Both the position numbers and the translations under genes were made by a program. Positions 1-64,000 of a stretch of DNA of 64,000 bases are shown here, piece by piece. Below the pieces are notes generated by a model that did not search any database, had not been told where the DNA came from, and worked only from the letters and a program-made list of their open reading frames with translations. Position 1 is the stretch's first letter, and each line of letters opens with the position of its first letter. This DNA comes from Haloterrigena turkmenica DSM 5511 (GTDB taxonomy: Archaea > Halobacteriota > Halobacteria > Halobacteriales > Natrialbaceae): the NCBI RefSeq assembly GCF_000025325.1, contig NC_013743.1:2480001-2544000 (forward strand). Reading direction: 5' to 3'.

Positions 1-378
1 CGGCTGCTAGATATGCGGGAGCGGCTGTTGCTCCTGACGATCCGGATCGACGGCGAGTACGCGGGCGGTTTCCTCGAACTGCTCGACGAGCAGCGGTCGT
101 CGATTCACGGCTTCTTCGCGGCGGTCCCCGAGGACTACTTCGGCGATCACGCGTCGGAACTGCTCTACGACTACGTCATTCGGTGGGGGATCGACAACGG
201 GTACGACACGTACGACTTCGGCAGTACGAACGCGAACTTCGAGAACGGCGTCTTCCGATTCAAAGAGGGATTCGGCGGCCGGATCCTCCCCATTCTCGTC
301 TGGGAGCGCGGCTGTAGCCCCCTCTGGAAAATGCTCAAAGCGGGCCGGTCGCTCTACTGGCCACACCGGTACGAGTGA
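1..378 (+). CDS. FemAB/GNAT-like acyltransferase, C-terminal part
   Basis: The reading frame is open from the left edge and ends with TGA at 376-378, so only the C-terminal ~125 residues are present. The visible part has the layout of the C-terminal half of a FemAB/BioF-type acetyltransferase fold (family PF13480). It shows a strand with GGFLELL, a helix containing ELLYDYVIRWGIDNG, then YDFGSTN, FKEGFGG and a basic aromatic end. Such proteins often act on cell-surface glycans or amino-sugar donors in polysaccharide loci. No substrate can be read from this piece, and the neighbours to the right are unrelated. The family call is recognition by pattern, not a search. Confidence 0.65.
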   Translation, partial: RLLDMRERLLLLTIRIDGEYAGGFLELLDEQRSSIHGFFAAVPEDYFGDHASELLYDYVIRWGIDNGYDTYDFGSTNANFENGVFRFKEGFGGRILPILVWERGCSPLWKMLKAGRSLYWPHRYE

Positions 379-520
379 TCCCGTACTCGGTCGGAGCGAA
401 ACCGAGCGGAAACGCCGAGGTCCGGGTGCGAGAATCGAACTGCGCGTCTCAGTCGGAACGGACTGAAGGATAACCACTACCCCAACCCGGACGCGAGTGC
501 GTCCGAACCGAGTACGGATC
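377..520. repeat. Inverted repeat bracketing a tRNA-like sequence
   Basis: The left arm (377-395) and the reverse complement of the right arm (502-520) match along their length apart from one extra C in the left arm and one extra T in the right arm. The common core is CGTACTCGG followed by CGGA. The arms enclose 106 bases that contain the degenerate tRNA at 420-492. The left arm begins inside the stop codon of the preceding gene. The structure could be a small non-autonomous element or a long hairpin transcript. Confidence 0.6.
420..492 (-). pseudogene. Degenerate tRNA-like sequence
   Basis: Read on the minus strand, this has a perfect seven-pair acceptor stem. It also has U8-G9, a canonical D arm (AGTGGTT loop), a five-pair anticodon stem and a T loop TTCGATT. 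Two defects stand out. The anticodon loop has eight bases with no uridine at position 33, so no anticodon can be assigned. The T stem pairs only at its two loop-proximal positions unless one C is removed. It is best read as a decayed tRNA or an old integration-site remnant. The D arm resembles haloarchaeal tRNA-Gln/Asp types, but identity is uncertain. Confidence 0.5.
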
Positions 521-657
521 GACGGAAAGGCGTTCCGTCGACTCTCCTTTCGTGAGAGCCGGATCGACTGCCGGTGGCAGGTCTCTCACCCCGCTCGAGA
601 CGACGCACCGACGGTCGACCCCGACGGTCTTTAGCCCCGAGGCCGATGCCTCACTCG

Positions 658-1683
658 ATGCGAGCAGCAGCCTTCACCGAGTTGACCGGTCCCGAGGGAG
701 TGAACGTGATCGAGCGAGAGGAGTCCGATCCCGGCCCCGGCGAGGCCGCGGTCGACGTCGCGGCCTGCGCGATCAACCGCCACGATCTGTGGATCCTCGA
801 GGGCGACTCCGCGATGGTCGACGCCGATGACCTCCCGTTCGTGACGGGGCTGGACGTCGCGGGTACCGTGAGCGCGGTCGGGGAGGGTGTCGACGCCGTC
901 GAGCCGGGCGACAGGGTCGTCCTCTGTCCGAACGAGACCTGCGGCTCCTGTCGATTCTGCCGCGAGGGGCCGGAGAACCGCTGCGAGCGGTTCTCGCTGT
1001 ACCACGGCGGACTCGCGGAGACGGCCTGCGTCGAGGCCGATCGGCTCGTTCCGCTTCCCGACGGCGTGAGCGCGACGACCGCCGCCGCGATTCCGACCGC
1101 CTACATGACCGCCTTCCACATGCTCCGGCGGGCCGACGTCGGGCCGGCGGATCTCGTCTTCGTGCCCGGCGCGACCGGCGGCGTCGGCGTCGCCGCCGTC
1201 CAGCTCGCCGATATCCTCGGCGCCCGGACGATCGGAACCTCCTCGTCGGCGTCGAAACTCGAGCGCGTCACCGAACTGGGGCTCGATCACGCGATTCGGG
1301 CGACCGAGCCAGATGAGATCCGCGAGGAGGTCGAGGCGATCGGCACCCCCGACGCGGTCATCAACCACCTCGGCGGCGAGTACACCCGGCTCGGCCAGGA
1401 GGTCATGCGCCGCGGCGGGACGATGGTCGTCTGCGGCCGCACGGCCGGCGGCGAGTCGACGATCGACGTGCCGGACCTCTTCCTCGGCCACAAGCGCGTC
1501 GTCGGCTCCACGATGGGTACCCAGGACGACCTGCGCCGACTCGTCGAGCTGACCGCCGACGGCGACCTCTCGCCGGTGATCGACGAGACGTTCCCGCTCG
1601 AGGCGACCGACGAGGCGTTCGCGACGATGCAGGATCGGGAGAGCGTCGGCAAACTCGTTGTCGAACCGGAGAGCGATCGGTAG
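658..1683 (+). CDS. Zinc-containing alcohol dehydrogenase / quinone reductase family (MDR)
   Basis: This is a 341-residue medium-chain dehydrogenase/reductase, likely NAD(P)-dependent on an alcohol, aldehyde or quinone. The N-terminal GroES-like domain ends with a structural zinc lobe: four cysteines in C-X2-C-X2-C-X7-C spacing at about residues 95, 98, 101 and 109. The Rossmann domain starts near residue 175 with GATGGVGVAAVQLA. I chose ATG 658 rather than 646 because a TATA-like CTTTA at about 629-633 lies about 27 bases before it, as expected for a leaderless haloarchaeal transcript. The protein then begins MRAAAFTEL, typical for the family. Physiological substrate is unknown. Confidence 0.85.
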   Translation: MRAAAFTELTGPEGVNVIEREESDPGPGEAAVDVAACAINRHDLWILEGDSAMVDADDLPFVTGLDVAGTVSAVGEGVDAVEPGDRVVLCPNETCGSCRFCREGPENRCERFSLYHGGLAETACVEADRLVPLPDGVSATTAAAIPTAYMTAFHMLRRADVGPADLVFVPGATGGVGVAAVQLADILGARTIGTSSSASKLERVTELGLDHAIRATEPDEIREEVEAIGTPDAVINHLGGEYTRLGQEVMRRGGTMVVCGRTAGGESTIDVPDLFLGHKRVVGSTMGTQDDLRRLVELTADGDLSPVIDETFPLEATDEAFATMQDRESVGKLVVEPESDR

Positions 1684-1782
1684 CGTCGGCTATCGACGCG
1701 TTTCGGCCGCTGGGCCACCGTCCACACGTTTCTCCCGGCCGAGCCCCTTCCTTGGGTGGGCTTTCGGTGGGACTGAAAGGGG

Positions 1783-1817
1783 CGTCCGGGCTCGAGTCGA
1801 TGACTCGAGCCCGGACG
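1783..1817. repeat. Perfect 16-bp inverted repeat with a 3-base loop
   Basis: Arms 1783-1798 and 1802-1817 are perfectly complementary around the loop GAT (1799-1801). Each arm contains a CTCGAG-like core. The repeat lies about 47 bases before the start of the next gene and just upstream of its TATA-like element (CTATTT near 1833). That position suits an operator or a terminator for the preceding gene. There is no T-run after it, so a bacterial-style terminator is not supported. Confidence 0.75.
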
Positions 1818-1864
1818 GGGCTTTCAAGCCGGAGCTATTTCCCCGCACTCGGTGTCCGTCGGCT

Positions 1865-2635
1865 ATGACCGAGATCGCCATCACGGGCGCATCGGGGCGG
1901 GTCGGCAGGCAGTCCATCGAGGCGTTCGACGACGAGACGCTCACGCTCTTCTCCCACAGCGAGAGCGAGGATTTAGACACCGAGACCCTCGAGATCGCGA
2001 ACCGCGACGAGTTCGTCGAGGCCCTCGAGGGCCAGGACGTCCTGATCCATCTGGCGGCGAATCCGAGCCCGCGAGCCGAGTGGGACGAGGTCCGTGAACC
2101 GAACGTCGACGGCGTCTACAACGCGTTCCACGCCGCTGTGGAGAACGACCTCGAGCGGGTGGTCTTCGCGAGTTCGAACCACGCGGTCAACATGTCCAAC
2201 GTCGTCTCGCCCATCCGTCCGGAGTCGACGGTCGGCAAGCCCGACATCGTCCGGCCGGACGACGAGATGGATCCCGACACCTACTACGGCGTCACCAAGG
2301 TCTTCGGCGAGGCGATGGGCCATTACTACGCCAACCGCCACGGGCTGGACGTGGTCAACCTGCGGATCGGCTGGCTGCTCTCGGAGGACGAACTCGAGGA
2401 CGAAGTCTCAGACCGCGACGGCGCCGGCGAGCGATACGCCCGCGCGATGTGGCTCAGTCCCGACGACTGCCAACAGGTGATTCGCGCGGCCGCGACGACG
2501 ACCCTCGAGTCGACGCCGCTGACCGCCCACGGCATCTCCGACAACTCGGAGCGGTTCCTCTCCCTGTCGGAGACGATGCTCGAACTGGGGTATCGGCCCC
2601 GAGACGACTCGGCCGACGTGTTGGGTGGCCAGTAG
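1865..2635 (+). CDS. NAD-dependent epimerase/dehydratase family (Azf / uronate dehydrogenase-like)
   Basis: This 256-residue protein is an extended short-chain dehydrogenase. It has the N-terminal nucleotide-binding motif TGASGRVG (residues 7-14) and the YYGVTK active-site Tyr-x-x-x-Lys motif. The conserved segment VVFASSNHAVN is also seen in haloarchaeal NAD-dependent glucose-6-phosphate dehydrogenase (Azf) and uronate dehydrogenases. A sugar or sugar-acid substrate is therefore likely, but which one is inference. ATG 1865 follows a TATA-like CTATTT by about 30 bases. The gene is co-oriented with the upstream MDR gene but has its own promoter. Confidence 0.8.
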   Translation: MTEIAITGASGRVGRQSIEAFDDETLTLFSHSESEDLDTETLEIANRDEFVEALEGQDVLIHLAANPSPRAEWDEVREPNVDGVYNAFHAAVENDLERVVFASSNHAVNMSNVVSPIRPESTVGKPDIVRPDDEMDPDTYYGVTKVFGEAMGHYYANRHGLDVVNLRIGWLLSEDELEDEVSDRDGAGERYARAMWLSPDDCQQVIRAAATTTLESTPLTAHGISDNSERFLSLSETMLELGYRPRDDSADVLGGQ

Positions 2636-2742
2636 GTCGTCGGTCTCGGGGCGCGTCGGTCGCCGGTTCGATCCGCGAGGGGACGACGACGCCCCGTCGC
2701 GAGACCGTAAGACCGAATAGCGACAGGTTCCTACCCTGATGT

Positions 2743-2961
2743 ATGGCCACAGACGTCGCCGACTCCACGGGGATGGGTCCGAACCGACAGATGTCGCTGT
2801 TCGGGTACGTTATGGCGGCTATCATCGCCGTCGCCCTGCTTCCGCTGCTCCCGGTGTTGATCCCGGCGTATCTCATCTGGCGGGCGTTCTTCGCGTCCGA
2901 CGACTTCGAGCACAGTTTCGAATCGTGGCGCGAGTCGGGCAAGCCGCCGAGCGGCTCGTAA
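2743..2961 (+). CDS. Small haloarchaeal membrane protein
   Basis: The 72-residue product has a short polar N-terminus. One long hydrophobic segment follows (residues ~20-50, FGYVMAAIIAVALLPLLPVL...), probably one kinked or two short membrane spans, and then an acidic/aromatic tail. I have seen similar single-domain proteins in haloarchaeal genomes but cannot assign a function. An ATG four bases upstream lies in another frame, which leaves the start at 2743. Confidence 0.65.
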   Translation: MATDVADSTGMGPNRQMSLFGYVMAAIIAVALLPLLPVLIPAYLIWRAFFASDDFEHSFESWRESGKPPSGS

Positions 2962-3046
2962 CTCGCTCGAGTCCCGTTCGGGCCGGGCGAAGAACCGTGA
3001 ATCGACAATAGAACGCGTATGCGCGCCTCCCGCTGCGTTTCGAGCC

Positions 3047-4180
3047 TCAGTCGTCGGCGCTGGCCGCGGCCAGATCCGCCGGCGGACTACCCGGCAGTTC
3101 GTCCCGCTCGTGGGGCGCCTCGAAGTCCAGATCGGGGCCTCGAGCCACGATTCGGTGGGGATTCACGTCGGGATGGGTCGTGTAGTAGTGTTCTTTGATG
3201 TGGTCCATGTCCACCGTCTCCGCAACGCCTGAGTCACGGGTCGCTTCGCTCACGGGTCGTTCCTCCCCGTTCGCTTCATCGAGGCGCTCCCCCGGGTCGC
3301 GCCTCGCACCGCTCCCCGTTCGTCCGTCCGGCGTCCCCTCTCTTCGGTCGTCGACGCCCGTCTGATACAGATCGCGCAGATACGGCCAGAGATTGTCGTA
3401 CTCGCGGACGTACTGGACGTTACACATGAAGTGCGTGTGATAGACGTTATCGAACCGAACCAGCGTCGTGAACATCGCGACGTCGGCCTCGGTCAGCCGG
3501 TCGCCGGCGAGGTAGCGCTGGTCTGCCAGCACCTCGTCCCAGTGATCGAGCGCCGCGAAGAGGTTGTCGACGGCCTCGTCGTAGGGCTCTTGTCTGGTCG
3601 CGAAGCCGGCCCGGTAGACGCCGTTGTTGATCGGCTCGTAGATCTCGTCGATGATTCGATCGACCTCGTCGCGGTAGCCCTCGGGATAGAGGTCCACGTC
3701 TCGAGTCGCATAGTCATCGAACTCGGTGTCGAGCATCCGCATGATCTCTTCGGACTCGTTGTTGACGATGGTGTCCTCCCGTTTATCCCAGAGGACGGGC
3801 ACCGTCACTCGACAGGTCGCGTCCGGGTCGGCCTCGACGTACAGCTCTCGGAGGTAGTCGGCGCCGCGGACGTGATCGCGCGTACAGCCCTCCTTCTCGG
3901 GCGCGAACTGCCAGCCGTCCTCACCGCGGTAGGGATCGACGACCGAGACCGAAATCGCGTCCTCGAGTCCCTTCAGCGCCCGCGTCACGAGCGTCCGGTG
4001 GGCCCAGGGGCAGGCGTAGGAGACGTAGAGGTGGTACCGTCCCGCCTCGGGCTGGAATTCGGCGTCGGGATCATCGCGGACCCGGTCGCGAAACGTCGTC
4101 TGCTGTCGCTGGAACGAGCCGTCGTCGTCGTTGGCCTCGTACGCGTCGGTTCGCCACTCGCCGTCGACGAGCATGTTCAT
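3047..4180 (-). CDS. Glutathionyl-hydroquinone reductase-like glutathione S-transferase (ECM4/YqjG type)
   Basis: The 377-residue protein matches the omega/xi-class GST family that reduces glutathionyl-hydroquinones. It has an N-terminal thioredoxin fold with YVSYACPWAHRTLV, the catalytic Cys-Pro-Trp, at about residues 51-64. An all-helical C-terminal domain follows, with family signatures DMDHIKEHYYTTHP and GPDLDFEAPH. Haloarchaea lack glutathione and use gamma-glutamylcysteine, so the true thiol is inference. The start at 4180 was chosen over 4207 because a TATA-like CTTTGAG lies ~27 bases upstream. About 40 polar residues between YQTG and SGVAETV appear to be extra compared with the family and coincide with a dispersed repeat. 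Confidence 0.85.
   Translation of the reverse strand: MNMLVDGEWRTDAYEANDDDGSFQRQQTTFRDRVRDDPDAEFQPEAGRYHLYVSYACPWAHRTLVTRALKGLEDAISVSVVDPYRGEDGWQFAPEKEGCTRDHVRGADYLRELYVEADPDATCRVTVPVLWDKREDTIVNNESEEIMRMLDTEFDDYATRDVDLYPEGYRDEVDRIIDEIYEPINNGVYRAGFATRQEPYDEAVDNLFAALDHWDEVLADQRYLAGDRLTEADVAMFTTLVRFDNVYHTHFMCNVQYVREYDNLWPYLRDLYQTGVDDRREGTPDGRTGSGARRDPGERLDEANGEERPVSEATRDSGVAETVDMDHIKEHYYTTHPDVNPHRIVARGPDLDFEAPHERDELPGSPPADLAAASADD
3239..3310. repeat. Dispersed hairpin repeat, copy A (inside the GST gene)
   Basis: This stretch aligns over about 70 bases, with a few small gaps, to 34230-34301. Both copies begin with a TCGCT...CGCTCACGG segment. Each then carries an 8-bp stem (here CGAGGCGC / GCGCCTCG) around an 11-base loop. 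In the other copy the sixth base pair of the stem is changed on both sides, so pairing is kept. This copy is read through in frame as the extra segment of the GST-like protein. Confidence 0.65.
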
Positions 4181-4251
4181 AGACGAGAGAAGGGGATCGA
4201 GGCTCAAAGCCTCTCGCTAACACCGATGTTACCGCGAACCGCCGTGCTGCG

Positions 4252-5226
4252 TTAGCCGAACCCGAGAGCGCTCGCGAGCCAGTAGCCGAGGCCGATCGCG
4301 ATGAGCGCGACTCCCTCCCGGCGGCTCACGCGTCGGCCGGTCGCGAGCAGCGCCGTGCCGATGGCGGTCACGACGAGCAACCACGCGAGGCTGCGCCCGA
4401 CGGCCGGATCGACGGTCATCGGGCGCACGACCGCGGCGACGCCGAGCACGCCGAGGAGGTTGAACACGTTCGACCCGACGACGTTGCCGGCGGCGATCCC
4501 CATGTCGCCGCGTCGCGCCGCGACGACCGACGTCACGAGTTCCGGCAGCGAGGTCCCGGCGGCGACGACCGTCGCGCCGACGAGCCACGCCGAGATCCCC
4601 AGCGAGAGGGCGATCCCAGTCGCCGCGTCGACCAGCACGCGACCGCCCGCGACGACGAGGCCGAGGCCGGCGAGCAGCCGAACGCCTTCGCGACCGAGGG
4701 AAACCGTCTCGCCATCGGTCCCGCCGGTCAGCGCCACAGCGGTACTGTCAGCGGCGGTATCGTCGCTGTCGGCTCGCCGGATCGCGAGTCCGATTGCCCC
4801 GAGATAGCAACAGAGCAGGGCGAGCAGCACCGCTCCCTCGAGTCGCGACGCGTGACGGTTCGAGAGGATGACCGCGCCGATCACCGTCGTTCCGATCATC
4901 GCGAGCGCGTCGCGACGGAGCAGTGCGCTCGTGACGCGAAACGGAGCGATCACGGCGACGATACCGAGGATTACGCCGAGGTTGAACACGTTCGACCCGA
5001 CGACGTTGGCGACCGAGACGTCGCCCTGTCCCTCGAGCGCGGCGGTGACGGAGACGGTGACTTCCGGCGCCGAGGTTCCGAACGCGACGACGGTGAGACC
5101 GACGACGAGCGGCGAGATCCCCACCGACGTCGCCAGTCTCGAGGCCCCGTCGACGAGCCAGCGGGCGCCGAACCAGAGGGCGGCGATCCCGACGGCGAGC
5201 AGCGCGGCATCTCCAAGGACTGTCAT
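4252..5226 (-). CDS. CaCA-family sodium/calcium (cation) exchanger
   Basis: This 324-residue integral membrane protein has the internal duplication of the CaCA superfamily. The first alpha repeat has GTSAPEVTVSV then GSNVFNLGVILG (about residues 50-90). The second has GTSLPELVTSV then GSNVFNLLGVLG (about 225-265). These conserved Gly/Ser/Thr/Glu/Asn residues form the cation pathway. About ten membrane spans are predicted by eye, with a polar loop of ~30 residues between the halves. A TATA-like CTTTTAG lies about 28 bases before ATG 5226. It probably expels Ca2+ in exchange for Na+; ion specificity is inferred from the family. Confidence 0.9.
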   Translation of the reverse strand: MTVLGDAALLAVGIAALWFGARWLVDGASRLATSVGISPLVVGLTVVAFGTSAPEVTVSVTAALEGQGDVSVANVVGSNVFNLGVILGIVAVIAPFRVTSALLRRDALAMIGTTVIGAVILSNRHASRLEGAVLLALLCCYLGAIGLAIRRADSDDTAADSTAVALTGGTDGETVSLGREGVRLLAGLGLVVAGGRVLVDAATGIALSLGISAWLVGATVVAAGTSLPELVTSVVAARRGDMGIAAGNVVGSNVFNLLGVLGVAAVVRPMTVDPAVGRSLAWLLVVTAIGTALLATGRRVSRREGVALIAIGLGYWLASALGFG

Positions 5227-5411
5227 TGAGTGACCTGTCTGACGGAACCACTAAAAGCGTCGGGACGATTCGAAGGCGACCGCAACCGGCCCGCGAGGGC
5301 CAGATTCGTCGGACCGCTATCGTCCGAACAACCTGTCGTCTTTCCGTAGCTCTTCCCTTCCGTAGTAAGATTTTTCAGCAGTCGTTTAGTTAGACCGCAT
5401 CGTGTTGTACG

Positions 5412-6983
5412 ATGAGTGGTGCTAATGACGGTACACCGGACGGCGATCCGACCGATGCGTTCGTCGAGGGAACGGGCGATGAAGAGCCGCAAATAACGTT
5501 TTACGGCGGTCGGGGGATGAGCGCGCTGCCGATCGGCGTGTTCATCGTCTGGGCGATCGTCCAGACGGCGCTGTGGCGCATCTCGGATACCGGCGGGCTG
5601 ATCGTCGGGATGCTGTTCGGACTCGTGATCGGGATGTTCTTCGTCCGCGGGAACTGGGCGTCCTACGCCAACACGATCTTCGAGGGGATGACCCAGCCGG
5701 TCGCGGTGACGGCCATCGTGGCCTGGATCTGGGCCGGCATCTTCGCGCAGCTGTTACAGGACGGCGGCTTCGTCGGCGGCCTCGTCTGGCTCGCCGACCT
5801 GGCCGGCGTCGGCGCAGCGCTGTTCCCGGCCGTCACGTTCGTCCTCGCGGCGCTGTTCACGACGGGCATCGGGACGGGATACGGCGCGGCCGTCGCGTTC
5901 GTCACGCTGTTCTTCCCGACCGGACTCCTACTGGGTGCGAGTCCGGTCCTCATGTTCGCCGCGATCCTGTCGGGTGCGATCTTCGGCGATAACCTCGCGC
6001 CCGTCAGCGACACGACGATCGTCAGCGCCGTCACGCAGGATTCGGACATCGGTGGGGTCGTCGCCTCGCGGTTCAAGTACGTCATTATCGCCGCGGTCCT
6101 GACCTTCGTCGGGTACGTCGTCGCGGGACAGACGATGGGCGGCATCGAGACCGGCGCGAGCGCCGGCGACCTCCTCGCCGAGTCGAGCGACCCGATCGGA
6201 CTCGTCCACCTCGTCTCCATGGGGATCGTGATCGGCGCGGCGATCGCCGGTCGACACATCGTCGAGGCGATCTCGTGGGGGATCGTCGTCGCCATCGCCT
6301 TCAACCTCGTCCTCGGGCTGGCGAGCATCGGCGATATCGTCACGTTCTCCGCGCCGGAGGATGCACCACTGGCCGAACCGCTCGCGGGCCTGCCGATTCT
6401 CGAGATCGTCAGCGATCCGGATGCGGTCGGCGTTTCCGGCAGCGTCATGGACGGCGCGGCCGGCTTCTTCGAACTCTCGATTCTGGTCTTGCTGATCATC
6501 GCGGCCGCACAGATCATGATCCGCGGGGGCGCGTTCGAGGCGATCCTCGACTGGTCGCTCGAGAACCTCGCGACGAACGTCCGTAACGCCGAACTCACGA
6601 TGGTCGCCTCGGCGGCCCTGATCAACGCGATCATCACGATCAACACGGCAGCGGAGGTCGCGATCGGTCCCTACATCTCGAAGATCGGCGAGCGGTTCAA
6701 CCTGAACGGCTACCGCCGGGCGAACATCTTGGACGGACAGACCGCCGCGCTGGGGTACATCTTCCCGTGGTCCGGCGGCGTCCTCGCCGGCTACGGGGCG
6801 ATGGAGCAACTCCCCGGGGAGTACGAGTGGCTGGACGCGGGGATGCTCGTCACCCCCATCGACGTCGTGCCCTACGTCTTCCAGGGCTGGCTGCTGGTAG
6901 CGGTGTTCGTCGTCGCGGCGTTCACCGGCTTCGGCCGCGAGTACGTGACCGACCGCGAGAGCGAGGAGGTGGCTCGCGTATGA
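5412..6983 (+). CDS. nhaC: NhaC-family Na+/H+ antiporter
   Basis: The 523-residue polytopic protein has an acidic, hydrophilic N-terminus of ~35 residues followed by about 12 hydrophobic segments. NhaC-type signatures include FVRGNWASYANTIFEGM, AILSGAIFGDNLAPVSDTTIVSA and FINAIITINTAAEVAIGPYI-like segments. The FGDN-x-SP/APVSDTT motif is the ion-binding region in this family. It would expel Na+ in exchange for protons. TTTAGTTA at about 5383-5390 is a plausible TATA element. The stop overlaps the start of the next gene (ATGA at 6980-6983), so the two are probably co-translated. A second NhaC homologue is at 20111-21781. Confidence 0.88.
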   Translation: MSGANDGTPDGDPTDAFVEGTGDEEPQITFYGGRGMSALPIGVFIVWAIVQTALWRISDTGGLIVGMLFGLVIGMFFVRGNWASYANTIFEGMTQPVAVTAIVAWIWAGIFAQLLQDGGFVGGLVWLADLAGVGAALFPAVTFVLAALFTTGIGTGYGAAVAFVTLFFPTGLLLGASPVLMFAAILSGAIFGDNLAPVSDTTIVSAVTQDSDIGGVVASRFKYVIIAAVLTFVGYVVAGQTMGGIETGASAGDLLAESSDPIGLVHLVSMGIVIGAAIAGRHIVEAISWGIVVAIAFNLVLGLASIGDIVTFSAPEDAPLAEPLAGLPILEIVSDPDAVGVSGSVMDGAAGFFELSILVLLIIAAAQIMIRGGAFEAILDWSLENLATNVRNAELTMVASAALINAIITINTAAEVAIGPYISKIGERFNLNGYRRANILDGQTAALGYIFPWSGGVLAGYGAMEQLPGEYEWLDAGMLVTPIDVVPYVFQGWLLVAVFVVAAFTGFGREYVTDRESEEVARV

Positions 6984-7252
6984 GCCTCTTTGGCAAGTAC
7001 CTCAAGGGCTGGCGGTTCCGCAGTTCCGAACCGACGTTCGAACCCGGCGACGAGATCAGCGTCTTCGTCGCCGAGTCAAACGGAACCGACGGCCGCGCCT
7101 ACGTCGGCGACACCCGCCTGACGATCGAGGGCGCCGGACCGGAGACCGTCGAGAAACGCGTCCGGGTCCGCGTGACCGAGTTCGACCGGACGGACTCGAG
7201 GGGACGCGGCGAGTTCCTCGAGGTCGTCGGCGAGAGTTCCTACACCGACTGA
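6980..7252 (+). CDS. Small beta-rich protein coupled to nhaC (TRAM/OB-like)
   Basis: This 90-residue product starts at the ATG that overlaps the stop of the antiporter gene by four bases. After a basic aromatic N-terminus (SLFGKYLKGWRFR) it is rich in alternating beta strands: GDEISVFV, GRAYVGDTRLTIEG, VEKRVRVRVTEFD and RGEFLEVVGE. That layout resembles a TRAM/OB fold, as in small haloarchaeal TRAM-like proteins. Function is unknown. The overlap suggests a role tied to, or co-regulated with, the Na+/H+ antiporter. Confidence 0.7.
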   Translation: MSLFGKYLKGWRFRSSEPTFEPGDEISVFVAESNGTDGRAYVGDTRLTIEGAGPETVEKRVRVRVTEFDRTDSRGRGEFLEVVGESSYTD

Positions 7253-7337
7253 CGACTGCCGGCGGTGGGATCGACCCGTCGTCGTCTTGCGAGTGAGAGA
7301 CACGCTTTTATGACCCAGCGGTTCCCATGCGAAGAAT

Positions 7338-8423
7338 ATGGCAGACGACGAGGGGGGCCAGCATCGCCAGAGCCGCCTGTTCACCGACGACGACGGGGAT
7401 TTCGACGCCGAGCGCGCCCGCGAGGAGTCGCTCCCGGTGGAAGATGGCGAGGTGATCGACACCGACCAACTGGCCGACCACCAGCGCTACGTCGAGGGGC
7501 GGGGGATCTACGACGAGCGAAACCGGGTCAACGACCTCACCGGCAAGGAGTGGAAGTACGCGACGAAATCGGTGATCGCCGAGAGCTATCCGCCGGCCCT
7601 CCAGCACGACCTGCGCAGCGAACACGGCGGCCAGAAGCCGCCGCGGCTCTGTGCCGAACTGATCGGCCGGTTCAGCAAGGCCGGCGACACCGTCCTCGAT
7701 CCGTTCGCCGGCGTCGGCGGCACGCTGCTCGGGGCGAGCCTCTGTGAACACGAGGGGACCGGGCTGCGCGAGGCCATCGGCTTCGAGCGGAATCGCCGAT
7801 GGATCGAGCTCTACGAGACGGCCCTCGAGCGCGAGAACGAGGAGCGCCGCGAGCGCGGCGAGCCGCCGCTCGCCGGCCAGGAGATGCGCCACGGCGACTG
7901 CGCGGACCTGATCGACGAGATCGACGACGGCTCGGTCGACCTCCTGTTGACCGACGTTCCCTACTGGCACATGGACGAACTCGAGCAGACGCGCAACGAA
8001 CGCGCGACTCGAGAGAGCAAACTGGGGGCGTTCGACGCGGCCGCCGCGCCCGACGAGGGCGACGGTGAGGAGACGGCGGCCGACGAGGGGACGGCGACCG
8101 AAACGGACGCGGAGACGGAAACCGGAACGAAAGCGGAGTGGCTCGAGGACATGGCCGCGAAGTTCGAGCGCTTTACCGATGCGGTCGCGCCGGACGGCCA
8201 CCTCGTCGTCTTCATCGGCGACATGTACCGCGAGCAGTCCTACGAGTTCCTTTCCGCCGACCTCGCGCGGGCGATCGAATCGACCGCGCCGGTGACCCTC
8301 GCGGCGAACCTGATCTGGTACGATCCGACGAAGGACCTCCACGTCTACGGCTATCCGTTCTCGTTCGTGCCGTCGATGGTCCACCAGAACGTCCTCGTCT
8401 TCCGTCCCGAAACCGACAGCTAA
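7338..8423 (+). CDS. Orphan DNA N4-cytosine/N6-adenine methyltransferase
   Basis: The 361-residue protein carries S-adenosylmethionine motif I (LDPFAGVGGTLLGA, residues ~120-133) and a catalytic motif IV variant (TDVPYW, ~205-210). The order of motifs fits the amino-methyltransferase families (PF01555). No restriction gene is adjacent, so it looks like an orphan modification enzyme. It may correspond to the conserved haloarchaeal CTAG methylase called Zim in Haloferax, which is inference from memory. A ~36-residue acidic Ala/Glu/Thr-rich insert (about 232-268) separates motif IV from the C-terminal strands. TATA-like CTTTTATGA lies ~28 bases upstream. Confidence 0.85.
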   Translation: MADDEGGQHRQSRLFTDDDGDFDAERAREESLPVEDGEVIDTDQLADHQRYVEGRGIYDERNRVNDLTGKEWKYATKSVIAESYPPALQHDLRSEHGGQKPPRLCAELIGRFSKAGDTVLDPFAGVGGTLLGASLCEHEGTGLREAIGFERNRRWIELYETALERENEERRERGEPPLAGQEMRHGDCADLIDEIDDGSVDLLLTDVPYWHMDELEQTRNERATRESKLGAFDAAAAPDEGDGEETAADEGTATETDAETETGTKAEWLEDMAAKFERFTDAVAPDGHLVVFIGDMYREQSYEFLSADLARAIESTAPVTLAANLIWYDPTKDLHVYGYPFSFVPSMVHQNVLVFRPETDS

Positions 8424-8676
8424 TTCGGGTCTGACTATCGTCATTCGGCCGTCTGACGCGGTTTTATGCCGTCAGAGTGTGTGGTCGAAACCGGCGCGCA
8501 CTTGCCGGGCGCTCCCCATCCCACCTTCCACCCCATCCGCGCGCCAGTCTTCCTTCCCACTCGCTCCCCCTTTGGTTTGGTGCGAACGTTCGACCGTGCT
8601 CCCGGCGCTGCCGCCGACAGCGTTCGGTATCGCTGCTAACAGCGTCCAGTACCGCCGCTCCACTGCGATGTGCGCC

Positions 8677-9339
8677 TCAGGCCCTGGCGGGCAAGAGCGT
8701 CTCCCGGACCTCTTCGGCGCGGTCGGTCTCCGTAATGACCGCGATCTCGTCGCCGGCGGCGAGTTCGGTTCCCGGTAGCGGGATCGTCAGCGACTCGCGT
8801 GCCCGCCCGTGGGCGTAGATCCGTGCCCCACCGGGGAGCTCGAGTTCGCTCATTCGCTTGCCGACCGCCGGCGAGTCGTCGTCGATCTCGAGGACGGTCA
8901 GCTGCAGGTTCGACGCGATGTCGGCGACGACGTTGAAGTCGCCGCCGAGCATGGCCGTCTTGGCTCCGGCGGCGCCGAGGCGCTCGGGGTAGATGATCTC
9001 GTCGACGTCCGCGGCGTACTTCTCGTAGATGTCCTGGCGGTAGTCCTCGTCGATCCGGAGGACGGTCCGGCAGCCGTGGTGGTCGCCGACCATGCAGGCC
9101 GCGAAGTTGGCGTTCAGATCGGGAGTGAAGGTGCCGATGGCGGCGGCGTCCTCGATCCCCGCATCGACGAGCGTCGCTTCGTCGGCCCCGTCGCCCTGAA
9201 CCGTCTCGAACCCGTCGGATTCGGCCCGATCGATCCGGTCGGGATCGTTGTCGACCACGACGACGTCGTGCCCCTCCTCGGTCATGATCCGTGCGGTTCG
9301 TGACCCGACCCGTCCGTACCCCACGATGACGAATCTCAT
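8677..9339 (-). CDS. trkA: TrkA-family potassium channel/transport regulator (RCK N and C domains)
   Basis: The 220-residue protein has an RCK/TrkA-N Rossmann domain opening with MRFVIVGYGRVGSRTA, where GYGRVGS binds the nucleotide and an acidic VVVDND ends the second strand. A TrkA-C domain follows at about residues 140-215 (LTVLEIDDDSP...IPLPGTELAAGDEIAVI). Such subunits gate Trk/Ktr potassium systems in response to NAD(H), ATP/ADP or c-di-AMP. I chose ATG 9339 over 9354 because the protein then starts at the first beta strand and a TATA-like TATTTGA lies ~28 bases away. No membrane partner is adjacent. Confidence 0.85.
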   Translation of the reverse strand: MRFVIVGYGRVGSRTARIMTEEGHDVVVVDNDPDRIDRAESDGFETVQGDGADEATLVDAGIEDAAAIGTFTPDLNANFAACMVGDHHGCRTVLRIDEDYRQDIYEKYAADVDEIIYPERLGAAGAKTAMLGGDFNVVADIASNLQLTVLEIDDDSPAVGKRMSELELPGGARIYAHGRARESLTIPLPGTELAAGDEIAVITETDRAEEVRETLLPARA

Positions 9340-9444
9340 GATACATGGGTACACGCCCCGAGGTCAAATACGTTGGCTCGCGAACGCCGCCGAGACGCGA
9401 TGTCAGAACAGTACCGGTCGGCGCTCGAGCGGCGTCAGTGAGCG

Positions 9445-10809
9445 CTACTCGACGACGATCACGCGCAGGTCGTTCAAATTCGTCCCCGTCGGACCGGTGC
9501 GAATCAGGTCCCCGCGCTCGGCGAGGTACGGGTAGACGTCGTTGTTCGCGAGCGTCTCGCGGGCCCGCTCGCTGTCGTCCACCGACGTCTCGTCGACGAT
9601 CGCCCCCGCAGCGTCGGTCGAGCCGTCGATCCCGTCCGTGTCGACGGCGGCCACGGTGATCCCGCCCTTGAGGTCGAGGGCGGCGCTCGTCGCGAACTCC
9701 TGGTTCGGCCCGCCCGCGCCGTCGCCCCGGACCGTCACCGTCGTCTCGCCGCCCGAGAGGATCACCGCCGGCGTCGAGACGGGAGTCCCCGTCGCCTGCA
9801 CCTCTTCTGCGACGGCGACGTGGGTCGTGGCCGCGTCGCGGGCCTCCCCGCGGATCCGCGAGGAGAGGATCAGCGTCTCGTACCCTCGCTCGGCGGCCGC
9901 GTCGCGGGCCGCCTCGAGGACCGTCAGGCCGTCGGCGACGACGTGGTTCGGCACGGTCTCGAAGGCGGGGTCGTCGGGCCCCGGCGTCTCGTCGATTTCG
10001 TCGGCCGCGCCGCGCTCGAGGCGGTCCGCGACGGCGTCGGGGAGGTCGATCCCGTACCGATCGACGACCGCGAGCGCGTCCTCGTAGGTCGACGCGTCGG
10101 GAGCGAAGGGGCCGCTGGCGATCACGCTCAGGTCGTTGCCGACCACGTCGCTCAGGAGCAGCGAGACGACCGTCGCGGGGGCCGCCCGGCGGGCCAGCCG
10201 GCCGCCCTTCAGCGCCGAGCAGTGTTTCCGGACGGCGTTGATCTCGTGGATGTCGGCACCGCTCTCGAGCAGCGCGTCCGTCGTCTCCTGGAGCGCCGCG
10301 AGCGAGACGTCGCCCGCGGGGGCGGGCATGACCGCGCTCCCGCCACCGGTGATCGGCGCCAGCACGAGCGTCCCCTCGTCGGCCGCGTCGGCGGCCGCGA
10401 GCAGTTCTCGCGTGCTCTCGACGCCGCGCTGGCTCGGGACCGGGTGGTCGCCCTCGAGAACGGTGACGCGCTCGGTGTCGACGGGATCGTCCGTGACGAC
10501 GACGCCGCCATCGATCCGATCGCCGAGGACGTCCTCGAGGGCCGCGGCGACGTGTGCGGCGGCGTTTCCGCCGCCGAGAACGATCACCTCGTCGTACGCC
10601 TCGAGATCGTAGCTCTCGTCCGCGATACGGAGGGTATCGTCGGTGGCGGAGCCGCCTTCTCGAGATTCCACTGGAGTCTCGCTACCCTCGAGAGTGACCG
10701 CCTCACGGATCACGCGCCGTGGATGGCCGGCCTCGATACCGGTCTCGACGCATTCGAGGGCGAGGTCGCGCGCGTCGGTGGTCGCCACCCGCTCGCGGTC
10801 CTCGATCAC
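9445..10809 (-). CDS. Glycerate 2-kinase (DUF4147/MOFRL family)
   Basis: This 454-residue enzyme phosphorylates D-glycerate to 2-phosphoglycerate using ATP, linking sugar-acid or serine breakdown to glycolysis. It shows the family motifs in order: VLGGGNAAAHVAAALE, ITGGGSAVMPAP, INAVRKHCSALKGGRLA, ILSGGETTVTV followed by GGPNQEFA, the DTDGIDGSTDAAGA active-site loop, and a closing GPTGTNLNDL. Length is normal for the family. The start is taken at the first ATG of the frame. It is convergent with nothing close and stands alone. Confidence 0.9.
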   Translation of the reverse strand: MIEDRERVATTDARDLALECVETGIEAGHPRRVIREAVTLEGSETPVESREGGSATDDTLRIADESYDLEAYDEVIVLGGGNAAAHVAAALEDVLGDRIDGGVVVTDDPVDTERVTVLEGDHPVPSQRGVESTRELLAAADAADEGTLVLAPITGGGSAVMPAPAGDVSLAALQETTDALLESGADIHEINAVRKHCSALKGGRLARRAAPATVVSLLLSDVVGNDLSVIASGPFAPDASTYEDALAVVDRYGIDLPDAVADRLERGAADEIDETPGPDDPAFETVPNHVVADGLTVLEAARDAAAERGYETLILSSRIRGEARDAATTHVAVAEEVQATGTPVSTPAVILSGGETTVTVRGDGAGGPNQEFATSAALDLKGGITVAAVDTDGIDGSTDAAGAIVDETSVDDSERARETLANNDVYPYLAERGDLIRTGPTGTNLNDLRVIVVE

Positions 10810-11089
10810 GCCGTCTCACCCGGCGGTCGTTCGACTGTTCGATTCGTTCCGCCCCTCGTCCCGGTCACCGCATCGACGGTCGACGGGACGGCTCGCTCGC
10901 GTTGCATGGACGGTGGATTTTTCAGAATCCGATAAGAGGGTTCGGGTCCGCCACTCGTGGTCAGTGAGAACACGTCACGTTTCTCACGAAACCGGGTCGA
11001 CAAATGGTATCCACGAATATGTATCGATACGCGGCGAGGGCGGACGAGAACCTTTAACTAACCAGTATGGCTATGCTCGACCGTCCAAT

Positions 11090-12502
11090 ATGGGGGCATC
11101 TGATACGCTCGACGACTACTTCGGGGTCGACGAACGCGACTCCGACGTTGGTACCGAACTCGTCGCGGGGGTCACGACGTTCCTCGCGATGTCGTACATT
11201 ATTCTGGTCAATCCGTTTATTCTCGCGGACGCGATTCAGATTCAGGGATACGAATACATCGAGGTCGTCCAGATGGTCGCCATCGGGACGATCATCGCGT
11301 CGGCCGTCGCCATCTTCGTGATGGCCTTCTACGCGAATCGGCCCTTCGGCCTCGCGCCGGGGATGGGGCTGAACGTCTTCTTCGCGTACACGGTCGTTCT
11401 CGGGATGGGAATCCCGTGGGAAACGGCCCTCGCCGCGGTCTTCGTCGAGGGGATTATCTTCATCGTTATCACGGCTGTCGGGGCCCGCGAGTACGTGATT
11501 CGGCTGTTTCCCGAGCCGGTGAAGTTCTCCGTCGGCGCCGGGATCGGGATCTTCCTCCTGTTTATCGGGCTGCTCGAGATGTCGGTCGTCGTTCCGGATC
11601 CGGACACCGCGGTCACCCTCGGTGATCTCGCGACGAGTCCGGCGGCGCTGCTCGGCCTGTTCGGGCTGTTCCTGACGTTCGTCCTCTGGGCGCGCGGGAT
11701 CACCGGCGCGATCATCATCGGGATCGTCGCGACGACGGTCGTCGGCTGGCTCACCTATCTGACGGGGATCGCGGGCGCGTCGGTCCTTCCGACGGCGCTC
11801 GTCAGCGAGGGCGGTGAGCTCTCGTTCGCGGTCGTCACGTCGCCTCAGTACGACATCTCGCCGCTGCTGTTCGCGTTCGTCGACGGCCTCCAGGGCGTCG
11901 ATCCGCTCACGTTCGTCCTGGTCGTCTTCACGTTCTTCTTCGTCGACTTCTTCGACACCGCCGGCACGCTCATCGGCGTCGCCCAGTTCGGTGAGTTCCT
12001 CGACGAGGACGGGAACCTCCCCGACATCGACCGGCCGCTGATGGCCGACGCCGTCGGGACGACCGTCGGCGCGATGGTCGGCACCTCGACGGTCACGACG
12101 TACGTCGAGTCCTCAACCGGCGTCGAGGAGGGCGGCCGAACGGGACTGACGGCGCTGGTCGTCGGCCTCCTCTTTCTCGCCTCGCTCGTGCTCATTCCGC
12201 TGGTCGCGATGATCCCCGCCTACGCCTCGTTCATCGCGTTGGTCGTCGTCGGGATCATCATGCTCGAGGGCGTCCTCGACGTCGAGTGGGACGACCCGGC
12301 GTGGGCCGTCTCCGCCGGTCTGACGATCACCATTATGCCGCTGACCTACTCGATCGCCAACGGACTCGCGGCCGGGATCATCGCGTACCCGATCATCAAA
12401 GCCGCGACCGGAGAGTTCGACGACGTCCGGCACGGGCAGTGGCTCATGGCGCTGGTTCTCGTCGGGTACTTCTACGTCTACACGAGCGGCATGCTCGGCT
12501 AA
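11090..12502 (+). CDS. AzgA-type guanine/hypoxanthine permease (NCS2 family)
   Basis: The 470-residue membrane protein belongs to the AzgA branch of NCS2 purine transporters. Signatures include TFLAMSYIILVNP, ANRPFGLAPGMGLNVFFAYTVV, VVFTFFFVDFFDTAGTL and GTSTVTTYVESSTGVEEGGRTGL. About 13-14 hydrophobic spans are visible. It imports hypoxanthine, guanine or adenine by proton symport in characterised relatives. The frame is open far upstream, but ATG 11090 is preceded by a TATA-like CCTTTAACTA at 11053-11062 and starts a typical MGASDTLDDYFG N-terminus. Confidence 0.88.
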   Translation: MGASDTLDDYFGVDERDSDVGTELVAGVTTFLAMSYIILVNPFILADAIQIQGYEYIEVVQMVAIGTIIASAVAIFVMAFYANRPFGLAPGMGLNVFFAYTVVLGMGIPWETALAAVFVEGIIFIVITAVGAREYVIRLFPEPVKFSVGAGIGIFLLFIGLLEMSVVVPDPDTAVTLGDLATSPAALLGLFGLFLTFVLWARGITGAIIIGIVATTVVGWLTYLTGIAGASVLPTALVSEGGELSFAVVTSPQYDISPLLFAFVDGLQGVDPLTFVLVVFTFFFVDFFDTAGTLIGVAQFGEFLDEDGNLPDIDRPLMADAVGTTVGAMVGTSTVTTYVESSTGVEEGGRTGLTALVVGLLFLASLVLIPLVAMIPAYASFIALVVVGIIMLEGVLDVEWDDPAWAVSAGLTITIMPLTYSIANGLAAGIIAYPIIKAATGEFDDVRHGQWLMALVLVGYFYVYTSGMLG

Positions 12503-12584
12503 CGCGCCGCTCGAGGCGATTTCGTCCGACCGGACCGCCGCAACCACTGCGTTCTTACGACTCGAGACCCGAGCATAGTACAGT

Positions 12585-12842
12585 ATGGCCGACATCACGA
12601 TGTACGAACTGCCCGGCTGTCCGTACTGTGCGAAAGTCCGCTCGAAACTCGACGACCTCGACCTCGAGTACGACGTAATCGAAGTCCCCCGCTCGCACGA
12701 CGAGCGGACCGAAGTCGAGAAGGTCAGCGGCCAGACCGGCGTCCCCGTCATCACCGACGAAGAAAACGGCGTCGAGGGGATGTCCGAGAGCGACGACATC
12801 GTCGAGTATCTCGAGGAGACGTACGGCGAAGGCGCCGCGTAA
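12585..12842 (+). CDS. Glutaredoxin
   Basis: The 85-residue protein is a classical single-domain glutaredoxin. It has strand ITMYEL, the redox-active CPYC motif (residues 12-15), the cis-proline loop TGVPVI and a C-terminal SDDIVEYLEE helix. In haloarchaea the partner thiol is probably gamma-glutamylcysteine or a thioredoxin reductase. A related glutaredoxin domain is fused to a thioredoxin reductase at 26037-27365, so two forms of the fold are encoded here. Confidence 0.92.
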   Translation: MADITMYELPGCPYCAKVRSKLDDLDLEYDVIEVPRSHDERTEVEKVSGQTGVPVITDEENGVEGMSESDDIVEYLEETYGEGAA

Positions 12843-12965
12843 TCGCCGCGAACGCGCGGCTCGATCGACGGGACGGGTCTCAATCGACGGCTTTCTATCG
12901 CGACGACGCGGTCAGTTGCTGCTCTCGCCGCTGCACTCGTTCTCGGCGGAACCCGCTCAAGGAGC

Positions 12966-13175
12966 TCAGTTCCGCCACAGAAATCGGTCGAAGAGCAGAT
13001 CCATTGCGGTGAGCGTCAGGTAGCCGACGACGAGGTACGCGGCCACGGCGAGGGCCGCCTCGGAGACGGTCTCGATGCTCGAACCGTAATTAAACGCGAG
13101 CAACGCGGCCGCCACGACGAGCGTCAGGAGCGCGCGCCGGCGGCTGGCGAGGGGAACGGCGGTCTGTATCGGCAT
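12966..13175 (-). CDS. Small two-span membrane protein
   Basis: The product is 69 residues with two hydrophobic segments (about residues 14-30 and 37-58) and a basic end (FDRFLWRN). A clear TATA-like AAATAGC element lies about 25-30 bases before ATG 13175, which supports it as a real gene. I recognise no family. It is flanked by glutaredoxin and the HTH regulator, with no evident operon. Confidence 0.65.
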   Translation of the reverse strand: MPIQTAVPLASRRRALLTLVVAAALLAFNYGSSIETVSEAALAVAAYLVVGYLTLTAMDLLFDRFLWRN

Positions 13176-13325
13176 CGTGTTCTACGCAATAGCTATTTTA
13201 CCCCACTGAAAGGTGTTGGCATCGAATCGATTCGGTGGCTCGAGGCGCGATTCGGCTCCGAGAACGAAGGCGAGGCTGACGAACGTGGAGGAACAGAAAC
13301 GACAACAGGAACGGGAACGGCGACC

Positions 13326-14297
13326 TCAGGCCGCCTCTTCGTGCTCGGCGCGCTCGCGGATGACCTTCCGCAGTTCGGCCGCGTCGCGGAGTTGCTCGAG
13401 CTCCTCGCGTTCGACCAGCGCGGTGCCGTCGACGGACTCCTGTTTGGCGCGGTCGACGACGTAGACCGAGTGGGTGTGGGTGACGTGGCCGATCGAACTC
13501 ATGATGCGGGCGCGCTTCTCCGCGGCTTTCGTGAACTCGGAGTGGCCGGTAAGCACGACGTCGTCGTCCTTCTCTTCTTCCTCGTGGCTGACGGCTTTAA
13601 ACGGCGAGCGAAGCGTCGGATGAACCTCGTAGCCGGCCCGCGTGAGGACGGCGACGACCTCCTCGTCGTCGGGGTCGGCTTCGGGGTCGTCCGGCGTCGC
13701 CTCCGTCTCGTGGACGTCGTCGGCCCCCTCGAGGACGGAGACGGGGCTCGTCAGTGGCGCGTCGAACAGGTCCTCGAGTTCCATCGCGACCTCGACGGAG
13801 GCGTTCATGCCGTCCTCGTACTTCGAGACGGTTCGGCGGGAGACGCCGAGTTCGTTGGCCAGTTGGCCGAGGCTCCAATCCCTGTCCTGGCGTTCGTCGG
13901 CGAGCAAGTCGCCATCGATGTTGACGTAGAGGCCGCCGGGTGCTGCGTAGATCAGCGGCGGCACCTCCTCGATGAACAGGTTGTACGCCGTGTCGGGGCT
14001 GAGGACGGGGACGCCGTGTCGGAAGTAGGTCACGTCGGGTTTGAGGTCCTCGTCGCGACTCCGCAGACCGATGACCAGCGGCGTCGCGTTGAGGTAGGTT
14101 CCGAGCCGTCGCATCTCGTGGCCCGTCGCCTCGTTGAACGCGTCGATGTTGCCGAGGATCTTGACCAGAATGAGGTCCTCTCCCCGGCGCGCAGCGATGT
14201 CGAAACTCTTCGGCCGGATCGCACACCGGTCGCTGACCACGAATCCCGCGTCCTCTAACATCGCGGTTACGTTGCCGACCAGTGCGGAGCGGGACAT
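13326..14297 (-). CDS. Archaeal HTH-type transcriptional regulator
   Basis: This 323-residue protein has a three-part layout. The N-terminal domain (1-120) contains [20 protein letters not shown], which resembles a nuclease-fold or sensor segment. A Cro/C1-type helix-turn-helix lies at about 140-185 ([23 protein letters not shown]). The C-terminal domain begins after an acidic linker and repeats a similar alpha/beta pattern ([23 protein letters not shown]). It matches a widespread archaeal family annotated only as putative HTH regulator. Its target is unknown. A TATA-like CTTATAC lies ~28 bases before ATG 14297. Confidence 0.85.
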
Positions 14298-14548
14298 AGG
14301 GGGATGTAAGCTATTCCTCGTATAAGACGTTTTCCCCGGGATGTCCGGGTGCCGTGTCGCGGTTCGCCCCCGTACCGACAGTATACTTATATACGGGTTT
14401 CCGTTCTCCGGCGGCGACAGAGCCGGCGACTGATCCGAGTCGTCGCCGACCGTTTTGTCACCGACCGGCTCGTCGCCGTTTCGGCACGTCGGCCGAATCC
14501 TCGGTCCGTCCCGAAAGGCGTTACCCGACGCCGGTCCAATCGCCGGCG

Positions 14549-15844
14549 ATGACCGTCGTCGGACTCGACGATACCGACTCCCGCGACCGCGGGATGTGTA
14601 CGACCTACGTCGCCGCGCGGATCGCGGAGCGACTGCGCCGCGAGGGGTGTGCGGTCGAGCGGTGCCTGCTCGTGCGACTCAATCCCGCCGTCGAGTACAA
14701 GACGCGGGGGAACGCCGCGCTGGCGATCCATACCGACGCCGAGCCCGACCGGGCGTTCGACGTCGCACGCGAGCGCCTCGAGGCGCTGGCCGAAACCGCC
14801 GACGAGCGGACCCACCCGGGGCTGGTGGTCACCGACGAGGATCCCGCCACCGTCCCCGGCGAGGTGAGCGTGTTCACCCGGCGAGCCATCCGGGACCATC
14901 TCGAGATCTCGGAGGCCGTCGATCTCCTCGAGCGCCGCGGCTACCGCTCGTGGTCGGTCGGCGACGGCCGCGGCCGGATCGGTGCGCTGGCCGCCGTCGG
15001 CGCCTGGAACGCCCTCGAGGAGTGGACCCACGAGCACATCTCCTACCGCGAGTCCGACCGCTGGGGGACGCCCCGCGAGGTCGACCGCGAGAGCGTCTTC
15101 GTCGCCGCCGATCGCGGCTACCCCGAGGTCTGGGACACGGTCGACCGCGGCGAGAGCGAGACCGTCTGCGTCCCCCACACGCCCGGGCCGATCCTCCACG
15201 GGATCCGCGGCGACGACCCCGACGCCGTCCGCAACGTCGCCGACCGTATCGAGGGCGAATCCGTCGCCTCGAGCCAGCTGTTCGTCACGAATCAGGGAAC
15301 GGACGTCCACCTGCGGGATGCGAAACTGGCGACCGTCGAGGACGACCGCGCCTACCGGACCGACGGCCGCGTCGCGAGCGAACCGGAGACGCGCCGCGGC
15401 GGGCACGTCTTCGTTACCCTCGAGGCCGTGGGCGATACCGCCACTCGAGGTGACGACCGCGAGCGCCTCGAGTGCACCGCCTTCGAGCCGACGAAACGGT
15501 TTCGCGACCGCGTCCGGGCACTCCGGGTCGGCGACCGACTCACCGTCTGCGGCGAGGTCTCGCGGGGAACGCTCAAACTCGAGAAGTTCGCGGTTCGGGA
15601 CCTCGTGACGACCGAGCGCGTGACGCCGACCTGTCCGGACTGCGAGCGCCGGATGGAGAGCGCCGGCCGGAATCAGGGCTACCGCTGCCGGGACTGCGGG
15701 ACGAGCGCCGACGGGAAAGCGGAGCGCCCGCTCGAGCGCGACCTCGAGGTCGGCTGGTACGAGGTGCCGCCGTGTGCGCGACGTCACATCGCGAAACCGC
15801 TGGTGCGCGGCGGGTTCGATGCGCCGACGCACCCCGAGCGGTAG
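14549..15844 (+). CDS. tiaS: tRNA(Ile2) 2-agmatinylcytidine synthetase TiaS
   Basis: The 431-residue enzyme converts C34 of the tRNA-Ile CAU anticodon to agmatidine, using ATP and agmatine, so that AUA is read as isoleucine. Visible features are the N-terminal [18 protein letters not shown] motif, an ATP/agmatine domain, an OB-fold ([18 protein letters not shown], ~315-345) and a C-terminal zinc ribbon with CPDC...CRDC. Although the frame is open from 14354, ATG 14549 begins exactly at the conserved [11 protein letters not shown]. It is an essential translation gene in archaea and stands alone here. Confidence 0.92.
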
Positions 15845-15922
15845 CCCCGAGCGCCAGACGACGCCCCGTCGATCCGGGGTGGCGCTCGAGTCGGTTCAGA
15901 CGGCGGAACCGGGAACTCGAGA

Positions 15923-16906
15923 TTACCCGAGCGGCCGACCGACGCGGTCCCAGCCGCGGGCCTCGAGCCGTCGCAGCAGACTCGCGACCACCGATAGCAG
16001 CGGCAACTCGAGCAGCGGACCGATCACCAGCGCGAGCGCGATCAGCGGTTCGTTCGGGAAGGCGACGACGGCGATGGCCAGCGCCGTCGGCGAGTTTCGC
16101 GAGAGGATCGTACAGTTGAAGCAGGCGACCTCGCGATAGGAGAAGTCGAGCAGCCGGCCGATCACGAGCCCGAGCGAGAAGTTGATCGCGTAGAACGCGA
16201 GCACGGGGAGTGCGAGCAGAGCAAGCACGTCCGGGCGCTCGAGGACGAGGTCGCCCTGCGAGGCGAACATCGCGGCGACCGCGAGCGAGAGGAAGACGAT
16301 CTGGACGGGGCCCAGTTTCGGCAGGAAGACGTCGGTCACCCACGCTCGGCTCTTCAGCGTCGTCAGGCCATATCGCGCGACGGCGGCGAGGACGAGCGGG
16401 ACGACCAGCACCAGCGCGATCCCCTCGAGGAGGATCCCCAACCGGAGGTCGACGAGCGTGCCCGCAAAGGCGTAGAGGTAGACCGGGAGCAAGACCAACT
16501 GGAGCACGAGGTTGTACGGCAATAGGGACGTCGCCAGCGGAACGTCGCCGTTGGCCAGATCGGTGAAAATGAGGTACCAGTCGGTACAGGGAGTGACGAG
16601 CAACATGAGCAGCCCGACCCACAGCGCCGGGTGATCGGCGAGGAAGACGGCGCCGAGCCCCACCGCCAGCAGCGGATTCCAGACGAAGTTCACCGCGAGA
16701 CTCGAGCCGACGACTCGCCGGTTCCCGAACGCTCGCCGCAGCCCCTCGAGGGGGATGCCGGCGAAGGCGGCGAACAGCATCACCATCAGGAACGGGAAGA
16801 TGAGCCGGTCGGCGAGGGCGGGCACGCCGGACACCTGCGCGGCCCCGAGACCCACGGCGATCCCCGCCATCACGAACAACGTCTGGAACCGTTCGAAGAC
16901 GTTCAC
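15923..16906 (-). CDS. ACR3/bile acid:sodium symporter family transporter
   Basis: The 327-residue protein has about ten membrane spans and the BASS/ACR3 fold. The conserved TPCTDWYLIFTDLANGD segment holds the Cys found in arsenite pumps, and FNCTILSRNSPTALAIAVVAFP is the second signature. Arsenite export is possible, but no ars regulator or reductase is adjacent, so the substrate is open. I place the start at GTG 16906 (VNVFERFQTLFV), because residues upstream in the open frame are basic and low-complexity and family members begin here. An earlier GTG at 16930 is an alternative. Confidence 0.8.
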   Translation of the reverse strand: MNVFERFQTLFVMAGIAVGLGAAQVSGVPALADRLIFPFLMVMLFAAFAGIPLEGLRRAFGNRRVVGSSLAVNFVWNPLLAVGLGAVFLADHPALWVGLLMLLVTPCTDWYLIFTDLANGDVPLATSLLPYNLVLQLVLLPVYLYAFAGTLVDLRLGILLEGIALVLVVPLVLAAVARYGLTTLKSRAWVTDVFLPKLGPVQIVFLSLAVAAMFASQGDLVLERPDVLALLALPVLAFYAINFSLGLVIGRLLDFSYREVACFNCTILSRNSPTALAIAVVAFPNEPLIALALVIGPLLELPLLSVVASLLRRLEARGWDRVGRPLG

Positions 16907-17057
16907 GGCCGCCGCTACGGCCGGTTCCACTGAATGCGTGTCGGTCCCCCTCGAGTCGGCTCGGAGCGGCCGCGGAACTGAAAGCAGCGGAGAGAGCCGT
17001 GAAAACCTGAGAAGCGAGGGAGGAGACGAGAATCTGACTCGCGAGCGTGACGGACTC

Positions 17058-17261
17058 TCAGCGCATACTGACACCGCGGCGCGCGAGATACTCGCTTGCG
17101 GCCTTGATCTCGACGGGACTTCCGATGACGCGACACTGCCGGTCTCCCTCCGGGACGACGGTGACGGTAAACTCGTCGGAAAGCGATGGCTCGACGGCGT
17201 CGAGGGTCTCCCGAGGGAGGACGATCTGCGTGCTGTCGCGAAGCCGCGCCGCGTCTGGCAT
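17058..17261 (-). CDS. VNG_1110C-family small protein
   Basis: The 67-residue protein starts MPDAARLRDSTQIVLPRE, continues FTVTVV and RVIGSPVEIKAASEYLARRG, and matches the uncharacterised haloarchaeal VNG_1110C family as I remember it. The frame is open further upstream, but ATG 17261 is preceded ~30 bases away by a clear TATA-like GTATAACC and fits the conserved N-terminus. The alternating strand/helix pattern suggests a small alpha/beta domain. Function unknown. Confidence 0.7.
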   Translation of the reverse strand: MPDAARLRDSTQIVLPRETLDAVEPSLSDEFTVTVVPEGDRQCRVIGSPVEIKAASEYLARRGVSMR

Positions 17262-17519
17262 TACCCGAACGGTCAGTCGCGTATCGGTTATACCCGTCGA
17301 AACTGGCGTCTGTCGTCCCACGGACCGATCGACCGCCGTCGGCCGACTTCGCTCGAGGCCTCGGCATACGACGGGATTCGGCCGTTTGACGACCGGATCG
17401 GTCACCTGATAACTGGGCCAGGCGACCTGACGGCCGGCCCGGACGCCCGACGGGGACCACGGCCGTGCGACGGCGCGCATGGAAAGTGTTTTTCGGCGCG
17501 GGCGGTTGGATACTGACAA

Positions 17520-18629
17520 ATGGGGCTCGAGGAGGAGATCGAGGAGATCGAAGACGAAATCGCCAACACGCCCTACAACAAGTCGACGGAGGCCCACATC
17601 GGCCGGCTGAAGTCCAAGCTCGCGGAGAAAAAGGAGAAGCTCCAGAACCAGAGTTCGGCCGGGGGCGGTACCGGCTACTCCGTCGAGAAACACGGCGACG
17701 CTACCGTCGCTCTCGTCGGCTTCCCGAGCGTCGGCAAGTCGTCGCTGCTGAACTCGATGACCAACGCCGAAAGCGAGACGGGGTCCTACGAGTTCACGAC
17801 GCTGGATGTCAACCCCGGGATGCTCCAGCACCGCGGGGCGAACATCCAGATGCTGGACGTCCCCGGGCTGATCGAGGGCGCAGCGTCGGGCCGGGGCGAC
17901 GGGCAGCAGGTGCTGGCGGTCGTCCGCAACGCCGACCTCATCGTCTTCATGCTCTCGGTGTTCGAGATCGACCAGTACGACCGCCTGCAGGAGGAGCTGT
18001 ACGACATCAACATCCGCGTCGACCGGGAGCCGCCGCGGGTGACCGTGCGGCCGAAGATCAAAGACGGGATCAAGATCACCTCGAGCACCGAGCAGGACCT
18101 AGACGAGGAGACGATCAAGCAGGTCCTCCGCGAGCACGGCTACGTCAACGCCGTCGTCAACCTCCAGGAGAACGTCACTATCGACCGACTGGTCGACGGC
18201 CTGATGGAGAACCGCGAGTACATCCCCTCGATCACCTGCGTGAACAAGGTCGACCTGATCGAACCCGACTACAAGGAGACCGTCGACGAGCAGTTACGCG
18301 AGCGCGACCTCGATCCCGAGGAGGTCACGTTCATCAGCGCCGAGCAGGAGAGGGGCCTCGAAGTGCTCAAGGACCGCATCTGGGAGAACCTAGGCCTGAT
18401 CCGCGTCTACATGGACAAACCCGGTCGCGGCATCGACTGGGAGGAGCCGCTGGTCATCGAGCGGGGGACGACCGTCGGCGAGGCCATCGAGAAGCTCGGC
18501 GGCGAGATGGAAGAGCGGTTCCGCTTCGCCCGCGTCACGGGCCCCAGCGCCACCCACGACCAACAGCAGGTCGGGAAGGATCACGTTCTCGAGGACGAAG
18601 ACGTGCTGAAACTGATTCTGCGCCGGTAG
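17520..18629 (+). CDS. drg: DRG-family GTP-binding protein (OBG-HflX superfamily)
   Basis: The 369-residue GTPase is an archaeal Drg. It has an N-terminal charged helical region (1-55, EEEIEEIEDEIA), G1 GFPSVGKSSL (~67-76), G3 DVPGL (~113), G4 NKVD (~242), and a C-terminal TGS domain (~290-369). Drg proteins associate with ribosomes and RNA in archaea and eukaryotes. Length and motif order are normal. TTTTT near 17490 is a likely promoter element. It lies between the small VNG_1110C gene and an MFS carrier without operon linkage. Confidence 0.93.
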   Translation: MGLEEEIEEIEDEIANTPYNKSTEAHIGRLKSKLAEKKEKLQNQSSAGGGTGYSVEKHGDATVALVGFPSVGKSSLLNSMTNAESETGSYEFTTLDVNPGMLQHRGANIQMLDVPGLIEGAASGRGDGQQVLAVVRNADLIVFMLSVFEIDQYDRLQEELYDINIRVDREPPRVTVRPKIKDGIKITSSTEQDLDEETIKQVLREHGYVNAVVNLQENVTIDRLVDGLMENREYIPSITCVNKVDLIEPDYKETVDEQLRERDLDPEEVTFISAEQERGLEVLKDRIWENLGLIRVYMDKPGRGIDWEEPLVIERGTTVGEAIEKLGGEMEERFRFARVTGPSATHDQQQVGKDHVLEDEDVLKLILRR

Positions 18630-18740
18630 ATCTCTCGCAGCGAGCGCGTCGTGACGCCTCCGTTTCCGGGTGCCGTCTGGCGGATAACAACACTGAAGAG
18701 CGCGACCGAGAACTCACATCCTAGGTGACGCTTCCCGCCT

Positions 18741-19937
18741 GTGTGCTACACTTCGAAACTGAAACGCGTTATTAGCGATCTCTCGAGCGGCGGGCGCGGA
18801 AAGATACTTCTCTCCGTCGCCTTCGGCTGGTTTCTCTCGATCAGCGTCCGGATGATCTACCCGGCGTTGTTGCCGTATATCCGCGACACGTACTCGCTTA
18901 CGCTCACGACGTCCGGCCTGCTCCTGTCGGTTCTCTGGATCGCCTACGCGTTCGGGCAGCTACCGGGCGGCATCCTCGCCGACTGGGTCGGAGAGCGCCT
19001 GCTATTGGTCGCCGGGTCCCTCCTCGCGGCGGCGATGCTCGCGCTCGTCATCGTCGTCAACTCGACGCTCCTCCTGTTCCTCGCGACGGCCCTGTTCGGC
19101 GGTGGAACGGCGCTGTACGGCGTTTCCCGGTTCACGATCCTGAACAAAATCTACCCCGACCAGCTCGGCACGGCGACGGGCGCGACGATGGCCGCCGGCG
19201 ACGTCGGGAACGCGGTGATGCCGCCGGCCGCCGGATTCATCGCGACCGCGCTGGCCTGGCAGTACAGCTTCGGTGCCGCCGTTCCGCTCTTTCTGATCGC
19301 GGCCGTCAGCCTCTGGCTGACGCTTCCGGAACAGTCGTCAACGGCGGCGCCGCTGAGCGAGTCCCTTGATCTCGAGGGCATCGTTCCGACGCTGTCGCAA
19401 CCGGTCGTCCTCCGTGGGACCGCGCTGCTCGTGCTGTGGGCCGTCATTATTCAGGCGTTCATGGGCTTCTATCCGACGTATCTGATCGACGTAAAGGGCC
19501 TCTCGGCGCAGGTCGCGAACGTCCTGTTCGGCTTCTTCTTCGCGCTCGGCATCCTGATGAAGCCGGTCGCCGGACGGGCCTACGACAGTATCGGCGTTCG
19601 GGCGCCCCTCCTCCTGATCATGGGGACGGCCGGGCTGGCCCTTCTCGCGCTCCCCGTTGTCGGAGAGGTGTGGCTCTTCGGCCTGCTGACCGTGCTCGCG
19701 AGTAGCCTCCTGGGATTCGAAACGATCGTGATCTCCGATCTCACCCAGCGGCTACCGGACGGGACCCAGGGGACGAACCTGGGCGCGCTTCGGACGGTCT
19801 ACCTCGCGCTCGGCGCGCTGAGTCCGTTCCTCTTCGGAGCGGTCGCCGACCGGGGATACTTCGACGAGGCGTTCGTCGGTATCGCCGCTCTCGCCGGTGT
19901 CGTCGTCTGTATCGTGTTCGTCTCGGTCGATTACTAA
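18741..19937 (+). CDS. Major facilitator superfamily transporter
   Basis: The 398-residue protein has the 12-span MFS layout. Between spans 2 and 3 sits the motif GQLPGGILADWVGERLLL, a form of the MFS A-motif. A polar loop at residues ~195-220 separates the halves, and span 7 has FMGFYPTYLIDVKGLS. The start is a GTG at 18741, since no ATG lies before the first span. Substrate cannot be inferred; relatives are often annotated as nitrate/nitrite or multidrug carriers. Confidence 0.82.
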   Translation: MCYTSKLKRVISDLSSGGRGKILLSVAFGWFLSISVRMIYPALLPYIRDTYSLTLTTSGLLLSVLWIAYAFGQLPGGILADWVGERLLLVAGSLLAAAMLALVIVVNSTLLLFLATALFGGGTALYGVSRFTILNKIYPDQLGTATGATMAAGDVGNAVMPPAAGFIATALAWQYSFGAAVPLFLIAAVSLWLTLPEQSSTAAPLSESLDLEGIVPTLSQPVVLRGTALLVLWAVIIQAFMGFYPTYLIDVKGLSAQVANVLFGFFFALGILMKPVAGRAYDSIGVRAPLLLIMGTAGLALLALPVVGEVWLFGLLTVLASSLLGFETIVISDLTQRLPDGTQGTNLGALRTVYLALGALSPFLFGAVADRGYFDEAFVGIAALAGVVVCIVFVSVDY

Positions 19938-20110
19938 CACGGAGCGTCCCGCGGCTGACTCCCCGGTCATACTAATTGCGTCTGTGACTGCGGCGGGAAG
20001 AGCTCCTCGAGGAACGGTCGAATTAGCCATCCAACTATCAAAACTCGGTACTATAATCGGATAATACTACAATCAGTGGCATTATCAGGCAGTCCGACGA
20101 TCGATCAGGT

Positions 20111-21781
20111 ATGTCTGACTTCGGCGTGTTTTCGCTCCTTCCGCCGCTGCTCGCGATCGGGCTCGCGATCGTGACTCGGCGGCCGATGCTCTCGCTGTTC
20201 CTGGGCATCTGGTCCGGAGCGGTAATCTACACCGAAAGCCTCGGCATCGCACAGACGTTCAACTGGATCGTCGGCGCGATCATCGCCGACGACGGCTTTC
20301 ACGTCCAGATCCTGCTGTTTACCCTCCTGCTGGGATCGGGCGTCGCGCTTATCTGGCGCCTCGGCGGCGCGACCGCGGTCCGCGAGTGGGCGACGGCTCA
20401 CCTCGGCACCCAGCGTGCGGTCGGCTTTACGACGTGGATCCTCGGAATAGCCATGTTCTTCGACGACTACGCCAACACGGCCATCGTCGGCTCCACGATG
20501 CGCGAGATCTCCGACCAGCTGCGCATCTCCCGCGAGAAACTCGCCTACATCGTCGACTCGACGGCAGCCCCCGTCGCGACGATCGGCCTCTCGAGTTGGG
20601 TCGCCTTCCAGCTCTCGCTGATCAGCGATGCCTACGATGGGCTCGGGGCCGAGGGCGCGCCGACGGCCTTCGAGACGTTCTTCTGGTCGATCCCGTACAA
20701 CACCTACGCCCTGCTGGCGATCGTGATGGTCGGAATCATCGTCATCACGCGCCGGGATTACGGCGAGATGCTCGACGCCGAACACCGCGCGTCCTCGACC
20801 GGTGCAGTCAGCCGCGAAGACGCCCAGCCGCTGCAGGAAGTCCAGAAGGACCTCGGCGAACCGATCGAGGACCGGCCGATGCTGCGGACGTTCTTCGGGC
20901 CGGTGGTCGTGCTCATCGCGGTGACGCTCGCGGGCGCGTTCTGGACCGGCTACCAGTCGTGGACGTCGACGCAGGCCGAGGAAGGCGCGTCGACGGCGAT
21001 CGGCACCGCTGCGGCGGAGGAAGATGCGGTTCAGGTCTTCGTCGATATCGTCGGCTCCGGGGATTTCGCCGGCGCGCTGATCTGGGGCTCGTTCGCCATG
21101 GTCGCGACGGCCATCGCGATCGGGCTCGCCTACGATCTGTTCGATCTCGGTACCGCGGTCGACACTATCCTCGACGGGTTCCGACTCATGCTGACGGCCG
21201 TGACGATCCTCGTGCTCGCGTGGACGATCAGCGCCGTCGCGGAGGAACTCGGGACGGGCGAATACGTGACGGGAGTCGTCGGCGACGCGATCCCGGTCGA
21301 GTTGCTCCCGATCGTGATCCTGTTCGTCGCCGCTTTCATCGCGTTCACGATGGGGTCGTCGTGGGCGACGATGGGGATCGTGACGCCAATCGCCATCGAA
21401 CTCGCCTACGACCTCACCGGAACGTTCGATATCATGCCGGTCATCGTCGGCGCCGTCTTCTCCGGCGCGATCTTCGGGGACCACGCCTCACCGATCTCCG
21501 ACACGACGGTGCTCTCCGCGACCTTTACCGGCGCGGACCTGATCGATCACGTGCGCACGCAACTTCCCTACGCCGCGACCGTCATGTTCGTCGTCGTGAT
21601 CTGCTACCTGCTCAACGGCTACCTCGGCGTCTCGCCGCTGTTCTTCCTCCCGCTGGGCGTACTCCTGCTCATCGCTCTCGTCCGCGGCTTGTCGGAACTC
21701 GACGCCGCCCGCAAGGGGCTCAACCCGGTCGCCGCTGACTCGCTCGAGGAGCCCGCCGAGGCAGACCGCCCGACTGAGTAG
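20111..21781 (+). CDS. NhaC-family Na+/H+ antiporter, second copy
   Basis: This 556-residue membrane protein starts MSDFGVFSLLPPLLAIGLAIVTRRP, typical of large NhaC-type antiporters. Signatures are MFFDDYANTAIVGSTMR, VDSTAAPVATIGLSSWV, FTMGSSWATMGIVTPIA and GAIFGDHASPISDTTVLSA; the last is the conserved ion-binding region. A ~70-residue polar loop (about 225-300) separates the two halves. It is clearly diverged from the first copy at 5412-6983 and has a different N-terminus, so it may differ in ion or pH range. The 170 bases upstream are AT-rich, with several TATA-like words such as ACTATAATCGG near 20050. Confidence 0.88.
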   Translation: MSDFGVFSLLPPLLAIGLAIVTRRPMLSLFLGIWSGAVIYTESLGIAQTFNWIVGAIIADDGFHVQILLFTLLLGSGVALIWRLGGATAVREWATAHLGTQRAVGFTTWILGIAMFFDDYANTAIVGSTMREISDQLRISREKLAYIVDSTAAPVATIGLSSWVAFQLSLISDAYDGLGAEGAPTAFETFFWSIPYNTYALLAIVMVGIIVITRRDYGEMLDAEHRASSTGAVSREDAQPLQEVQKDLGEPIEDRPMLRTFFGPVVVLIAVTLAGAFWTGYQSWTSTQAEEGASTAIGTAAAEEDAVQVFVDIVGSGDFAGALIWGSFAMVATAIAIGLAYDLFDLGTAVDTILDGFRLMLTAVTILVLAWTISAVAEELGTGEYVTGVVGDAIPVELLPIVILFVAAFIAFTMGSSWATMGIVTPIAIELAYDLTGTFDIMPVIVGAVFSGAIFGDHASPISDTTVLSATFTGADLIDHVRTQLPYAATVMFVVVICYLLNGYLGVSPLFFLPLGVLLLIALVRGLSELDAARKGLNPVAADSLEEPAEADRPTE

Positions 21782-21829
21782 ACCGCCGGCTTCGCCACGC
21801 TTTTTGAGGTCGCAGGCGTCGTTTCGCGT

Positions 21830-22624
21830 ATGGACGGAACGCTCGACCACACGATGATCCGCGTCTCGGATCTCGAGGAGTCGCTCGACTGGTACCAGAC
21901 CCACCTCGAGTACGAGGAGAAGGATCGCTTCGAGGGCGACGGCTTCACCATCGTCTACCTCGGTCCCGAGGAGATGCACGAGGAGGGCGCGATGCTCGAG
22001 ATCACCCACAACGAGGGCGAGGAGCCCGAGGTGGGCGACGCCTGGGGCCACATCGCAGTGCGAGTGCCCGACGGCGAACTCGAGGAGTACTACCAGCAGC
22101 TAATGGACGAGGGCGTCGAGGACTACCGCGACCCCGAGTCCTGCGGTGGGAGTTACGCCTTCGTCAAGGATCCAGACGGCCACGAGATCGAGATCGTCCA
22201 GCGCGACCCCGACGAGGGCGCCCTGTGGTCGATCGACCACACCATGATCCGCGTCGAGGACGCCGACGAGGCGCTTGGCTTCTGGACCCGCAAGTTCGAG
22301 TACGACGAGGTCGGCCGCTGGGAGGCCGACACCTTCGCGAACTACTTCGTCGAGCCCCGCGACGCCCCGGCCGAGGCGATGTCCGTCGAACTCACCTACA
22401 ACTACGACGGCCGCAGCTACGATATGGGCGACGCCTGGGGCCACCTCTGTGTCCGCGTCGACGATCTGACCGAAGACTGGGAGGCCCTGCTCGAGCGCGA
22501 GGCCCCCGACTACCGGGACCCGGAGAGCAACGACAACATGTACGCCTTCACGAAAGACCAGGACGGCCACGAGATCGAACTGATCGAACGTGACCTCGAG
22601 GCCGACTCGCTGTTCCCGTTCTGA
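21830..22624 (+). CDS. Two-domain VOC/glyoxalase family protein
   Basis: The 264-residue protein is a tandem duplication of the vicinal-oxygen-chelate unit. Domain 1 (1-128) begins LDHTMIRVSDLEESLDWYQ and ends DPDGHEIEIVQRD. Domain 2 (135-258) begins IDHTMIRVEDADEALGFW and ends DQDGHEIELIERD. The His and Glu in each HTM...HEIE pattern would bind a divalent metal. Lactoylglutathione lyase activity is the usual annotation, though the substrate thiol in haloarchaea differs and is not known. TATA-like CTTTTTGAGG lies ~30 bases upstream. Confidence 0.87.
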   Translation: MDGTLDHTMIRVSDLEESLDWYQTHLEYEEKDRFEGDGFTIVYLGPEEMHEEGAMLEITHNEGEEPEVGDAWGHIAVRVPDGELEEYYQQLMDEGVEDYRDPESCGGSYAFVKDPDGHEIEIVQRDPDEGALWSIDHTMIRVEDADEALGFWTRKFEYDEVGRWEADTFANYFVEPRDAPAEAMSVELTYNYDGRSYDMGDAWGHLCVRVDDLTEDWEALLEREAPDYRDPESNDNMYAFTKDQDGHEIELIERDLEADSLFPF

Positions 22625-22767
22625 GGCGGTCGTAACCTACAGAGATCTCTTCTTATCTGATGCGGTCACGGACCGACGATAAAGGGGAAGCCAGCGGAGA
22701 AAACCGTCGCGGCCGACACCGTTGATCGACGAGAGGATTCGATCTCCCGAAGGGGTGTGCAGCTCGG

Positions 22768-22971
22768 CTACTGGCGGTGTCTGTCGCGGGCCGCCTGCAG
22801 ACACTCGTCGCTGCAGTAGTGGTACTCGAACACGTCCGCGCCGTCGCGAACTCGCCACGTCAGTCGCCGGTCGCGGGGCCCGATTTGGGATTCACAGGTT
22901 CGACACGCCGTTTTCTCGCGGAGTCGATTGTGACTCGAGGGAAGTTCGGGTCCGCCGTAGTGGTGTTCCAT
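22768..22971 (-). CDS. Small zinc-binding protein (CxxC...CxxxC)
   Basis: The 67-residue protein has ACRTCESQIGPRDRRLTWRV in the middle and YHYCSDECLQ near the end, a four-cysteine treble-clef/TRASH-like zinc site. ATG 22971 follows a TATA-like CTTAGTCGG by about 28 bases. It lies immediately beyond the three ORB repeats on the 3' side of orc1, so its upstream region is shared with origin sequences. Similar small proteins occur across haloarchaea without known function. Confidence 0.7.
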   Translation of the reverse strand: MEHHYGGPELPSSHNRLREKTACRTCESQIGPRDRRLTWRVRDGADVFEYHYCSDECLQAARDRHRQ

Positions 22972-23101
22972 ACGGTGACTGGACAGTCGACCGACTAAGA
23001 CGATCGGCTGAATTACTGGACATCTTATATATGGGCCGTCGTTTCGAATTGTCGAATTTGGCGGACGAGGACGGTGGACATCGAGACGACGGTCTGGGAG
23101 G

Positions 23102-23123
23102 ACACCCCTCGTTTTCAGTGAAC
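23102..23123 (+). repeat. Origin recognition box (ORB) copy 1
   Basis: The 22 bases ACACCCCTCG...TCAGTGAAC match the haloarchaeal ORB, including the G-string end (GGGGTGT on the other strand) that the Orc1 winged helix contacts. It is in the same orientation as copies 2, 3 and 5. Confidence 0.85.
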
Positions 23124-23155
23124 CGGTTGCCTTCGTAGCGATCCAGAGTGGGTAG

Positions 23156-23177
23156 ACACCCCTCATTTTCAGTGAAG
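23156..23177 (+). repeat. ORB copy 2
   Basis: This is identical to copy 1 over the core except for CTCATTTTC in place of CTCGTTTTC and a final G. It starts 54 bases after the start of copy 1. Confidence 0.83.
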
Positions 23178-23232
23178 CGAACTCGGAGCCGCAGTGAAAC
23201 GAGAGCGAACTCACAGCGGCCGGATCGATCGG

Positions 23233-23254
23233 ACACCCCTCGTTTTCAGTGAAG
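23233..23254 (+). repeat. ORB copy 3
   Basis: The exact core ACACCCCTCG...TCAGTGAA is followed by G. It starts 77 bases after the start of copy 2 and ends 29 bases before the 3' end of orc1. Together copies 1-3 fill the 311-base gap between orc1 and the small zinc protein gene. Confidence 0.85.
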
Positions 23255-23282
23255 ATCGTCGACGAGCAGCAGCGAGATATCG

Positions 23283-24566
23283 TTATATCGAGGATTCGGA
23301 GAGCGCGTCCAGAACGTTGCGCTGGTCGCTCGCGGACTCGAGGCAGGCGCTCATCACGACATCGGGATCGTGCAGCAGCCGGTGGGTCCGGTAGCTGCCT
23401 TGACCCTTGCCGCCGCCGGTGTGCCGGCTCTCGGTGATCTCCGGCAGCGTCCACTTCTTCATCAGATCGAGGACCCGCTGGTGGGTCAGCGACTCGCCGG
23501 CGACGACGTCGGCGACGACGCAGTAGGTGTCGTAGACTTCGCCCGTCGAGAAGGAATCCGAGAGTTTGGACTTCGTCAGGTACGCCAGCGCGTAAAGGGC
23601 GTAGCGAGAGTGGGGCGTCCCGTTCTTGATGACCTGAATGGAGCGGTTGAGATCGCTGTACTCGTCGGCCTTGCGCACGTGGTCTTCGGTCACTCGATCA
23701 CTGCCGTCCTTCTCCGCGAGCTTGCCGGCCGAGCGGAGGATGTCCAGCGCCCGGCGGGCGTCGCCGTGGTCGCGAGCGGCGAGCGCCGAGGCCAGTTCGA
23801 TCACGCCCGGTTCGAGGACGCCGTCCTTGAACGCGTCCTTGCGGCGCTCAAGGATCGCCTGCAGCTGGGTCGCATCGTATGGCGGGAAGATGATCGGATC
23901 GTCCTGGAAACTCGAGGCGACGCGCTCGTCGGGCGCGTCGGTGTAGTCAGTCTTGTTGCTGATCGCGACGACCGCGATGTAACAGCCCGTCTTGCCGGCC
24001 TCCTCGGAGCGGGAGAGCTTCGAGAGAATTTCGGCGGTATCGTCGCCGAGTTTGTCGATCTCGTCTAAGATAACGATCAGCGAGTCCGACTCGTGGAGGA
24101 GGCCGTCGCCGTCCCAAAGCGCGTCGTAGTAGCGACTCGCGCCGACGCCGTCCTTGGGGATGTAGCGGTCGGGATCGATCGCGTCCCGGACCTCGAAGGC
24201 CATCTTGCGGGCGGCTCGCGTCTCCGTGTTGTACTGATCGCAGTCGACGTACGCGGCGGTCAGATCGGTCTCCTGCATCTGGGCGATGCCGCGTGCGCGA
24301 CCGGTGACATGTTTGGCGACGAGCGACTTGCCGGTCCCCGTCTTCCCGAAGAGAAAGCCGCTCTCGGGCGGATCGCCGAAGGCCGCCGGTTTGAGTAGCG
24401 CCTCGACGGTCTCGATCTCGCGGTCGCGACCGACGATGCGGTCCTTCTGGGGCACGTGCTGGGGCCGAAGGAGTTCCCGACGACGGAAAATAGACGTCGT
24501 TCCGTCCGCCATCGGATCGTCCTGGAGTTCCTCGATCGAGGGCGTCGGGATCGGATCAGTTCCCAT
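23283..24566 (-). CDS. orc1: Orc1/Cdc6 replication initiator
   Basis: The 427-residue AAA+ protein binds ORB repeats and loads the MCM helicase. It has Walker A FGKTGTGKS (~73-81), Walker B VILDEID (~165-171), sensor segments, and a C-terminal winged helix (~335-427) including TGEVYDTYCVVADV. I set the start at ATG 24566, since the next upstream ATG (24602) would lie over the TATA-like GTTTATCAC at about 24592-24600. A half ORB lies just upstream of that promoter, suggesting self-repression. ORBs occur on both sides of the gene, so it almost certainly serves this origin. Confidence 0.95.
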   Translation of the reverse strand: MGTDPIPTPSIEELQDDPMADGTTSIFRRRELLRPQHVPQKDRIVGRDREIETVEALLKPAAFGDPPESGFLFGKTGTGKSLVAKHVTGRARGIAQMQETDLTAAYVDCDQYNTETRAARKMAFEVRDAIDPDRYIPKDGVGASRYYDALWDGDGLLHESDSLIVILDEIDKLGDDTAEILSKLSRSEEAGKTGCYIAVVAISNKTDYTDAPDERVASSFQDDPIIFPPYDATQLQAILERRKDAFKDGVLEPGVIELASALAARDHGDARRALDILRSAGKLAEKDGSDRVTEDHVRKADEYSDLNRSIQVIKNGTPHSRYALYALAYLTKSKLSDSFSTGEVYDTYCVVADVVAGESLTHQRVLDLMKKWTLPEITESRHTGGGKGQGSYRTHRLLHDPDVVMSACLESASDQRNVLDALSESSI

Positions 24567-24610
24567 TAGCGAAGACTTTCCCGACGCGAGTGATAAACGC
24601 ACCGAACCGG

Positions 24611-24622
24611 ATTTTCAGTGAA
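24611..24622 (+). promoter_or_regulatory. Degenerate ORB at the orc1 promoter
   Basis: ATTTTCAGTGAA matches the right half of the ORB but lacks the G-string half. It lies ~45 bases before the orc1 start and directly upstream of its TATA-like element, a position suited to autoregulation by Orc1. Confidence 0.6.
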
Positions 24623-24686
24623 AGACTCGAGACGGGCCACGAGAGTGAGTGACCCACTGATCGGGTCGTGGACGGTGACGGCACAC

Positions 24687-24708
24687 ACACCCCTCGTTTT
24701 CAGTGAAC
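24687..24708 (+). repeat. ORB copy 5 (left boundary of the unwinding region)
   Basis: This is identical to copy 1 through the final C. It is preceded by extra CA repeats (GCACAC). Confidence 0.87.
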
Positions 24709-24903
24709 GGCCGCGTAAGTGGGGGTCCGTAGTCCGCCCGCAGCCCGAGCCCCTTGATCGCGTTATTATATTATTTATTGTATCGGTAAAGTAGTAGTGT
24801 AGTTGTGGACCAACAGACTCTGAAAATGGACTTCAGTACGCAACACTTTCGATCAGCGTTTTCTTTATACTATGGCTCAATCTCCGCACCTACGGGTTTT
24901 CGT

Positions 24904-24925
24904 TTTCACTGAAAACGAGGGGTGT
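24904..24925 (-). repeat. ORB copy 6, inverted (right boundary of the unwinding region)
   Basis: On the plus strand this reads TTTCACTGAAAACGAGG then GGTGT. The nine bases before the G-string half form a perfect 17-base palindrome with the flanking left sequence (24901-24917, CGTTTTCA-C-TGAAAACG), which no other copy has. Confidence 0.87.
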
Positions 24926-25214
24926 GCCCGTCGTCGTTCTCCGTCCCGGTCACTCGAGTCCGACCGACGACTGATATTGCACCGAGCTCTTCACCGGAAT
25001 CGCTGTACGCGAGTGTCAACAGTGGTACGCCTCAGGTCGCTCGCAAGGTTCTCGGTGCCGGTGCTTTCCTCCCAACAGCAGAACGGACTCTGCGTATCGC
25101 CGCGCTCGAGCAGACTCGGACGTGAAATGACTGGGATACAATCGTCTCCCGTCAGCAACTTATGAAAACCACCGATATGTTTATCAGCGTTTGCTCGAAA
25201 GCGTGACGTAACTC

Positions 25215-25391
25215 ATGCCAACGTGTGGCAACTGCGACGCGTACGTGACGAGCGACTTCGTTCGGGTGTTCGGCGTGAACGACGAGGTCCACGGCTGTCC
25301 GAACTGTTCGACGTACCGCGAACTCTCCGGCGGCGATGGCGCGGTTCGCGCAACCGAGATGGAACGCGAGGTCGACGGACCCCGCTTCTGA
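25215..25391 (+). CDS. Small zinc-finger protein
   Basis: This 58-residue protein reads MPTCGNCDAYVTSDFVRVF, then GCPNCSTYREL, giving two CxxC knuckles 25 residues apart, followed by an acidic tail. It resembles the tiny zinc-finger proteins common in haloarchaea. A TATA-like GTTTATCAG lies upstream near 25178. It is divergent from orc1, just right of the origin. Confidence 0.72.
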   Translation: MPTCGNCDAYVTSDFVRVFGVNDEVHGCPNCSTYRELSGGDGAVRATEMEREVDGPRF

Positions 25392-25567
25392 GCGACTGCG
25401 AATCGGTTTTTCCCGGCGTCCGCCGTCAGGTTGTCAGCACACGTCCGACGCTCAAGCGCGCCGATCGAGAGCGAGGCTTCGTTTGAGAGACGAACAGGCA
25501 TCGCGAGTGGTATCGGATGCGAGGAAAAGGGACGGCCGATCGAGAGTGGCCGTTCTCGAGCGCGAGA

Positions 25568-25813
25568 TTACGATTGTGTCTCGGTAGCCGTCTCCGTCTC
25601 CACGTCGGGGGCGGAAGCGGCGTCGTTTCGGTACTCCTCGAGTTCCTGCTCGACTTTCGCCTGGCCTTTCTTGAACTCGCCGGTCGATTCACCGATGGAT
25701 CGCGCGAGTTTCGGGATCTTCTGTGCGCCGAACAGCAGGATCGCGACCCCGACGATGATCAGCAGTTCCGGGGCCCCGGGCGTCGGGACGAACAGCGGTG
25801 CGATCGATGTCAC
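25568..25813 (-). CDS. tatA: Twin-arginine translocase subunit TatA
   Basis: The 81-residue protein has the TatA/E plan. A short N-terminus is followed by one transmembrane helix (PELLIIVGVAILLFGA, ~15-30) and a hinge with the FGAQKIPKLARSIGES signature. An amphipathic helix and a charged tail complete it. TatA forms the pore for folded proteins; haloarchaea export most proteins by Tat, and several Tat lipoproteins are encoded in this window (57107, 57404, 63279). No tatC is adjacent. Confidence 0.92.
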   Translation of the reverse strand: MTSIAPLFVPTPGAPELLIIVGVAILLFGAQKIPKLARSIGESTGEFKKGQAKVEQELEEYRNDAASAPDVETETATETQS

Positions 25814-25990
25814 GTCTTGACTGCCTATCGGTGTGCATGTAGTCTTTTCCTCTCACCGGATCGATCCCGTTCCGTGACCGCTCGGTCTTCTCGTCCATTG
25901 TCAGCGATCGGATACTGACGCCTCGGCCGGTGAAACAGACAGAATCGGGTCGACGTATTCCAGGATTCCCCGCACTCGTACTCGAGCGCT

Positions 25991-26028
25991 AGTCAGCCCG
26001 TGGTGAACCAGTCAGCGCGTGGTGAACC
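25991..26028. repeat. 19-bp tandem duplication (18/19 identical)
   Basis: AGTCAGCCCGTGGTGAACC (25991-26009) is followed directly by the same sequence with one C to G change (26010-26028). It lies eight bases beyond the stop of the thioredoxin reductase gene. Confidence 0.85.
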
Positions 26029-26036
26029 GTTGTGAA

Positions 26037-27365
26037 TTAGTCGTCGGCCGCGGCCGGTTCGACTTCTTCGACGCTCGAGTCGGCGCGCTCTACGTCCTCG
26101 AGGTACTCGTCGGCGTCCAGCGCGGCCTTCGAGCCCATGCCCGCAGCGGTGACGGCCTGCTGGTAGTGGTAGTCGACGACGTCGCCGGCGCCGAAGATAC
26201 CGGGGACGTGGGTCTCGGTCTGGCCGCCGCCGTCGCCGCCCTTCGTCTTCAGGTAGCCGTCGGCGTCCATCTCGACGCCGGTGCCCTCGAGGTAGTCGGT
26301 GTTGGGCGTATGGCCGATGGCGAAGAAGACGGCGCCGACGTCGAACTCGAACTCGTCGGTCTCGGGGTCGTCGAGCCGATCGGTGGGATGGCCCTGGTCG
26401 TTCTCGACGAGGGTGACGTGGTCGACGCCCTCCTCCTGGGAGCCGTGGAGTTCGATGACCTCGGTGTTTTTCATGATCTCGATCTCCCCTTCCTTGACCT
26501 TCTCGTGGACGCGGTCGACCCAGTAGTCCTCCGCGCGGAACTCGTCGCGGCGGTGGGCGATGTAGACGGTGTCGGCGAATTTCGTCAGGAAGGTGGCCTC
26601 CTCCATGGCAGCGTCGCCGCCGCCGACGACGAGCATGTCCTCGCCGCGGAAGAACGCGCCGTCACAGGTCGCACAGGTCGAGAGCCCGTAGCCCATAAGC
26701 TCGTCCTCGCCGGGGATACCGAGCGTCCGAGCGCTGGCGCCGGAGGCGGCGATGACGGCGTCGGCGGTGTAGACGTCGCCGTTGGTCAACTCGACGCGGA
26801 ACGGCCGCTGGTCCGAATCGACGGACTCGATGATGCCGTTCTCCAGTTCAGCGCCGAACTGTTTGGCCTGCTCTTTCATGTTGTTGACCAGTTCGGGCCC
26901 GCTGATCCCCTCGGGGAAGCCGGGGTAGTTCGCGACGTCCGTGGTGAGGGTGAGCTGGCCGCCGGGCTCGTCGCCCTCGATGACCAGCGGCTCGTTGTTC
27001 GATCGACCGGCGTAGATCGCGGCGGTGAGGCCGGCGATCCCGGTGCCGGCGATGATCAGTTTCCGGTGTTCGAGGACCTCGCCGTCCTCGACGTCGTCGG
27101 CGATACCGAGCTTCTCGTCCAGTTCGCCGGTCTCGTCGAGCGCGCTGGTGTCGTCCCAGCCGCCGATGAGCTCGTCGTCGATGAACACTTCGGGTGCGGT
27201 CTTGCGACCGTCGGCGCGCTCGACCATCTCCTCGAAGAGGTCGTCGTCGCCCGTGACGTTGTACGTCTCGTACTCGACGTCCTTGCTATCGAACAGGTCC
27301 TTGGCCTTCTCGCAGTACGGACAGTCCTCCTTGGTATAGATCTCGACTCGAGGCTGTTCGCTCAT
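26037..27365 (-). CDS. Glutaredoxin-thioredoxin reductase fusion
   Basis: The 442-residue protein joins two redox modules. Residues 1-85 are a glutaredoxin domain with CPYC (15-18) and the cis-Pro segment TAPEVFIDDELIGG. Residues ~100-425 are a low-molecular-weight thioredoxin reductase: FAD motif IAGTGIAGLTAA, redox CATC (231-234), NAD(P)H motif VGGGDAAMEEA, and FGAGDV near the end. The fusion suggests electrons pass from NAD(P)H through FAD and CATC to the attached glutaredoxin. A free glutaredoxin is at 12585-12842. The acidic C-terminus (SSVEEVEPAAADD) is ordinary halophilic bias. Confidence 0.92.
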   Translation of the reverse strand: MSEQPRVEIYTKEDCPYCEKAKDLFDSKDVEYETYNVTGDDDLFEEMVERADGRKTAPEVFIDDELIGGWDDTSALDETGELDEKLGIADDVEDGEVLEHRKLIIAGTGIAGLTAAIYAGRSNNEPLVIEGDEPGGQLTLTTDVANYPGFPEGISGPELVNNMKEQAKQFGAELENGIIESVDSDQRPFRVELTNGDVYTADAVIAASGASARTLGIPGEDELMGYGLSTCATCDGAFFRGEDMLVVGGGDAAMEEATFLTKFADTVYIAHRRDEFRAEDYWVDRVHEKVKEGEIEIMKNTEVIELHGSQEEGVDHVTLVENDQGHPTDRLDDPETDEFEFDVGAVFFAIGHTPNTDYLEGTGVEMDADGYLKTKGGDGGGQTETHVPGIFGAGDVVDYHYQQAVTAAGMGSKAALDADEYLEDVERADSSVEEVEPAAADD

Positions 27366-27491
27366 GTATCAGGGTTGGGATAGAGCGCCTAAACCCCTTG
27401 CGTTCTCAGCAATCTCGAGCGGTTGCTATGACGCGCCGCTGCCGTCGGTCGATCTCTGCTCGCGGTCGCGAGGCGTCTCGCGCCTGGCTAT

Positions 27492-27545
27492 TGACTACGA
27501 GGCATGGGGTCCGCTTCTGACTACGAGGCACGTGGGGACCCGCTC
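27492..27545. repeat. 26-bp imperfect tandem duplication over a stop codon
   Basis: TGACTACGAGGCA at 27492-27504 recurs exactly at 27518-27530, and the following GGGG-CCGCT segments also match with small gaps. The right copy contains the last codons and the TAG stop of the DUF389 gene, so the stop region has been copied. Confidence 0.8.
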
Positions 27546-28816
27546 TCGACGAACTCGACGGTCACGGCCACGTCGCGCTCGGTCCGGTCCTCGAGGCCGG
27601 CCTCGAGGGTCGGGACGAGAGTCGGATACGGAACGTCGGCGGGTCGCTGGACGACGACGGTGACCGCCGGCTCACCGTCGGTTCCGGGGCCGACGAACTC
27701 GGTGCGCACCTCGACGAGTTCGAGGTCGTCGTACGCGTCGTCCTCGAGGACGGTCCGCACCTCGTCGTTGACGGCGTTCTGGTGGTTCACGTACTGGCCG
27801 ATGACCAGCCCGCCGGTGGCAAAGACGAGCATGCCGACGACGGCGGCGATGACGAGGGTATCGAGCCACTCACCGGGGACGTTGGCCCGGAGCGACCCCT
27901 GCGTCCAGCCGTCGGGCCGGTAGCCCAGATACCAGAACACCGCGAGACCGGCGAAGAGGATCGACGTGGCGTTGACGGCGACCAGCGCGCCGGCGCCGAC
28001 GGCGACGGTCGTCTCGCCCCAAGCCAGCCCGATGCCGACCGCTGCGGCCGCCGGAATGAGCGCGACGGCGATCATCACGCCGACCAGCGAGACGGGGATC
28101 GCCGTCGCGAGGCCGAACGCGCCGGCGGCGCCGGCGCAGACGCCGACCACGAGCGCGAGCAGCCCCGGCGAGATCCGGTTCTGGACCTGCACGATGGCCG
28201 TGATGTCGATCGTCGAGGGAACGATCCCGCCGGACCGGACCAGCCACGCGAAGGCGAAGGCGCTGGCGATTGCGACGACGAGCCCCATCGCCAGCGAGGT
28301 CAGGCCGCCGGCGATCATGTCGCGGTCGTCGAGCACGAGGCCGACGGTCCCCGTCAGCGCGGCGCTGACCTGGGGCGCGATCACCATCGAGCCGACGACG
28401 ATCGCCGGCGAGTCCAACAGCAGGCCCGCCGTCGCGACGATCGCGCTCAGGACCGTCATCGCGTAGTAGGTGACTCGACCGGGCGTCATGTTCAGCGCCC
28501 GCGTGCGGATCTCCTCGCGAGCGATGCTGTCGTCTTCCTCCTGGCCGTTGACGTACCGTTCCTCGAGCTCCTCGATTCGCGGCGTTCGAGCCGTCTCGAT
28601 CGAGGAGACGACGATGAAGTCGTCCTCGACGCCGGCCTCACGCAGCGACGTGAGCACGCTGTCGACCGCCTGCGTCGGGACCGGGAACGTAACGAGTTCG
28701 CCGTTGCCTCGGTCGCTGTTCTCGTTCGTTCGGACGTAATCGAGGCCCTCGTCCTCGAGCACATCGAGCGCCGCGTCCCGCGTTTCAGCCGGGACGAACA
28801 CCTGCAGTAGTCGCAC
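27521..28816 (-). CDS. DUF389 (TIGR00341-like) membrane protein
   Basis: The 431-residue protein starts with a cytoplasmic ACT-like domain (1-75, MRLLQVFVPAETRDAALDVLEDEGLDYV). It then has a linker, about eight to ten membrane spans with the DUF389 signature GLLLDSPAIVVGSMVIAPQ, and a C-terminal alpha/beta region. Function of the family is unknown. The start codon is GTG at 28816. A full-length paralogue with the same plan is at 46281-47597, with the same LLLDSPAVVVGSMVIAP core. Confidence 0.85.
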   Translation of the reverse strand: MRLLQVFVPAETRDAALDVLEDEGLDYVRTNENSDRGNGELVTFPVPTQAVDSVLTSLREAGVEDDFIVVSSIETARTPRIEELEERYVNGQEEDDSIAREEIRTRALNMTPGRVTYYAMTVLSAIVATAGLLLDSPAIVVGSMVIAPQVSAALTGTVGLVLDDRDMIAGGLTSLAMGLVVAIASAFAFAWLVRSGGIVPSTIDITAIVQVQNRISPGLLALVVGVCAGAAGAFGLATAIPVSLVGVMIAVALIPAAAAVGIGLAWGETTVAVGAGALVAVNATSILFAGLAVFWYLGYRPDGWTQGSLRANVPGEWLDTLVIAAVVGMLVFATGGLVIGQYVNHQNAVNDEVRTVLEDDAYDDLELVEVRTEFVGPGTDGEPAVTVVVQRPADVPYPTLVPTLEAGLEDRTERDVAVTVEFVESGSPRAS

Positions 28817-28981
28817 TGGCGACGGAGTCGGGTCGTCACGTGATTCCTATGCGGTCGTTATACTGTTGTGGAATCGTTTCCTCTCGGTCGTCGTCGGGCA
28901 CGCTCGTCGTGCCGGCGACGATCTGCCGACGACAGCCGAGCGAGACAACGCACTTACGGTCCCGACCGACGAGTATCGACC

Positions 28982-29266
28982 ATGGCTGCGGATCTCGAGG
29001 AGAAGACGGATCGCTACGGCGAGTTGCTCGCGGAGGCCCTCGAGGCGGCGTCGGTCGCGCCGCCGGAGGGGACGCCGATGGCCGAGGCGGCGGCGGAGTG
29101 TTACGAGATGGCGGCGTCGTACCTCGAGGACGGTCGTCACTTCCGCGAGGGGGACGACCTCGTCAACGCGCTGGCGTCGTTCTCTTACGGCCACGCGTGG
29201 CTCGACGCGGGCGCCCGAATCGGCCTGTTCGACGTGCCGACGGAGGGCCACCTGTTTACGGTCTAG
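28982..29266 (+). CDS. DUF357 family protein
   Basis: The 94-residue protein is mostly helical. It contains AAAECYEMAASYLEDGRHF and DLVNALASFSYGHAWLDAGARIGLF, the conserved TPR-like helical pair of the archaeal DUF357 family (PF04010). Family members are small, widespread and of unknown role. ATG 28982 was preferred over the earlier in-frame ATG at 28868 because TATA-like CTTACGG lies ~30 bases before it and the conserved domain starts here. Confidence 0.85.
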   Translation: MAADLEEKTDRYGELLAEALEAASVAPPEGTPMAEAAAECYEMAASYLEDGRHFREGDDLVNALASFSYGHAWLDAGARIGLFDVPTEGHLFTV

Positions 29267-29668
29267 CGGCCCGCTCTCGGACAGACAGTCGCGTCGGGGT
29301 CGAGAATCAGCGGACGGAGCGCGGACGGCGAGATGATACCAATACAGTTGGACACTACACTTCTGTAGGTCGCTGTTGTACGGTCAACTGCAATGGTAAC
29401 GGGACGTGCTGGTCGGGTCGTGCTGAGCTTGCCGGCGGTCACCCCTCACCGCCGGGTCGCCGGGGGACCGCGTCGCGGCGGCGACCCCGGAATCCGCACG
29501 AGTAACAGCAATATAACCGCAACATATATAATAGAAAATCCGAACAGTTTATAAGATGGGCGAAAGCTTTATATGCCTTACGGCCTTACCCTATGTTAGC
29601 TGAGGCGACCGGGTTTCTTCTGGTTACCCCACCCGGGAGCCCCGAGTAACGCACCCGATACGCACACC
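29267..29668 (+). promoter_or_regulatory. Upstream region of tfb
   Basis: This 402-base gap has no convincing gene. It holds GC-rich short hairpins (GCCGGCGG...CCGCCGG near 29433-29457 and CGCCGGGG...CCCCGG near 29459-29493). An AT-rich stretch follows with two TATA-like elements, TTTATAAG near 29549 and the strong GCTTTATATG near 29566-29575. A start ~25 bases after the second gives an unusually long leader of ~70 bases containing the imperfect hairpin ACCGGG...CCCGGG. Confidence 0.6.
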
Positions 29669-30640
29669 ATGACAGACACCACCATCAAAACGTACACAGG
29701 CGAGGCTGAGAGCGAGGAAACGACAGAGGAGTCGGGGGAGCAAGAGCGCTGCCCCGAGTGTGGCGGCCGAGTCATCTCGGACGCCGAACACGCCGAGACG
29801 GTCTGTGAAGACTGCGGGCTCGTCGTCGAGGAAGACGAGATCGATCGCGGCCCCGAGTGGCGAGCCTTCGACGCCGCCGAGAAGGACGAGAAGTCCCGCG
29901 TCGGCGCCCCGACGACGAACATGATGCACGACCAGGGCCTCTCGACGAACATCGGCTGGCAGGACAAGGACGCCTACGGGCGAGCCCTCTCGAGTCGCCA
30001 GCGTCAGAAGATGCAGCGCCTCCGCACCTGGAACGAGCGGTTCCGCACCCGCGACTCCAAGGAGCGCAACCTCAAGCAGGCGCTGGGCGAGATCGACCGA
30101 ATGGCGAGCGCGCTCGGTCTCCCGGAGAACGTCCGCGAGACCGCCAGCGTGATCTACCGCCGCGCGCTCGAGGAGGATCTCCTCCCCGGACGCTCCATCG
30201 AGGGCGTCGCGACCGCGTCGCTGTACGCCGCGGCCCGACAGGCGGGCACTCCCCGCTCGCTCGACGAGATTTCGGCGGTCAGCCGCGTCGAGAAGATGGA
30301 GCTGACCCGCACGTACCGATACATCATCCGGGAACTCGGCCTCGAGGTCAAGCCGGCCGACCCCGAACACTACGTACCGCGGTTCGTCAGCGACCTCGAT
30401 CTCTCGGACGAGACCGAACGTATGGCCCGCGAACTGCTCGAGTCCGCGCGCCAGGAGGGCGTCCACAGCGGCAAATCGCCGGTCGGCCTCGCGGCCGCCG
30501 CGGTCTACGCCGCTGCCCTGCTGACCAACGAGAAGGTCACCCAGAACGACGTCAGCGAAGTCGCCAGCATCTCCGAGGTCACCATCCGCAACCGCTACAA
30601 GGAACTGCTCGAGGCCTCCGACACGGCAGCCCCGGCGTAA
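29669..30640 (+). CDS. tfb: Transcription initiation factor TFB
   Basis: The 323-residue archaeal TFIIB homologue recruits RNA polymerase to TBP-bound promoters. It has an N-terminal zinc ribbon (CPEC-X15-CEDC, ~28-50) and a B-reader/B-linker region (GPEWRAFDAAEKDEKSRVGAP). Two cyclin folds follow (~125-215, IDRMASALGLPENVRETAS; ~220-315, YVPRFVSDLDLSDE). A recognition helix near the C-terminus (ASISEVTIRNRYKELLEA) contacts the BRE. Haloarchaea usually carry several tfb genes; this is a standard-length one. A one-repeat TFB-like protein is at 52180. Confidence 0.95.
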   Translation: MTDTTIKTYTGEAESEETTEESGEQERCPECGGRVISDAEHAETVCEDCGLVVEEDEIDRGPEWRAFDAAEKDEKSRVGAPTTNMMHDQGLSTNIGWQDKDAYGRALSSRQRQKMQRLRTWNERFRTRDSKERNLKQALGEIDRMASALGLPENVRETASVIYRRALEEDLLPGRSIEGVATASLYAAARQAGTPRSLDEISAVSRVEKMELTRTYRYIIRELGLEVKPADPEHYVPRFVSDLDLSDETERMARELLESARQEGVHSGKSPVGLAAAAVYAAALLTNEKVTQNDVSEVASISEVTIRNRYKELLEASDTAAPA

Positions 30641-30750
30641 ACGACATGTTTCGGGGTCTGTCATCGGCGGTTTCGATTCGACCTCGGGTGCGATGAACGG
30701 CTGATTAGGAAGCGACAACACTTTTGAGGCACGGTGTGGAATGCCATAGC

Positions 30751-30930
30751 ATGGACGAGACGACCGTGCAACTGTTGTGTCCAGAATGTACGAAAGATTG
30801 GCAGATTTCTCCCGGTGAACTCCCCGCTGCCGCCGACATGTTTCACTGTCCCGGCTGTCACGCCTCGCGGCGGATGTCCGAGTTCACGCGAACCGATCGG
30901 GATCTCCAGACGTTGAAACAACTCGGCTAG
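30751..30930 (+). CDS. Small zinc-ribbon protein
   Basis: The 59-residue product has LLCPECTKDWQISPGELP and, 21 residues later, FHCPGCHASRRM, two CxxC knuckles of a zinc ribbon, then a charged helix ending LKQLG. ATG 30751 follows TATA-like CTTTTGAGG by ~25 bases. Homologues are common in haloarchaea. The ribbon resembles those of RNA-polymerase-associated proteins, but no function is known. Confidence 0.78.
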   Translation: MDETTVQLLCPECTKDWQISPGELPAAADMFHCPGCHASRRMSEFTRTDRDLQTLKQLG

Positions 30931-31220
30931 CGATCAGGCCCCCTGCGGTGGCGAGCGCGATCTGCCCACTTCTCCAGTTCACTCGCGTCAGTGTCCAGCG
31001 GTAGTGACCGTTTACCGAACCTGACTGGAGCGTTCAACCCCCCGACGAAAGCGCTTATTATTCGTGTAATACCGCATTGTACGTGCTTCCTTCGAGCGAT
31101 TTGGTCCGGGTAGGGATACCATTCCGTGAGTCCTAGCTGGTGACATCCTGTCGACTGAACTCAGGTCCCGTGCTAACGCGACTCAAGATAATAATATAAC
31201 CCTGCAGTGGGTAGGATTGC

Positions 31221-31463
31221 ATGGTTATGAAGAAGCAGGAGCTCATTCACCTTCACGGCCTTCTTGCGGAGGTATCGAACCAGTGCGCGGAGTGGGATGA
31301 CTGTACTATCGACCTCGAGGAGTACGAGTCGCGGGGTATCCGACCGACATCAATCCACAAGTCGAAAACTGATCACAAAGCTGCTGTCTTCGCGCTCGCC
31401 GGGGGAATCACGAAGAACATGCGCGAGGGGGAGCAGGAAGCAGTCGCCGCTACTGCGGACTGA
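31221..31463 (+). CDS. UPF0058 family protein
   Basis: The 80-residue protein starts M(VM)KKQELIHLHGLLAEVSNQC and contains IRPTSIHKSKTDHKAAVFALAGGI, the central signature of the haloarchaeal/archaeal UPF0058 family. It is helical and charged. TATA-like ATAATATAACC lies ~25 bases before the first ATG; the ATG at 31227 is an alternative start. Function unknown. Confidence 0.85.
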   Translation: MVMKKQELIHLHGLLAEVSNQCAEWDDCTIDLEEYESRGIRPTSIHKSKTDHKAAVFALAGGITKNMREGEQEAVAATAD

Positions 31464-31666
31464 AACAGACGACATCTCCTTCGATAACGCAACCGCTGAC
31501 TGGCGAGACTCGTCTTTGCGTCGCTACGCTGGATCGGTGTGAGCCTCGTTGGTAACGAGCGCCATTCTGCTACGTGTCACGATACGCACACCGCTATCCA
31601 TTGTGATCGTCGGGCTCCTGTTCATTGCTGTGCGTCTCGGTCGCGAACACACACCGGGAGAATCAG

Positions 31667-32122
31667 CTACTCGACCAGATCCTCGAACTCGGGGAGGATC
31701 TCCTCGTCGTCGTCCGTCTCGTCGCCGTCGGTCTCCGCGGTCGACGACTCCTCCGTCTCGGTTTCCGACTCATCGTTAATTTCGTCTTCCTCGAGTTCCT
31801 CGACGCTGAGGACCTCGAGTGGAATGTTCTCGAGGAGTTGGCCGATCTCCTTGCGCGCGATTCGGGAGGCGTGTTCCTCGCGCTCGACGTTGAAGACGGT
31901 CATCTCCAGTTCGAGCGCGACCAGCGCCTCGTCGGCCGCGATGAAGGCGGGCGGGAGCTCCTCTCCCGATGGAGAGGTGCGCTCGCCCATGTTGATCTCG
32001 ACGTAGTTCAGGTCAGGGTTCAGCATCTCACCCGTCTTCGAAATGGCGATGCGAATCGCCTCGTCCGGCGTTTCCACATCGAACACCGGCACGGCGGCTT
32101 CGACGACAACCCTGCAGTCCAT
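31667..32122 (-). CDS. DUF555/UPF0212 family protein with altered zinc site
   Basis: The 151-residue protein begins MDCRVVVEAAVPVFDVETPDEA and contains ISKTGEMLNPDLNYVEINMGER and AADEALVALELEMTVFNVER. It ends in a long acidic tail. This matches the archaeal DUF555 family. In the members I recall, the segment after MGER holds a CPHCG knuckle; here it reads TSPSGEEL, so both cysteines are absent. ATG 32122 was preferred to 32176 because the family N-terminus starts there. Function unknown. Confidence 0.82.
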   Translation of the reverse strand: MDCRVVVEAAVPVFDVETPDEAIRIAISKTGEMLNPDLNYVEINMGERTSPSGEELPPAFIAADEALVALELEMTVFNVEREEHASRIARKEIGQLLENIPLEVLSVEELEEDEINDESETETEESSTAETDGDETDDDEEILPEFEDLVE

Positions 32123-32327
32123 ACACGGATATTGTGTCGCATCCAGTATGAAAGTTCGCCTCAGGAGACAGGACACTCTGTTCGAGAGCTAGCTCTGCCC
32201 GGCGAGCGCCCCGTCGGCTGGATAGCTAGTGAATAGCACCCACTCAGCGGCCGACTCGACGAGACGGCTACCTTCCCGCCCCGTCGGTTCGAAAGGCAAA
32301 AGCCCGCGCCCCCGAACGGACGGCTAG

Positions 32328-33257
32328 ATGGAGACAGGGACGATTCCGGTCGACGAACTCGAGGGTGGTCTCGACCTGTATCGCACGCTCGAGAGCGGAC
32401 AGAGCTACCTCTGGCGGCGCAGCGACGGCGAGATGTACGGCGGGTCGCCGGCGCCGGAGGCGTGGTACTATACGGTCGTCGACGGCGAGGTGATCCGGGT
32501 TCGCCGCCGCGGCGGGCCGGACGGTGATCCGACCGCCGGCGTGGCGGCCGACGCGACGACCGGCCGTCTCGAGTGGGAGTCGACGACCGACGCCGAGCCC
32601 CTCGTCCGCCGGCTCCTGCGCTTAGACGACGACCTCGAGGCGATCGTCGACGCGGCGCCGGACGACCCCCTCCTCCGTGAGGCCTACGAGGCCCACCGCG
32701 GGATGCGACTGGTCGACGATCCGGCCTTCGGCTGTCTGATCTCGTTTATCTGCTCGACGCAGATGCGGGTCAGCCGGATCCACGCGATGGTCTCGACGCT
32801 GGCCGCCGAGTACGGCGACGCGATCGCGTTCGACGGCGAGACCTACCACGCGTTCCCCACGCCGGCCCAACTCGCGGCGGCGACCGAGAGCGAACTGCGC
32901 GATCTGGGGCTCGGCTACCGCGCCCCCTACGTCGTTCGCACGGCCGAGCTGGTGGCCGACGGCGAGGCCCACCCCGAGGAAGCCCGGGACCTCGAGTACG
33001 AGGCCGCGCGGGAGTATCTGACCCGCTTCGTCGGCGTCGGCGACAAAGTGGCCGACTGCGTGCTCCTGTTCTCGCTGGGGTTCGACGAGGCCGTTCCCCT
33101 CGACACGTGGCTCAAATCGGCCGTCGAGGAGTACTACCCCGACTGCGACCGGGGCTCCTACGCCGCGACCTCGCGGGCGATCCGCGAGCAACTGGGCGGG
33201 GAGTACGCCGGCTACGCGCAAACGTACATCTTCCACCACCTTCGAACCGGTGAATGA
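32328..33257 (+). CDS. ogg: 8-oxoguanine DNA glycosylase (OGG1-type, HhH-GPD)
   Basis: The 309-residue enzyme removes oxidised guanine and nicks the DNA. An N-terminal OGG-type beta domain (residues ~15-85, SGQSYLWRR) precedes the helical HhH-GPD domain. Its active site shows GVGDKVADCVLLFSL with the catalytic Lys near residue 240 and PLDTW with the catalytic Asp near 259. ICSTQMRVSRI is the core helix. The domain plan resembles eukaryotic OGG1 more than MutY/Nth. The gene stands alone; the stop codon region is partly duplicated (33246-33280). Confidence 0.9.
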   Translation: METGTIPVDELEGGLDLYRTLESGQSYLWRRSDGEMYGGSPAPEAWYYTVVDGEVIRVRRRGGPDGDPTAGVAADATTGRLEWESTTDAEPLVRRLLRLDDDLEAIVDAAPDDPLLREAYEAHRGMRLVDDPAFGCLISFICSTQMRVSRIHAMVSTLAAEYGDAIAFDGETYHAFPTPAQLAAATESELRDLGLGYRAPYVVRTAELVADGEAHPEEARDLEYEAAREYLTRFVGVGDKVADCVLLFSLGFDEAVPLDTWLKSAVEEYYPDCDRGSYAATSRAIREQLGGEYAGYAQTYIFHHLRTGE

Positions 33258-33280
33258 CGGTGTGGACCGGCAAATGACGG
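33246..33280. repeat. Duplicated stop-codon segment, 20-base period
   Basis: ACCGGTGAATGACGG (33246-33260) recurs as ACCGGCAAATGACGG (33266-33280), 13 of 15 identical. The left copy includes the TGA stop of the glycosylase gene; the right copy repeats a TGA. Confidence 0.7.
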
Positions 33281-33332
33281 AGTTCGCGTTCCGCGCGGAA
33301 CGATTTTGTGAACGGGCTGTCCATATCTTCGT

Positions 33333-33650
33333 ATGGTCGACGGATCGGTCCTTGCGCTGCTCGCGGCCGCCGGGTTCGTCGGCGCGCTCGGAATCGCGAT
33401 CAAGTACTTCGGGATGGTGCGGCTGATCGCGGGCTACGATTCCGACCGCGTCACCGACGAGGCAGGACTGGCCGACTTCGTCGGGACGAACACGCTGTTC
33501 GTCGCCGCGCTTCTGGTGCTCATCGCCGTCGTCGAGCACGCGGAGCCCTTCGGTGACACGGACCTCGTCTGGCTTGTCTTCGTCGTCGCGGTGTTCGGCC
33601 TCACCGCCCACATGATCGTCGGCTCTCGGCGGTACGAACGTTCGGCGTGA
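33333..33650 (+). CDS. Small three-span membrane protein (DUF3784-like)
   Basis: The 105-residue protein has three hydrophobic spans (~5-28, ~52-67, ~76-95). Between the first two is the motif MVRLIAGYDSDRVTDEAGLADFVG, similar to the LIAGYNT signature of DUF3784 proteins. TATA-like GATTTTGTG lies ~30 bases upstream. The family is uncharacterised. Confidence 0.7.
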   Translation: MVDGSVLALLAAAGFVGALGIAIKYFGMVRLIAGYDSDRVTDEAGLADFVGTNTLFVAALLVLIAVVEHAEPFGDTDLVWLVFVVAVFGLTAHMIVGSRRYERSA

Positions 33651-33689
33651 GTAGCGTCGTTCAGTCGGCTCCCGCTGCCGGCTGGTGGC

Positions 33690-33935
33690 TCAGTCGTAGT
33701 CCTCGCGCCCAGTCATCGCCCAGTATGCCTGCGAGATGATCGTGACAGCGAAGATAACCGCGAGCCCAACCGCGACGTAGCGGGCTGCCGTCTCGCCGAC
33801 CAGATAGTAGGCGAGTCCGCTCGCAATGAGGACGAACAAGATCGCACCGACGAGCAACTCGAGGAGCTCTCGGAGCGTTGCGTGGCTACCCGAGACGTCG
33901 AGATACTCGTCTTCGATGCGTTCGATGATACCCAT
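33690..33935 (-). CDS. Small two-span membrane protein
   Basis: The 81-residue protein has a charged N-terminus (MGIIERIEDEYLDVSGSHATLRELLEL), two hydrophobic helices (~28-46 and ~51-70) and a polar C-terminus. I recognise no family. It is convergent with the DUF3784-like gene, with 39 bases between the stops. Confidence 0.6.
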   Translation of the reverse strand: MGIIERIEDEYLDVSGSHATLRELLELLVGAILFVLIASGLAYYLVGETAARYVAVGLAVIFAVTIISQAYWAMTGREDYD

Positions 33936-33969
33936 AGCGTGATCGTTGTGTATCGCGGCCGGCGTCGAA

Positions 33970-34113
33970 TCAGCGGAACTCCTCGAGCGCGGTCTGCTCT
34001 CGCTTTAGCTGTCGCGTCCGATAGCCGTACTCGGTTTCGAGGCGGTCTCCAAAGGCCTTGTCGAAGTGCTGTACACGGTGGACATCGATAGAGCACGTGT
34101 CTCCGTTACGATA
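33970..34113 (-). pseudogene. Coding-like remnant without a start codon
   Basis: This minus-strand frame runs 47 codons between two stops and has no ATG or GTG near its beginning. The peptide (HFDKAFGDRLETEYGYRTR... ending ALEEFR) is charged and helical, and its codons have the G/C third-base bias of real genes. It could be the tail of a decayed gene. I recognise no family. Confidence 0.3.
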
Positions 34114-34229
34114 TCATGCACGGACTCGAGTGATGACGGTACGGTCGAGACTGGAACGCTCCTAATCGTGGCAACGGGGAATTCCGCGTCCTCCCCAACC
34201 GATTCGCTCGCGCAACGTCGTCGGCCGCC

Positions 34230-34301
34230 CTCGCTATCGCTCACGGTTCCTTCCAGTCACCGCTCGCTTTTCGAGGTGCTCGCAGGGCTCGCACCTCGCT
34301 T
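34230..34301. repeat. Dispersed hairpin repeat, copy B (intergenic)
   Basis: This matches 3239-3310. The stem here is CGAGGTGC / GCACCTCG around an 11-base loop. Compared with copy A (CGAGGCGC / GCGCCTCG), the sixth base pair changes from C-G to T-A on both arms, which preserves the stem. Confidence 0.65.
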
Positions 34302-34401
34302 CGCTCGGACGCCCGACAGCGCGCGCCGCGGCGTGGCGTCGGTCGGGTAGCGCTCGCGTCGTAGAGTCGGCTTTTTGTCGCTCGCGGTCGACCCCTCGCA
34401 C

Positions 34402-34680
34402 ATGGCGGACCGAACCCGCGCACACGTCTTCGTCTCCGGTACGGTACAGGGCGTCTACTACCGCGCGAACACTCGAGACACGGCCCGCGAGAAGGGCGTC
34501 GACGGTTGGGTGAAGAACTTGGACGACGGCCGCGTCGAGGCGATCTTCGAGGGCCCCGAGGACGCCGTCGAGGGGATGGCCGAGTGGTGTCACACGGGCA
34601 GTCCCGCGGCCGACGTCGCGGACGTCGAGGTCGACTACGAGGAGCCACAGGGCGAGGACGGCTTCGAAATCCGGTACTGA
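34402..34680 (+). CDS. acyP: Acylphosphatase
   Basis: The 92-residue enzyme hydrolyses acyl phosphates. It has the signature HVFVSGTVQGVYYRANTR with catalytic Arg (~residue 22), and GWVKNLDDGRVEAIFEGP with catalytic Asn (~40). Length is normal. ATG 34402 was chosen over the GTG/ATG at 34375 because TATA-like CTTTTTG lies ~28 bases before it and the domain starts here. Repeat copy B lies 100 bases upstream. Confidence 0.93.
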   Translation: MADRTRAHVFVSGTVQGVYYRANTRDTAREKGVDGWVKNLDDGRVEAIFEGPEDAVEGMAEWCHTGSPAADVADVEVDYEEPQGEDGFEIRY

Positions 34681-34704
34681 ACCGGTACGCGATCGGGCGC
34701 CGAC

Positions 34705-34911
34705 TCAGTCGGACCGTCCGACTCCCGAGTCGTCGCGTTCGGTCCCCGCTTCGGCGACCTCGTCGTCGTCGTAGACGTCGATATGATGGACCGCGCTCGG
34801 GGAGAGGAGTCGGTCCCCCTCGAGTTCGATCCAGCCGTTGGCGTGGACGACGATCGGCCCCTCGTAGAGCGGGTCGTCGTCGACCGGGTCGTCGTAGATG
34901 GCGACGTCCAC
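34705..34911 (-). CDS. Small acidic hypothetical protein
   Basis: The 68-residue protein starts at GTG 34911 (VDVAIYDDPVDDDPLYEGP). It is strongly acidic, with a beta-like centre (IVVHANGWIELEGDRLL) and SAVHHIDVYDDDE. The composition and codon use look coding, and similar HANGWIEL-type proteins occur in haloarchaea, as far as I recall. No promoter is obvious. Moderate confidence that it is real. Confidence 0.5.
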   Translation of the reverse strand: MDVAIYDDPVDDDPLYEGPIVVHANGWIELEGDRLLSPSAVHHIDVYDDDEVAEAGTERDDSGVGRSD

Positions 34912-35077
34912 GTAGGCTCGCGTGAAGGGATTCGCGTCGTCGGAGACGATCGAGTGGCGAGAGGCGATCGGCGGGAATATCGTAGGATACTGACACCACT
35001 ACCTCAGATAAGTGTACCGTAACGGACAGCACCTGCGCCGTGGAACGCGATGACTGCGGCACGATCGGAGCGAGCGG

Positions 35078-35575
35078 TCACATGGACTCGACCAAATACG
35101 TCTCGAGCCACGGCGGCTCCTCGCAGTACTTCCACTCGGCCCAGTCGGCCTTCTCGCCGGCGTAGTAGGCTCGATAGGCCGCGACGGGATCGCCGGGGCG
35201 TTTGTACTCGTCGGGCATCGTCTGGGGCCGGGGCGTCGGCTCGGCGGCGGGGAACGAAATCGCGTCGGGATCGATCCGCTCGATCACCCCCCAGGAGGCG
35301 TGGTCGTCGTCCTTGTCGTAGCGCTCGACGAACTCGGCGTTCAGGGCCTCGGCGTGGTCGCGCAGGCGGAGCCAGTTCGCCCGCGATTCCGTCGCCCACG
35401 TCGTAACGGGGTGGTCGACGTGGGTCGGCCGATAGAGGAAGTCGGCTTCGTAGCCGTTCTCCCGGGCCGCGGTACACAGCACCTGAGCGGCCTCGAGCAG
35501 CAGCTTATTGACGTGCTGGTCGCAGTGATAGCGCGCGGCGAGCCGCGGGTCCTCGTCGAGCCAAAAGACGTTCAC
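35078..35575 (-). CDS. Conserved protein with phage-type relatives (MNVFxLDxDPxxAAxxxCDxH)
   Basis: The 165-residue protein begins MNVFWLDEDPRLAARYHCDQHVNKLLLEAAQVL, a pattern I know from uncharacterised phage and bacterial proteins. Some of these are annotated with pyrimidine-dimer glycosylase-like folds, which is weak evidence. It also has YRPTHVDHPVTTWATESRANWLRLRDHAEAL. His and Asp residues in the first 25 positions and the THVDHP motif could form a metal or catalytic site. The neighbouring gene nnrD is divergent. Function not known. Confidence 0.7.
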   Translation of the reverse strand: MNVFWLDEDPRLAARYHCDQHVNKLLLEAAQVLCTAARENGYEADFLYRPTHVDHPVTTWATESRANWLRLRDHAEALNAEFVERYDKDDDHASWGVIERIDPDAISFPAAEPTPRPQTMPDEYKRPGDPVAAYRAYYAGEKADWAEWKYCEEPPWLETYLVESM

Positions 35576-35703
35576 GTCGGTAATTGAGGCTCGAGTGGAT
35601 TGGGCCTATCGCCTAACGATGTTTGTCGGGTTCCGGCGCGAGTCACGACGCTACCGAAATTCGGTCCGCAACGTTGAACGGACGGCCCGTCGAACCCCCA
35701 GCC

Positions 35704-37137
35704 ATGATCACAGGCGAGCGGATGGGCGCCGTCGACGAGAACGCCGCGGCGCTTGGCGTGCCGCGAAAGCAGTTGATGGAGTCGAGCGGGAACGCCGTCG
35801 CCCGCGCGGTCCGGGACGTCGCTGAGCCGGGCTCGAGCGTCGCGATCGTCGCCGGGCGAGGCAACAACGGCGGGGACGCGTTCGTCGCCGCCCGGTTTCT
35901 GGACCGGCACGACGTGACGACCCTCCTGCTCGGCCGGGCCGAGACCATCGGCACGGAGATCGCCCGCGAGAACTGGGAGGCCCTCCAGCGGGCCGAGTAC
36001 GACACGCGGGAGATCACGGACTCGAGCGGGTTCGAGCTCCCCGACTGCGACGTCGTCGTCGACGCGATGCTGGGGACGGGGATCAGCGGTGACCTCCGGG
36101 AGCCCGCGGCGACCGCGGCCGAGGAGATCAACGCGGCCGATGCGACCGTCGTCGCGGTCGATGTCCCCTCCGGCTTCGACGCCGACGGAGGCGATCACGC
36201 GGACAACGGCGTCAACGCGGACCGCGTCGTCACGTTTCACGACGCGAAACTGGGACTCGAGGACCTCGACGCGGAGCTCACGGTCGCGGACATCGGCATC
36301 CCGGCCGCCGCGGAGCGGTTCGTCGGGCCCGGCGACGTCGACCTCGCGCGGCCCGATACTCGCGAGGGACGGCCGAATATCATCGGCGGGGGTCCCTACA
36401 CCGGCGCGCCGGCGCTGGCCGCCCAGGCCGCCTTGCGGGCCAGCGCGGAACTGGCCTTCGTCGCCGCGCCCGACGCCGTCGCCGGCGAGATTCAGGGCTA
36501 CAGCGAGGATCTCATCGTCCAGCCCTATGAGGAGGACGTGCTCACGCCCGATGTAGCCGACGATCTCCTCGAGACGGCCGAAGAGTACGACAACGTCGTC
36601 GTCATCGGCCCCGGTCTCGGCACCGCCGACGAGACCCTCGAGGCGACCCGCCAGTTCCTCTCCGCGTACACGGGACGGGCCGTCGTCGACGCCGACGCCC
36701 TCGAGGTCGTCCCCGAGATCGAGACCGACGCGACGCTGGTCTGTACGCCAAACCGCGGTGAACTGGCGCGGATGGGCGGCCCGGACACCGACGATCTGGC
36801 GTCGGCGGCGGACGAGATCGAGGAATTCGCGGCCGAACTCGGTCACGTCGTCCTCGCGAAGGGGGCAAACGATGTGATCACCGACGGCGAGCGCACGCGG
36901 ATCAGCCGCTCGGGCACCGTCGGTATGAAGGTCGGCGGCACCGGCGACACGTTGGCGGGGATCGTCGCCGCCCTGCTCGAGCACGCCGAACCGCTCGACG
37001 CCGCCGCGGCGGGAGCCCACGTCAACGGGATCACGGGGGAACGGCTCGCCGAGCGCAATGAACACGGCTTCCTCGCGTCGGATTTGCTCGAGGAACTTCC
37101 CGCGGTCCTGTGGAACGGGGGTGACGGGGATGTCTGA
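35704..37137 (+). CDS. nnrD: Bifunctional NAD(P)H-hydrate repair enzyme (epimerase + dehydratase)
   Basis: The 477-residue protein repairs hydrated NAD(P)H. The N-terminal YjeF epimerase domain (1-~215) shows AGRGNNGGDAFVAAR and VDVPSGFDADGG. The C-terminal ADP-dependent dehydratase domain (~220-477) shows GGGPYTGAPALAAQAALRA, VIGPGLG, KGANDVITDG and GGTGDTLAGIVAALL. ATG 35704 is the natural start (ITGERMGAVDENA). Its stop overlaps the start of moaC by eight bases, so the two are probably translated together. Confidence 0.92.
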   Translation: MITGERMGAVDENAAALGVPRKQLMESSGNAVARAVRDVAEPGSSVAIVAGRGNNGGDAFVAARFLDRHDVTTLLLGRAETIGTEIARENWEALQRAEYDTREITDSSGFELPDCDVVVDAMLGTGISGDLREPAATAAEEINAADATVVAVDVPSGFDADGGDHADNGVNADRVVTFHDAKLGLEDLDAELTVADIGIPAAAERFVGPGDVDLARPDTREGRPNIIGGGPYTGAPALAAQAALRASAELAFVAAPDAVAGEIQGYSEDLIVQPYEEDVLTPDVADDLLETAEEYDNVVVIGPGLGTADETLEATRQFLSAYTGRAVVDADALEVVPEIETDATLVCTPNRGELARMGGPDTDDLASAADEIEEFAAELGHVVLAKGANDVITDGERTRISRSGTVGMKVGGTGDTLAGIVAALLEHAEPLDAAAAGAHVNGITGERLAERNEHGFLASDLLEELPAVLWNGGDGDV

Positions 37138-37675
37138 GGAGCCGACGCCGGCCGAGGGCTCGAATCCGGACCCGAGGGCGGACGCCGAGTCCGACACCGA
37201 CGCCGACGACCTCACCCATACCACCGACGAGGGCGACGTCCAGATGGTCGACGTCGGCGACAAGCCCGACAGCGAGCGCCGCGCGGTCGCGGCCGGGGAG
37301 ATCCGCCTGCAGTCCTCGACGATCGAGGCGATCCGCGACGACCAGATCGGAAAGGGCGACGTGCTCGCGACTGCCCGCGTCGGCGCGATCCAGGCCGTCA
37401 AACACACCTGGGAGACGATCCCGATGTGCCACCAGATTCCGATCACCAACGTCGATACCGACTTCGAACTCGACGAGGACCGGGTCGAACTCGAGGTCGC
37501 CGTCGAGACGACCGGGAAGACGGGCTGCGAGATGGAGGCCCTCGAGGGCGTCACGACCGGGCTCAACGTCGTCTGGGACATGGTCAAGGCCGTCGAGAAG
37601 GACGACGACGGGCAGTACCCCGAGACCGGAATCGAGAACGTGCGGGTGGTGACGAAGGAGAAACACCAGAAGTGA
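37130..37675 (+). CDS. moaC: Cyclic pyranopterin monophosphate synthase MoaC
   Basis: The 181-residue enzyme carries out the second step of molybdopterin synthesis. It has a non-conserved acidic N-terminal extension (~25 residues), then MVDVGDKPDSERRAVAAGEI, the active-site segment MCHQIPITNVDTDF and TGCEMEALEGVTTGLNVVWDM. The start at ATG 37130 lies inside the end of nnrD. Translational coupling to nnrD is an arrangement also seen in other haloarchaea, as far as I recall. No other moa genes are in this window. Confidence 0.93.
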   Translation: MSEEPTPAEGSNPDPRADAESDTDADDLTHTTDEGDVQMVDVGDKPDSERRAVAAGEIRLQSSTIEAIRDDQIGKGDVLATARVGAIQAVKHTWETIPMCHQIPITNVDTDFELDEDRVELEVAVETTGKTGCEMEALEGVTTGLNVVWDMVKAVEKDDDGQYPETGIENVRVVTKEKHQK

Positions 37676-37705
37676 AATACCGGTGACGCGAATCGGAGCG
37701 CGTAT

Positions 37706-38743
37706 ATGGCGCTCCGGACACCGCTCTGTGACGCCCTCGAGATCGAGTACCCGATCGTGCAGGCGCCGATCGGGAGTGCGACCACTCCAGAGCTCGCCGC
37801 CGCGGTCTCGAACGCGGGCGGGCTGGGCCATCTCGCGGTGACGTGGCGCGACCTCGAGGAGACCCGTGCAGTGATCCGCGAGACTCGCGAGCGAACCGAC
37901 GAGCCGTTCGCGGTCAACCTCGCGCTGGACGATGCGACGACGATTCTCGAGACTGACACGCATCTCGAGGCCGTCCTCGAGGCGGGCGCGCCGATCGTCT
38001 CCTTCTCGTTCGGCGACGCGGCTCCATACGTCGATCGGGTCCACAAGGCTGGTGCGACAGTGATGCAGACCGTCGGCAGCGCGGCGGCCGCACGCGAGGC
38101 CGTCGAAGCCGGCGTCGACGTCGTCGTTACGCAGGGCCTCGAGGCCGGTGGCCACGTCCAGAGCGAGGTCGCGACGACGGCGCTCGTTCCGCGGGTCGCG
38201 GACGCGGTCGGCGACGCGGTGCCGATCGTCGCGGCGGGTGGGATCGCCGACGGCCGGAGCATCGCCGCGGCGCTCGCACTCGGCGCGGACGGCGCGTGGC
38301 TCGGCACGCGGTTCGTCGCGTGCGAGGAGGCGAACGTCCACGACGAGTATCAGCGGCGGCTCCGCGAGAGCGACGAGACCGACACCGCGTACACGACCCT
38401 GTACGACAAGGGCTGGTCGGGGATGCCCCACCGCGTGCTCGAGAACGAGACCCTCGAGCGCTGGCGGGCGGCCGGTGAACCCCCGATCGGCGAGCGACCG
38501 GGCGAAGATGAGGTCGTGGCGCAGACGAACGACGGCAACGGCGAACCCATCGAGCGGTACGATGAGGCGTTGGCGACGCCCGACCTCGGGGGCGATATCG
38601 AGTCGATGGCGCTGTACGCCGGCCAGAGCGTCGGCGGCGTCGACGAGGTTCGGTCCGCGCGGGCGGTCGTGGAGGCGCTCATCACGGAGACGCGCGAGAC
38701 GGTGTCGGATCTCTCGACGGTCGCCGTCCCAGCGGACCGATAG
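37706..38743 (+). CDS. Nitronate monooxygenase (2-nitropropane dioxygenase family)
   Basis: The 345-residue FMN-dependent TIM-barrel protein begins with LEIEYPIVQAPIGSATTPELA. It has the phosphate-binding VVTQGLEAGGHV containing the catalytic His of nitronate monooxygenases (~residue 150), then VPIVAAGGIADGRSI and GADGAWLGTRFVA. It oxidises alkyl nitronates such as propionate 3-nitronate in relatives. It starts 30 bases after moaC and may be in the same transcript. Confidence 0.88.
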   Translation: MALRTPLCDALEIEYPIVQAPIGSATTPELAAAVSNAGGLGHLAVTWRDLEETRAVIRETRERTDEPFAVNLALDDATTILETDTHLEAVLEAGAPIVSFSFGDAAPYVDRVHKAGATVMQTVGSAAAAREAVEAGVDVVVTQGLEAGGHVQSEVATTALVPRVADAVGDAVPIVAAGGIADGRSIAAALALGADGAWLGTRFVACEEANVHDEYQRRLRESDETDTAYTTLYDKGWSGMPHRVLENETLERWRAAGEPPIGERPGEDEVVAQTNDGNGEPIERYDEALATPDLGGDIESMALYAGQSVGGVDEVRSARAVVEALITETRETVSDLSTVAVPADR

Positions 38744-38882
38744 GCGTCTCTTCTCAGCGTGCTCGAGCGATACTGATCCGAGCCGACTCGACATACTGAC
38801 CCAGACCGACCTGGAACTGCAATGCTAGCGTAGTAGGGCCAGATGGTTACTATTTTGACAGTCGGTGAGAGACGAACGACTG

Positions 38883-39293
38883 ATGCCGTCGATCGAGCCC
38901 CGACTTCTGCCGGTGGCGATCGTCCTCCTGCTCGTGCCGGTCTCGGCGGGGTGTCTCTACTACGCGGTCTACAAGGACGCGATGGCTCGAGGCGCGAACG
39001 CGATCGGCTGGGGCGCGGCCGTCTTCCTCCTACCCCCGATCGGGGGACCGGCGTACGCGGTGTATCGGCGTCGGCTTCCCGACCGGACCGATCCGCCCGG
39101 ACGGACCGAGCGAGTGCTCGGCGCGGTCGGTATCGGCGGGATAACCGCGGTCCTGTTCTCGACGTCGATCACGCCGCCGGATCCGTACAGCACGGCCCCG
39201 GTCGCACTCCTGCTGTTCGTGGTATTGGTTCCGCTGGCGGCCATCGTCTGTTACGACGTCGACCCCCGAACCTTCGGACATTCGGAGTCGTGA
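38883..39293 (+). CDS. Four-span membrane protein
   Basis: The 136-residue protein has four hydrophobic segments (~9-28, ~45-58, ~80-95, ~105-122) and short polar loops. The first two are separated by YKDAMARGANAIGWG. ATG 38883 was preferred to GTG 38865, since TATA-like CTATTTTGAC lies ~28 bases before it. No family is recognised. Confidence 0.65.
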   Translation: MPSIEPRLLPVAIVLLLVPVSAGCLYYAVYKDAMARGANAIGWGAAVFLLPPIGGPAYAVYRRRLPDRTDPPGRTERVLGAVGIGGITAVLFSTSITPPDPYSTAPVALLLFVVLVPLAAIVCYDVDPRTFGHSES

Positions 39294-39386
39294 ACAGCGC
39301 GTTCGCTATCCGTCGATCGGTTCGAGAACAGGTCGGTCGAATCACAATACAGCGGCCGTCACGGACGGGATCGGGATCGGCGGTGC

Positions 39387-40130
39387 CTAGAGGTCCATCC
39401 CGCCGTTGACGTCGATCACCTCGCCGGTGACGTACGAGGAGTCCTCGCTGGCGAGGAATCGTACGACTGCGGCGATGTCCTCGACCTCCGCCAGTCGCTC
39501 GAGCGGGATCCCCGAGACGATCCGCTCTAAGACCTGATCGGGGACGGACTCGAGCATGTCGGTTCGGGTGAAGCCGGGGGCGACGCAGTTGGCCGTCGAG
39601 CCCCCCTTCGCGAGCTCGAGGGCGATGGTTCGGGTGAAGCCGAACATACCGCTTTTCGCGGCGGCGTAGTTGGCCTGGCCGAAGTTCCCCTGTTTGCCGA
39701 CGACGCTCGAGATGTTGATCAGCCGGCCCTCGTGGGCGTTCCAGATGTCGTCGAAGAACTCCTGGGTGCAGTTGAACATCCCACCGAGGTTGACGTCCAT
39801 CACTCGGTCCCAGTCCTCCCGGGACATCTCGGTGAACTGCACGTCGGCCGTGATGCCGGCGTTGTTGACCAGGACGTCGGCCGGACCGAACGCCTCGTGA
39901 CAGACCTCCCGCATGTGTACGACCTCCTCGCGGTCGGTGACGTCGGCCTGGGCCGCGACGGCGCTCCCGCCGGCGTCCTCGATCGCGTCGACCGCACTTT
40001 GGGCGGCGTCTTCCGAGGAGCGGTAGTTGATGACGACGTTCGCACCCTCTGCGCCGAGGTACTCCGCGATCCCCCGACCGATGCCGCGTGCCGAGCCGGT
40101 GATGATACAGGTTCGCCCATCCATGGACAT
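39387..40130 (-). CDS. phaB: 3-ketoacyl-CoA reductase (PhaB/FabG-type SDR)
   Basis: The 247-residue short-chain dehydrogenase has ITGSARGIGRGIAEYLG (NADP site), NNAG at ~88-91 and the catalytic Ser...YAAAK segment (INISSVVGKQGNFGQANYAAAKSG). It ends with GEVIDVNGGMDL. Next to phaEC it most likely reduces 3-ketoacyl-CoA to (R)-3-hydroxyacyl-CoA for PHA synthesis. It has its own TATA-like GTTATTTATC ~28 bases upstream, so it need not depend on the phaEC promoter. Confidence 0.87.
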   Translation of the reverse strand: MSMDGRTCIITGSARGIGRGIAEYLGAEGANVVINYRSSEDAAQSAVDAIEDAGGSAVAAQADVTDREEVVHMREVCHEAFGPADVLVNNAGITADVQFTEMSREDWDRVMDVNLGGMFNCTQEFFDDIWNAHEGRLINISSVVGKQGNFGQANYAAAKSGMFGFTRTIALELAKGGSTANCVAPGFTRTDMLESVPDQVLERIVSGIPLERLAEVEDIAAVVRFLASEDSSYVTGEVIDVNGGMDL

Positions 40131-40270
40131 GACTCACCGCTTCAACGGCCGCCGATAAATAACGACCTATTGGTTATCAGTACATACAACTGGAATAATG
40201 GTTCGTGGGCCGCTCGAGCGAAGACGAGGACCTCGAGCGGGCCGCGAGCGTCCCCGACAGCCGCATCGAG

Positions 40271-41863
40271 TTATCGACTTTCGGCCTGTTCGATCCAGTC
40301 TTCGATACGACTGGGCGAGATCCCGGTCTCGGCGGCCAGTTCGGCGACATCGGCGTCGACTAACTGCTCGAACGTCTCGATGCCGGCCTCGGCCAGCGTA
40401 TCCGCGTAGGCCTGTCCGACGCCGTCGAGGTCCGTCAGGTCGTCGGTCTCGGACTCGATCGCCGACCCGGCGTCGACGTCCTCGTCGGTGACCTCCTCGA
40501 CGACGTCCGCGTCGACGTTCATCTCGCCCGGTTCGGCGGGCTCTTCCTGAACGTCGTCTTCGCCGCGTTCGACGATCTCCTCGTCCGATCGGTCCTCGCC
40601 GTGGCGGTCGCTGGTCTCGGCGTCGAGTTCGGCCTGGGTACTGCTCTCGGCGTCCGTCTCGAGGCCCGATCCGTCGGCGAGGTCCTCAGGACCCGACTCG
40701 TCGCCGGCGACGTCTTCTGCAAGTGCGGCGTCTTCCGTCTCGGGTTCGGGCGTCTCAGGCTTGGATTCGACATCCGTACCGTTCGACCGTTCCTCGAACC
40801 ACTCGCTGACCTGCGGCCAGAGTTCCTCGTGGCTGCGCGAGGAGACGGACATCCCGATGTGGCCCGTCGCGAACTCCATGACCTCGGTGTCGTCGGAGCC
40901 GATGACCTCGTTGAACGGCTTGGAGGCTCCCGGCGGGATGAGGTGGTCGTACTCGGCGACGATCTGGAGGACCGGCATGTCGATGTTGGAGACGTCGACG
41001 TGTTCGCCGCCCAGGTAGAGCTCGTTGTTGTAGAGCTTGTTGTCCTGGTAGATGTCGCGGATGAACTCCTCGTAGGCCTCGCCGGCGACGTCGATGCCCT
41101 CGTCGAGCCAGCGCTCCATCCGGGCGAAGTTTTCGACGAAGTCCCCGTCCTCCATGTTGTCGTAGAACCGGACGTACTTCGTCACGTTGTTCGCGACGGG
41201 GTCCATCAGCGCGAAGCCGACGTCTAAGAACTCGGCGGGCACGTTGTCGAAGGTCTCGGTGACCGTCTCGGGGTCGTAGAACTCCTCGCCGCCCCAGAGC
41301 TCGAGGACGCCGCCCTCGCCGGCGAAACAGAGGCCCGCGGCCATCAGCCCGAGGTTCTTGACCTTCTCGGGGTACAGCGAGGCGTACATGGCCGACTTCG
41401 TGCCGCCCATGCAGTAGCCGAGGATATTGATCGACTCCTGACCGGAGCGCTCGCGGACGACATCGACGCAGTTGTCGATGTAGCGGTTGACGTAGTCGTC
41501 CAGCCCCAGCGAGCGATCCAGCTTCGAGGGTTCGCCCCAGTCGATCAGGTAGACGTCGAAGCCCGACTCGAGTAAGGTCCGAACCACCGAGCGGTCCGGC
41601 TGCAGGTCGAGGATGTACGGCTTGTTGATCAGCGCGTAGACGATGAGGATCGGCACGTCGTGTTGCTCTTCGGTCTGGGACTCGTAGTGGAGGAGTTTCA
41701 GCTTGTTCTCCTCGTAGACGACCTCGCTGGGCGTCTGGCCGACCTCGATGTTCTCGACGGTTTCGGTGCGGTCCGGGGCGACCCGACTCTTCTCGGCCAG
41801 ATCGGCGGTCGCCTCCCAGGCCTGGCGCTGCATGTTCAGGGCGGTCGCGAACGGATTGTTCAT
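40271..41863 (-). CDS. phaC: PHA synthase class III catalytic subunit PhaC with C-terminal helix-hairpin-helix extension
   Basis: The 530-residue enzyme polymerises hydroxyacyl-CoA. Its alpha/beta-hydrolase core (1-~360) has the lipase-like box GYCMGG with catalytic Cys151, [10 protein letters not shown] and a C-terminal ATGHIGM with the catalytic His. After residue ~365 comes a ~110-residue very acidic linker. The last ~50 residues ([19 protein letters not shown]...[12 protein letters not shown]) look like a helix-hairpin-helix domain. The N-terminus NPF-x6-QR-x-A is shared with PhaP. It overlaps phaE by four bases. Confidence 0.93.
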
Positions 41864-42405
41864 TGCTCCTCTAAGTGCTCGAGAACGCGGTCGATTTTCT
41901 TCTCGACGTCGTGCTGGCGGCGCTCGAGTTCGACCAGTCGGTCGCCGATTTCGACGACGTCCGCCTCGGTCGCGAAGCCGAGCGTCCGCAGGGTCTCCTG
42001 GGAAGTCTCCTGGGCCTGCTGTTGCATCTCGAGGACGTCACCGACGGTCTCGCCGGTCATCTTCGCGAAGGCGGTCGTTGACATGACGTCCTTGAACGCC
42101 TCGTTGGCCGTGTTGAGCCAGATGTCGCGGAACTCCTCGACGTCGACGTCCTCGCCCTCGACCTGGTCGTTCATCCGCTCGACCATCTGCTGGGAGGCGT
42201 TCATCCACGTCTCGTAGGCCTTGGCGTAGCCGTCGACGCCGTCGGAGAGCTCGTTCTCCTCGGTCGCCTCACCGACGGCGTCAGACCAGCTCTCGACGAA
42301 CTGGGCCTGGGCTTCCATGTTCTCCTCTAAGGCGTCCATGAACTGTTCGTTCCACTGTTCAACGACCTCGTTCCACTCCTGGGACTGGGGCTGTGAATCT
42401 GCCAT
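41860..42405 (-). CDS. phaE: PHA synthase subunit PhaE
   Basis: The 181-residue protein is almost entirely helical with heptad-like charge patterns. It has the haloarchaeal PhaE segments [21 protein letters not shown] and [22 protein letters not shown]. It forms the active synthase with PhaC and is needed for its activity. TATA-like CCTTTTGC lies ~30 bases before ATG 42405, so phaEC has a separate promoter from phaRP. The stop and the phaC start overlap (ATGA). Confidence 0.92.
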
Positions 42406-42455
42406 TGGAATACTAGTAGCGAGCCAACTGCAAAAGGCTGCGGCTGATTCGCTCG

Positions 42456-42941
42456 TTATGCGGAGATGTCGATCTCTTCGGCGGCCTCTTCGACGTTCTC
42501 GGCGGCGGCGGAGACGTTCTCCTCGACCTGCTCGTGGGCCTCGAGGTAGGCGTCGAAGGAGGTGTCGACGACTTCGGCGTAGCTGGCGGCGAACTCGTCG
42601 TAGGCGGCCTCGGACTCCTCGATGGCCTCGACGACGGCCTCGAGCGACTGGGACTGCGCTTCGGTCGCGGAGTCGAAGCCTTCGTCGACGAGTTCGCGGA
42701 GTTCGTCGAACTCGGCGGCTTCCTCGGGCAGCGAGGCCTCGAGGGCGTCAAAGTAGGCGTGGACGGCGCCCTTGGTCAGTTCCGCGTTGGACTCGAACAG
42801 CGCGCCCGACGATTCGACGGCGTCGCCGAAGGCGCCGATCGAGGTCTTCTGTGCCTCGAGGGCGTCGTGGGTGAGGTTCTGGGACTGTTTGAGTGCGGTG
42901 CGCTGTGCGTCGAAGACGGCGGTGAATGGGTTCTGAGTCAT
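42456..42941 (-). CDS. phaP: Phasin PhaP
   Basis: The 161-residue, helical, very acidic protein coats PHA granules. It starts TQNPFTAVFDAQRTALKQS, followed by amphipathic helices (DALEAQKTSIGAFGDAVESSGALF; AAYDEFAASYAEVVDTSFDAYLEA). Its order directly after phaR matches the phaRP pair of haloarchaeal PHA clusters. It overlaps phaR by four bases. The NPF-x6-QR-x-A N-terminus recurs in PhaC. Confidence 0.88.
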   Translation of the reverse strand: MTQNPFTAVFDAQRTALKQSQNLTHDALEAQKTSIGAFGDAVESSGALFESNAELTKGAVHAYFDALEASLPEEAAEFDELRELVDEGFDSATEAQSQSLEAVVEAIEESEAAYDEFAASYAEVVDTSFDAYLEAHEQVEENVSAAAENVEEAAEEIDISA

Positions 42942-43258
42942 GATTGATCCTCTCGGTTTCGTTTGACGGGGACGACGACGGTCTGGACGATGTCGCCCTC
43001 TTCGATGTCGAGGGCGTCCCGTTCGGGTTCGGGAATACTGATCCGACCGCCGCTCTGGACGCGGGCTTTGAACGTCGCCGTTCCCATGTTCATCGGACCG
43101 AAACTCGAGCCCGTATCGAACGGGTTCGAGCTACTGGCCTGCATCATCTTCTTGAACATTTCCTGCTGGGATTCGGCAACCTGCTCGCCCGCCTCCTGCA
43201 TCTGTTCGGTGAACATTGCAGGCGGGAACCAGGGCGATCGGTCGGAGTCGTCCGTCAT
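42938..43258 (-). CDS. phaR: AbrB-type PHA regulator PhaR
   Basis: The 106-residue protein has an N-terminal granule- or helix-forming part (MFTEQMQEAGEQVAESQQEMFKKMMQ) and a C-terminal AbrB/SpoVT DNA-binding domain (~62-100, FKARVQSGGRISIPEPERDALDIEEGD). In Haloferax mediterranei PhaR represses phaRP and also sits on granules; the same role is inferred here. I chose ATG 43258 over 43270 because TATA-like CTTATGTGG lies ~28 bases upstream. A perfect 10-base tandem repeat upstream of that TATA is a candidate operator. Confidence 0.88.
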   Translation of the reverse strand: MTDDSDRSPWFPPAMFTEQMQEAGEQVAESQQEMFKKMMQASSSNPFDTGSSFGPMNMGTATFKARVQSGGRISIPEPERDALDIEEGDIVQTVVVPVKRNREDQS

Positions 43259-43304
43259 CACCTGTATCAACGGGCGCTCACCACATAAGGGTTTCCACTA
43301 GATA

Positions 43305-43324
43305 CCATCTAATGCCATCTAATG
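43305..43324. promoter_or_regulatory. Tandem 10-bp repeat upstream of phaR, candidate operator
   Basis: CCATCTAATG occurs twice head to tail (43305-43314 and 43315-43324), one helical turn apart. It lies ~15-30 bases upstream of the phaR TATA-like element, between the divergent phaR and phaJ genes. Binding by PhaR is inference. Confidence 0.55.
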
Positions 43325-43523
43325 GATCTTATCGGATCGGATGTCTCCGAGTACCGCTCGTATCACCGAGTGTTATCGGCAACAAATTCCTGTCTGTCGG
43401 TTGTACTGATGGTAATTCCGGACCCAGAGGCCGTCTAATCATAAATTACTAGCGATGGCCCTCGGTAACAGTGTGTGCTCAAGCCAAAGAAGTCATAATG
43501 ACCACACGCTTACCGACCCATAG

Positions 43524-44159
43524 ATGTCCCACCAGAACGCTGCGAAACGGAACCTCGCTGCCATGACCGATGCCTGGTCGGCGATGACACAGACCCTCCT
43601 CCAGAGCGCGACCGCCGCGAACCGGGCGGCCATCTCGGCGATGGTGCCGCCGACCGCCTCGAACGGGTCGGAGACCGAGACGGTTCCCGCGTCGATCCCG
43701 TCGATCGACCACTCCAATCTCGACTGGCAGTTCGACCGGACCGTCGACGATCCGGCCCACATCAGCGTCGGCGACATCGTGACCTTCGAGAAGGTCATCA
43801 GCGACGACGACGTCCGCGCGTTCGCCCACGTCAGCGGCGACACGAACCGGCTCCATCTCGACGAGGAGTTCGCCGCCGACACCCGCTTCGGCGAACGGAT
43901 CGCCCACGGCACGCTCGTGTCCGGGCTCATCAGCGCCGCCCTGGCTCGGCTGCCCGGGCTCACCATCTACCTCTCCCAGGACCTCGAGTTCAGCGGCCCC
44001 GTCGGGATCGGCGACCGCGTCTCCGCCCGCGTCGAGATCGTCGAGAACCTCGGAAACGATCAGTACCGCCTCGAGACGGTCATCCGAAACGAGGACGAGG
44101 ACGCGACCGTCATCAACGGCGAGGCCGTCGTGCTGATCGACGACCTACCCGAGGAGTAG
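43524..44159 (+). CDS. phaJ: (R)-specific enoyl-CoA hydratase PhaJ (MaoC family) with N-terminal extension
   Basis: The 211-residue protein has a hot-dog MaoC domain (~75-205). FAHVSGDTNRLHLDEEFA holds the catalytic Asp-x5-His, and AHGTLVSGLISAALARLPG follows. It supplies (R)-3-hydroxyacyl-CoA from beta-oxidation for PHA. About 60 residues before the domain (NAAKRNLAAMTDAWSAMTQ...) form an Ala-rich amphipathic helix not needed for the hydratase, perhaps for granule binding. It is divergent from phaRPEC across a 265-base regulatory gap. Confidence 0.9.
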   Translation: MSHQNAAKRNLAAMTDAWSAMTQTLLQSATAANRAAISAMVPPTASNGSETETVPASIPSIDHSNLDWQFDRTVDDPAHISVGDIVTFEKVISDDDVRAFAHVSGDTNRLHLDEEFAADTRFGERIAHGTLVSGLISAALARLPGLTIYLSQDLEFSGPVGIGDRVSARVEIVENLGNDQYRLETVIRNEDEDATVINGEAVVLIDDLPEE

Positions 44160-44370
44160 CGCCGCGTTCCGACCTCGAGTTGGTCACCATCCGGCCGTTC
44201 GCCGCCCATCGCCCTTCGAGGGCGAACAGCTCCCGCCAGCCGCGCTGAATCGGCTTCCCCCGCCGTTTTCGCAGTTTCACGAGTCCGCCCGAGCAGACGG
44301 ATCGCCGTCGAGAGTGCGAACGCGACGCGTGTGCAGTGTTGCTAAGTAGTTCCTCGCGGAACGGCCCCAC

Positions 44371-45813
44371 ATGACGCTATTCGGGACTGCCGGGATCCGC
44401 GGTCCAGTCGAGGAGATCACCCCGTCGCTGGCGCTTTCCGTCGCGCAGGCCGCCGGCGAGCCGGGGGCGACGTTCGTCGTCGGCCGGGACGGCCGGGAAA
44501 CCGGGCCCGCGCTCGCCGCCGCCGTCGAAGCCGGTCTCGAGAGCGCCGGCGCGGATGTCTACCGTCTCGGACAGGTGCCGACGCCCGCGCTGGCGTTCGC
44601 CTCGCAGGGCCGACGGGGCGTGATGCTCACCGCGAGCCACAACCCGCCCGCGGACAACGGGATCAAGCTCTTCGCCGACGGCGTCGAATACGACCGCGAG
44701 GCCGAACGGAAAATCGAGGACCGGCTCGCGGACGGCACCTCGCCCGCGGTCGCCGACTGGGACGAGTGGGGTCGGTCGGCCGAACTCGAGATCCTCGATC
44801 AGTATCGCGACGCCGTCATCGATTTCGTCCGCGGCCGCTTCGTTGATTCAGGAGATGAGATCTCGTCTCCGGGTCCGCTCGCCGGACTCTCGATCGCCGT
44901 CGACTGCGGCAACGGCATGGCGTCGCTCGCGACCCCGCAGGTACTCGAGCGGCTGGGGGCCGACGTCGTCGCGGTCAACGCCACCGTCGACGGTCACTTC
45001 GTCGCCCGCGAGAGCAAACCGACGCCCGAGACGCTCACGGAGTTCACCGACTTCCTCGCGGGGAGCGAGCGATCGCCCGCCTCGGAACAGCGGGGCGCCA
45101 CCGCCGCGAGGGCCGACCAGTTCGACCTCGGGCTGGCCCACGACGGCGACGCCGACCGGCTGGTCGTTCTCGGCCCCGACGGCGACGTGATCCACGAGGA
45201 CACGATCCTCGCCGTCGTCGCCGCCCACTACACCGAGATGAGCGACGCCGACGACCCCGTCGTCGTCACCACGCCCAACGCCTCGGCCCGGATCGACGAG
45301 CGGGTTCGCGAGGCCGGCGGCCGCGTCGAACGCGTTCGCCTCGGCGCGCTCCACGAGGGGATCGCACGGGAGCGAGCCGAGGGAGGTCCGGACACCGAGA
45401 TCGTCTTCGCCGCCGAGCCCTGGAAACACATCCACACCGCCTTCGGCGGCTGGATCGACGGCGTCGCCAGCGCCGCCGTCGTCGCCGCACTGATCGCCGA
45501 CGCCGGCGATACGGCGACCCTTCGCGACCCCGTCACCGAACGGCCCTACCGGAAGGTCAGCGTCGACTGTCCCGACGACGCCAAGACCGACGCGATGGCC
45601 GCCCTCGAGTCCGACCTCCCCGACGCCTTCCCCGACGCCGCGGTCGACACGGACTACGGCGTCCGCCTCGAGTTCGAGGACGCCTCCTGGATCCTCGTCC
45701 GCCCCAGCGGGACCGAACCCTACGTGCGCCTCTACGCCGAGAGCGACGCCGTGGACGAACTGGTCGCCGAGGCGCGCGAAGTCATCAAATCGGCCGTCGC
45801 TGCCTCGCGGTGA
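44371..45813 (+). CDS. Phosphohexomutase (phosphoglucosamine/phosphomannomutase family)
   Basis: The 480-residue four-domain enzyme starts MTLFGTAGIRGPVEEI. It has the phosphoserine loop MLTASHNPPADNGIK (Ser89), the metal loop AHDGDADRLVV, the sugar loop FAAEPWKH (in place of GGEQSGH) and the phosphate loop RPSGTEPYVRLY. The GlmM/ManB/PGM specificity depends on the sugar loop, and here it is divergent, so the substrate is uncertain. It is followed after 48 bases by cytidine deaminase. Confidence 0.87.
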   Translation: MTLFGTAGIRGPVEEITPSLALSVAQAAGEPGATFVVGRDGRETGPALAAAVEAGLESAGADVYRLGQVPTPALAFASQGRRGVMLTASHNPPADNGIKLFADGVEYDREAERKIEDRLADGTSPAVADWDEWGRSAELEILDQYRDAVIDFVRGRFVDSGDEISSPGPLAGLSIAVDCGNGMASLATPQVLERLGADVVAVNATVDGHFVARESKPTPETLTEFTDFLAGSERSPASEQRGATAARADQFDLGLAHDGDADRLVVLGPDGDVIHEDTILAVVAAHYTEMSDADDPVVVTTPNASARIDERVREAGGRVERVRLGALHEGIARERAEGGPDTEIVFAAEPWKHIHTAFGGWIDGVASAAVVAALIADAGDTATLRDPVTERPYRKVSVDCPDDAKTDAMAALESDLPDAFPDAAVDTDYGVRLEFEDASWILVRPSGTEPYVRLYAESDAVDELVAEAREVIKSAVAASR

Positions 45814-45861
45814 CGGTGGTCGAGAGGGACCTTTTTCCGTCCGCTCGAATCAGTACCGGTC

Positions 45862-46260
45862 ATGACCGACTCCGACTTGCTCGAGGCCGCCCGCACCGTT
45901 CAGGACTCCGCTCACGTCCCCTACTCCGAGTACCCCGTCGGCGCCGCGCTCGAGACCGCCGACGGCGAGGTCTTCGTCGGCTGTAACCTCGAAAATGCTA
46001 ACTTCAGTAACAGCCTCCACGCCGAGGAGGTCGCCGTCGCCGAGGCGGTCAAAAAGGGCCATCGCGACTTTGCGCGACTCGCGGTCAGTTCCGGCCGCCG
46101 CGACGGCGTCACGCCTTGCGGGATGTGCCGCCAGACCCTCGCCGAGTTCTGCGACGACGATCTGGTCGTCATCTGCGACGAGGGCGAGGATGCGGAGCCA
46201 AGCGAGTACACGCTCGGCGAACTGCTGCCGAACACGATCACCGAGGAGATGCTCGAGTGA
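45862..46260 (+). CDS. cdd: Cytidine deaminase
   Basis: The 132-residue enzyme converts cytidine to uridine. Its zinc site is HAEE (His53, Glu55 as the proton shuttle) plus PCGMC (Cys86, Cys89), with the nucleoside-binding CNLENANF segment. His replaces the more common first Cys (CAE), which puts it in the two-cysteine form of the fold. TATA-like CTTTTTCC lies ~28 bases upstream. It pairs functionally with uridine phosphorylase at 48264. Confidence 0.92.
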   Translation: MTDSDLLEAARTVQDSAHVPYSEYPVGAALETADGEVFVGCNLENANFSNSLHAEEVAVAEAVKKGHRDFARLAVSSGRRDGVTPCGMCRQTLAEFCDDDLVVICDEGEDAEPSEYTLGELLPNTITEEMLE

Positions 46261-46280
46261 CGCGTCGTCGCCGTCCCGGG

Positions 46281-47597
46281 TCACCCCTTTTCGACGTAGT
46301 AGACGACCACCTCCGCGCGGTTGGACCCGACGAGCGGTCCGGTCGGTAACGGAATCGCCGACTCGGCCCGGATGCTCCCTCGAGAGCGGATATCGTCGTC
46401 GATCAGCGGCGGTTCGGTGCCGACGGGATGGGCGACTCGAACCACGACGCGTTCCGGCTGTCGGAGCGGGACCGGATCGTCGTACTCGACCGAGACGTCG
46501 ATGAGCGAGAGGTCGTCGTACTGGGGCGACTGGACGACGGCTTCCACGTCCTCGTGGACCTCCTCCTCGTACACTCCGGTCCGGTAGGTGTCGTAGGTCA
46601 CGACCCCGAGAAACACCGAGAGGACGACGATGGTGACGGCGAGCGCGACGGCGCGCTTTTCCGTCGCGACGCGGGCCTCGTCCTGCTGGAACCAGTCGTC
46701 CGGCCGATACCCCTTGTGCCAGAGGACGGCGAGACTGGTGATGTTGATCGTGAGGATGTTGACGAGGACGAGGAGGCCCGCGGCGATGGCGACCGACGGT
46801 AAGCCCCACGCGATACCGATGCCGACGACGCCGAGGGGCGGAACGAGCGCCGCGGCGATCATGACGCCGACGAGGGCGGCCGACGTGCCCGCGGTGAGCG
46901 TCCACGCGCCCGCCACCCCGGCGCCGATCGCGATAGCTAGCGAGAGCAAGTCCGGAGTCAACCGGCCCTGAACCTCCGATATCTCGAAGATGTCGAGCAT
47001 CGGCGAGACGAGCCCGGTCGTCCGGATGGCGAACGCGAAGGCGGCGGCGGTGACGACGCTGACACCGAGTCCGATCGCCTGCAGCTTGATGCCGCGCCGG
47101 AACAGCGCGCGGTCGTTGATGACCGTGCCGACGCTCGCGCCGAGCGCCGGGCCGATCAGCGGGGCGATCACCATCGACCCGACGACGACCGCCGGCGAAT
47201 CGAGCAACAGGCCGGCGGTCGCGACGACCACGCTCATGATCGTCATGACGAGGTACGTATTGAATCTGGGCGTGAGATCCTTCGCCTGGGCCTGTAGCTC
47301 CTCGCGGGAGATGCGCCCGGTGTTCTGCGCGTATCGTTGCTCGAGCTCCTCGTACTGCTCCGAGACGACGGTCTCCGCCTCAACGATCACGGTGTAGGAG
47401 TCATCGTCGAGGCCCGTGTCTCGGAGGTCGTCGAGAACCGATTCGACCGCCGGTGCCGGCAACGGGAACGTGATGACGACCGAGGGGTCCTCGCGACTCT
47501 GCTCCTCGACGAGGGTGTAATCGAGTCCCTCTCCGTCGAGCAGCTCCTCGACGGCCTCGCGCTTCTGTTTCGGAATCAGAATCTCCACGAGCCGCAT
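46281..47597 (-). CDS. DUF389 (TIGR00341-like) membrane protein, second paralogue
   Basis: The 438-residue protein shares the plan of 27521-28816: an N-terminal regulatory domain (MRLVEILIPKQKREAVEELLDGEGLDYTLVEE), the region EELQAQAKDLTPRFNTY, and about eight to ten spans with GLLLDSPAVVVGSMVIAPL. A ~70-residue C-terminal alpha/beta region (LIDVSVEYDDPVPLRQPERVVVRV) completes it. Having two divergent copies ~19 kb apart suggests an old duplication. Function unknown. Confidence 0.85.
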   Translation of the reverse strand: MRLVEILIPKQKREAVEELLDGEGLDYTLVEEQSREDPSVVITFPLPAPAVESVLDDLRDTGLDDDSYTVIVEAETVVSEQYEELEQRYAQNTGRISREELQAQAKDLTPRFNTYLVMTIMSVVVATAGLLLDSPAVVVGSMVIAPLIGPALGASVGTVINDRALFRRGIKLQAIGLGVSVVTAAAFAFAIRTTGLVSPMLDIFEISEVQGRLTPDLLSLAIAIGAGVAGAWTLTAGTSAALVGVMIAAALVPPLGVVGIGIAWGLPSVAIAAGLLVLVNILTINITSLAVLWHKGYRPDDWFQQDEARVATEKRAVALAVTIVVLSVFLGVVTYDTYRTGVYEEEVHEDVEAVVQSPQYDDLSLIDVSVEYDDPVPLRQPERVVVRVAHPVGTEPPLIDDDIRSRGSIRAESAIPLPTGPLVGSNRAEVVVYYVEKG

Positions 47598-47695
47598 GGG
47601 CTCACGTCCACAATACCGTGGATAAACGTTGGACCTGACGTCGAGTCACGTCGGCGGAAACCGTCGCGAGTCCCGACTCCGCGTCGGCGGTCCGG

Positions 47696-48205
47696 TCACG
47701 GCGAGCGCTCCGACAGCACCTCGCGGAGAACCGTCCGGTGACACCGCTTCTTCTCGGTGTTCTCGTAACAGACCAGCGCCAGCGACTCGCCCTCGGCCAA
47801 GCGCGACTCGAGATCCTCGAGCGCGGCCTGCGCGTCGGCCGATTCCTCGAGATGCTCTCGATACGCCTCCTCGAACTCGACCTCGTCCCACGCGGCGTTG
47901 TGGGCGCCCTCTTCGCAGAGCCCCCGCATCTTCATGTCCTCCTCGCGCTGGCGGAACGACTCGAGCAGGTCCGTCGGTGGCCCCAGTTCGGGCCGATTCT
48001 CGTCGACGGCACCGTGGAACCACCGCGTCGGCTGTCGAACGACGCCGACGCGGGTCGTCTCCGGCGGCAGGTCGACCAGTTCGTGCTGGATCGCGGCGAC
48101 GTAGGTGTCGGTGAGCGTTCCGGTGTCTCCGTCAGCGCCCTCGTCCCCGACGACATCGCCGCTCTCGTCGACCTCCGCGGTCTCGTGTTCGTCTGCGTCG
48201 GCCAT
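47696..48205 (-). CDS. DUF488 family protein
   Basis: The 169-residue protein has an acidic N-terminal tail of ~30 residues. A DUF488-like domain follows, with VGVVRQPTRWFHG, a central charged helical region and the C-terminal signature ALVCYENTEKKRCHRTVL. In this family Cys and His of the C-terminal motif are conserved. No activity is established. It is divergent from uridine phosphorylase, with one shared TATA element between them. Confidence 0.8.
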   Translation of the reverse strand: MADADEHETAEVDESGDVVGDEGADGDTGTLTDTYVAAIQHELVDLPPETTRVGVVRQPTRWFHGAVDENRPELGPPTDLLESFRQREEDMKMRGLCEEGAHNAAWDEVEFEEAYREHLEESADAQAALEDLESRLAEGESLALVCYENTEKKRCHRTVLREVLSERSP

Positions 48206-48229
48206 ACGCTCGCTACGGGCGCCCTGCAG

Positions 48230-48236
48230 TTATATA
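48230..48236. promoter_or_regulatory. Shared bidirectional TATA element
   Basis: TTATATA sits in the 58-base gap between divergent ATGs at 48205 (minus) and 48264 (plus). Its centre is ~28 bases from one and ~31 from the other, the usual spacing for a leaderless start in both directions. There is no second AT-rich element in the gap. Confidence 0.65.
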
Positions 48237-48263
48237 CCGCGCCGCCTCGAATCGCCGGACCGA

Positions 48264-49100
48264 ATGACCGACGACATCGACGTGAGCGACAGCGAAGACC
48301 CGAACGCCGACGTCCAGTACCACCTCGAGGTCGGTCCCGAGGACGTGGCCGACACCGTTCTCCTACCGGGGAACCCCGAGCGCCTCGAGAAGATCGTCGC
48401 CTTCTGGGACGACCACGAGATCGCCGCACATCACCGGGAGTACCGGACCGCGACGGGAACGTACGAGGAGACGCCGATCTCGGTCACGTCGACGGGGATC
48501 GGCAGCCCCTCCGCGGCTATCGCCGTCGAGGAACTCGCTCGAGTCGGTTGTGACACCTTCGTTCGGGTCGGCTCCTGCGGGGCGATCCAGCCCGAGATGG
48601 ACGTCGGCGACCTCGTCATCACGACGGGCGCGGTCCGCCAGGAGGGGACCAGCGGCGAGTACGTCCGCGAGGACTACCCCGCGACGGCCGATGGGGAGGT
48701 CGTCAGCGCCCTCGTCGCCGCGGCGGAGCGGCTGGGCTACGACTACCACACCGGCGTCACGATGAGCGCCGACTCCTTCTACGCGGGGCAAGGCCGCCCC
48801 GGCTTCGAGGGATTCGAGGCCGCGGGCTCCGAGACCCTCGTCGAGGACCTCACGGAGGCGAACGTGAAAAACATCGAGATGGAGGCCAGCGCGATCCTGA
48901 CGCTGGCGAACCTCTACGGCCTCCGCGCGGGCGCGGTCTGTACCGTCTACGCCAACCGCGAGACCGGTGAGTTCCGCACGGAGGGGGAGTCTCGAGCCGC
49001 CGAGACCGCGACGCTCGCGACGCACCTGCTGGCGGAGATGGACCGCGTCAAACGCGAGGCCGGCGCCGATCGGTGGCACGCGGGGCTCTCGCTCGAGTGA
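48264..49100 (+). CDS. udp: Uridine phosphorylase
   Basis: The 278-residue enzyme splits uridine to uracil and ribose 1-phosphate, part of nucleoside salvage with cdd. Motifs are VADTVLLPGNPERLEKIV, VTSTGIGSPSAAIAVEELA, FVRVGSCGAI and NIEMEASAILTLANLYG, which holds the ribose-binding Glu/Met. ATG 48264 was chosen although the frame is open from 48105: it follows the shared TATA by ~30 bases, and the residues before it do not fit the family. Confidence 0.92.
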   Translation: MTDDIDVSDSEDPNADVQYHLEVGPEDVADTVLLPGNPERLEKIVAFWDDHEIAAHHREYRTATGTYEETPISVTSTGIGSPSAAIAVEELARVGCDTFVRVGSCGAIQPEMDVGDLVITTGAVRQEGTSGEYVREDYPATADGEVVSALVAAAERLGYDYHTGVTMSADSFYAGQGRPGFEGFEAAGSETLVEDLTEANVKNIEMEASAILTLANLYGLRAGAVCTVYANRETGEFRTEGESRAAETATLATHLLAEMDRVKREAGADRWHAGLSLE

Positions 49101-49154
49101 GGAGACGCTCGCCGCTCTCGATGAATGTCACAAAAACGGCCGTACTGTGCGATA

Positions 49155-49922
49155 TCAGTCCCGCATTCGGACGATCCCGTTCTCGAAGACCTTCCGGTTG
49201 GGGACGATGTACTCCTCCGAGTCGTCCTCGATCTTCGTGACGAAGAGGTCGACCTCCTGGACGATCCCCGTTTGATCGCCGATCCGGATCTCGTCGCCGA
49301 TCCCGTAGGGCTGGTTGAGCAGCAGGTAGATCCCCGCCGCGCTCGAGACGAGGAAGTCCTTGAAGGCGACAGTGCCGACGATGACGATGCCGACGGCGTA
49401 CACTGTCAGCAAGATTAGCAGGGCGACGACGTGGACGCCGACCTGCCCGAGCGCGATGATCAGCGTCACGTAGAGGACGCTGTACTTGACGAGCTTCGGG
49501 ATCACGGAGACCTCGGGGAGCTTGACGCCCCGGAGGTACTCGCTGACGACCAGTTCGGCCTTGTCGGCGATGATGAAGCCGATGATGAGCACGAGGACGG
49601 CGATGAACAGCTGCGGGATGAAACTCGTCACCCGGAGCCAGAACGCCTCCGTGTCGAGCAACTGCGCGATGTGGATCGCCGTCAACACGGCGATGCCGTA
49701 GATGAACCACGAACTCAGTCTGGCGACGATCTCGACCGTCGAGGTGCCGATCGACTGGGCGGTCCGCTCGAACGGCGTCCCCTCGACGGCCTCCGGGACG
49801 CCCGACGCCTGCAGGAGTTCCTCGTTGAGCCGCCCGACCAGATAGCCGACGACGAGGCCGAGCGCCAGCACCGCCGCGGCTATCACGGCCGGTTCGTCGA
49901 TGAGCGTCTGCCACTCTACCAT
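49155..49922 (-). CDS. MscS-type mechanosensitive channel
   Basis: The 255-residue membrane protein has about four spans, then an MscS-type pore and beta domain: VGTVAFKDFLVSSAAGIYLLLNQPYGIGDEIRIGDQTGIVQEVDLF. YIVPNRKVFENGIVRMRD follows. It releases solutes on osmotic downshock. The start codon is one base after the stop of the diadenylate cyclase gene, so the two are almost certainly one operon. That implies c-di-AMP control or sensing. The C-terminal cage domain is short or missing compared with E. coli MscS. Confidence 0.9.
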   Translation of the reverse strand: MVEWQTLIDEPAVIAAAVLALGLVVGYLVGRLNEELLQASGVPEAVEGTPFERTAQSIGTSTVEIVARLSSWFIYGIAVLTAIHIAQLLDTEAFWLRVTSFIPQLFIAVLVLIIGFIIADKAELVVSEYLRGVKLPEVSVIPKLVKYSVLYVTLIIALGQVGVHVVALLILLTVYAVGIVIVGTVAFKDFLVSSAAGIYLLLNQPYGIGDEIRIGDQTGIVQEVDLFVTKIEDDSEEYIVPNRKVFENGIVRMRD

Positions 49923-49923
49923 A

Positions 49924-50736
49924 TCAGTACGCCTCCGGATCGACCTCCAAGATGAGCTCGCCGGCCTTGAACGCCCGGACGAGCCCATCGCTTTCCGAGA
50001 GCACGATCGTGATCGCGTTCGTATCCCGCGTGATCGCGCCCCCGGCCATGTGTCGCGCGCCCAATCCCTTCGGAATGTCGACACCTTCCGCGGACGGCTC
50101 GAGGTAGCGGTACGCCGAGACGATCTTGCCCGCGTCGGAGATGACGAACGCGCCGTCGAGCCGCGAGAACTCCTTGAGCATCACGTTCACGATCGGATCG
50201 CCGACGTGGACGTGGGACTTCTCGAAGGGGTTGTACGACAGCGGGCGGGACTTGTTCATCACCTTGCCCGCGTCGCCGACGACGAACAGCGCGCCGACAG
50301 GTTTCCCCTTCTGGCCCTTCTTGCCGAGTTCGATCGCCAACTCGAGCACGGCCTTGATCACCTCCGGCTCCGCGCGGGACTTGACGAACAGGTCGTAGAT
50401 GCCCGTGTGCGTCTCGGCGTCGGCGCGGACCCGGGAGACCGTATCGATCTCGTCGCCGTAGAGACTCGTCGCACAGACCAACTGGTCACCGTCCTCGATG
50501 AGGTCCTGTTCGATGGCGCCCTCGAGACCGAACTTGATCCGCTCTTTGATGTCGTCGAACGCGAGGGGAAGTTCGACGAAGATGTCGGCGTTGACGGGGT
50601 TTTCCGTCCCGACGACGATGACGTCGAGGTCGTCGACGTCCGCGAAGCGTTCGTAGTACGAGCCGCTCGGCGAGAAGAGAAGGATGGCGTCGATGCTCGC
50701 ATAAAGATCCCCGAACACGTCGTCTAACCCGGCCAT
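49924..50736 (-). CDS. dacZ: Diadenylate cyclase DacZ (c-di-AMP synthesis)
   Basis: The 270-residue protein makes c-di-AMP from two ATP. Its C-terminal DAC domain (~120-270) has the DGA motif (LDGAFVISDAG, ~193-203) and KGLGARHMAGG, where RHM replaces the classic RHR, as in archaeal DacZ. The N-terminal 110 residues form an alpha/beta pyruvate-kinase-like domain typical of archaeal DacZ. TATA-like CTTATTCG lies ~28 bases before ATG 50736. In Haloferax DacZ is essential and c-di-AMP affects osmotic balance, which fits the linked mscS gene. Confidence 0.93.
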   Translation of the reverse strand: MAGLDDVFGDLYASIDAILLFSPSGSYYERFADVDDLDVIVVGTENPVNADIFVELPLAFDDIKERIKFGLEGAIEQDLIEDGDQLVCATSLYGDEIDTVSRVRADAETHTGIYDLFVKSRAEPEVIKAVLELAIELGKKGQKGKPVGALFVVGDAGKVMNKSRPLSYNPFEKSHVHVGDPIVNVMLKEFSRLDGAFVISDAGKIVSAYRYLEPSAEGVDIPKGLGARHMAGGAITRDTNAITIVLSESDGLVRAFKAGELILEVDPEAY

Positions 50737-51086
50737 TGCTCGTATAAGTTGCTCCCGCGCGAATAAGCGTTGTGGACCGTCTGACGCGCGTCTGTCGCTT
50801 CTCTCTCGGTTCGACCGGATTCAAAATACCCACACCGCGTTCCGGCGCGCGATCCGCGCCCGAACGGCAATCCCGTCATTCGACGGTGTGCCGCGTCGTT
50901 GGTCCGATTCTCAACCAGTGGAAGCCCGCTCTGGACGACGCCCAAACCGTTCTCGAACCGCCATCGGTGGGACGGTTCCGCCGACTCCTCGAGCGAGCCG
51001 CCGTCGGGCCGGTCGGTCGTCAGCGTCGACGGCTGCTACTCGCAGACTCGAGTCACCGCGTCGAGTCGCCGCTCGAGCCGAGCGGC
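50737..51086. other. 350-base gap with no supported gene
   Basis: Apart from the dacZ promoter at its left end, I see nothing convincing. The open frames here are short, basic and low in halophilic amino-acid bias. The sequence is GC-rich without a clear repeat. Confidence 0.6.
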
Positions 51087-51323
51087 TCACTCGGTAAGCG
51101 GCAGGATGACCCCGAAGATCCACACCGAAAAGAAGCCGATGATGAGGCCGCCGCCTTCCGCGAAGGTGAACAGCGTGTGTTCCCACGCCGGCAGCTGTCC
51201 GACGAACGCGTGGCCGAGCAACTCGCCGGCGGCGCCCAGCACCAGGAGTCCCAGGCCGAGCAGGAAGCCGCCCTTCGTGAGGGTCGGGTAATCGAGATCA
51301 CCGTATCGTCCCGTACGGGTCAT
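51087..51323 (-). CDS. Small two-span membrane protein
   Basis: The 78-residue protein starts MTRTGRYGDLDYPTLTKGG. It has two hydrophobic helices (~18-38 and ~52-74) joined by HAFVGQLPAWEHTLFTFAEGG and ends VILPLTE. Proteins of this pattern recur in haloarchaea. ATG 51323 is favoured over 51338 because TATA-like ATAATAATTCC lies ~25-30 bases upstream. Function unknown. Confidence 0.72.
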   Translation of the reverse strand: MTRTGRYGDLDYPTLTKGGFLLGLGLLVLGAAGELLGHAFVGQLPAWEHTLFTFAEGGGLIIGFFSVWIFGVILPLTE

Positions 51324-51389
51324 ATACGACACAGACACGCGAGGAATTATTATCGCTTCGGAACCTGAAGGCGATCGGTTGGTTTTTGT

Positions 51390-51429
51390 GGACTATCGCC
51401 CAGGACTCGGGACTATCGCCCGGGACTTG
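51390..51429. repeat. 20-bp tandem duplication (18/20 identical)
   Basis: GGACTATCGCCCAGGACTCG (51390-51409) is followed directly by the same sequence with two changes, A to G and C to T (51410-51429). It is intergenic. Confidence 0.85.
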
Positions 51430-51494
51430 AGGTCGTCTTTCGCCTCGAGTGATTGCGACGGCTCGAGTGGGACCCGAGTGTTTGTAAATCAGGG

Positions 51495-51579
51495 GCACGG
51501 GACCGGATTCGAACAACGCGAAGACGTGCTCGCTCGCGGCTTCGTCGCTCGCTGCGCGCGTCTTCCTCGTTCGAATCCG
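51495..51579. repeat. tRNA-Leu-derived hairpin
   Basis: Bases 51495-51514 repeat the 3' end of the adjacent tRNA-Leu (51620-51639) with one mismatch in 20. The last 11 bases (CGGATTCGAAC, 51504-51514) pair perfectly with 51569-51579. An inner seven-base pair set (GAAGACG 51520-51526 with CGTCTTC 51559-51565) extends the stem. Confidence 0.7.
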
Positions 51580-51586
51580 CTGGCTA

Positions 51587-51620
51587 CATTTTCCGCTCAC
51601 GACGTTGTTCGCGGAAAATG
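51587..51620. terminator. Hairpin abutting the tRNA-Leu 3' end
   Basis: CATTTTCCGC (51587-51596) pairs perfectly with GCGGAAAATG (51611-51620) around a 14-base loop. On the tRNA's strand it follows the mature 3' end directly, with T-rich and A-rich arms, so it could end transcription or mark processing. Confidence 0.45.
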
Positions 51621-51703
51621 CGCGGGACCGGATTCGAACCGGCGGACCCCTACGGGACAGCGTCCTAAGCGCTGCGCCGTTGGCCTAGCTTGGCTACCCG
51701 CGC
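51619..51703 (-). tRNA. tRNA-Leu (anticodon UAG)
   Basis: The 85-base minus-strand sequence folds as a class II tRNA. It has a seven-pair acceptor stem GCGCGGG/CCCGCGC with discriminator A and a D arm with AGCCAAGCTAGGCCAACGGC-type Leu features. The anticodon stem CAGCG/CGCTG encloses loop CTTAGGA with anticodon TAG, then comes a long variable arm, and the T arm has GTTCGAATC. CCA is not encoded. Its 3' end is copied ~105 bases downstream. Confidence 0.95.
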
Positions 51704-51749
51704 GCACCCCCAGCTTTTCACGAATCGAGTAAGTACCTGTCGATACACG

Positions 51750-51923
51750 CTACCGCTGTTTCACTGGCTCCTCGGGTGACCAGTCCGGCGGCACGATAAA
51801 CGTCACGTGCTCCGAATCCCGAAGCTGGTGCAGTTCCGCCGCTTGTTCGGCCAGCGATCGATCCCGGTACGGCATCTCGAGGCCGCAGCCGGTACAGACG
51901 AGCTTGCAGGTTGGCTCTTTCAT
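51750..51923 (-). CDS. Small zinc-knuckle protein
   Basis: The 57-residue protein reads MKEPTCKLVCTGCGLEMPYRDRS, then AEQAAELHQLRDSEHVTFIVPPDW. It has three close cysteines (C-X3-C-X2-C) and a later His, a possible zinc site. Codon use is haloarchaeal. It lies just upstream of tRNA-Leu on the same strand (47 bases). Below the usual length limit for gene finding, so easy to miss. Confidence 0.6.
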   Translation of the reverse strand: MKEPTCKLVCTGCGLEMPYRDRSLAEQAAELHQLRDSEHVTFIVPPDWSPEEPVKQR

Positions 51924-52179
51924 AGACGGGACGCAGCCGTGCAGGAGCCGGACGAGCGTCTATTGTGAGAGACGAAGACAACCCGGTTTAGTAGTCGTGT
52001 CCTAGCGAACGTATCAGTGAACAACCAATTAGGCAACTCGTTCGTATCTGAACGTTGCCCAGCGTAGCACCGGATTGGACGGTCCGTTCGGTGCTATTTC
52101 GAATCAGTCGTCCGAATATGTGATCGTTTCCTGACTGATCGGCCCTACCTTTATGCGCGCTGGGCCGATAGCCGGGTGC

Positions 52180-52488
52180 ATGCACAGCGCTCGGGATCGA
52201 ATCGAGTACGAACCGTGGCTCGAAGAACTCGAGCAGATCGCCGATCGGCTGGAGCTCTCGACGGAAGCGCGGTCGTGTGCAGTGGATCTCTTCCTGACCG
52301 ACGTTCCCGAGGACGATCGGTCGAAGCGAGCCGTCCTCGCGGCCAGCGTCTACGCCGGCTCGCTCGTCGCCGGCGAGGGCCGAACGCAGGGCACTGTCGC
52401 TGACGCCGCGGACGTTTCACGGCTCTCGATCCAGTCTCGCTGGAAGGACCTCCTCGAAACCGCAGGCCTCGAGCCGCCGCGGTGGTAA
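52180..52488 (+). CDS. One-repeat TFB-like (cyclin-fold) protein
   Basis: The 102-residue protein matches one cyclin repeat of TFB. It has LEQIADRLELSTEARSCAVDLFL, KRAVLAASVYAGSLVAGEGRTQGTVADAADVS and a final helix LSIQSRWKDLLETAGLE, which corresponds to the BRE-recognition helix. It has no zinc ribbon, B-reader or second repeat. ATG 52180 follows TATA-like CTTTATG by ~27 bases. It may bind DNA or act as a regulator or competitor of TFB; that is inference. Confidence 0.82.
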   Translation: MHSARDRIEYEPWLEELEQIADRLELSTEARSCAVDLFLTDVPEDDRSKRAVLAASVYAGSLVAGEGRTQGTVADAADVSRLSIQSRWKDLLETAGLEPPRW

Positions 52489-52650
52489 CTCGCCCCAACA
52501 GACCGTTTCGACTGTTTCACGGGGCCATTCTGTGACTGTCTTTCCGTAAGTATACGCTACGAGAACGAAATTCGCGAACCGGGACGCGATCGCGTCCGTC
52601 CCTCGATTCGGTTCGCCGTTCGAGACGCTGAACTGATCGGATCGGAGCTG

Positions 52651-53139
52651 TCAGTCGGATTCGGCTGCGTCGTCTCCGTCCTCGAGGACGTTCCCGTGTT
52701 CGTCGATCTCGCCCGTGACGATCCGGGTGCTTGAGATTATGTCGCCGTCCTCCGCGCGGACGTGTGGCACGACGACAACCTCGAGGGGGTCGTGGCCGCG
52801 CTCCCGGCGAATCTCGTTGATCCGTTCCCCGCCGTCTCTGGTCTCCGGCGAGACCACGAGGTAGTCGAACTGCGGTTCGGTCGCGATGCCGGTCGGTTCC
52901 TCGAGGCAGCGAACCTCGAACGCGCGGTCGTGATCCGCAGCAAACGACTCGAGCTCCGCCTCCAGCGCTTCCTTCCGTTCGTCGAACGATCTGACGCGGC
53001 GTTCGACGTGTCGTGTCTTCGGTGCGAGTTCGTCGCTCGTCAGTCCCACAGTCACGTCTCCGAGTTCGAACGCCCGTTCGAACAGCCGACGGTGGCCGTC
53101 GTGGACGGGGTCGAACGTCCCACCAAGCGCGACGTCCAT
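52651..53139 (-). CDS. coaD: Archaeal phosphopantetheine adenylyltransferase (CoaD)
   Basis: The 162-residue nucleotidyltransferase transfers AMP to 4'-phosphopantetheine in coenzyme A synthesis. It starts MDVALGGTFDPVHDGHRRLF (HxGH motif as HDGH, ~13-16) and has the second motif IISSTRI near residue 135. An acidic tail follows. ATG 53139 was preferred to 53151 because the first beta strand begins here and TATA-like GTTTTATACG lies ~28 bases upstream. Confidence 0.9.
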   Translation of the reverse strand: MDVALGGTFDPVHDGHRRLFERAFELGDVTVGLTSDELAPKTRHVERRVRSFDERKEALEAELESFAADHDRAFEVRCLEEPTGIATEPQFDYLVVSPETRDGGERINEIRRERGHDPLEVVVVPHVRAEDGDIISSTRIVTGEIDEHGNVLEDGDDAAESD

Positions 53140-53286
53140 ACCCCATTCCACTTGCGCGGAGCGTATAAAACGGTCGAATCGGGGAACGCGTCGGGTTCGA
53201 GCGCCGATCGGACCGGGCCGGGTATTCGACGATCGTCGAAACTCCCCTTCACATTGTTTTTAGTACTCCCCTGCAGTGTCCCCAAT

Positions 53287-55542
53287 ATGGGATTAGACGA
53301 GGACGCACTCGAGTATCACCGTACCGATCCGCCGGGAAAGATAGAGATTTCGACAACGAAACCGACGAATACCCAACGCGACCTCTCGCTGGCGTACTCG
53401 CCCGGGGTCGCCGCGCCGTGTACGGAGATCGACGAAGATCCGACCGACGCCTACCAGTATACGGCCAAGGGAAACCTCGTCGGCGTCGTCTCGAACGGCT
53501 CTGCCGTGCTGGGTCTTGGCGACATCGGGGCCCAGGCCTCGAAACCCGTCATGGAGGGGAAGGGCGTGCTGTTCAAGCGCTTCGCCGACATCGACGTCTT
53601 CGACGTTGAGCTCGACGAGGCCGACCCCGACAAGATCGTCGAGGCCATCAAGATGATGGAGCCGACGTTCGGCGGCGTCAACTTAGAGGACATCAAGGCG
53701 CCGGGCTGTTTCACCATCGAGGAACGCCTGCGCGAAGAGATCGACATTCCCGTCTTCCACGACGACCAGCACGGCACCGCGATCATCTCCGGCGCGGCGC
53801 TGCTCAACGCCGCCGACATCGCCGGGAAGAGCCTCGAGGAGCTCGAGGTCGTCTTCTCCGGCGCCGGCGCGAGCGCGATCGCGTCGGCCCGTTTCTACGA
53901 GTCGCTGGGCGTCCGCGAGGAGAACATCACGATGTGTGACTCCTCGGGGATCATCACCGAGGCCCGCGCGGCGGAGGGTGACGTCAACAAGTACAAACGG
54001 CAGTTCGCCCGGGACCTCCCCGAGGGCGGCCTCGCAGACGCGATGGAGGGCGCGGACGTCTTCGTCGGCCTCTCGATCGGCGGCATCGTCTCCCAGGAGA
54101 TGATCCAGTCGATGGCCGACAACCCGATCGTCTTCGCGATGGCCAACCCCGATCCCGAGATCGGCTACGAGGAAGCGAAGGCGGCCCGCGACGACACCGT
54201 CATCATGGCCACCGGCCGCTCGGATTACCCGAACCAGGTCAACAACGTCCTCGGCTTCCCCTTCATCTTCCGGGGCGCGCTCGACGTGCGCGCGACGGAG
54301 ATCAACGAGGAGATGAAGGTCGCCTGCGCCGAGGCGCTTGCCGACCTCGCCCGTCAGGACGTCCCCGACGCGGTCGTCAAGGCCTACGGCGACGAGCCGA
54401 TCCAGTACGGCCCCGACTACATCATTCCGAAGCCGGTCGATCCGCGCGTGCTCTTCCGCGTCGCGCCGGCGATCGCGGAGGCCGCGATGGAGTCCGGCGC
54501 CGCCCGCACCGAACTCGATCTCGAGGAGTACGAGGAAGAACTCGAGGCCCGCCTCGGCAAGTCCCGCGAGATGATGCGCGTCGTCCTCAACAAGGCCAAG
54601 AGCGACCCCAAGACGGTCGCGCTCGCGGAGGGCGAAAACGAGAAGATGATCCGGGCGGCCTACCAGATCCAGGAGCAGGGAATCGCGCTGCCGATCCTCA
54701 TCGGCGACGAGAGCGAGATCCGCCAGACGGCGGCCAACCTCGGACTGGACTTCGATCCGCAGATCGCGGACCCGTCAGTTGGCGACTACGAGGCGTACGC
54801 TGACCGGCTCCACGAGCTCCGATCCCGTAAGGGGATCACGCGCAGCGAGGCCGGCGAACTCGTCGAGCGCGACACCAACTACTTCGGGAGCGTGATGGTC
54901 GAACAGGGCGACGCGGACGCGCTCCTGACCGGCCTCTCCCACCACTACCCCTCGGCGCTGCGGCCGCCGCTGCAGGTGATCGGCACCGACGAGGACGTCG
55001 ATTACGCGGCGGGCGTCTACATGCTGACGTTCAAGAACCGCGTGATCTTCGTCGCCGACGCGACGGTCAACCAGGACCCCGACGAGGAGGTCCTCGCGGA
55101 GGTCACCAAACAGACGGGCAAGCTGGCGCGACGGTTCAACATCGAACCGCGCGCGGCCCTGCTCTCGTACTCGAACTTCGGCAGCGTCGACAACGAAGCG
55201 ACCCGCCGACCCCGACGCGCGGCGAGCATGCTCCAGGACGACCCCGAGGCCGACTTCCCGGTCGACGGCGAGATGCAGGCCGACACCGCCGTCGTCGAAG
55301 ACATCCTCGAGGGAACCTACGGCTTCTCCGAACTCGAGGACCCGGCGAACGTGCTGGTCTTCCCGAACCTCGAGTCCGGTAACATCGGCTACAAGCTGCT
55401 CCAGCGACTCGGCGGCGCCGACGCCATCGGCCCGATGCTGGTCGGCATGGACAAGCCGGTCCACGTCCTCCAGCGGGGCGACGAGGTCAAAGACATCGTG
55501 AATCTGGCTGGCGTCGCGGTCGTCGACGCCCAGCAGGAATAG
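53287..55542 (+). CDS. maeB: NADP-dependent malic enzyme with phosphotransacetylase-like C-terminal domain
   Basis: The 751-residue protein decarboxylates malate to pyruvate. The N-terminal malic enzyme part (1-~420) has LSLAYSPGVAAPC, GNLVGVVSNGSAVLGLGDIG, FHDDQHGTAIISGAAL and VVFSGAGASAIASARF (cofactor site). The C-terminal part (~435-751) resembles phosphotransacetylase (TVALAEGENEKMIRAA, VFPNLESGNIGYKLLQRLGG) and is usually regulatory, sensing acetyl-CoA. TATA-like TTTTTAGTAC lies ~28 bases before ATG 53287, which sets the start although the frame is open much earlier. Confidence 0.92.
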   Translation: MGLDEDALEYHRTDPPGKIEISTTKPTNTQRDLSLAYSPGVAAPCTEIDEDPTDAYQYTAKGNLVGVVSNGSAVLGLGDIGAQASKPVMEGKGVLFKRFADIDVFDVELDEADPDKIVEAIKMMEPTFGGVNLEDIKAPGCFTIEERLREEIDIPVFHDDQHGTAIISGAALLNAADIAGKSLEELEVVFSGAGASAIASARFYESLGVREENITMCDSSGIITEARAAEGDVNKYKRQFARDLPEGGLADAMEGADVFVGLSIGGIVSQEMIQSMADNPIVFAMANPDPEIGYEEAKAARDDTVIMATGRSDYPNQVNNVLGFPFIFRGALDVRATEINEEMKVACAEALADLARQDVPDAVVKAYGDEPIQYGPDYIIPKPVDPRVLFRVAPAIAEAAMESGAARTELDLEEYEEELEARLGKSREMMRVVLNKAKSDPKTVALAEGENEKMIRAAYQIQEQGIALPILIGDESEIRQTAANLGLDFDPQIADPSVGDYEAYADRLHELRSRKGITRSEAGELVERDTNYFGSVMVEQGDADALLTGLSHHYPSALRPPLQVIGTDEDVDYAAGVYMLTFKNRVIFVADATVNQDPDEEVLAEVTKQTGKLARRFNIEPRAALLSYSNFGSVDNEATRRPRRAASMLQDDPEADFPVDGEMQADTAVVEDILEGTYGFSELEDPANVLVFPNLESGNIGYKLLQRLGGADAIGPMLVGMDKPVHVLQRGDEVKDIVNLAGVAVVDAQQE

Positions 55543-55598
55543 TCCGGTTCCGCCGCGATCGGCGCGAACGAACGGTCGCAATTTTTAGACGGGCGCGC

Positions 55599-57110
55599 TC
55601 ACGACGAGGAGGTGGTCCACTCCCGTAACGTCCCATCGTCGTGGATGTCGACTTCGCTGCCGACATCGTCGAACGTGACGCCGCCGTAGGCGATGCTACT
55701 GCCGTCTCCCACGTAGACGCCCGCGTCGCCGCACTCGGCCGCTCGAGCGGTCGTCAGCGTCGCGTCGACGTTATTCCGGAATCGGAACGCCTGATCCCTC
55801 GCGCCCTTGGCCGTCACGGTGCTCAGCTTCAGGTCGTCCATGTCGTCGAAGAGGATCGCGTTCGTGAACTCGCCGTCGACGACGGTGTTCGAGATCTCGG
55901 CGCCGTCGAACCCGGCCGCGTACAGTCCCGAGCCGGCGGCCAGCCCCCTGTTGTCGGTTCTGATCGTGACGTTGCTGATGGTCAGCTCTCGTCGGCCGCC
56001 CTTGATATGTCCGAGCGAGATCCCCCGCGCGTTCTCGATACACGAGACGGAGTCGATCGTCAGGTCCTCGATCGCGTCGCCGGTGTCGCCTCGGATCGCC
56101 GAATAGAGGCAACCGGTGATGTACCCGTCCCTGATGGTGATCGACTCGTTGCCGTTCCGGTGCATGTGGACGCCGTACTCCGGACCGTTCGCAGGGTCGA
56201 TCTCGAAGTTCTCGAGCGTGCAGTTCCGCGTCGGGGTGCCGTCGCTCCCGGCCAGTAGCTCCTCGTTACCGTTCCAGACGCTGTTCGACGCGATTTCCGT
56301 GGTCTGGTTGTCGAACTGAATCGGCGCGTCCGAGTCGGCCTCGCCGCCTCGAGTCGCCCAGTAGCCGTCGATCCCGACGTTTTTCGAGGACACGACGTCG
56401 ATGTGGTGGTAGTAGATCCGGTCGCCGTAGATTCGTTCCAGCCGGACGTTCTCCGCGTGTGCAGGCATGATCCCGTTCGTGGCCGGCGAATCGATTCGGA
56501 CGTTACAGATCGCCCAATCCGACGCGCCGTCGAAATCGACCGCGTCGTAGCCCCTGTTGGAGAGCAGCGCCCGGCCTTCCTCGTCCTCGGGGCGCGTTCC
56601 CTCGAGGACCGTCGCGCGACCCGCGCCCAGCAGGAGCGTATCGTCGCCGATCAGCGGCGTCCGCTCGAGGAGGTATCGGCCGGGCGGGAAGTAGACGATC
56701 CCGCCGCCGGCCTCAGCGACGTCCGCGAGGAGGTCGTGGACGGCCGCCCCGACTTCCGTCTCGCCGTCGCCCTCGATCCCGTGGGCTTCGACGTTCCAGA
56801 CGGGGGTCTCCTCGGTGCGCGCGTGGACGAGTTCCGCCGCCTCGAAGTGACTCGTCCCCGGTATCGGCTGCTCCGAACAGCCCTTGCCGCCGAAGTACGT
56901 CCAGTCCTCGCTCGAGGCGTCCCAGCGCCACGTGATCCCCTGATCGTTCGCGTGGTAGAGTTCGTCGTCGTACTCGCCCTCGTCCGGACGGTCGGCGATC
57001 GGTCCCCGGACAATCGCGTGTTCGTCGACGGCTTCGACCGTGTCGGTGTGATCCCACGCGTCGCCCTCCTCGAACGTCTCGAGTCCGAGCCGGGGCGTTC
57101 GGTCGCTCAC
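55599..57110 (-). CDS. Right-handed parallel beta-helix protein (pectate-lyase-like fold)
   Basis: The 503-residue protein starts at a GTG (57110) that overlaps the stop of the preceding lipoprotein gene (GTGA). It opens with TPRLGLETFEEGDAWDHTDTVEAVDEHA. It has VYFPPGRYLLERTPLIGDDTLLLGAG, typical of the N-terminal cap, and then many short strand turns (NVRLERIYG, GIDGYWAT, SITIRDGYITG, DLTIDSVSC, GAEISNTVVDG). Such folds bind or cut polysaccharides. No signal peptide is in this frame; the export signal is in the overlapping upstream gene. Confidence 0.85.
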   Translation of the reverse strand: MSDRTPRLGLETFEEGDAWDHTDTVEAVDEHAIVRGPIADRPDEGEYDDELYHANDQGITWRWDASSEDWTYFGGKGCSEQPIPGTSHFEAAELVHARTEETPVWNVEAHGIEGDGETEVGAAVHDLLADVAEAGGGIVYFPPGRYLLERTPLIGDDTLLLGAGRATVLEGTRPEDEEGRALLSNRGYDAVDFDGASDWAICNVRIDSPATNGIMPAHAENVRLERIYGDRIYYHHIDVVSSKNVGIDGYWATRGGEADSDAPIQFDNQTTEIASNSVWNGNEELLAGSDGTPTRNCTLENFEIDPANGPEYGVHMHRNGNESITIRDGYITGCLYSAIRGDTGDAIEDLTIDSVSCIENARGISLGHIKGGRRELTISNVTIRTDNRGLAAGSGLYAAGFDGAEISNTVVDGEFTNAILFDDMDDLKLSTVTAKGARDQAFRFRNNVDATLTTARAAECGDAGVYVGDGSSIAYGGVTFDDVGSEVDIHDDGTLREWTTSSS

Positions 57111-57265
57111 GACTGCTCGCCTCCGCGTCCGTATTCGCGTCCGTAGGCGGTTCCGTAGCCGGTATCCTCGACCGACGCGTCGGTTTCCGAACAGCCAGCA
57201 AGTAGGAGGGAGGTTCCCGAGATCGCGACGAGTACATCTCGTCGGCGGGGTCCTGAATCGGTCAT
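57107..57265 (-). CDS. Tiny Tat lipoprotein / export signal overlapping the beta-helix gene
   Basis: The 52-residue product has a twin-arginine start (TDSGPRRRDVLVAISG), a hydrophobic segment and a lipobox LLAGC, followed by only ~30 Gly/Tyr/Glu residues. It has its own TATA-like GTTTATACGG ~28 bases upstream. Its TGA overlaps the GTG of the beta-helix gene, one frame apart. Either it is a translationally coupled lipopeptide, or it is the signal peptide of the beta-helix protein separated by a frameshift, real or from sequencing. Confidence 0.65.
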   Translation of the reverse strand: MTDSGPRRRDVLVAISGTSLLLAGCSETDASVEDTGYGTAYGREYGRGGEQS

Positions 57266-57403
57266 ACGTCCTGACTCTCCTACCACCGTATAAACATTAT
57301 TGCCTGAAACGGGGCCTCGCGGACGCCGGCCGGCGTCGCGTTCGCGACGGCCGCGGAAACAGTGGGCTTTTTCGAGATTCCCTCGAGAGGTGTAGACCAC
57401 GCA

Positions 57404-58771
57404 ATGCGATCTCCGAACCGAGATACGGTGTCCGAGCGCGGTCCCGACCGGTCCGCCGACCTCTCGCGTCGTCAGTTGCTCGGCGCGAGCGCCGGCGCCG
57501 CGGCGGCGGGACTGGCCGGTTGTGTTGGCCTGCCGACCACGCTGGGCGGACGCCTCGACGGCTCCGAGGACGTGTCGCTGTTCCAGAACGGTCTCCGGCG
57601 CCTCGGCTACTACCCCGACGAAACCGTCCCGGAGTCGGTGAGCGTCAACTGGTCGTTCCCGATCAACGCCGCCGACCACACGGCCGCCAAGTCCAGTCCC
57701 GTGCCGACGCCCGACGGCGAGACGATCGTCTTCGCCGGCGATACCGGCAAGGTGTGCGCCTACGCGCCGTCGGGCGACCTCCAGTGGGCGACCCAGACGG
57801 ACGCGACGAAAAAGGGCTTTCACGGGTCGGCGGCGATCGTCGGCGACACCGCCTTCATCGGCGGCTACGACGGGGACCTCTACGCGATAGACGTTGAGAG
57901 CGACGACGGCGAGATCGTCTGGCGCACGCGCTCCGAGGACGGCGATCTGGACGGTCCGCTCGCGATCGGCTCGAGTCCCGCCTACCACGACGGCAGTCTC
58001 TATGTCGTCTCCGAGTACGCCCCGCCCTCCTCCGGCGCGATCTGGGAGGTCGACCCCGACACCGGCGACCCGACGTGGAGCGACGACCGCGTCTGGGGAC
58101 AGGCCCACCCCTCGCCGACGATCGATCTCGAGGCGGGCCGTCTGCTCTTCGGGTCGAACGACGGCGTCGTCTACTGCTGGGAGTACCCCTCCCTCGAGTT
58201 CGCGTGGTCGTTCCAGGCCGACGCCGACGGCGAGGAACAGGAGGGCGGCGCCTTCCGCAAGGGCGCTCAGATCAAGGGCACCACTGCGGCTCACGACGGC
58301 TACGGCTACGTCGGTAGCTGGGACGGGACCTTCTACTGTCTCGACCTCGAGGACGGCTCGGAGGAATGGGCCTTCGAGACGGGCAAGGTGATCATGTCGA
58401 ACCCGGCCGTCGACACCGACGCGGACGTCGTCTACATGGGCAGCGACGACGACTACGTCTACGCGCTCGACGCGAAATCGGGCGAGGAGCTGTGGTCGAC
58501 GGACGTCGGCGGCCGCGTCATCGGCGCGCTGACGGTCACCGCGGAGACGGTGCTGGCGGGCTCCTACGACTCGCACCTGTACGCCCTCGACAAGGAGACC
58601 GGCGACCAGCGGTGGCGGGTCCAGAATCGGGGCCGGGTCACCAGCGCGGCGGTCCCCGTCGACGGGCGGATCTACTACGCAGAACGGGCCGTCTTTTCGA
58701 ACTACTACGACGACGAGGAGACGGTCCTCGAGGAGCCGGGGCACGGCTACTGCCTGGTCGGCGACGAGTAG
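57404..58771 (+). CDS. Tat-exported PQQ-type beta-propeller lipoprotein
   Basis: The 455-residue protein has a Tat signal SRRQLLGASAGAAAAGLAGC with lipobox Cys (~residue 40), so it is likely lipid-anchored outside the membrane. The rest is a PQQ/WD-type beta-propeller with repeated units such as VFAGDTGKVCAYAPSGDLQW, AFIGGYDGDLYAIDVES, VVYMGSDDDYVYALDAKSGEELW and VLAGSYDSHLYALDKETGDQRW. Such proteins serve as scaffolds or PQQ enzymes; no PQQ ligand set is evident, so function is open. Confidence 0.88.
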   Translation: MRSPNRDTVSERGPDRSADLSRRQLLGASAGAAAAGLAGCVGLPTTLGGRLDGSEDVSLFQNGLRRLGYYPDETVPESVSVNWSFPINAADHTAAKSSPVPTPDGETIVFAGDTGKVCAYAPSGDLQWATQTDATKKGFHGSAAIVGDTAFIGGYDGDLYAIDVESDDGEIVWRTRSEDGDLDGPLAIGSSPAYHDGSLYVVSEYAPPSSGAIWEVDPDTGDPTWSDDRVWGQAHPSPTIDLEAGRLLFGSNDGVVYCWEYPSLEFAWSFQADADGEEQEGGAFRKGAQIKGTTAAHDGYGYVGSWDGTFYCLDLEDGSEEWAFETGKVIMSNPAVDTDADVVYMGSDDDYVYALDAKSGEELWSTDVGGRVIGALTVTAETVLAGSYDSHLYALDKETGDQRWRVQNRGRVTSAAVPVDGRIYYAERAVFSNYYDDEETVLEEPGHGYCLVGDE

Positions 58772-58899
58772 CCCCACACGGGCCGACGAGGAGCGTCGAC
58801 ACGGGCAGTCGACGGCGGTCGCGACCGCGCGCCTCGCCGGGCGGGTCCGGACGGGGCCCTAACGTTGCATATAAATATACGCCGAGACTGGATGCGAGT

Positions 58900-59271
58900 A
58901 TGCAAAACCAGGGACGCTCCACGCGCAAGCGAACCGGTGGCCGACTGAAGAACGTCCGAAAGCGCCGAAAGAACGAGCTCGGACGCCTACCGACGGAGAC
59001 GCAGGTCGGCGAGCCCCGATACCGAACCGTCGACGTCCGCGGCAACGAGACGAAGACCCGCGCGCTCGCGACCGACGTCGCCAGCGTCAACAAGGACGGC
59101 GAGACCGTCTCCGCCGATATCGAGGACGTCGTCGAGAACGACGCCAACCCCAACTACGTCCGCCGAAACATCATCACGAAAGGCGCCGTCATCGAGACCT
59201 CGGAAGGCCGCGCCCGCGTCACCTCCCGTCCCGGTCAGACCGGTCAGGTCAACGCCGTTCTGCTCGACTAG
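58900..59271 (+). CDS. rps8e: 30S ribosomal protein S8e
   Basis: The 123-residue archaeal/eukaryotic-type small-subunit protein has a basic N-terminus (QGRSTRKRTGGRLKNVRKRRKNELG). It continues RYRTVDVRGNETKTRALA and NPNYVRRNIITKGAVIETSEG, and ends VTSRPGQTGQVNAVLLD. A strong TATA-like ATATAAATATAC at about 58869-58880 lies ~25 bases before ATG 58900, fitting a highly expressed leaderless gene. It is a standalone gene here. Confidence 0.96.
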   Translation: MQNQGRSTRKRTGGRLKNVRKRRKNELGRLPTETQVGEPRYRTVDVRGNETKTRALATDVASVNKDGETVSADIEDVVENDANPNYVRRNIITKGAVIETSEGRARVTSRPGQTGQVNAVLLD

Positions 59272-59382
59272 ATCGCGACCGTCTCGCTTCGTCTTCGCTT
59301 CGGAGGCGACGCTCAGTTTTCTCGAGCGACAGCTATCGTCGAACCGTCACGGAGCCCACTCGAGCCCCCGCGGGCAGGCGCG

Positions 59383-60366
59383 TCAGACGTCCCCGATTTC
59401 GGCGTTCCAGACCGGCGTCTTCGGCGCCTCGAGACGCTCGAGTTCCTCGTCGGTCAGGTCGACCTCGAGCGCGCCGACGTTTTCCTCGAGGTGATCGATC
59501 GTCCGCGGGCCGACGATCGGCGCGTCGACCAGGTCCTTGTGGAGTAACCACGCGAGCGACAGCTGTGCCGGCGTGACGTCCTTCGCGTCGGCGAGGTCGC
59601 GGACGCCCTCGAGCACGTCCCAGTTCTCCTCGGTGAACCGCTTCTCCATGAACTCGTCCGACGCGGCGCGGCCCTCCTCGAGGTCCGCGTCGCGTTCGTA
59701 CTTGCCCGTCAGGAAGCCGCCGGCCAGCGGCGACCACGGAAGGACGCCGATCCCCTGATCGGCACAGAGCGGCAGGACGTTGGCCTCCTCGTGGCGGTCG
59801 ACGAGGTTGTACTCGCACTGCATGGAGACGAACCGCTCGCGGTTGTTCAGGTCGGCCTCGTACAGTGCCTTCGCAAACTTCCAGGCGGGCATCGTGCTCG
59901 CGCCGACGTAGCGGACTTTGCCTTCCTCGACGAGCGTATCGAGCGCCGAGAGCGTCTCCGCGATCGGCGTCTCGTCGTCCCAGCGATGGATCTGGTAGAG
60001 GTCGATGTAGTCGAGTCCGAGTCGCTCGAGGCTCGCGTCGGCCTGTTCGAAGATGTGCTTGCGGGAGAGCCCTTGCCCGTTTGGGCCGTCGTGCATCGGG
60101 CCGTACACCTTCGTCGCGACGGCGAGTTCCGACCGCACCCGGTCGGACTCGGCTAGCGCCTCGCCGAGGATCTCCTCGCTCTCGCCCTGCGAGTAGACGT
60201 TCGCCGTATCGAAGAACGTGATCCCGAGGTCGAGCGCCCGCTGAATCACCGCACGGGACTGCTCGCGGTCGTTTATCATCCACGGCTCGCCGCTGCCGAA
60301 GTTCATACAGCCGAGACAGAGCCGGGACACCTCGAGTCCCGTCTCGCCGAGGTGAGTGTACTCCAT
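59383..60366 (-). CDS. Aldo/keto reductase
   Basis: The 327-residue TIM-barrel NADP enzyme starts MEYTHLGETGLEVSRLCLGCMNFG. Its catalytic tetrad is visible: Asp and Tyr in FFDTANVYSQGESEE, Lys in VATKVYG and His in DLYQIHRWD. The cofactor end shows GVLPWSPLAGGFLTGKY and VGPRTIDHLEEN. It reduces aldehydes or ketones; the exact substrate is not known. Standalone gene. Confidence 0.92.
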   Translation of the reverse strand: MEYTHLGETGLEVSRLCLGCMNFGSGEPWMINDREQSRAVIQRALDLGITFFDTANVYSQGESEEILGEALAESDRVRSELAVATKVYGPMHDGPNGQGLSRKHIFEQADASLERLGLDYIDLYQIHRWDDETPIAETLSALDTLVEEGKVRYVGASTMPAWKFAKALYEADLNNRERFVSMQCEYNLVDRHEEANVLPLCADQGIGVLPWSPLAGGFLTGKYERDADLEEGRAASDEFMEKRFTEENWDVLEGVRDLADAKDVTPAQLSLAWLLHKDLVDAPIVGPRTIDHLEENVGALEVDLTDEELERLEAPKTPVWNAEIGDV

Positions 60367-60483
60367 CCCGTCGTCGTTCGCGGCGTCGCGGGAAAATTCT
60401 CAGCCGGCCTCGCGAACACTGTCTCGACGCTAGATACATACGATCCTCGGTCGGGGGGCAGAAGCGCCGAAATCGCAGCCGAA

Positions 60484-61479
60484 TCAGGGGCGAGGCGCGG
60501 CCTTCTGGAGGGCCGTCTCGGCGATGTTGCCGCCGTAGTCGGCGCTCCGGGACAGCGAGTCGACGATCAGCCCCAGCGACTGGGCCTGCACCGGCTCGAG
60601 CTCCCGAAGCATGTCGTCGATCGTTCGGGTGTGCTCGTCGATTTCGAGGATCGCCTCGCGGGCGGCGTGGCCGAGGTCGGTCGCCTCGTCGCTGTCCTCG
60701 GCGACCAGCGCGTCCATCGACTTCTCGATGATGTCCGAGACGTCGTCGTGGAGCGCGACGAGCGCGTCGGCGACGTCCTCGGGGATCGCCTCGAGTTTGA
60801 GCGCGAGGTTGCTGATCTTGGCCGCGTGGTCGGCGACCCGCTCGAGCTGGCGGGCGCTCGAGTGGAAGTCGAAGCAGTCCTCACGGGGGACGCCGAGCTC
60901 CTCCGCGGCCCGCGGCGAGCGCAGCGTCGCGCGGAAGATCCGCGAGACGACCTGCCAGAGGCGGTCGACGTCGTCGTCGCGTTCGATGACGTCCTGAGCG
61001 ATGTCGTCGTCGTTCTCGACGAGCGCCGTGACGGCGTCCTTGAGCATCGCCCGGGCGATCAGGCGCATCCGCGAGACGGCGTTGACGATCGACAGCTCCG
61101 AGGAGTCGAGCAGGTCCTGGATGACGACGCTATCGGTCGTCTCCTCTAAGACCTCGACGCCGACGAGGCTCTGGGTCGCGCTCCGGATCGCGCTGCGCTG
61201 GTCGGTCGTGATGCGGCCGGCCGAGAGGCGGATGATGTCGAAGCCGCTGACGTACATCGTCATCACGGCCCGGGTGAGCCGCTCGCCCTCGAGGTCTGTG
61301 ACGTCGAGGGTTCCCTCTTGACGATCGGTCTCGTTCTGGGGCGTCAACAGCAGCGAATCTCCCTCCGGATAGAACTCGACCGTCGTTCCGGCGCTGACGT
61401 CGTTGTCGGTCGCCCAGGATTTCGGCAGCGAGACGGTGAACGTCGATCCGCCCGTTACCTGCACCTTGCGCGTCTCCAT
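60484..61479 (-). CDS. phoU: AbrB-PhoU phosphate-uptake regulator
   Basis: The 331-residue protein starts with an AbrB/SpoVT-type DNA-binding domain (METRKVQVTGGSTFTVSLPKSWA, 1-45). It continues into a PhoU-like domain of long helices (~100-330, ARAMLKDAVTALVENDDDIAQDVIERDDDVDRLW; ARQLERVADHAAKISNLALKLE). This combination is typical of archaeal phosphate regulators and suggests direct control of the pst genes. TATA-like GTTTATACG lies ~25 bases before ATG 61479. It is divergent from pstB. Confidence 0.88.
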   Translation of the reverse strand: METRKVQVTGGSTFTVSLPKSWATDNDVSAGTTVEFYPEGDSLLLTPQNETDRQEGTLDVTDLEGERLTRAVMTMYVSGFDIIRLSAGRITTDQRSAIRSATQSLVGVEVLEETTDSVVIQDLLDSSELSIVNAVSRMRLIARAMLKDAVTALVENDDDIAQDVIERDDDVDRLWQVVSRIFRATLRSPRAAEELGVPREDCFDFHSSARQLERVADHAAKISNLALKLEAIPEDVADALVALHDDVSDIIEKSMDALVAEDSDEATDLGHAAREAILEIDEHTRTIDDMLRELEPVQAQSLGLIVDSLSRSADYGGNIAETALQKAAPRP

Positions 61480-61988
61480 ACCGTGGCGATTCGACCCCGT
61501 GCGTATAAACCCATCTTCATCTATAGAGTTCGGCGTCAACGAGCGTATGAGCGCACCACTGTCGTTGTAGCGGTGAGTCGCCGAAATACGCACTCCGATC
61601 CCTTGCGATTCAGTCTCGGTCGTAGAGATATGTATAGTTGACAGTGTACTATGTAGTGACGGCAGCGACGGATCCGTACCCGACCGTTCGCGACCGACGC
61701 GCCGCTCAGTCGCGAAAATCGAGCAGCGCCACCGACCAGCGCCGTCGTACGCCTCGCTCTCCGTAGGTCACTATAGCGCCATTGGGACGACGTACAACGG
61801 ACGGAGCGCTCATAGCACAGTATTTGTTCGCTCGGCGGTTGAGTGCGGATAATGGTACTTGCGCACCGATTCGGACACCGACCGATCGGAGCCGAGTTCG
61901 GTCCGGCGCGCGCCGCCGGTCGCGTGCCACCACGGCAGCAATCGTATCGACCCGCGTTTTCCAACCGATAAGCCCGAGATCACTCACA
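61480..61988. other. 509-base divergent region between phoU and pstB
   Basis: No gene is convincing here. The left end holds the phoU promoter. Around 61633-61660 there is an AT-rich patch with TATGTATAGTTGACAGTG and nearby ACTATGTAG. The right end holds the pstB promoter, with ACCGATAAGC near 61963 ~25 bases before the start. Phosphate-responsive sites are likely but I cannot define them. Confidence 0.5.
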
Positions 61989-62843
61989 ATGACCGCGAAC
62001 GGAACCCAATCCGTCTCGACGTCCGACGACAGCACCGCCCGTTCGGACACGTCCGCAACCGACGACGTCCCCCTCGGATCACCGCTGGTCGACGACGCCG
62101 TCATCGAAACCCGCGATCTGGACGTCTACTACGGCGACGACCCGGCGCTTGACGGTATCCACATGGACATCCCCGAAAAACAGGTGACGGCGCTGATCGG
62201 CCCGTCGGGCTGTGGAAAGTCGACGTTCCTGCGCTCGATCAACCGCATGAACGATCTGATAGACATCGCCCGCGTCGAGGGCGACCTCTACTTCCGCGAG
62301 AAGAACGTCTACGACGACGACGTCGATCCAGTCGCCTTACGCCGGAAGATCGGCATGGTCTTCCAGTCGCCCAACCCGTTCCCGAAATCGATTCGGGACA
62401 ACGTCGCCTACGGGCTTCGGGTCCAGGACAAAGATGAAAACGTCGACGAGAAGGTTCGAACCGCCCTCGAGCGGGCCGCACTGCTCGAGGAGGTCGAAGA
62501 TCAGTTGGACTCGAGCGGACTCGATCTCTCGGGCGGCCAGCAACAGCGGCTCTGCATCGCCCGGGCGATCGCTCCGGACCCGGAAGTGATCCTGATGGAC
62601 GAGCCGGCGTCGGCGCTGGATCCGATCGCCACCTCGAAAATCGAGGACTTGATCGAGGACCTCTCCGAGGAGTACACGGTCGTCATCGTCACCCACAACA
62701 TGCAGCAGGCCGCTCGGATCTCCGATAAGACGGCGGTCTTCCTCACTGGCGGCGAGCTCGTCGAGTTCGACGACACGGACAAAATCTTCGAGAACCCCGA
62801 GCACGACCGCGTCGAGGACTACATCACTGGCAAGTTCGGCTAA
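61989..62843 (+). CDS. pstB: Phosphate ABC transporter ATP-binding protein PstB
   Basis: The 284-residue ATPase energises phosphate import. It has Walker [10 protein letters not shown] (71-79), the PstB signature [11 protein letters not shown]-loop [16 protein letters not shown] signature [14 protein letters not shown] (180-193) and Walker B ILMDEPAS (201-208). An H-loop THNMQQA is also present. A ~40-residue polar N-terminus precedes the domain. ATG 61989 was chosen over upstream starts because the preceding codons are low-complexity and a TATA element lies ~25 bases away. It stands before pstS and apart from any pstC/pstA. Confidence 0.93.
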
Positions 62844-63278
62844 CGAAGTCATCGATACATGCGGCTACGGGAAGTCGGAGTCGACGGCTCCGAAGCGTCC
62901 GAACGTCGTCGGGAGATTCGTCGCGTAGTTCGTGCCCGGTGAATGGGGCCACTCCTGACTCGATTTTTTGACCGAATTATGGAATCTGGCGCTGGTCGAT
63001 ACGTCGCGAAACTCGGGATTCCATCAGCGTGACCCTCGGCCGGTCGACCGATCGTCCGATCTCGTCTATATATGTTCGACTGTTTCCCACCGAATACTCT
63101 CTAGTAGAGTACACGTTCATTCCTCGCTACTGCTTCGCGCGTTAGCTATTCTCATATGTATGGATTAACGCCTTAACAGCAGCACCAGTTATAGCGCTGA
63201 CAGTCACTGTATCGAGTACATATCACTATATAGTTCTCATAGTAGTCTACTTACCTACAGTGTGGTTTGCATCCGGTG
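62844..63278. promoter_or_regulatory. Upstream region of pstS
   Basis: This 435-base gap has no gene. It is AT-rich for this genome, especially after 63060. TATA-like elements are TCTATATATG near 63064 and CACTATATAG near 63224; the second is ~50 bases before the pstS ATG. Short inverted words such as ACTCT...AGAGT (63102-63116) and TGACAGTCACTGT near 63198 could be regulatory sites. Confidence 0.5.
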
Positions 63279-64000
63279 ATGTCGAGAGAAACCACGGCGT
63301 CCCTGCCGACCGGCTTCGGTCGGCGTGATTTTCTCGCCGCGGCTGGCGTCGCTCTTTCCGGTGGGTTAGCCGGCTGTAGCGGCGTCTTCGCCGCGGAAGG
63401 GAAACAAGTGAACGTCGCGGGGAGCAGCACGGTGTTTCCCGTGACTGAGGCGATCGCCTCTGCGTTCTCGGAGAAAAACCCGACCGTCAATATCTCGCTC
63501 AGCAAGACCGGGACCGGCGGCGGGTTCGGGAACTTCTTCTGTGCGGGGCGAACCGACATTAACAACGCGAGTCGGGAGATCGCCGATGCCGAAATCGAAC
63601 AGTGCGGAAACAACGATGTCACACCGATCGAGTTCCAGATCGCGACCGACGCGCTAACGGTGGTCGTCAATCCGGAAGCCGACTGGGTCGACTGTCTCAC
63701 AGTCGAACAACTCCAGGAGATCTGGCGGACCGACGGCGCCCAGCGGTGGAGCGATCTCAACGACGAGTGGCCCGACGAGGAGATCGAACTGTACGGCGCC
63801 GCGACCACCTCGGGCACGTTCGACTACTTCAACGAGGCGGTCCTCGGCGAGGAACTGAACCACCGTAGCGACTACTACGCGACCGAACGGGATCGAACGA
63901 TCGTTCAGGGAGTCCGCGGTTCGGAAACTGCTATGGGGTACTTCGGCTTCTCGTACTACAGCGAGAACCCGGATTCGATCAAAGCCGTCTCGATCGACAG
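63279..64000 (+). CDS. pstS: Phosphate-binding protein PstS, 5' part
   Basis: The frame runs off the right edge (about 240 residues seen). It has a Tat lipoprotein signal (GFGRRDFLAAAGVALSGGLAGCSG; lipobox LAGC). The PstS phosphate-binding segments are AGSSTVFPVTEAIASAF, SKTGTGGGFGNFFCAGRTDINNASREI and TTSGTFDYFNEAVLG. It captures phosphate outside the membrane for the Pst transporter. pstC and pstA presumably follow beyond the window. The upstream AT-rich promoter and nearby phoU suggest phosphate control. Confidence 0.93.
   Translation, partial: MSRETTASLPTGFGRRDFLAAAGVALSGGLAGCSGVFAAEGKQVNVAGSSTVFPVTEAIASAFSEKNPTVNISLSKTGTGGGFGNFFCAGRTDINNASREIADAEIEQCGNNDVTPIEFQIATDALTVVVNPEADWVDCLTVEQLQEIWRTDGAQRWSDLNDEWPDEEIELYGAATTSGTFDYFNEAVLGEELNHRSDYYATERDRTIVQGVRGSETAMGYFGFSYYSENPDSIKAVSID

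Follow-up and report, generated by a model that had tools for sequence, protein, structure and literature searches.

Why does the 3' end of a tRNA gene occur a second time, in the same orientation, a short way behind the gene? This question is raised by tRNA-Leu(UAG) of Haloterrigena turkmenica DSM 5511, which lies in a 64,000-nt stretch of contig NC_013743.1 (positions 2,480,001 to 2,544,000; called the window and numbered from its first letter below). A preliminary description had seen in the copy either a collapsed integrative element or a small tRNA-derived repeat.

Anatomy of the tRNA-Leu(UAG) locus

The unit 3' of tRNA-Leu(UAG) is about 125 bp long and comprises, from the tRNA outward, the hairpin H1, then the T-loop arm in inverted form, an inner hairpin that varies, and last the copy of the tRNA tail. 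The features are as follows.

51619..51703, minus strand: tRNA-Leu(UAG), host gene of the unit (ARAGORN; Rfam RF00005, 49 bits)
51619..51639, minus strand: 21-nt core within the tRNA, the original of the copy, beginning at G53 of the T-loop and ending with the discriminator base (sequence; borders from 246 units)
51586..51618, minus strand: H1, the T-rich trailer hairpin directly 3' of the tRNA, TTTTCCGC / GCGGAAAA, its loop carrying paired GA motifs (fold, covariation, motif count)

51569..51579, minus strand: inverted T-loop arm CGGATTCGAAC, the 5' arm of hairpin H2 (sequence, fold, arm-stem pairing)
51515..51568, minus strand: inner hairpin of H2, the exchangeable module (six-species alignment; exchange test)
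51494..51514, minus strand: direct copy of the tRNA 3' end (19/21), which forms the 3' arm of H2 and closes the unit (repeat comparison; borders over units)

As described earlier, the 20 nt at 51495-51514 repeat those at 51620-51639 in the same orientation (95% identity, spacing 125); the full copied block comprises 21 nt (51494-51514 and 51619-51639), of which 19 are identical here. The inverted partner that had been placed at 51569-51579, and its pairing with the copy, were borne out as well, the minus strand of the unit folding into an 11-bp outer stem and an inner stem at -64 kcal/mol (z -4.7, no shuffle equal). The gap between the tRNA and the inverted arm is occupied by the second hairpin, H1, whose motif occurs once in the window, with 0.01 occurrences expected. 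A decayed second tRNA between the two copies was ruled out, as neither ARAGORN nor Rfam found a tRNA or tRNA-like body there.

At tRNA-Leu(UAG) of six species of the genus, H2 and the copy are nearly invariant, while H1 and the flanks diverge; the tip of the inner hairpin carries a 6-nt insertion in Haloterrigena turkmenica. The near-invariance of H2 suggests a host function or repeated conversion. In one draft genome (L020, G007:C151) a complete second tRNA-Leu(UAG), containing one N, stands directly before the cassette, either through duplication or as an assembly effect.

In an Rfam search of the unit only the tRNA itself scored above the cut-off, and with fast filters the window gave no match. 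A sub-threshold match to sR39, a C/D-box RNA, on the minus strand at 51547-51601 (16.7 bits, cut-off 50) is probably due to chance. About 70 nt past the copy, at 51390-51427, two near-identical 18-nt direct repeats (GGACTATCGCCCAGGACT) lie 20 nt apart, upstream of a DUF7860 gene (51087-51338, minus strand). The haloarchaeal palindrome CGARCGNAGYGAG, considered as a genome-wide mobile motif, was rejected, as the window holds only one, outside the unit.

Frequency, borders and distribution of the units

The feature behind tRNA-Leu(UAG) is one instance of a far larger pattern. When the 19-mer of each tRNA 3' end was searched for with up to 3 mismatches in a range of 500 nt, 84 of the 176 tRNA genes in four species of the genus had a copy of their own tail downstream. 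With the tails of other tRNAs the search succeeded in 29 of 1760 cases, so the own-tail copies are far beyond chance. Upstream of the genes, own-tail copies were found in 7 of 176, which probably reflect tandem identical tRNA genes (e.g., Gly, Asp). The genome of Haloterrigena turkmenica contains other repeats like that behind tRNA-Leu(UAG).

In total, 253 units were parsed, including pattern-fetched units and a few bacterial loci, and 36 isoacceptor labels were represented among them; the parsing is heuristic, the pattern-fetched loci are biased toward perfect arms, and, as the sequences are related, all p-values given here are nominal. In the 246 distinct units compared, the copied stretch runs from G53 to the discriminator base. 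Its identity to the tRNA is at about the random-tRNA level upstream of G53, rises to 0.80-1.00 across the 21 nt and then falls to 0.51 or less. The median length of the units is 121 bp (10-90% range 102-155 bp). The T-loop reappears as its reverse complement in their 5' arm, whose extension agrees with the host tRNA at 2.91 of 6 and with other tRNAs at 2.08 of 6 (p 3e-20). A chance T-loop palindrome (TTCGAA) as the source of the inverted arm was ruled out, because tRNAs with the non-palindromic T-loop TTCAAAT carry the matching inverted arm. Most trailers behind the tRNA begin T-rich. H1-like trailer hairpins were also seen behind some tRNAs of the host genome that have no tail copy (e.g., L196, L202), and H1 may therefore be a separate, more general feature of trailers.

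Of the 72 genomes of the order, 61 had hairpins with perfect arms, compared with 2 among the remaining 224 in the phylum. A control search with the reversed pattern found nothing in any of the 296 genomes. In a scan of named genomes most matches were in Halobacteria, the usual distance from the tRNA being 35-80 nt, or one unit more. The unit family apparently is class-wide in Halobacteria and appears to have been repeatedly inserted and reshuffled. The same plan with other sequences was found in a few bacteria, in which the tRNA gene is followed by a terminator-like hairpin, an inverted tRNA arm, an inner hairpin and finally a duplicate of the tRNA 3' end; such units are tandem in Planctomycetes Pla163 (six 137-bp units after tRNA-Met) and in Ruminococcaceae RUG10603 (tRNA-Gln). 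These look-alikes resemble the haloarchaeal units in part order and tandem layout, but differ by their unrelated inner sequences and sporadic occurrence. Bacterial loci with this plan were L152 (60-1000), L149 (6800-7600), L159 (1350-1760), L101 and L134.

A collapsed integrative island at tRNA-Leu(UAG) is hardly credible in view of this distribution. A direct copy does flank the tRNA 3' end, as integration leaves it; however, the six species share the same hairpin and copy at this locus and none has an island there, and many other tRNA types show the identical architecture. Uniform units of a single architecture at about half of all tRNA genes, across Halobacteria, likewise do not agree with the collapsed integrative element of the preliminary description, whose other suggestion, a small repeat, holds insofar as the units are tied to tRNA 3' ends.

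Gain, exchange and folding of the units

Comparison of related genomes revealed differences by whole units. At tRNA-Leu(UAG), an additional 94-bp unit, lying exactly between two perfect 22-nt repeats, is present in genome G004 and absent from G002. Orthologous tRNA-Asn genes are followed by a unit in two species and by none in two, orthologous tRNA-Lys(CTT) genes are filled in two species and empty in two, and tRNA-Phe has 3, 1, 2 and no intact units across four species. Behind tRNA-Met genes, for which gene-by-gene orthology is not established, the order of unit types differs between species. Among 45 arrays of at least two units, the proximal copy resembled the tRNA more than the distal copy did in 21 and less in 3 (p 0.0003). 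The freshest copy thus stands nearest the tRNA, a polarity that would arise if new units were added there, but could equally come from gene conversion with the tRNA as donor.

Parts of units differ independently, too. A common inner hairpin (identity at least 0.88) was shared by 87 cross-isotype pairs, whose H1 identity was 0.38 (background 0.34, none at 0.75 or above), and 69 same-tRNA pairs had kept H1 with a different inner hairpin; the pairs are non-independent, and the counts describe rather than test. As the inner hairpin moves independently of H1, the exchanged piece ends at the T-loop arms.

Such changes might have a passive history, in which old duplications of tRNA ends, left for example by excised proviruses, spread in tandem by homologous recombination, while template-switch correction kept the hairpin arms perfect and gene conversion passed on the modules. 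The 21-nt direct repeats suit repeat-mediated gain and loss, which has been described in Haloquadratum with two tRNA-linked cases (PMC3119063), and homologous recombination between them could change the arrays without a recombinase. Perfect stems with few wobbles would fit as well. Nevertheless, we consider this history unlikely: scars are not expected to have identical borders over 36 tRNA types, a uniform size and conserved inner motifs, an inner exchange bounded by 9-bp arms is unexpected of them, and the units are confined almost to one order.

RNA-mediated insertion, SINE-like or target-primed, with the 21-nt copy as target-site duplication, appears highly improbable. While the copy resembles a target duplication and inner hairpins recur at many isotypes, the inner hairpins move without H1, so that the inserted element would be only part of the unit, and the 5' arm is partly tRNA-specific. 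A tRNA-derived SINE, moreover, has a tRNA-derived 5' promoter part and spreads through RNA; in these units the copy is limited to the terminal 21 nt of the tRNA and sits at the 3' end, and the data give no hint of reverse transcription.

The stems themselves show compensatory changes. In 139 units the H1 pair beside the GA motif was A-T in 71, G-C in 63 and neither in 5; stem pairs 2-5 of H1 were Watson-Crick at frequencies of 0.83-0.90, with 0.35-0.51 expected, and the inner helices covary also. Summed over stem pairs 2-8 of H1, G.T and A.C occurred 44 times each, both depleted; H1 is therefore unlike an RNA-selected stem, as G.T is not preferred over A.C. The H2 arm stem was Watson-Crick in 2026 of 2214 cells, and G.T (98) outnumbered A.C (23) in it. 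The strand evidence, also with regard to selection purely at the RNA level, is mixed in that the arm stem prefers G.T and the H1 stems do not. The sense strand folded better than the antisense strand (188 and 44, respectively, for H1), and the structure is likely formed by the tRNA-sense strand, either as RNA or as single-stranded DNA.

These observations bear on the main rival explanation, a structured trailer RNA. The units would be transcribed with the tRNA, and H1 and H2 would function as RNA in termination, stability or 3' processing; alternatively, the copy would sequester the inverted T-loop arm and so keep it from invading the tRNA. Strong compensatory changes in H1 and the inner helices and the G.T tolerance of the arm stem are in line with this idea. 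The strand bias and the fact that H2 hardly varies among six species are our reasons for keeping it as the main rival. We regard it as rather doubtful all the same. The copy is found at only about half of the tRNA genes and is gained or lost among orthologs, the T-rich trailer starts may end transcription before H2 is reached, H1 stems accept G.T no more than A.C, and tandem repetition and module exchange are left unexplained.

Proposed recombination at the T-loop and comparison with known systems

The explanation that we tentatively favor, giving it nearly an even chance, is that each unit is a minimal cassette acting at the DNA level, whose insertion and exchange proceed by site-specific recombination at the T-loop. 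A unit would enter the tRNA gene through recombination at this site, catalyzed by a recombinase acting in trans, and would give the tRNA a new 3' end, while the former 3' end would be displaced outward and remain as the copy. The T-rich start behind the tRNA would provide the restored gene with its own trailer. Recombination at the two T-loop arms would swap the inner hairpins between cassettes, and H2 may serve as a folded single-stranded site, with a logic like that of the integron attC. Such units may be mobile in vivo and active at present.

Integrase-type recombination fits, as an incoming DNA that rebuilds the 3' end leaves exact borders from T-loop to tRNA end. For archaea, att sites located in the T stem-loop and 3' end of tRNA genes are documented (PMC8371274). 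The same crossover fits the exchange of inner hairpins, since this runs between two T-loop arms. The cassette reading is further supported by the clean 94-bp presence/absence difference, the filled and empty orthologs, the polarity of the arrays, the lack of G.T preference in H1 stems and the bacterial look-alikes, in which the hairpin lies beyond a terminator-like hairpin. Against it stand the G.T tolerance of the arm stem and the folding of the sense strand, which also fit RNA, the small variation of H2 among six species, the possibility that homologous recombination alone altered the arrays, and the outcome of our searches for a recombinase and for carriers. None of the 10 Phage_integrase matches in the host genome could be linked to the units or lies beside the tRNA-Leu(UAG) array. 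Only one, C1:1456445-1457253, adjoins a tRNA gene, tRNA-Ala(GGC), which has no unit; an integrated element there as the source of the ends was rejected, as no second copy of the 3' end of this tRNA occurs within 80 kb. The search of phages and plasmids gave no match, viral contigs gave no haloarchaeal tRNA match, and no circular or viral form was seen.

Several known systems share parts of this plan. Archaeal elements that integrate into tRNA genes by SNJ2-, SSV- or pNOB8-type tyrosine integrases (PMC8371274) likewise duplicate the tRNA 3' end from the T-loop region, restore an intact tRNA and allow tandem accretion. In our units, too, a direct repeat of the tRNA 3' end flanks the insert; in contrast to those elements, they have no integrase gene within or beside them and no cargo genes between the repeats, at about 120 bp leave no room for a gene, possess an extra inverted T-loop arm and occur at about half of the tRNA genes. 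Integron cassettes with attC are also short and tandem, with a terminal hairpin of inverted core sites, a variable tip and the freshest copy beside a fixed platform. Tandem cassettes with terminal hairpins are present here, and these hairpins would be the recombination sites; however, the units contain no ORF, no IntI was identified, the tRNA gene is the platform and the T-loop the core, and each host tRNA has its own version of the copy. MITE, REP/REPIN and PATE-type palindromic elements, the last described in Haloquadratum (PMC3119063), are similarly short, non-coding, hairpin-forming and numerous, with interchangeable parts. The units differ from them in being fixed to tRNA 3' ends with an exact 21-nt duplication and in taking their terminal arms from the target tRNA. 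The inverted arms of 9 bp consist of T-loop sequence, with an extension that varies with the host tRNA.

In the open-access literature we found no description of tRNA-linked hairpin units, although older or closed literature may hold one; the nearest published cases were prophage-linked partial tRNA duplications (PMC3119063) and a review of archaeal integrases (PMC8371274). It is possible, and we propose it with reserve, that Halobacteria possess an undescribed integron-like, gene-less system, in which tRNA 3' ends would be the platforms and att-only hairpin DNA units would be inserted and exchanged at the T-loop by a trans-acting recombinase. About half of the tRNA genes in an archaeal class would then bear a module with precise borders that lacks annotation and evolves as units are inserted, stacked and swapped. 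This affects the reading of tRNA trailers, integration sites and "tRNA scars" in haloarchaeal genomes. For experiments, genetically tractable haloarchaea are available, Haloferax volcanii among them, and the units may lead to a recombination system or an RNA system that operates on tRNA ends.
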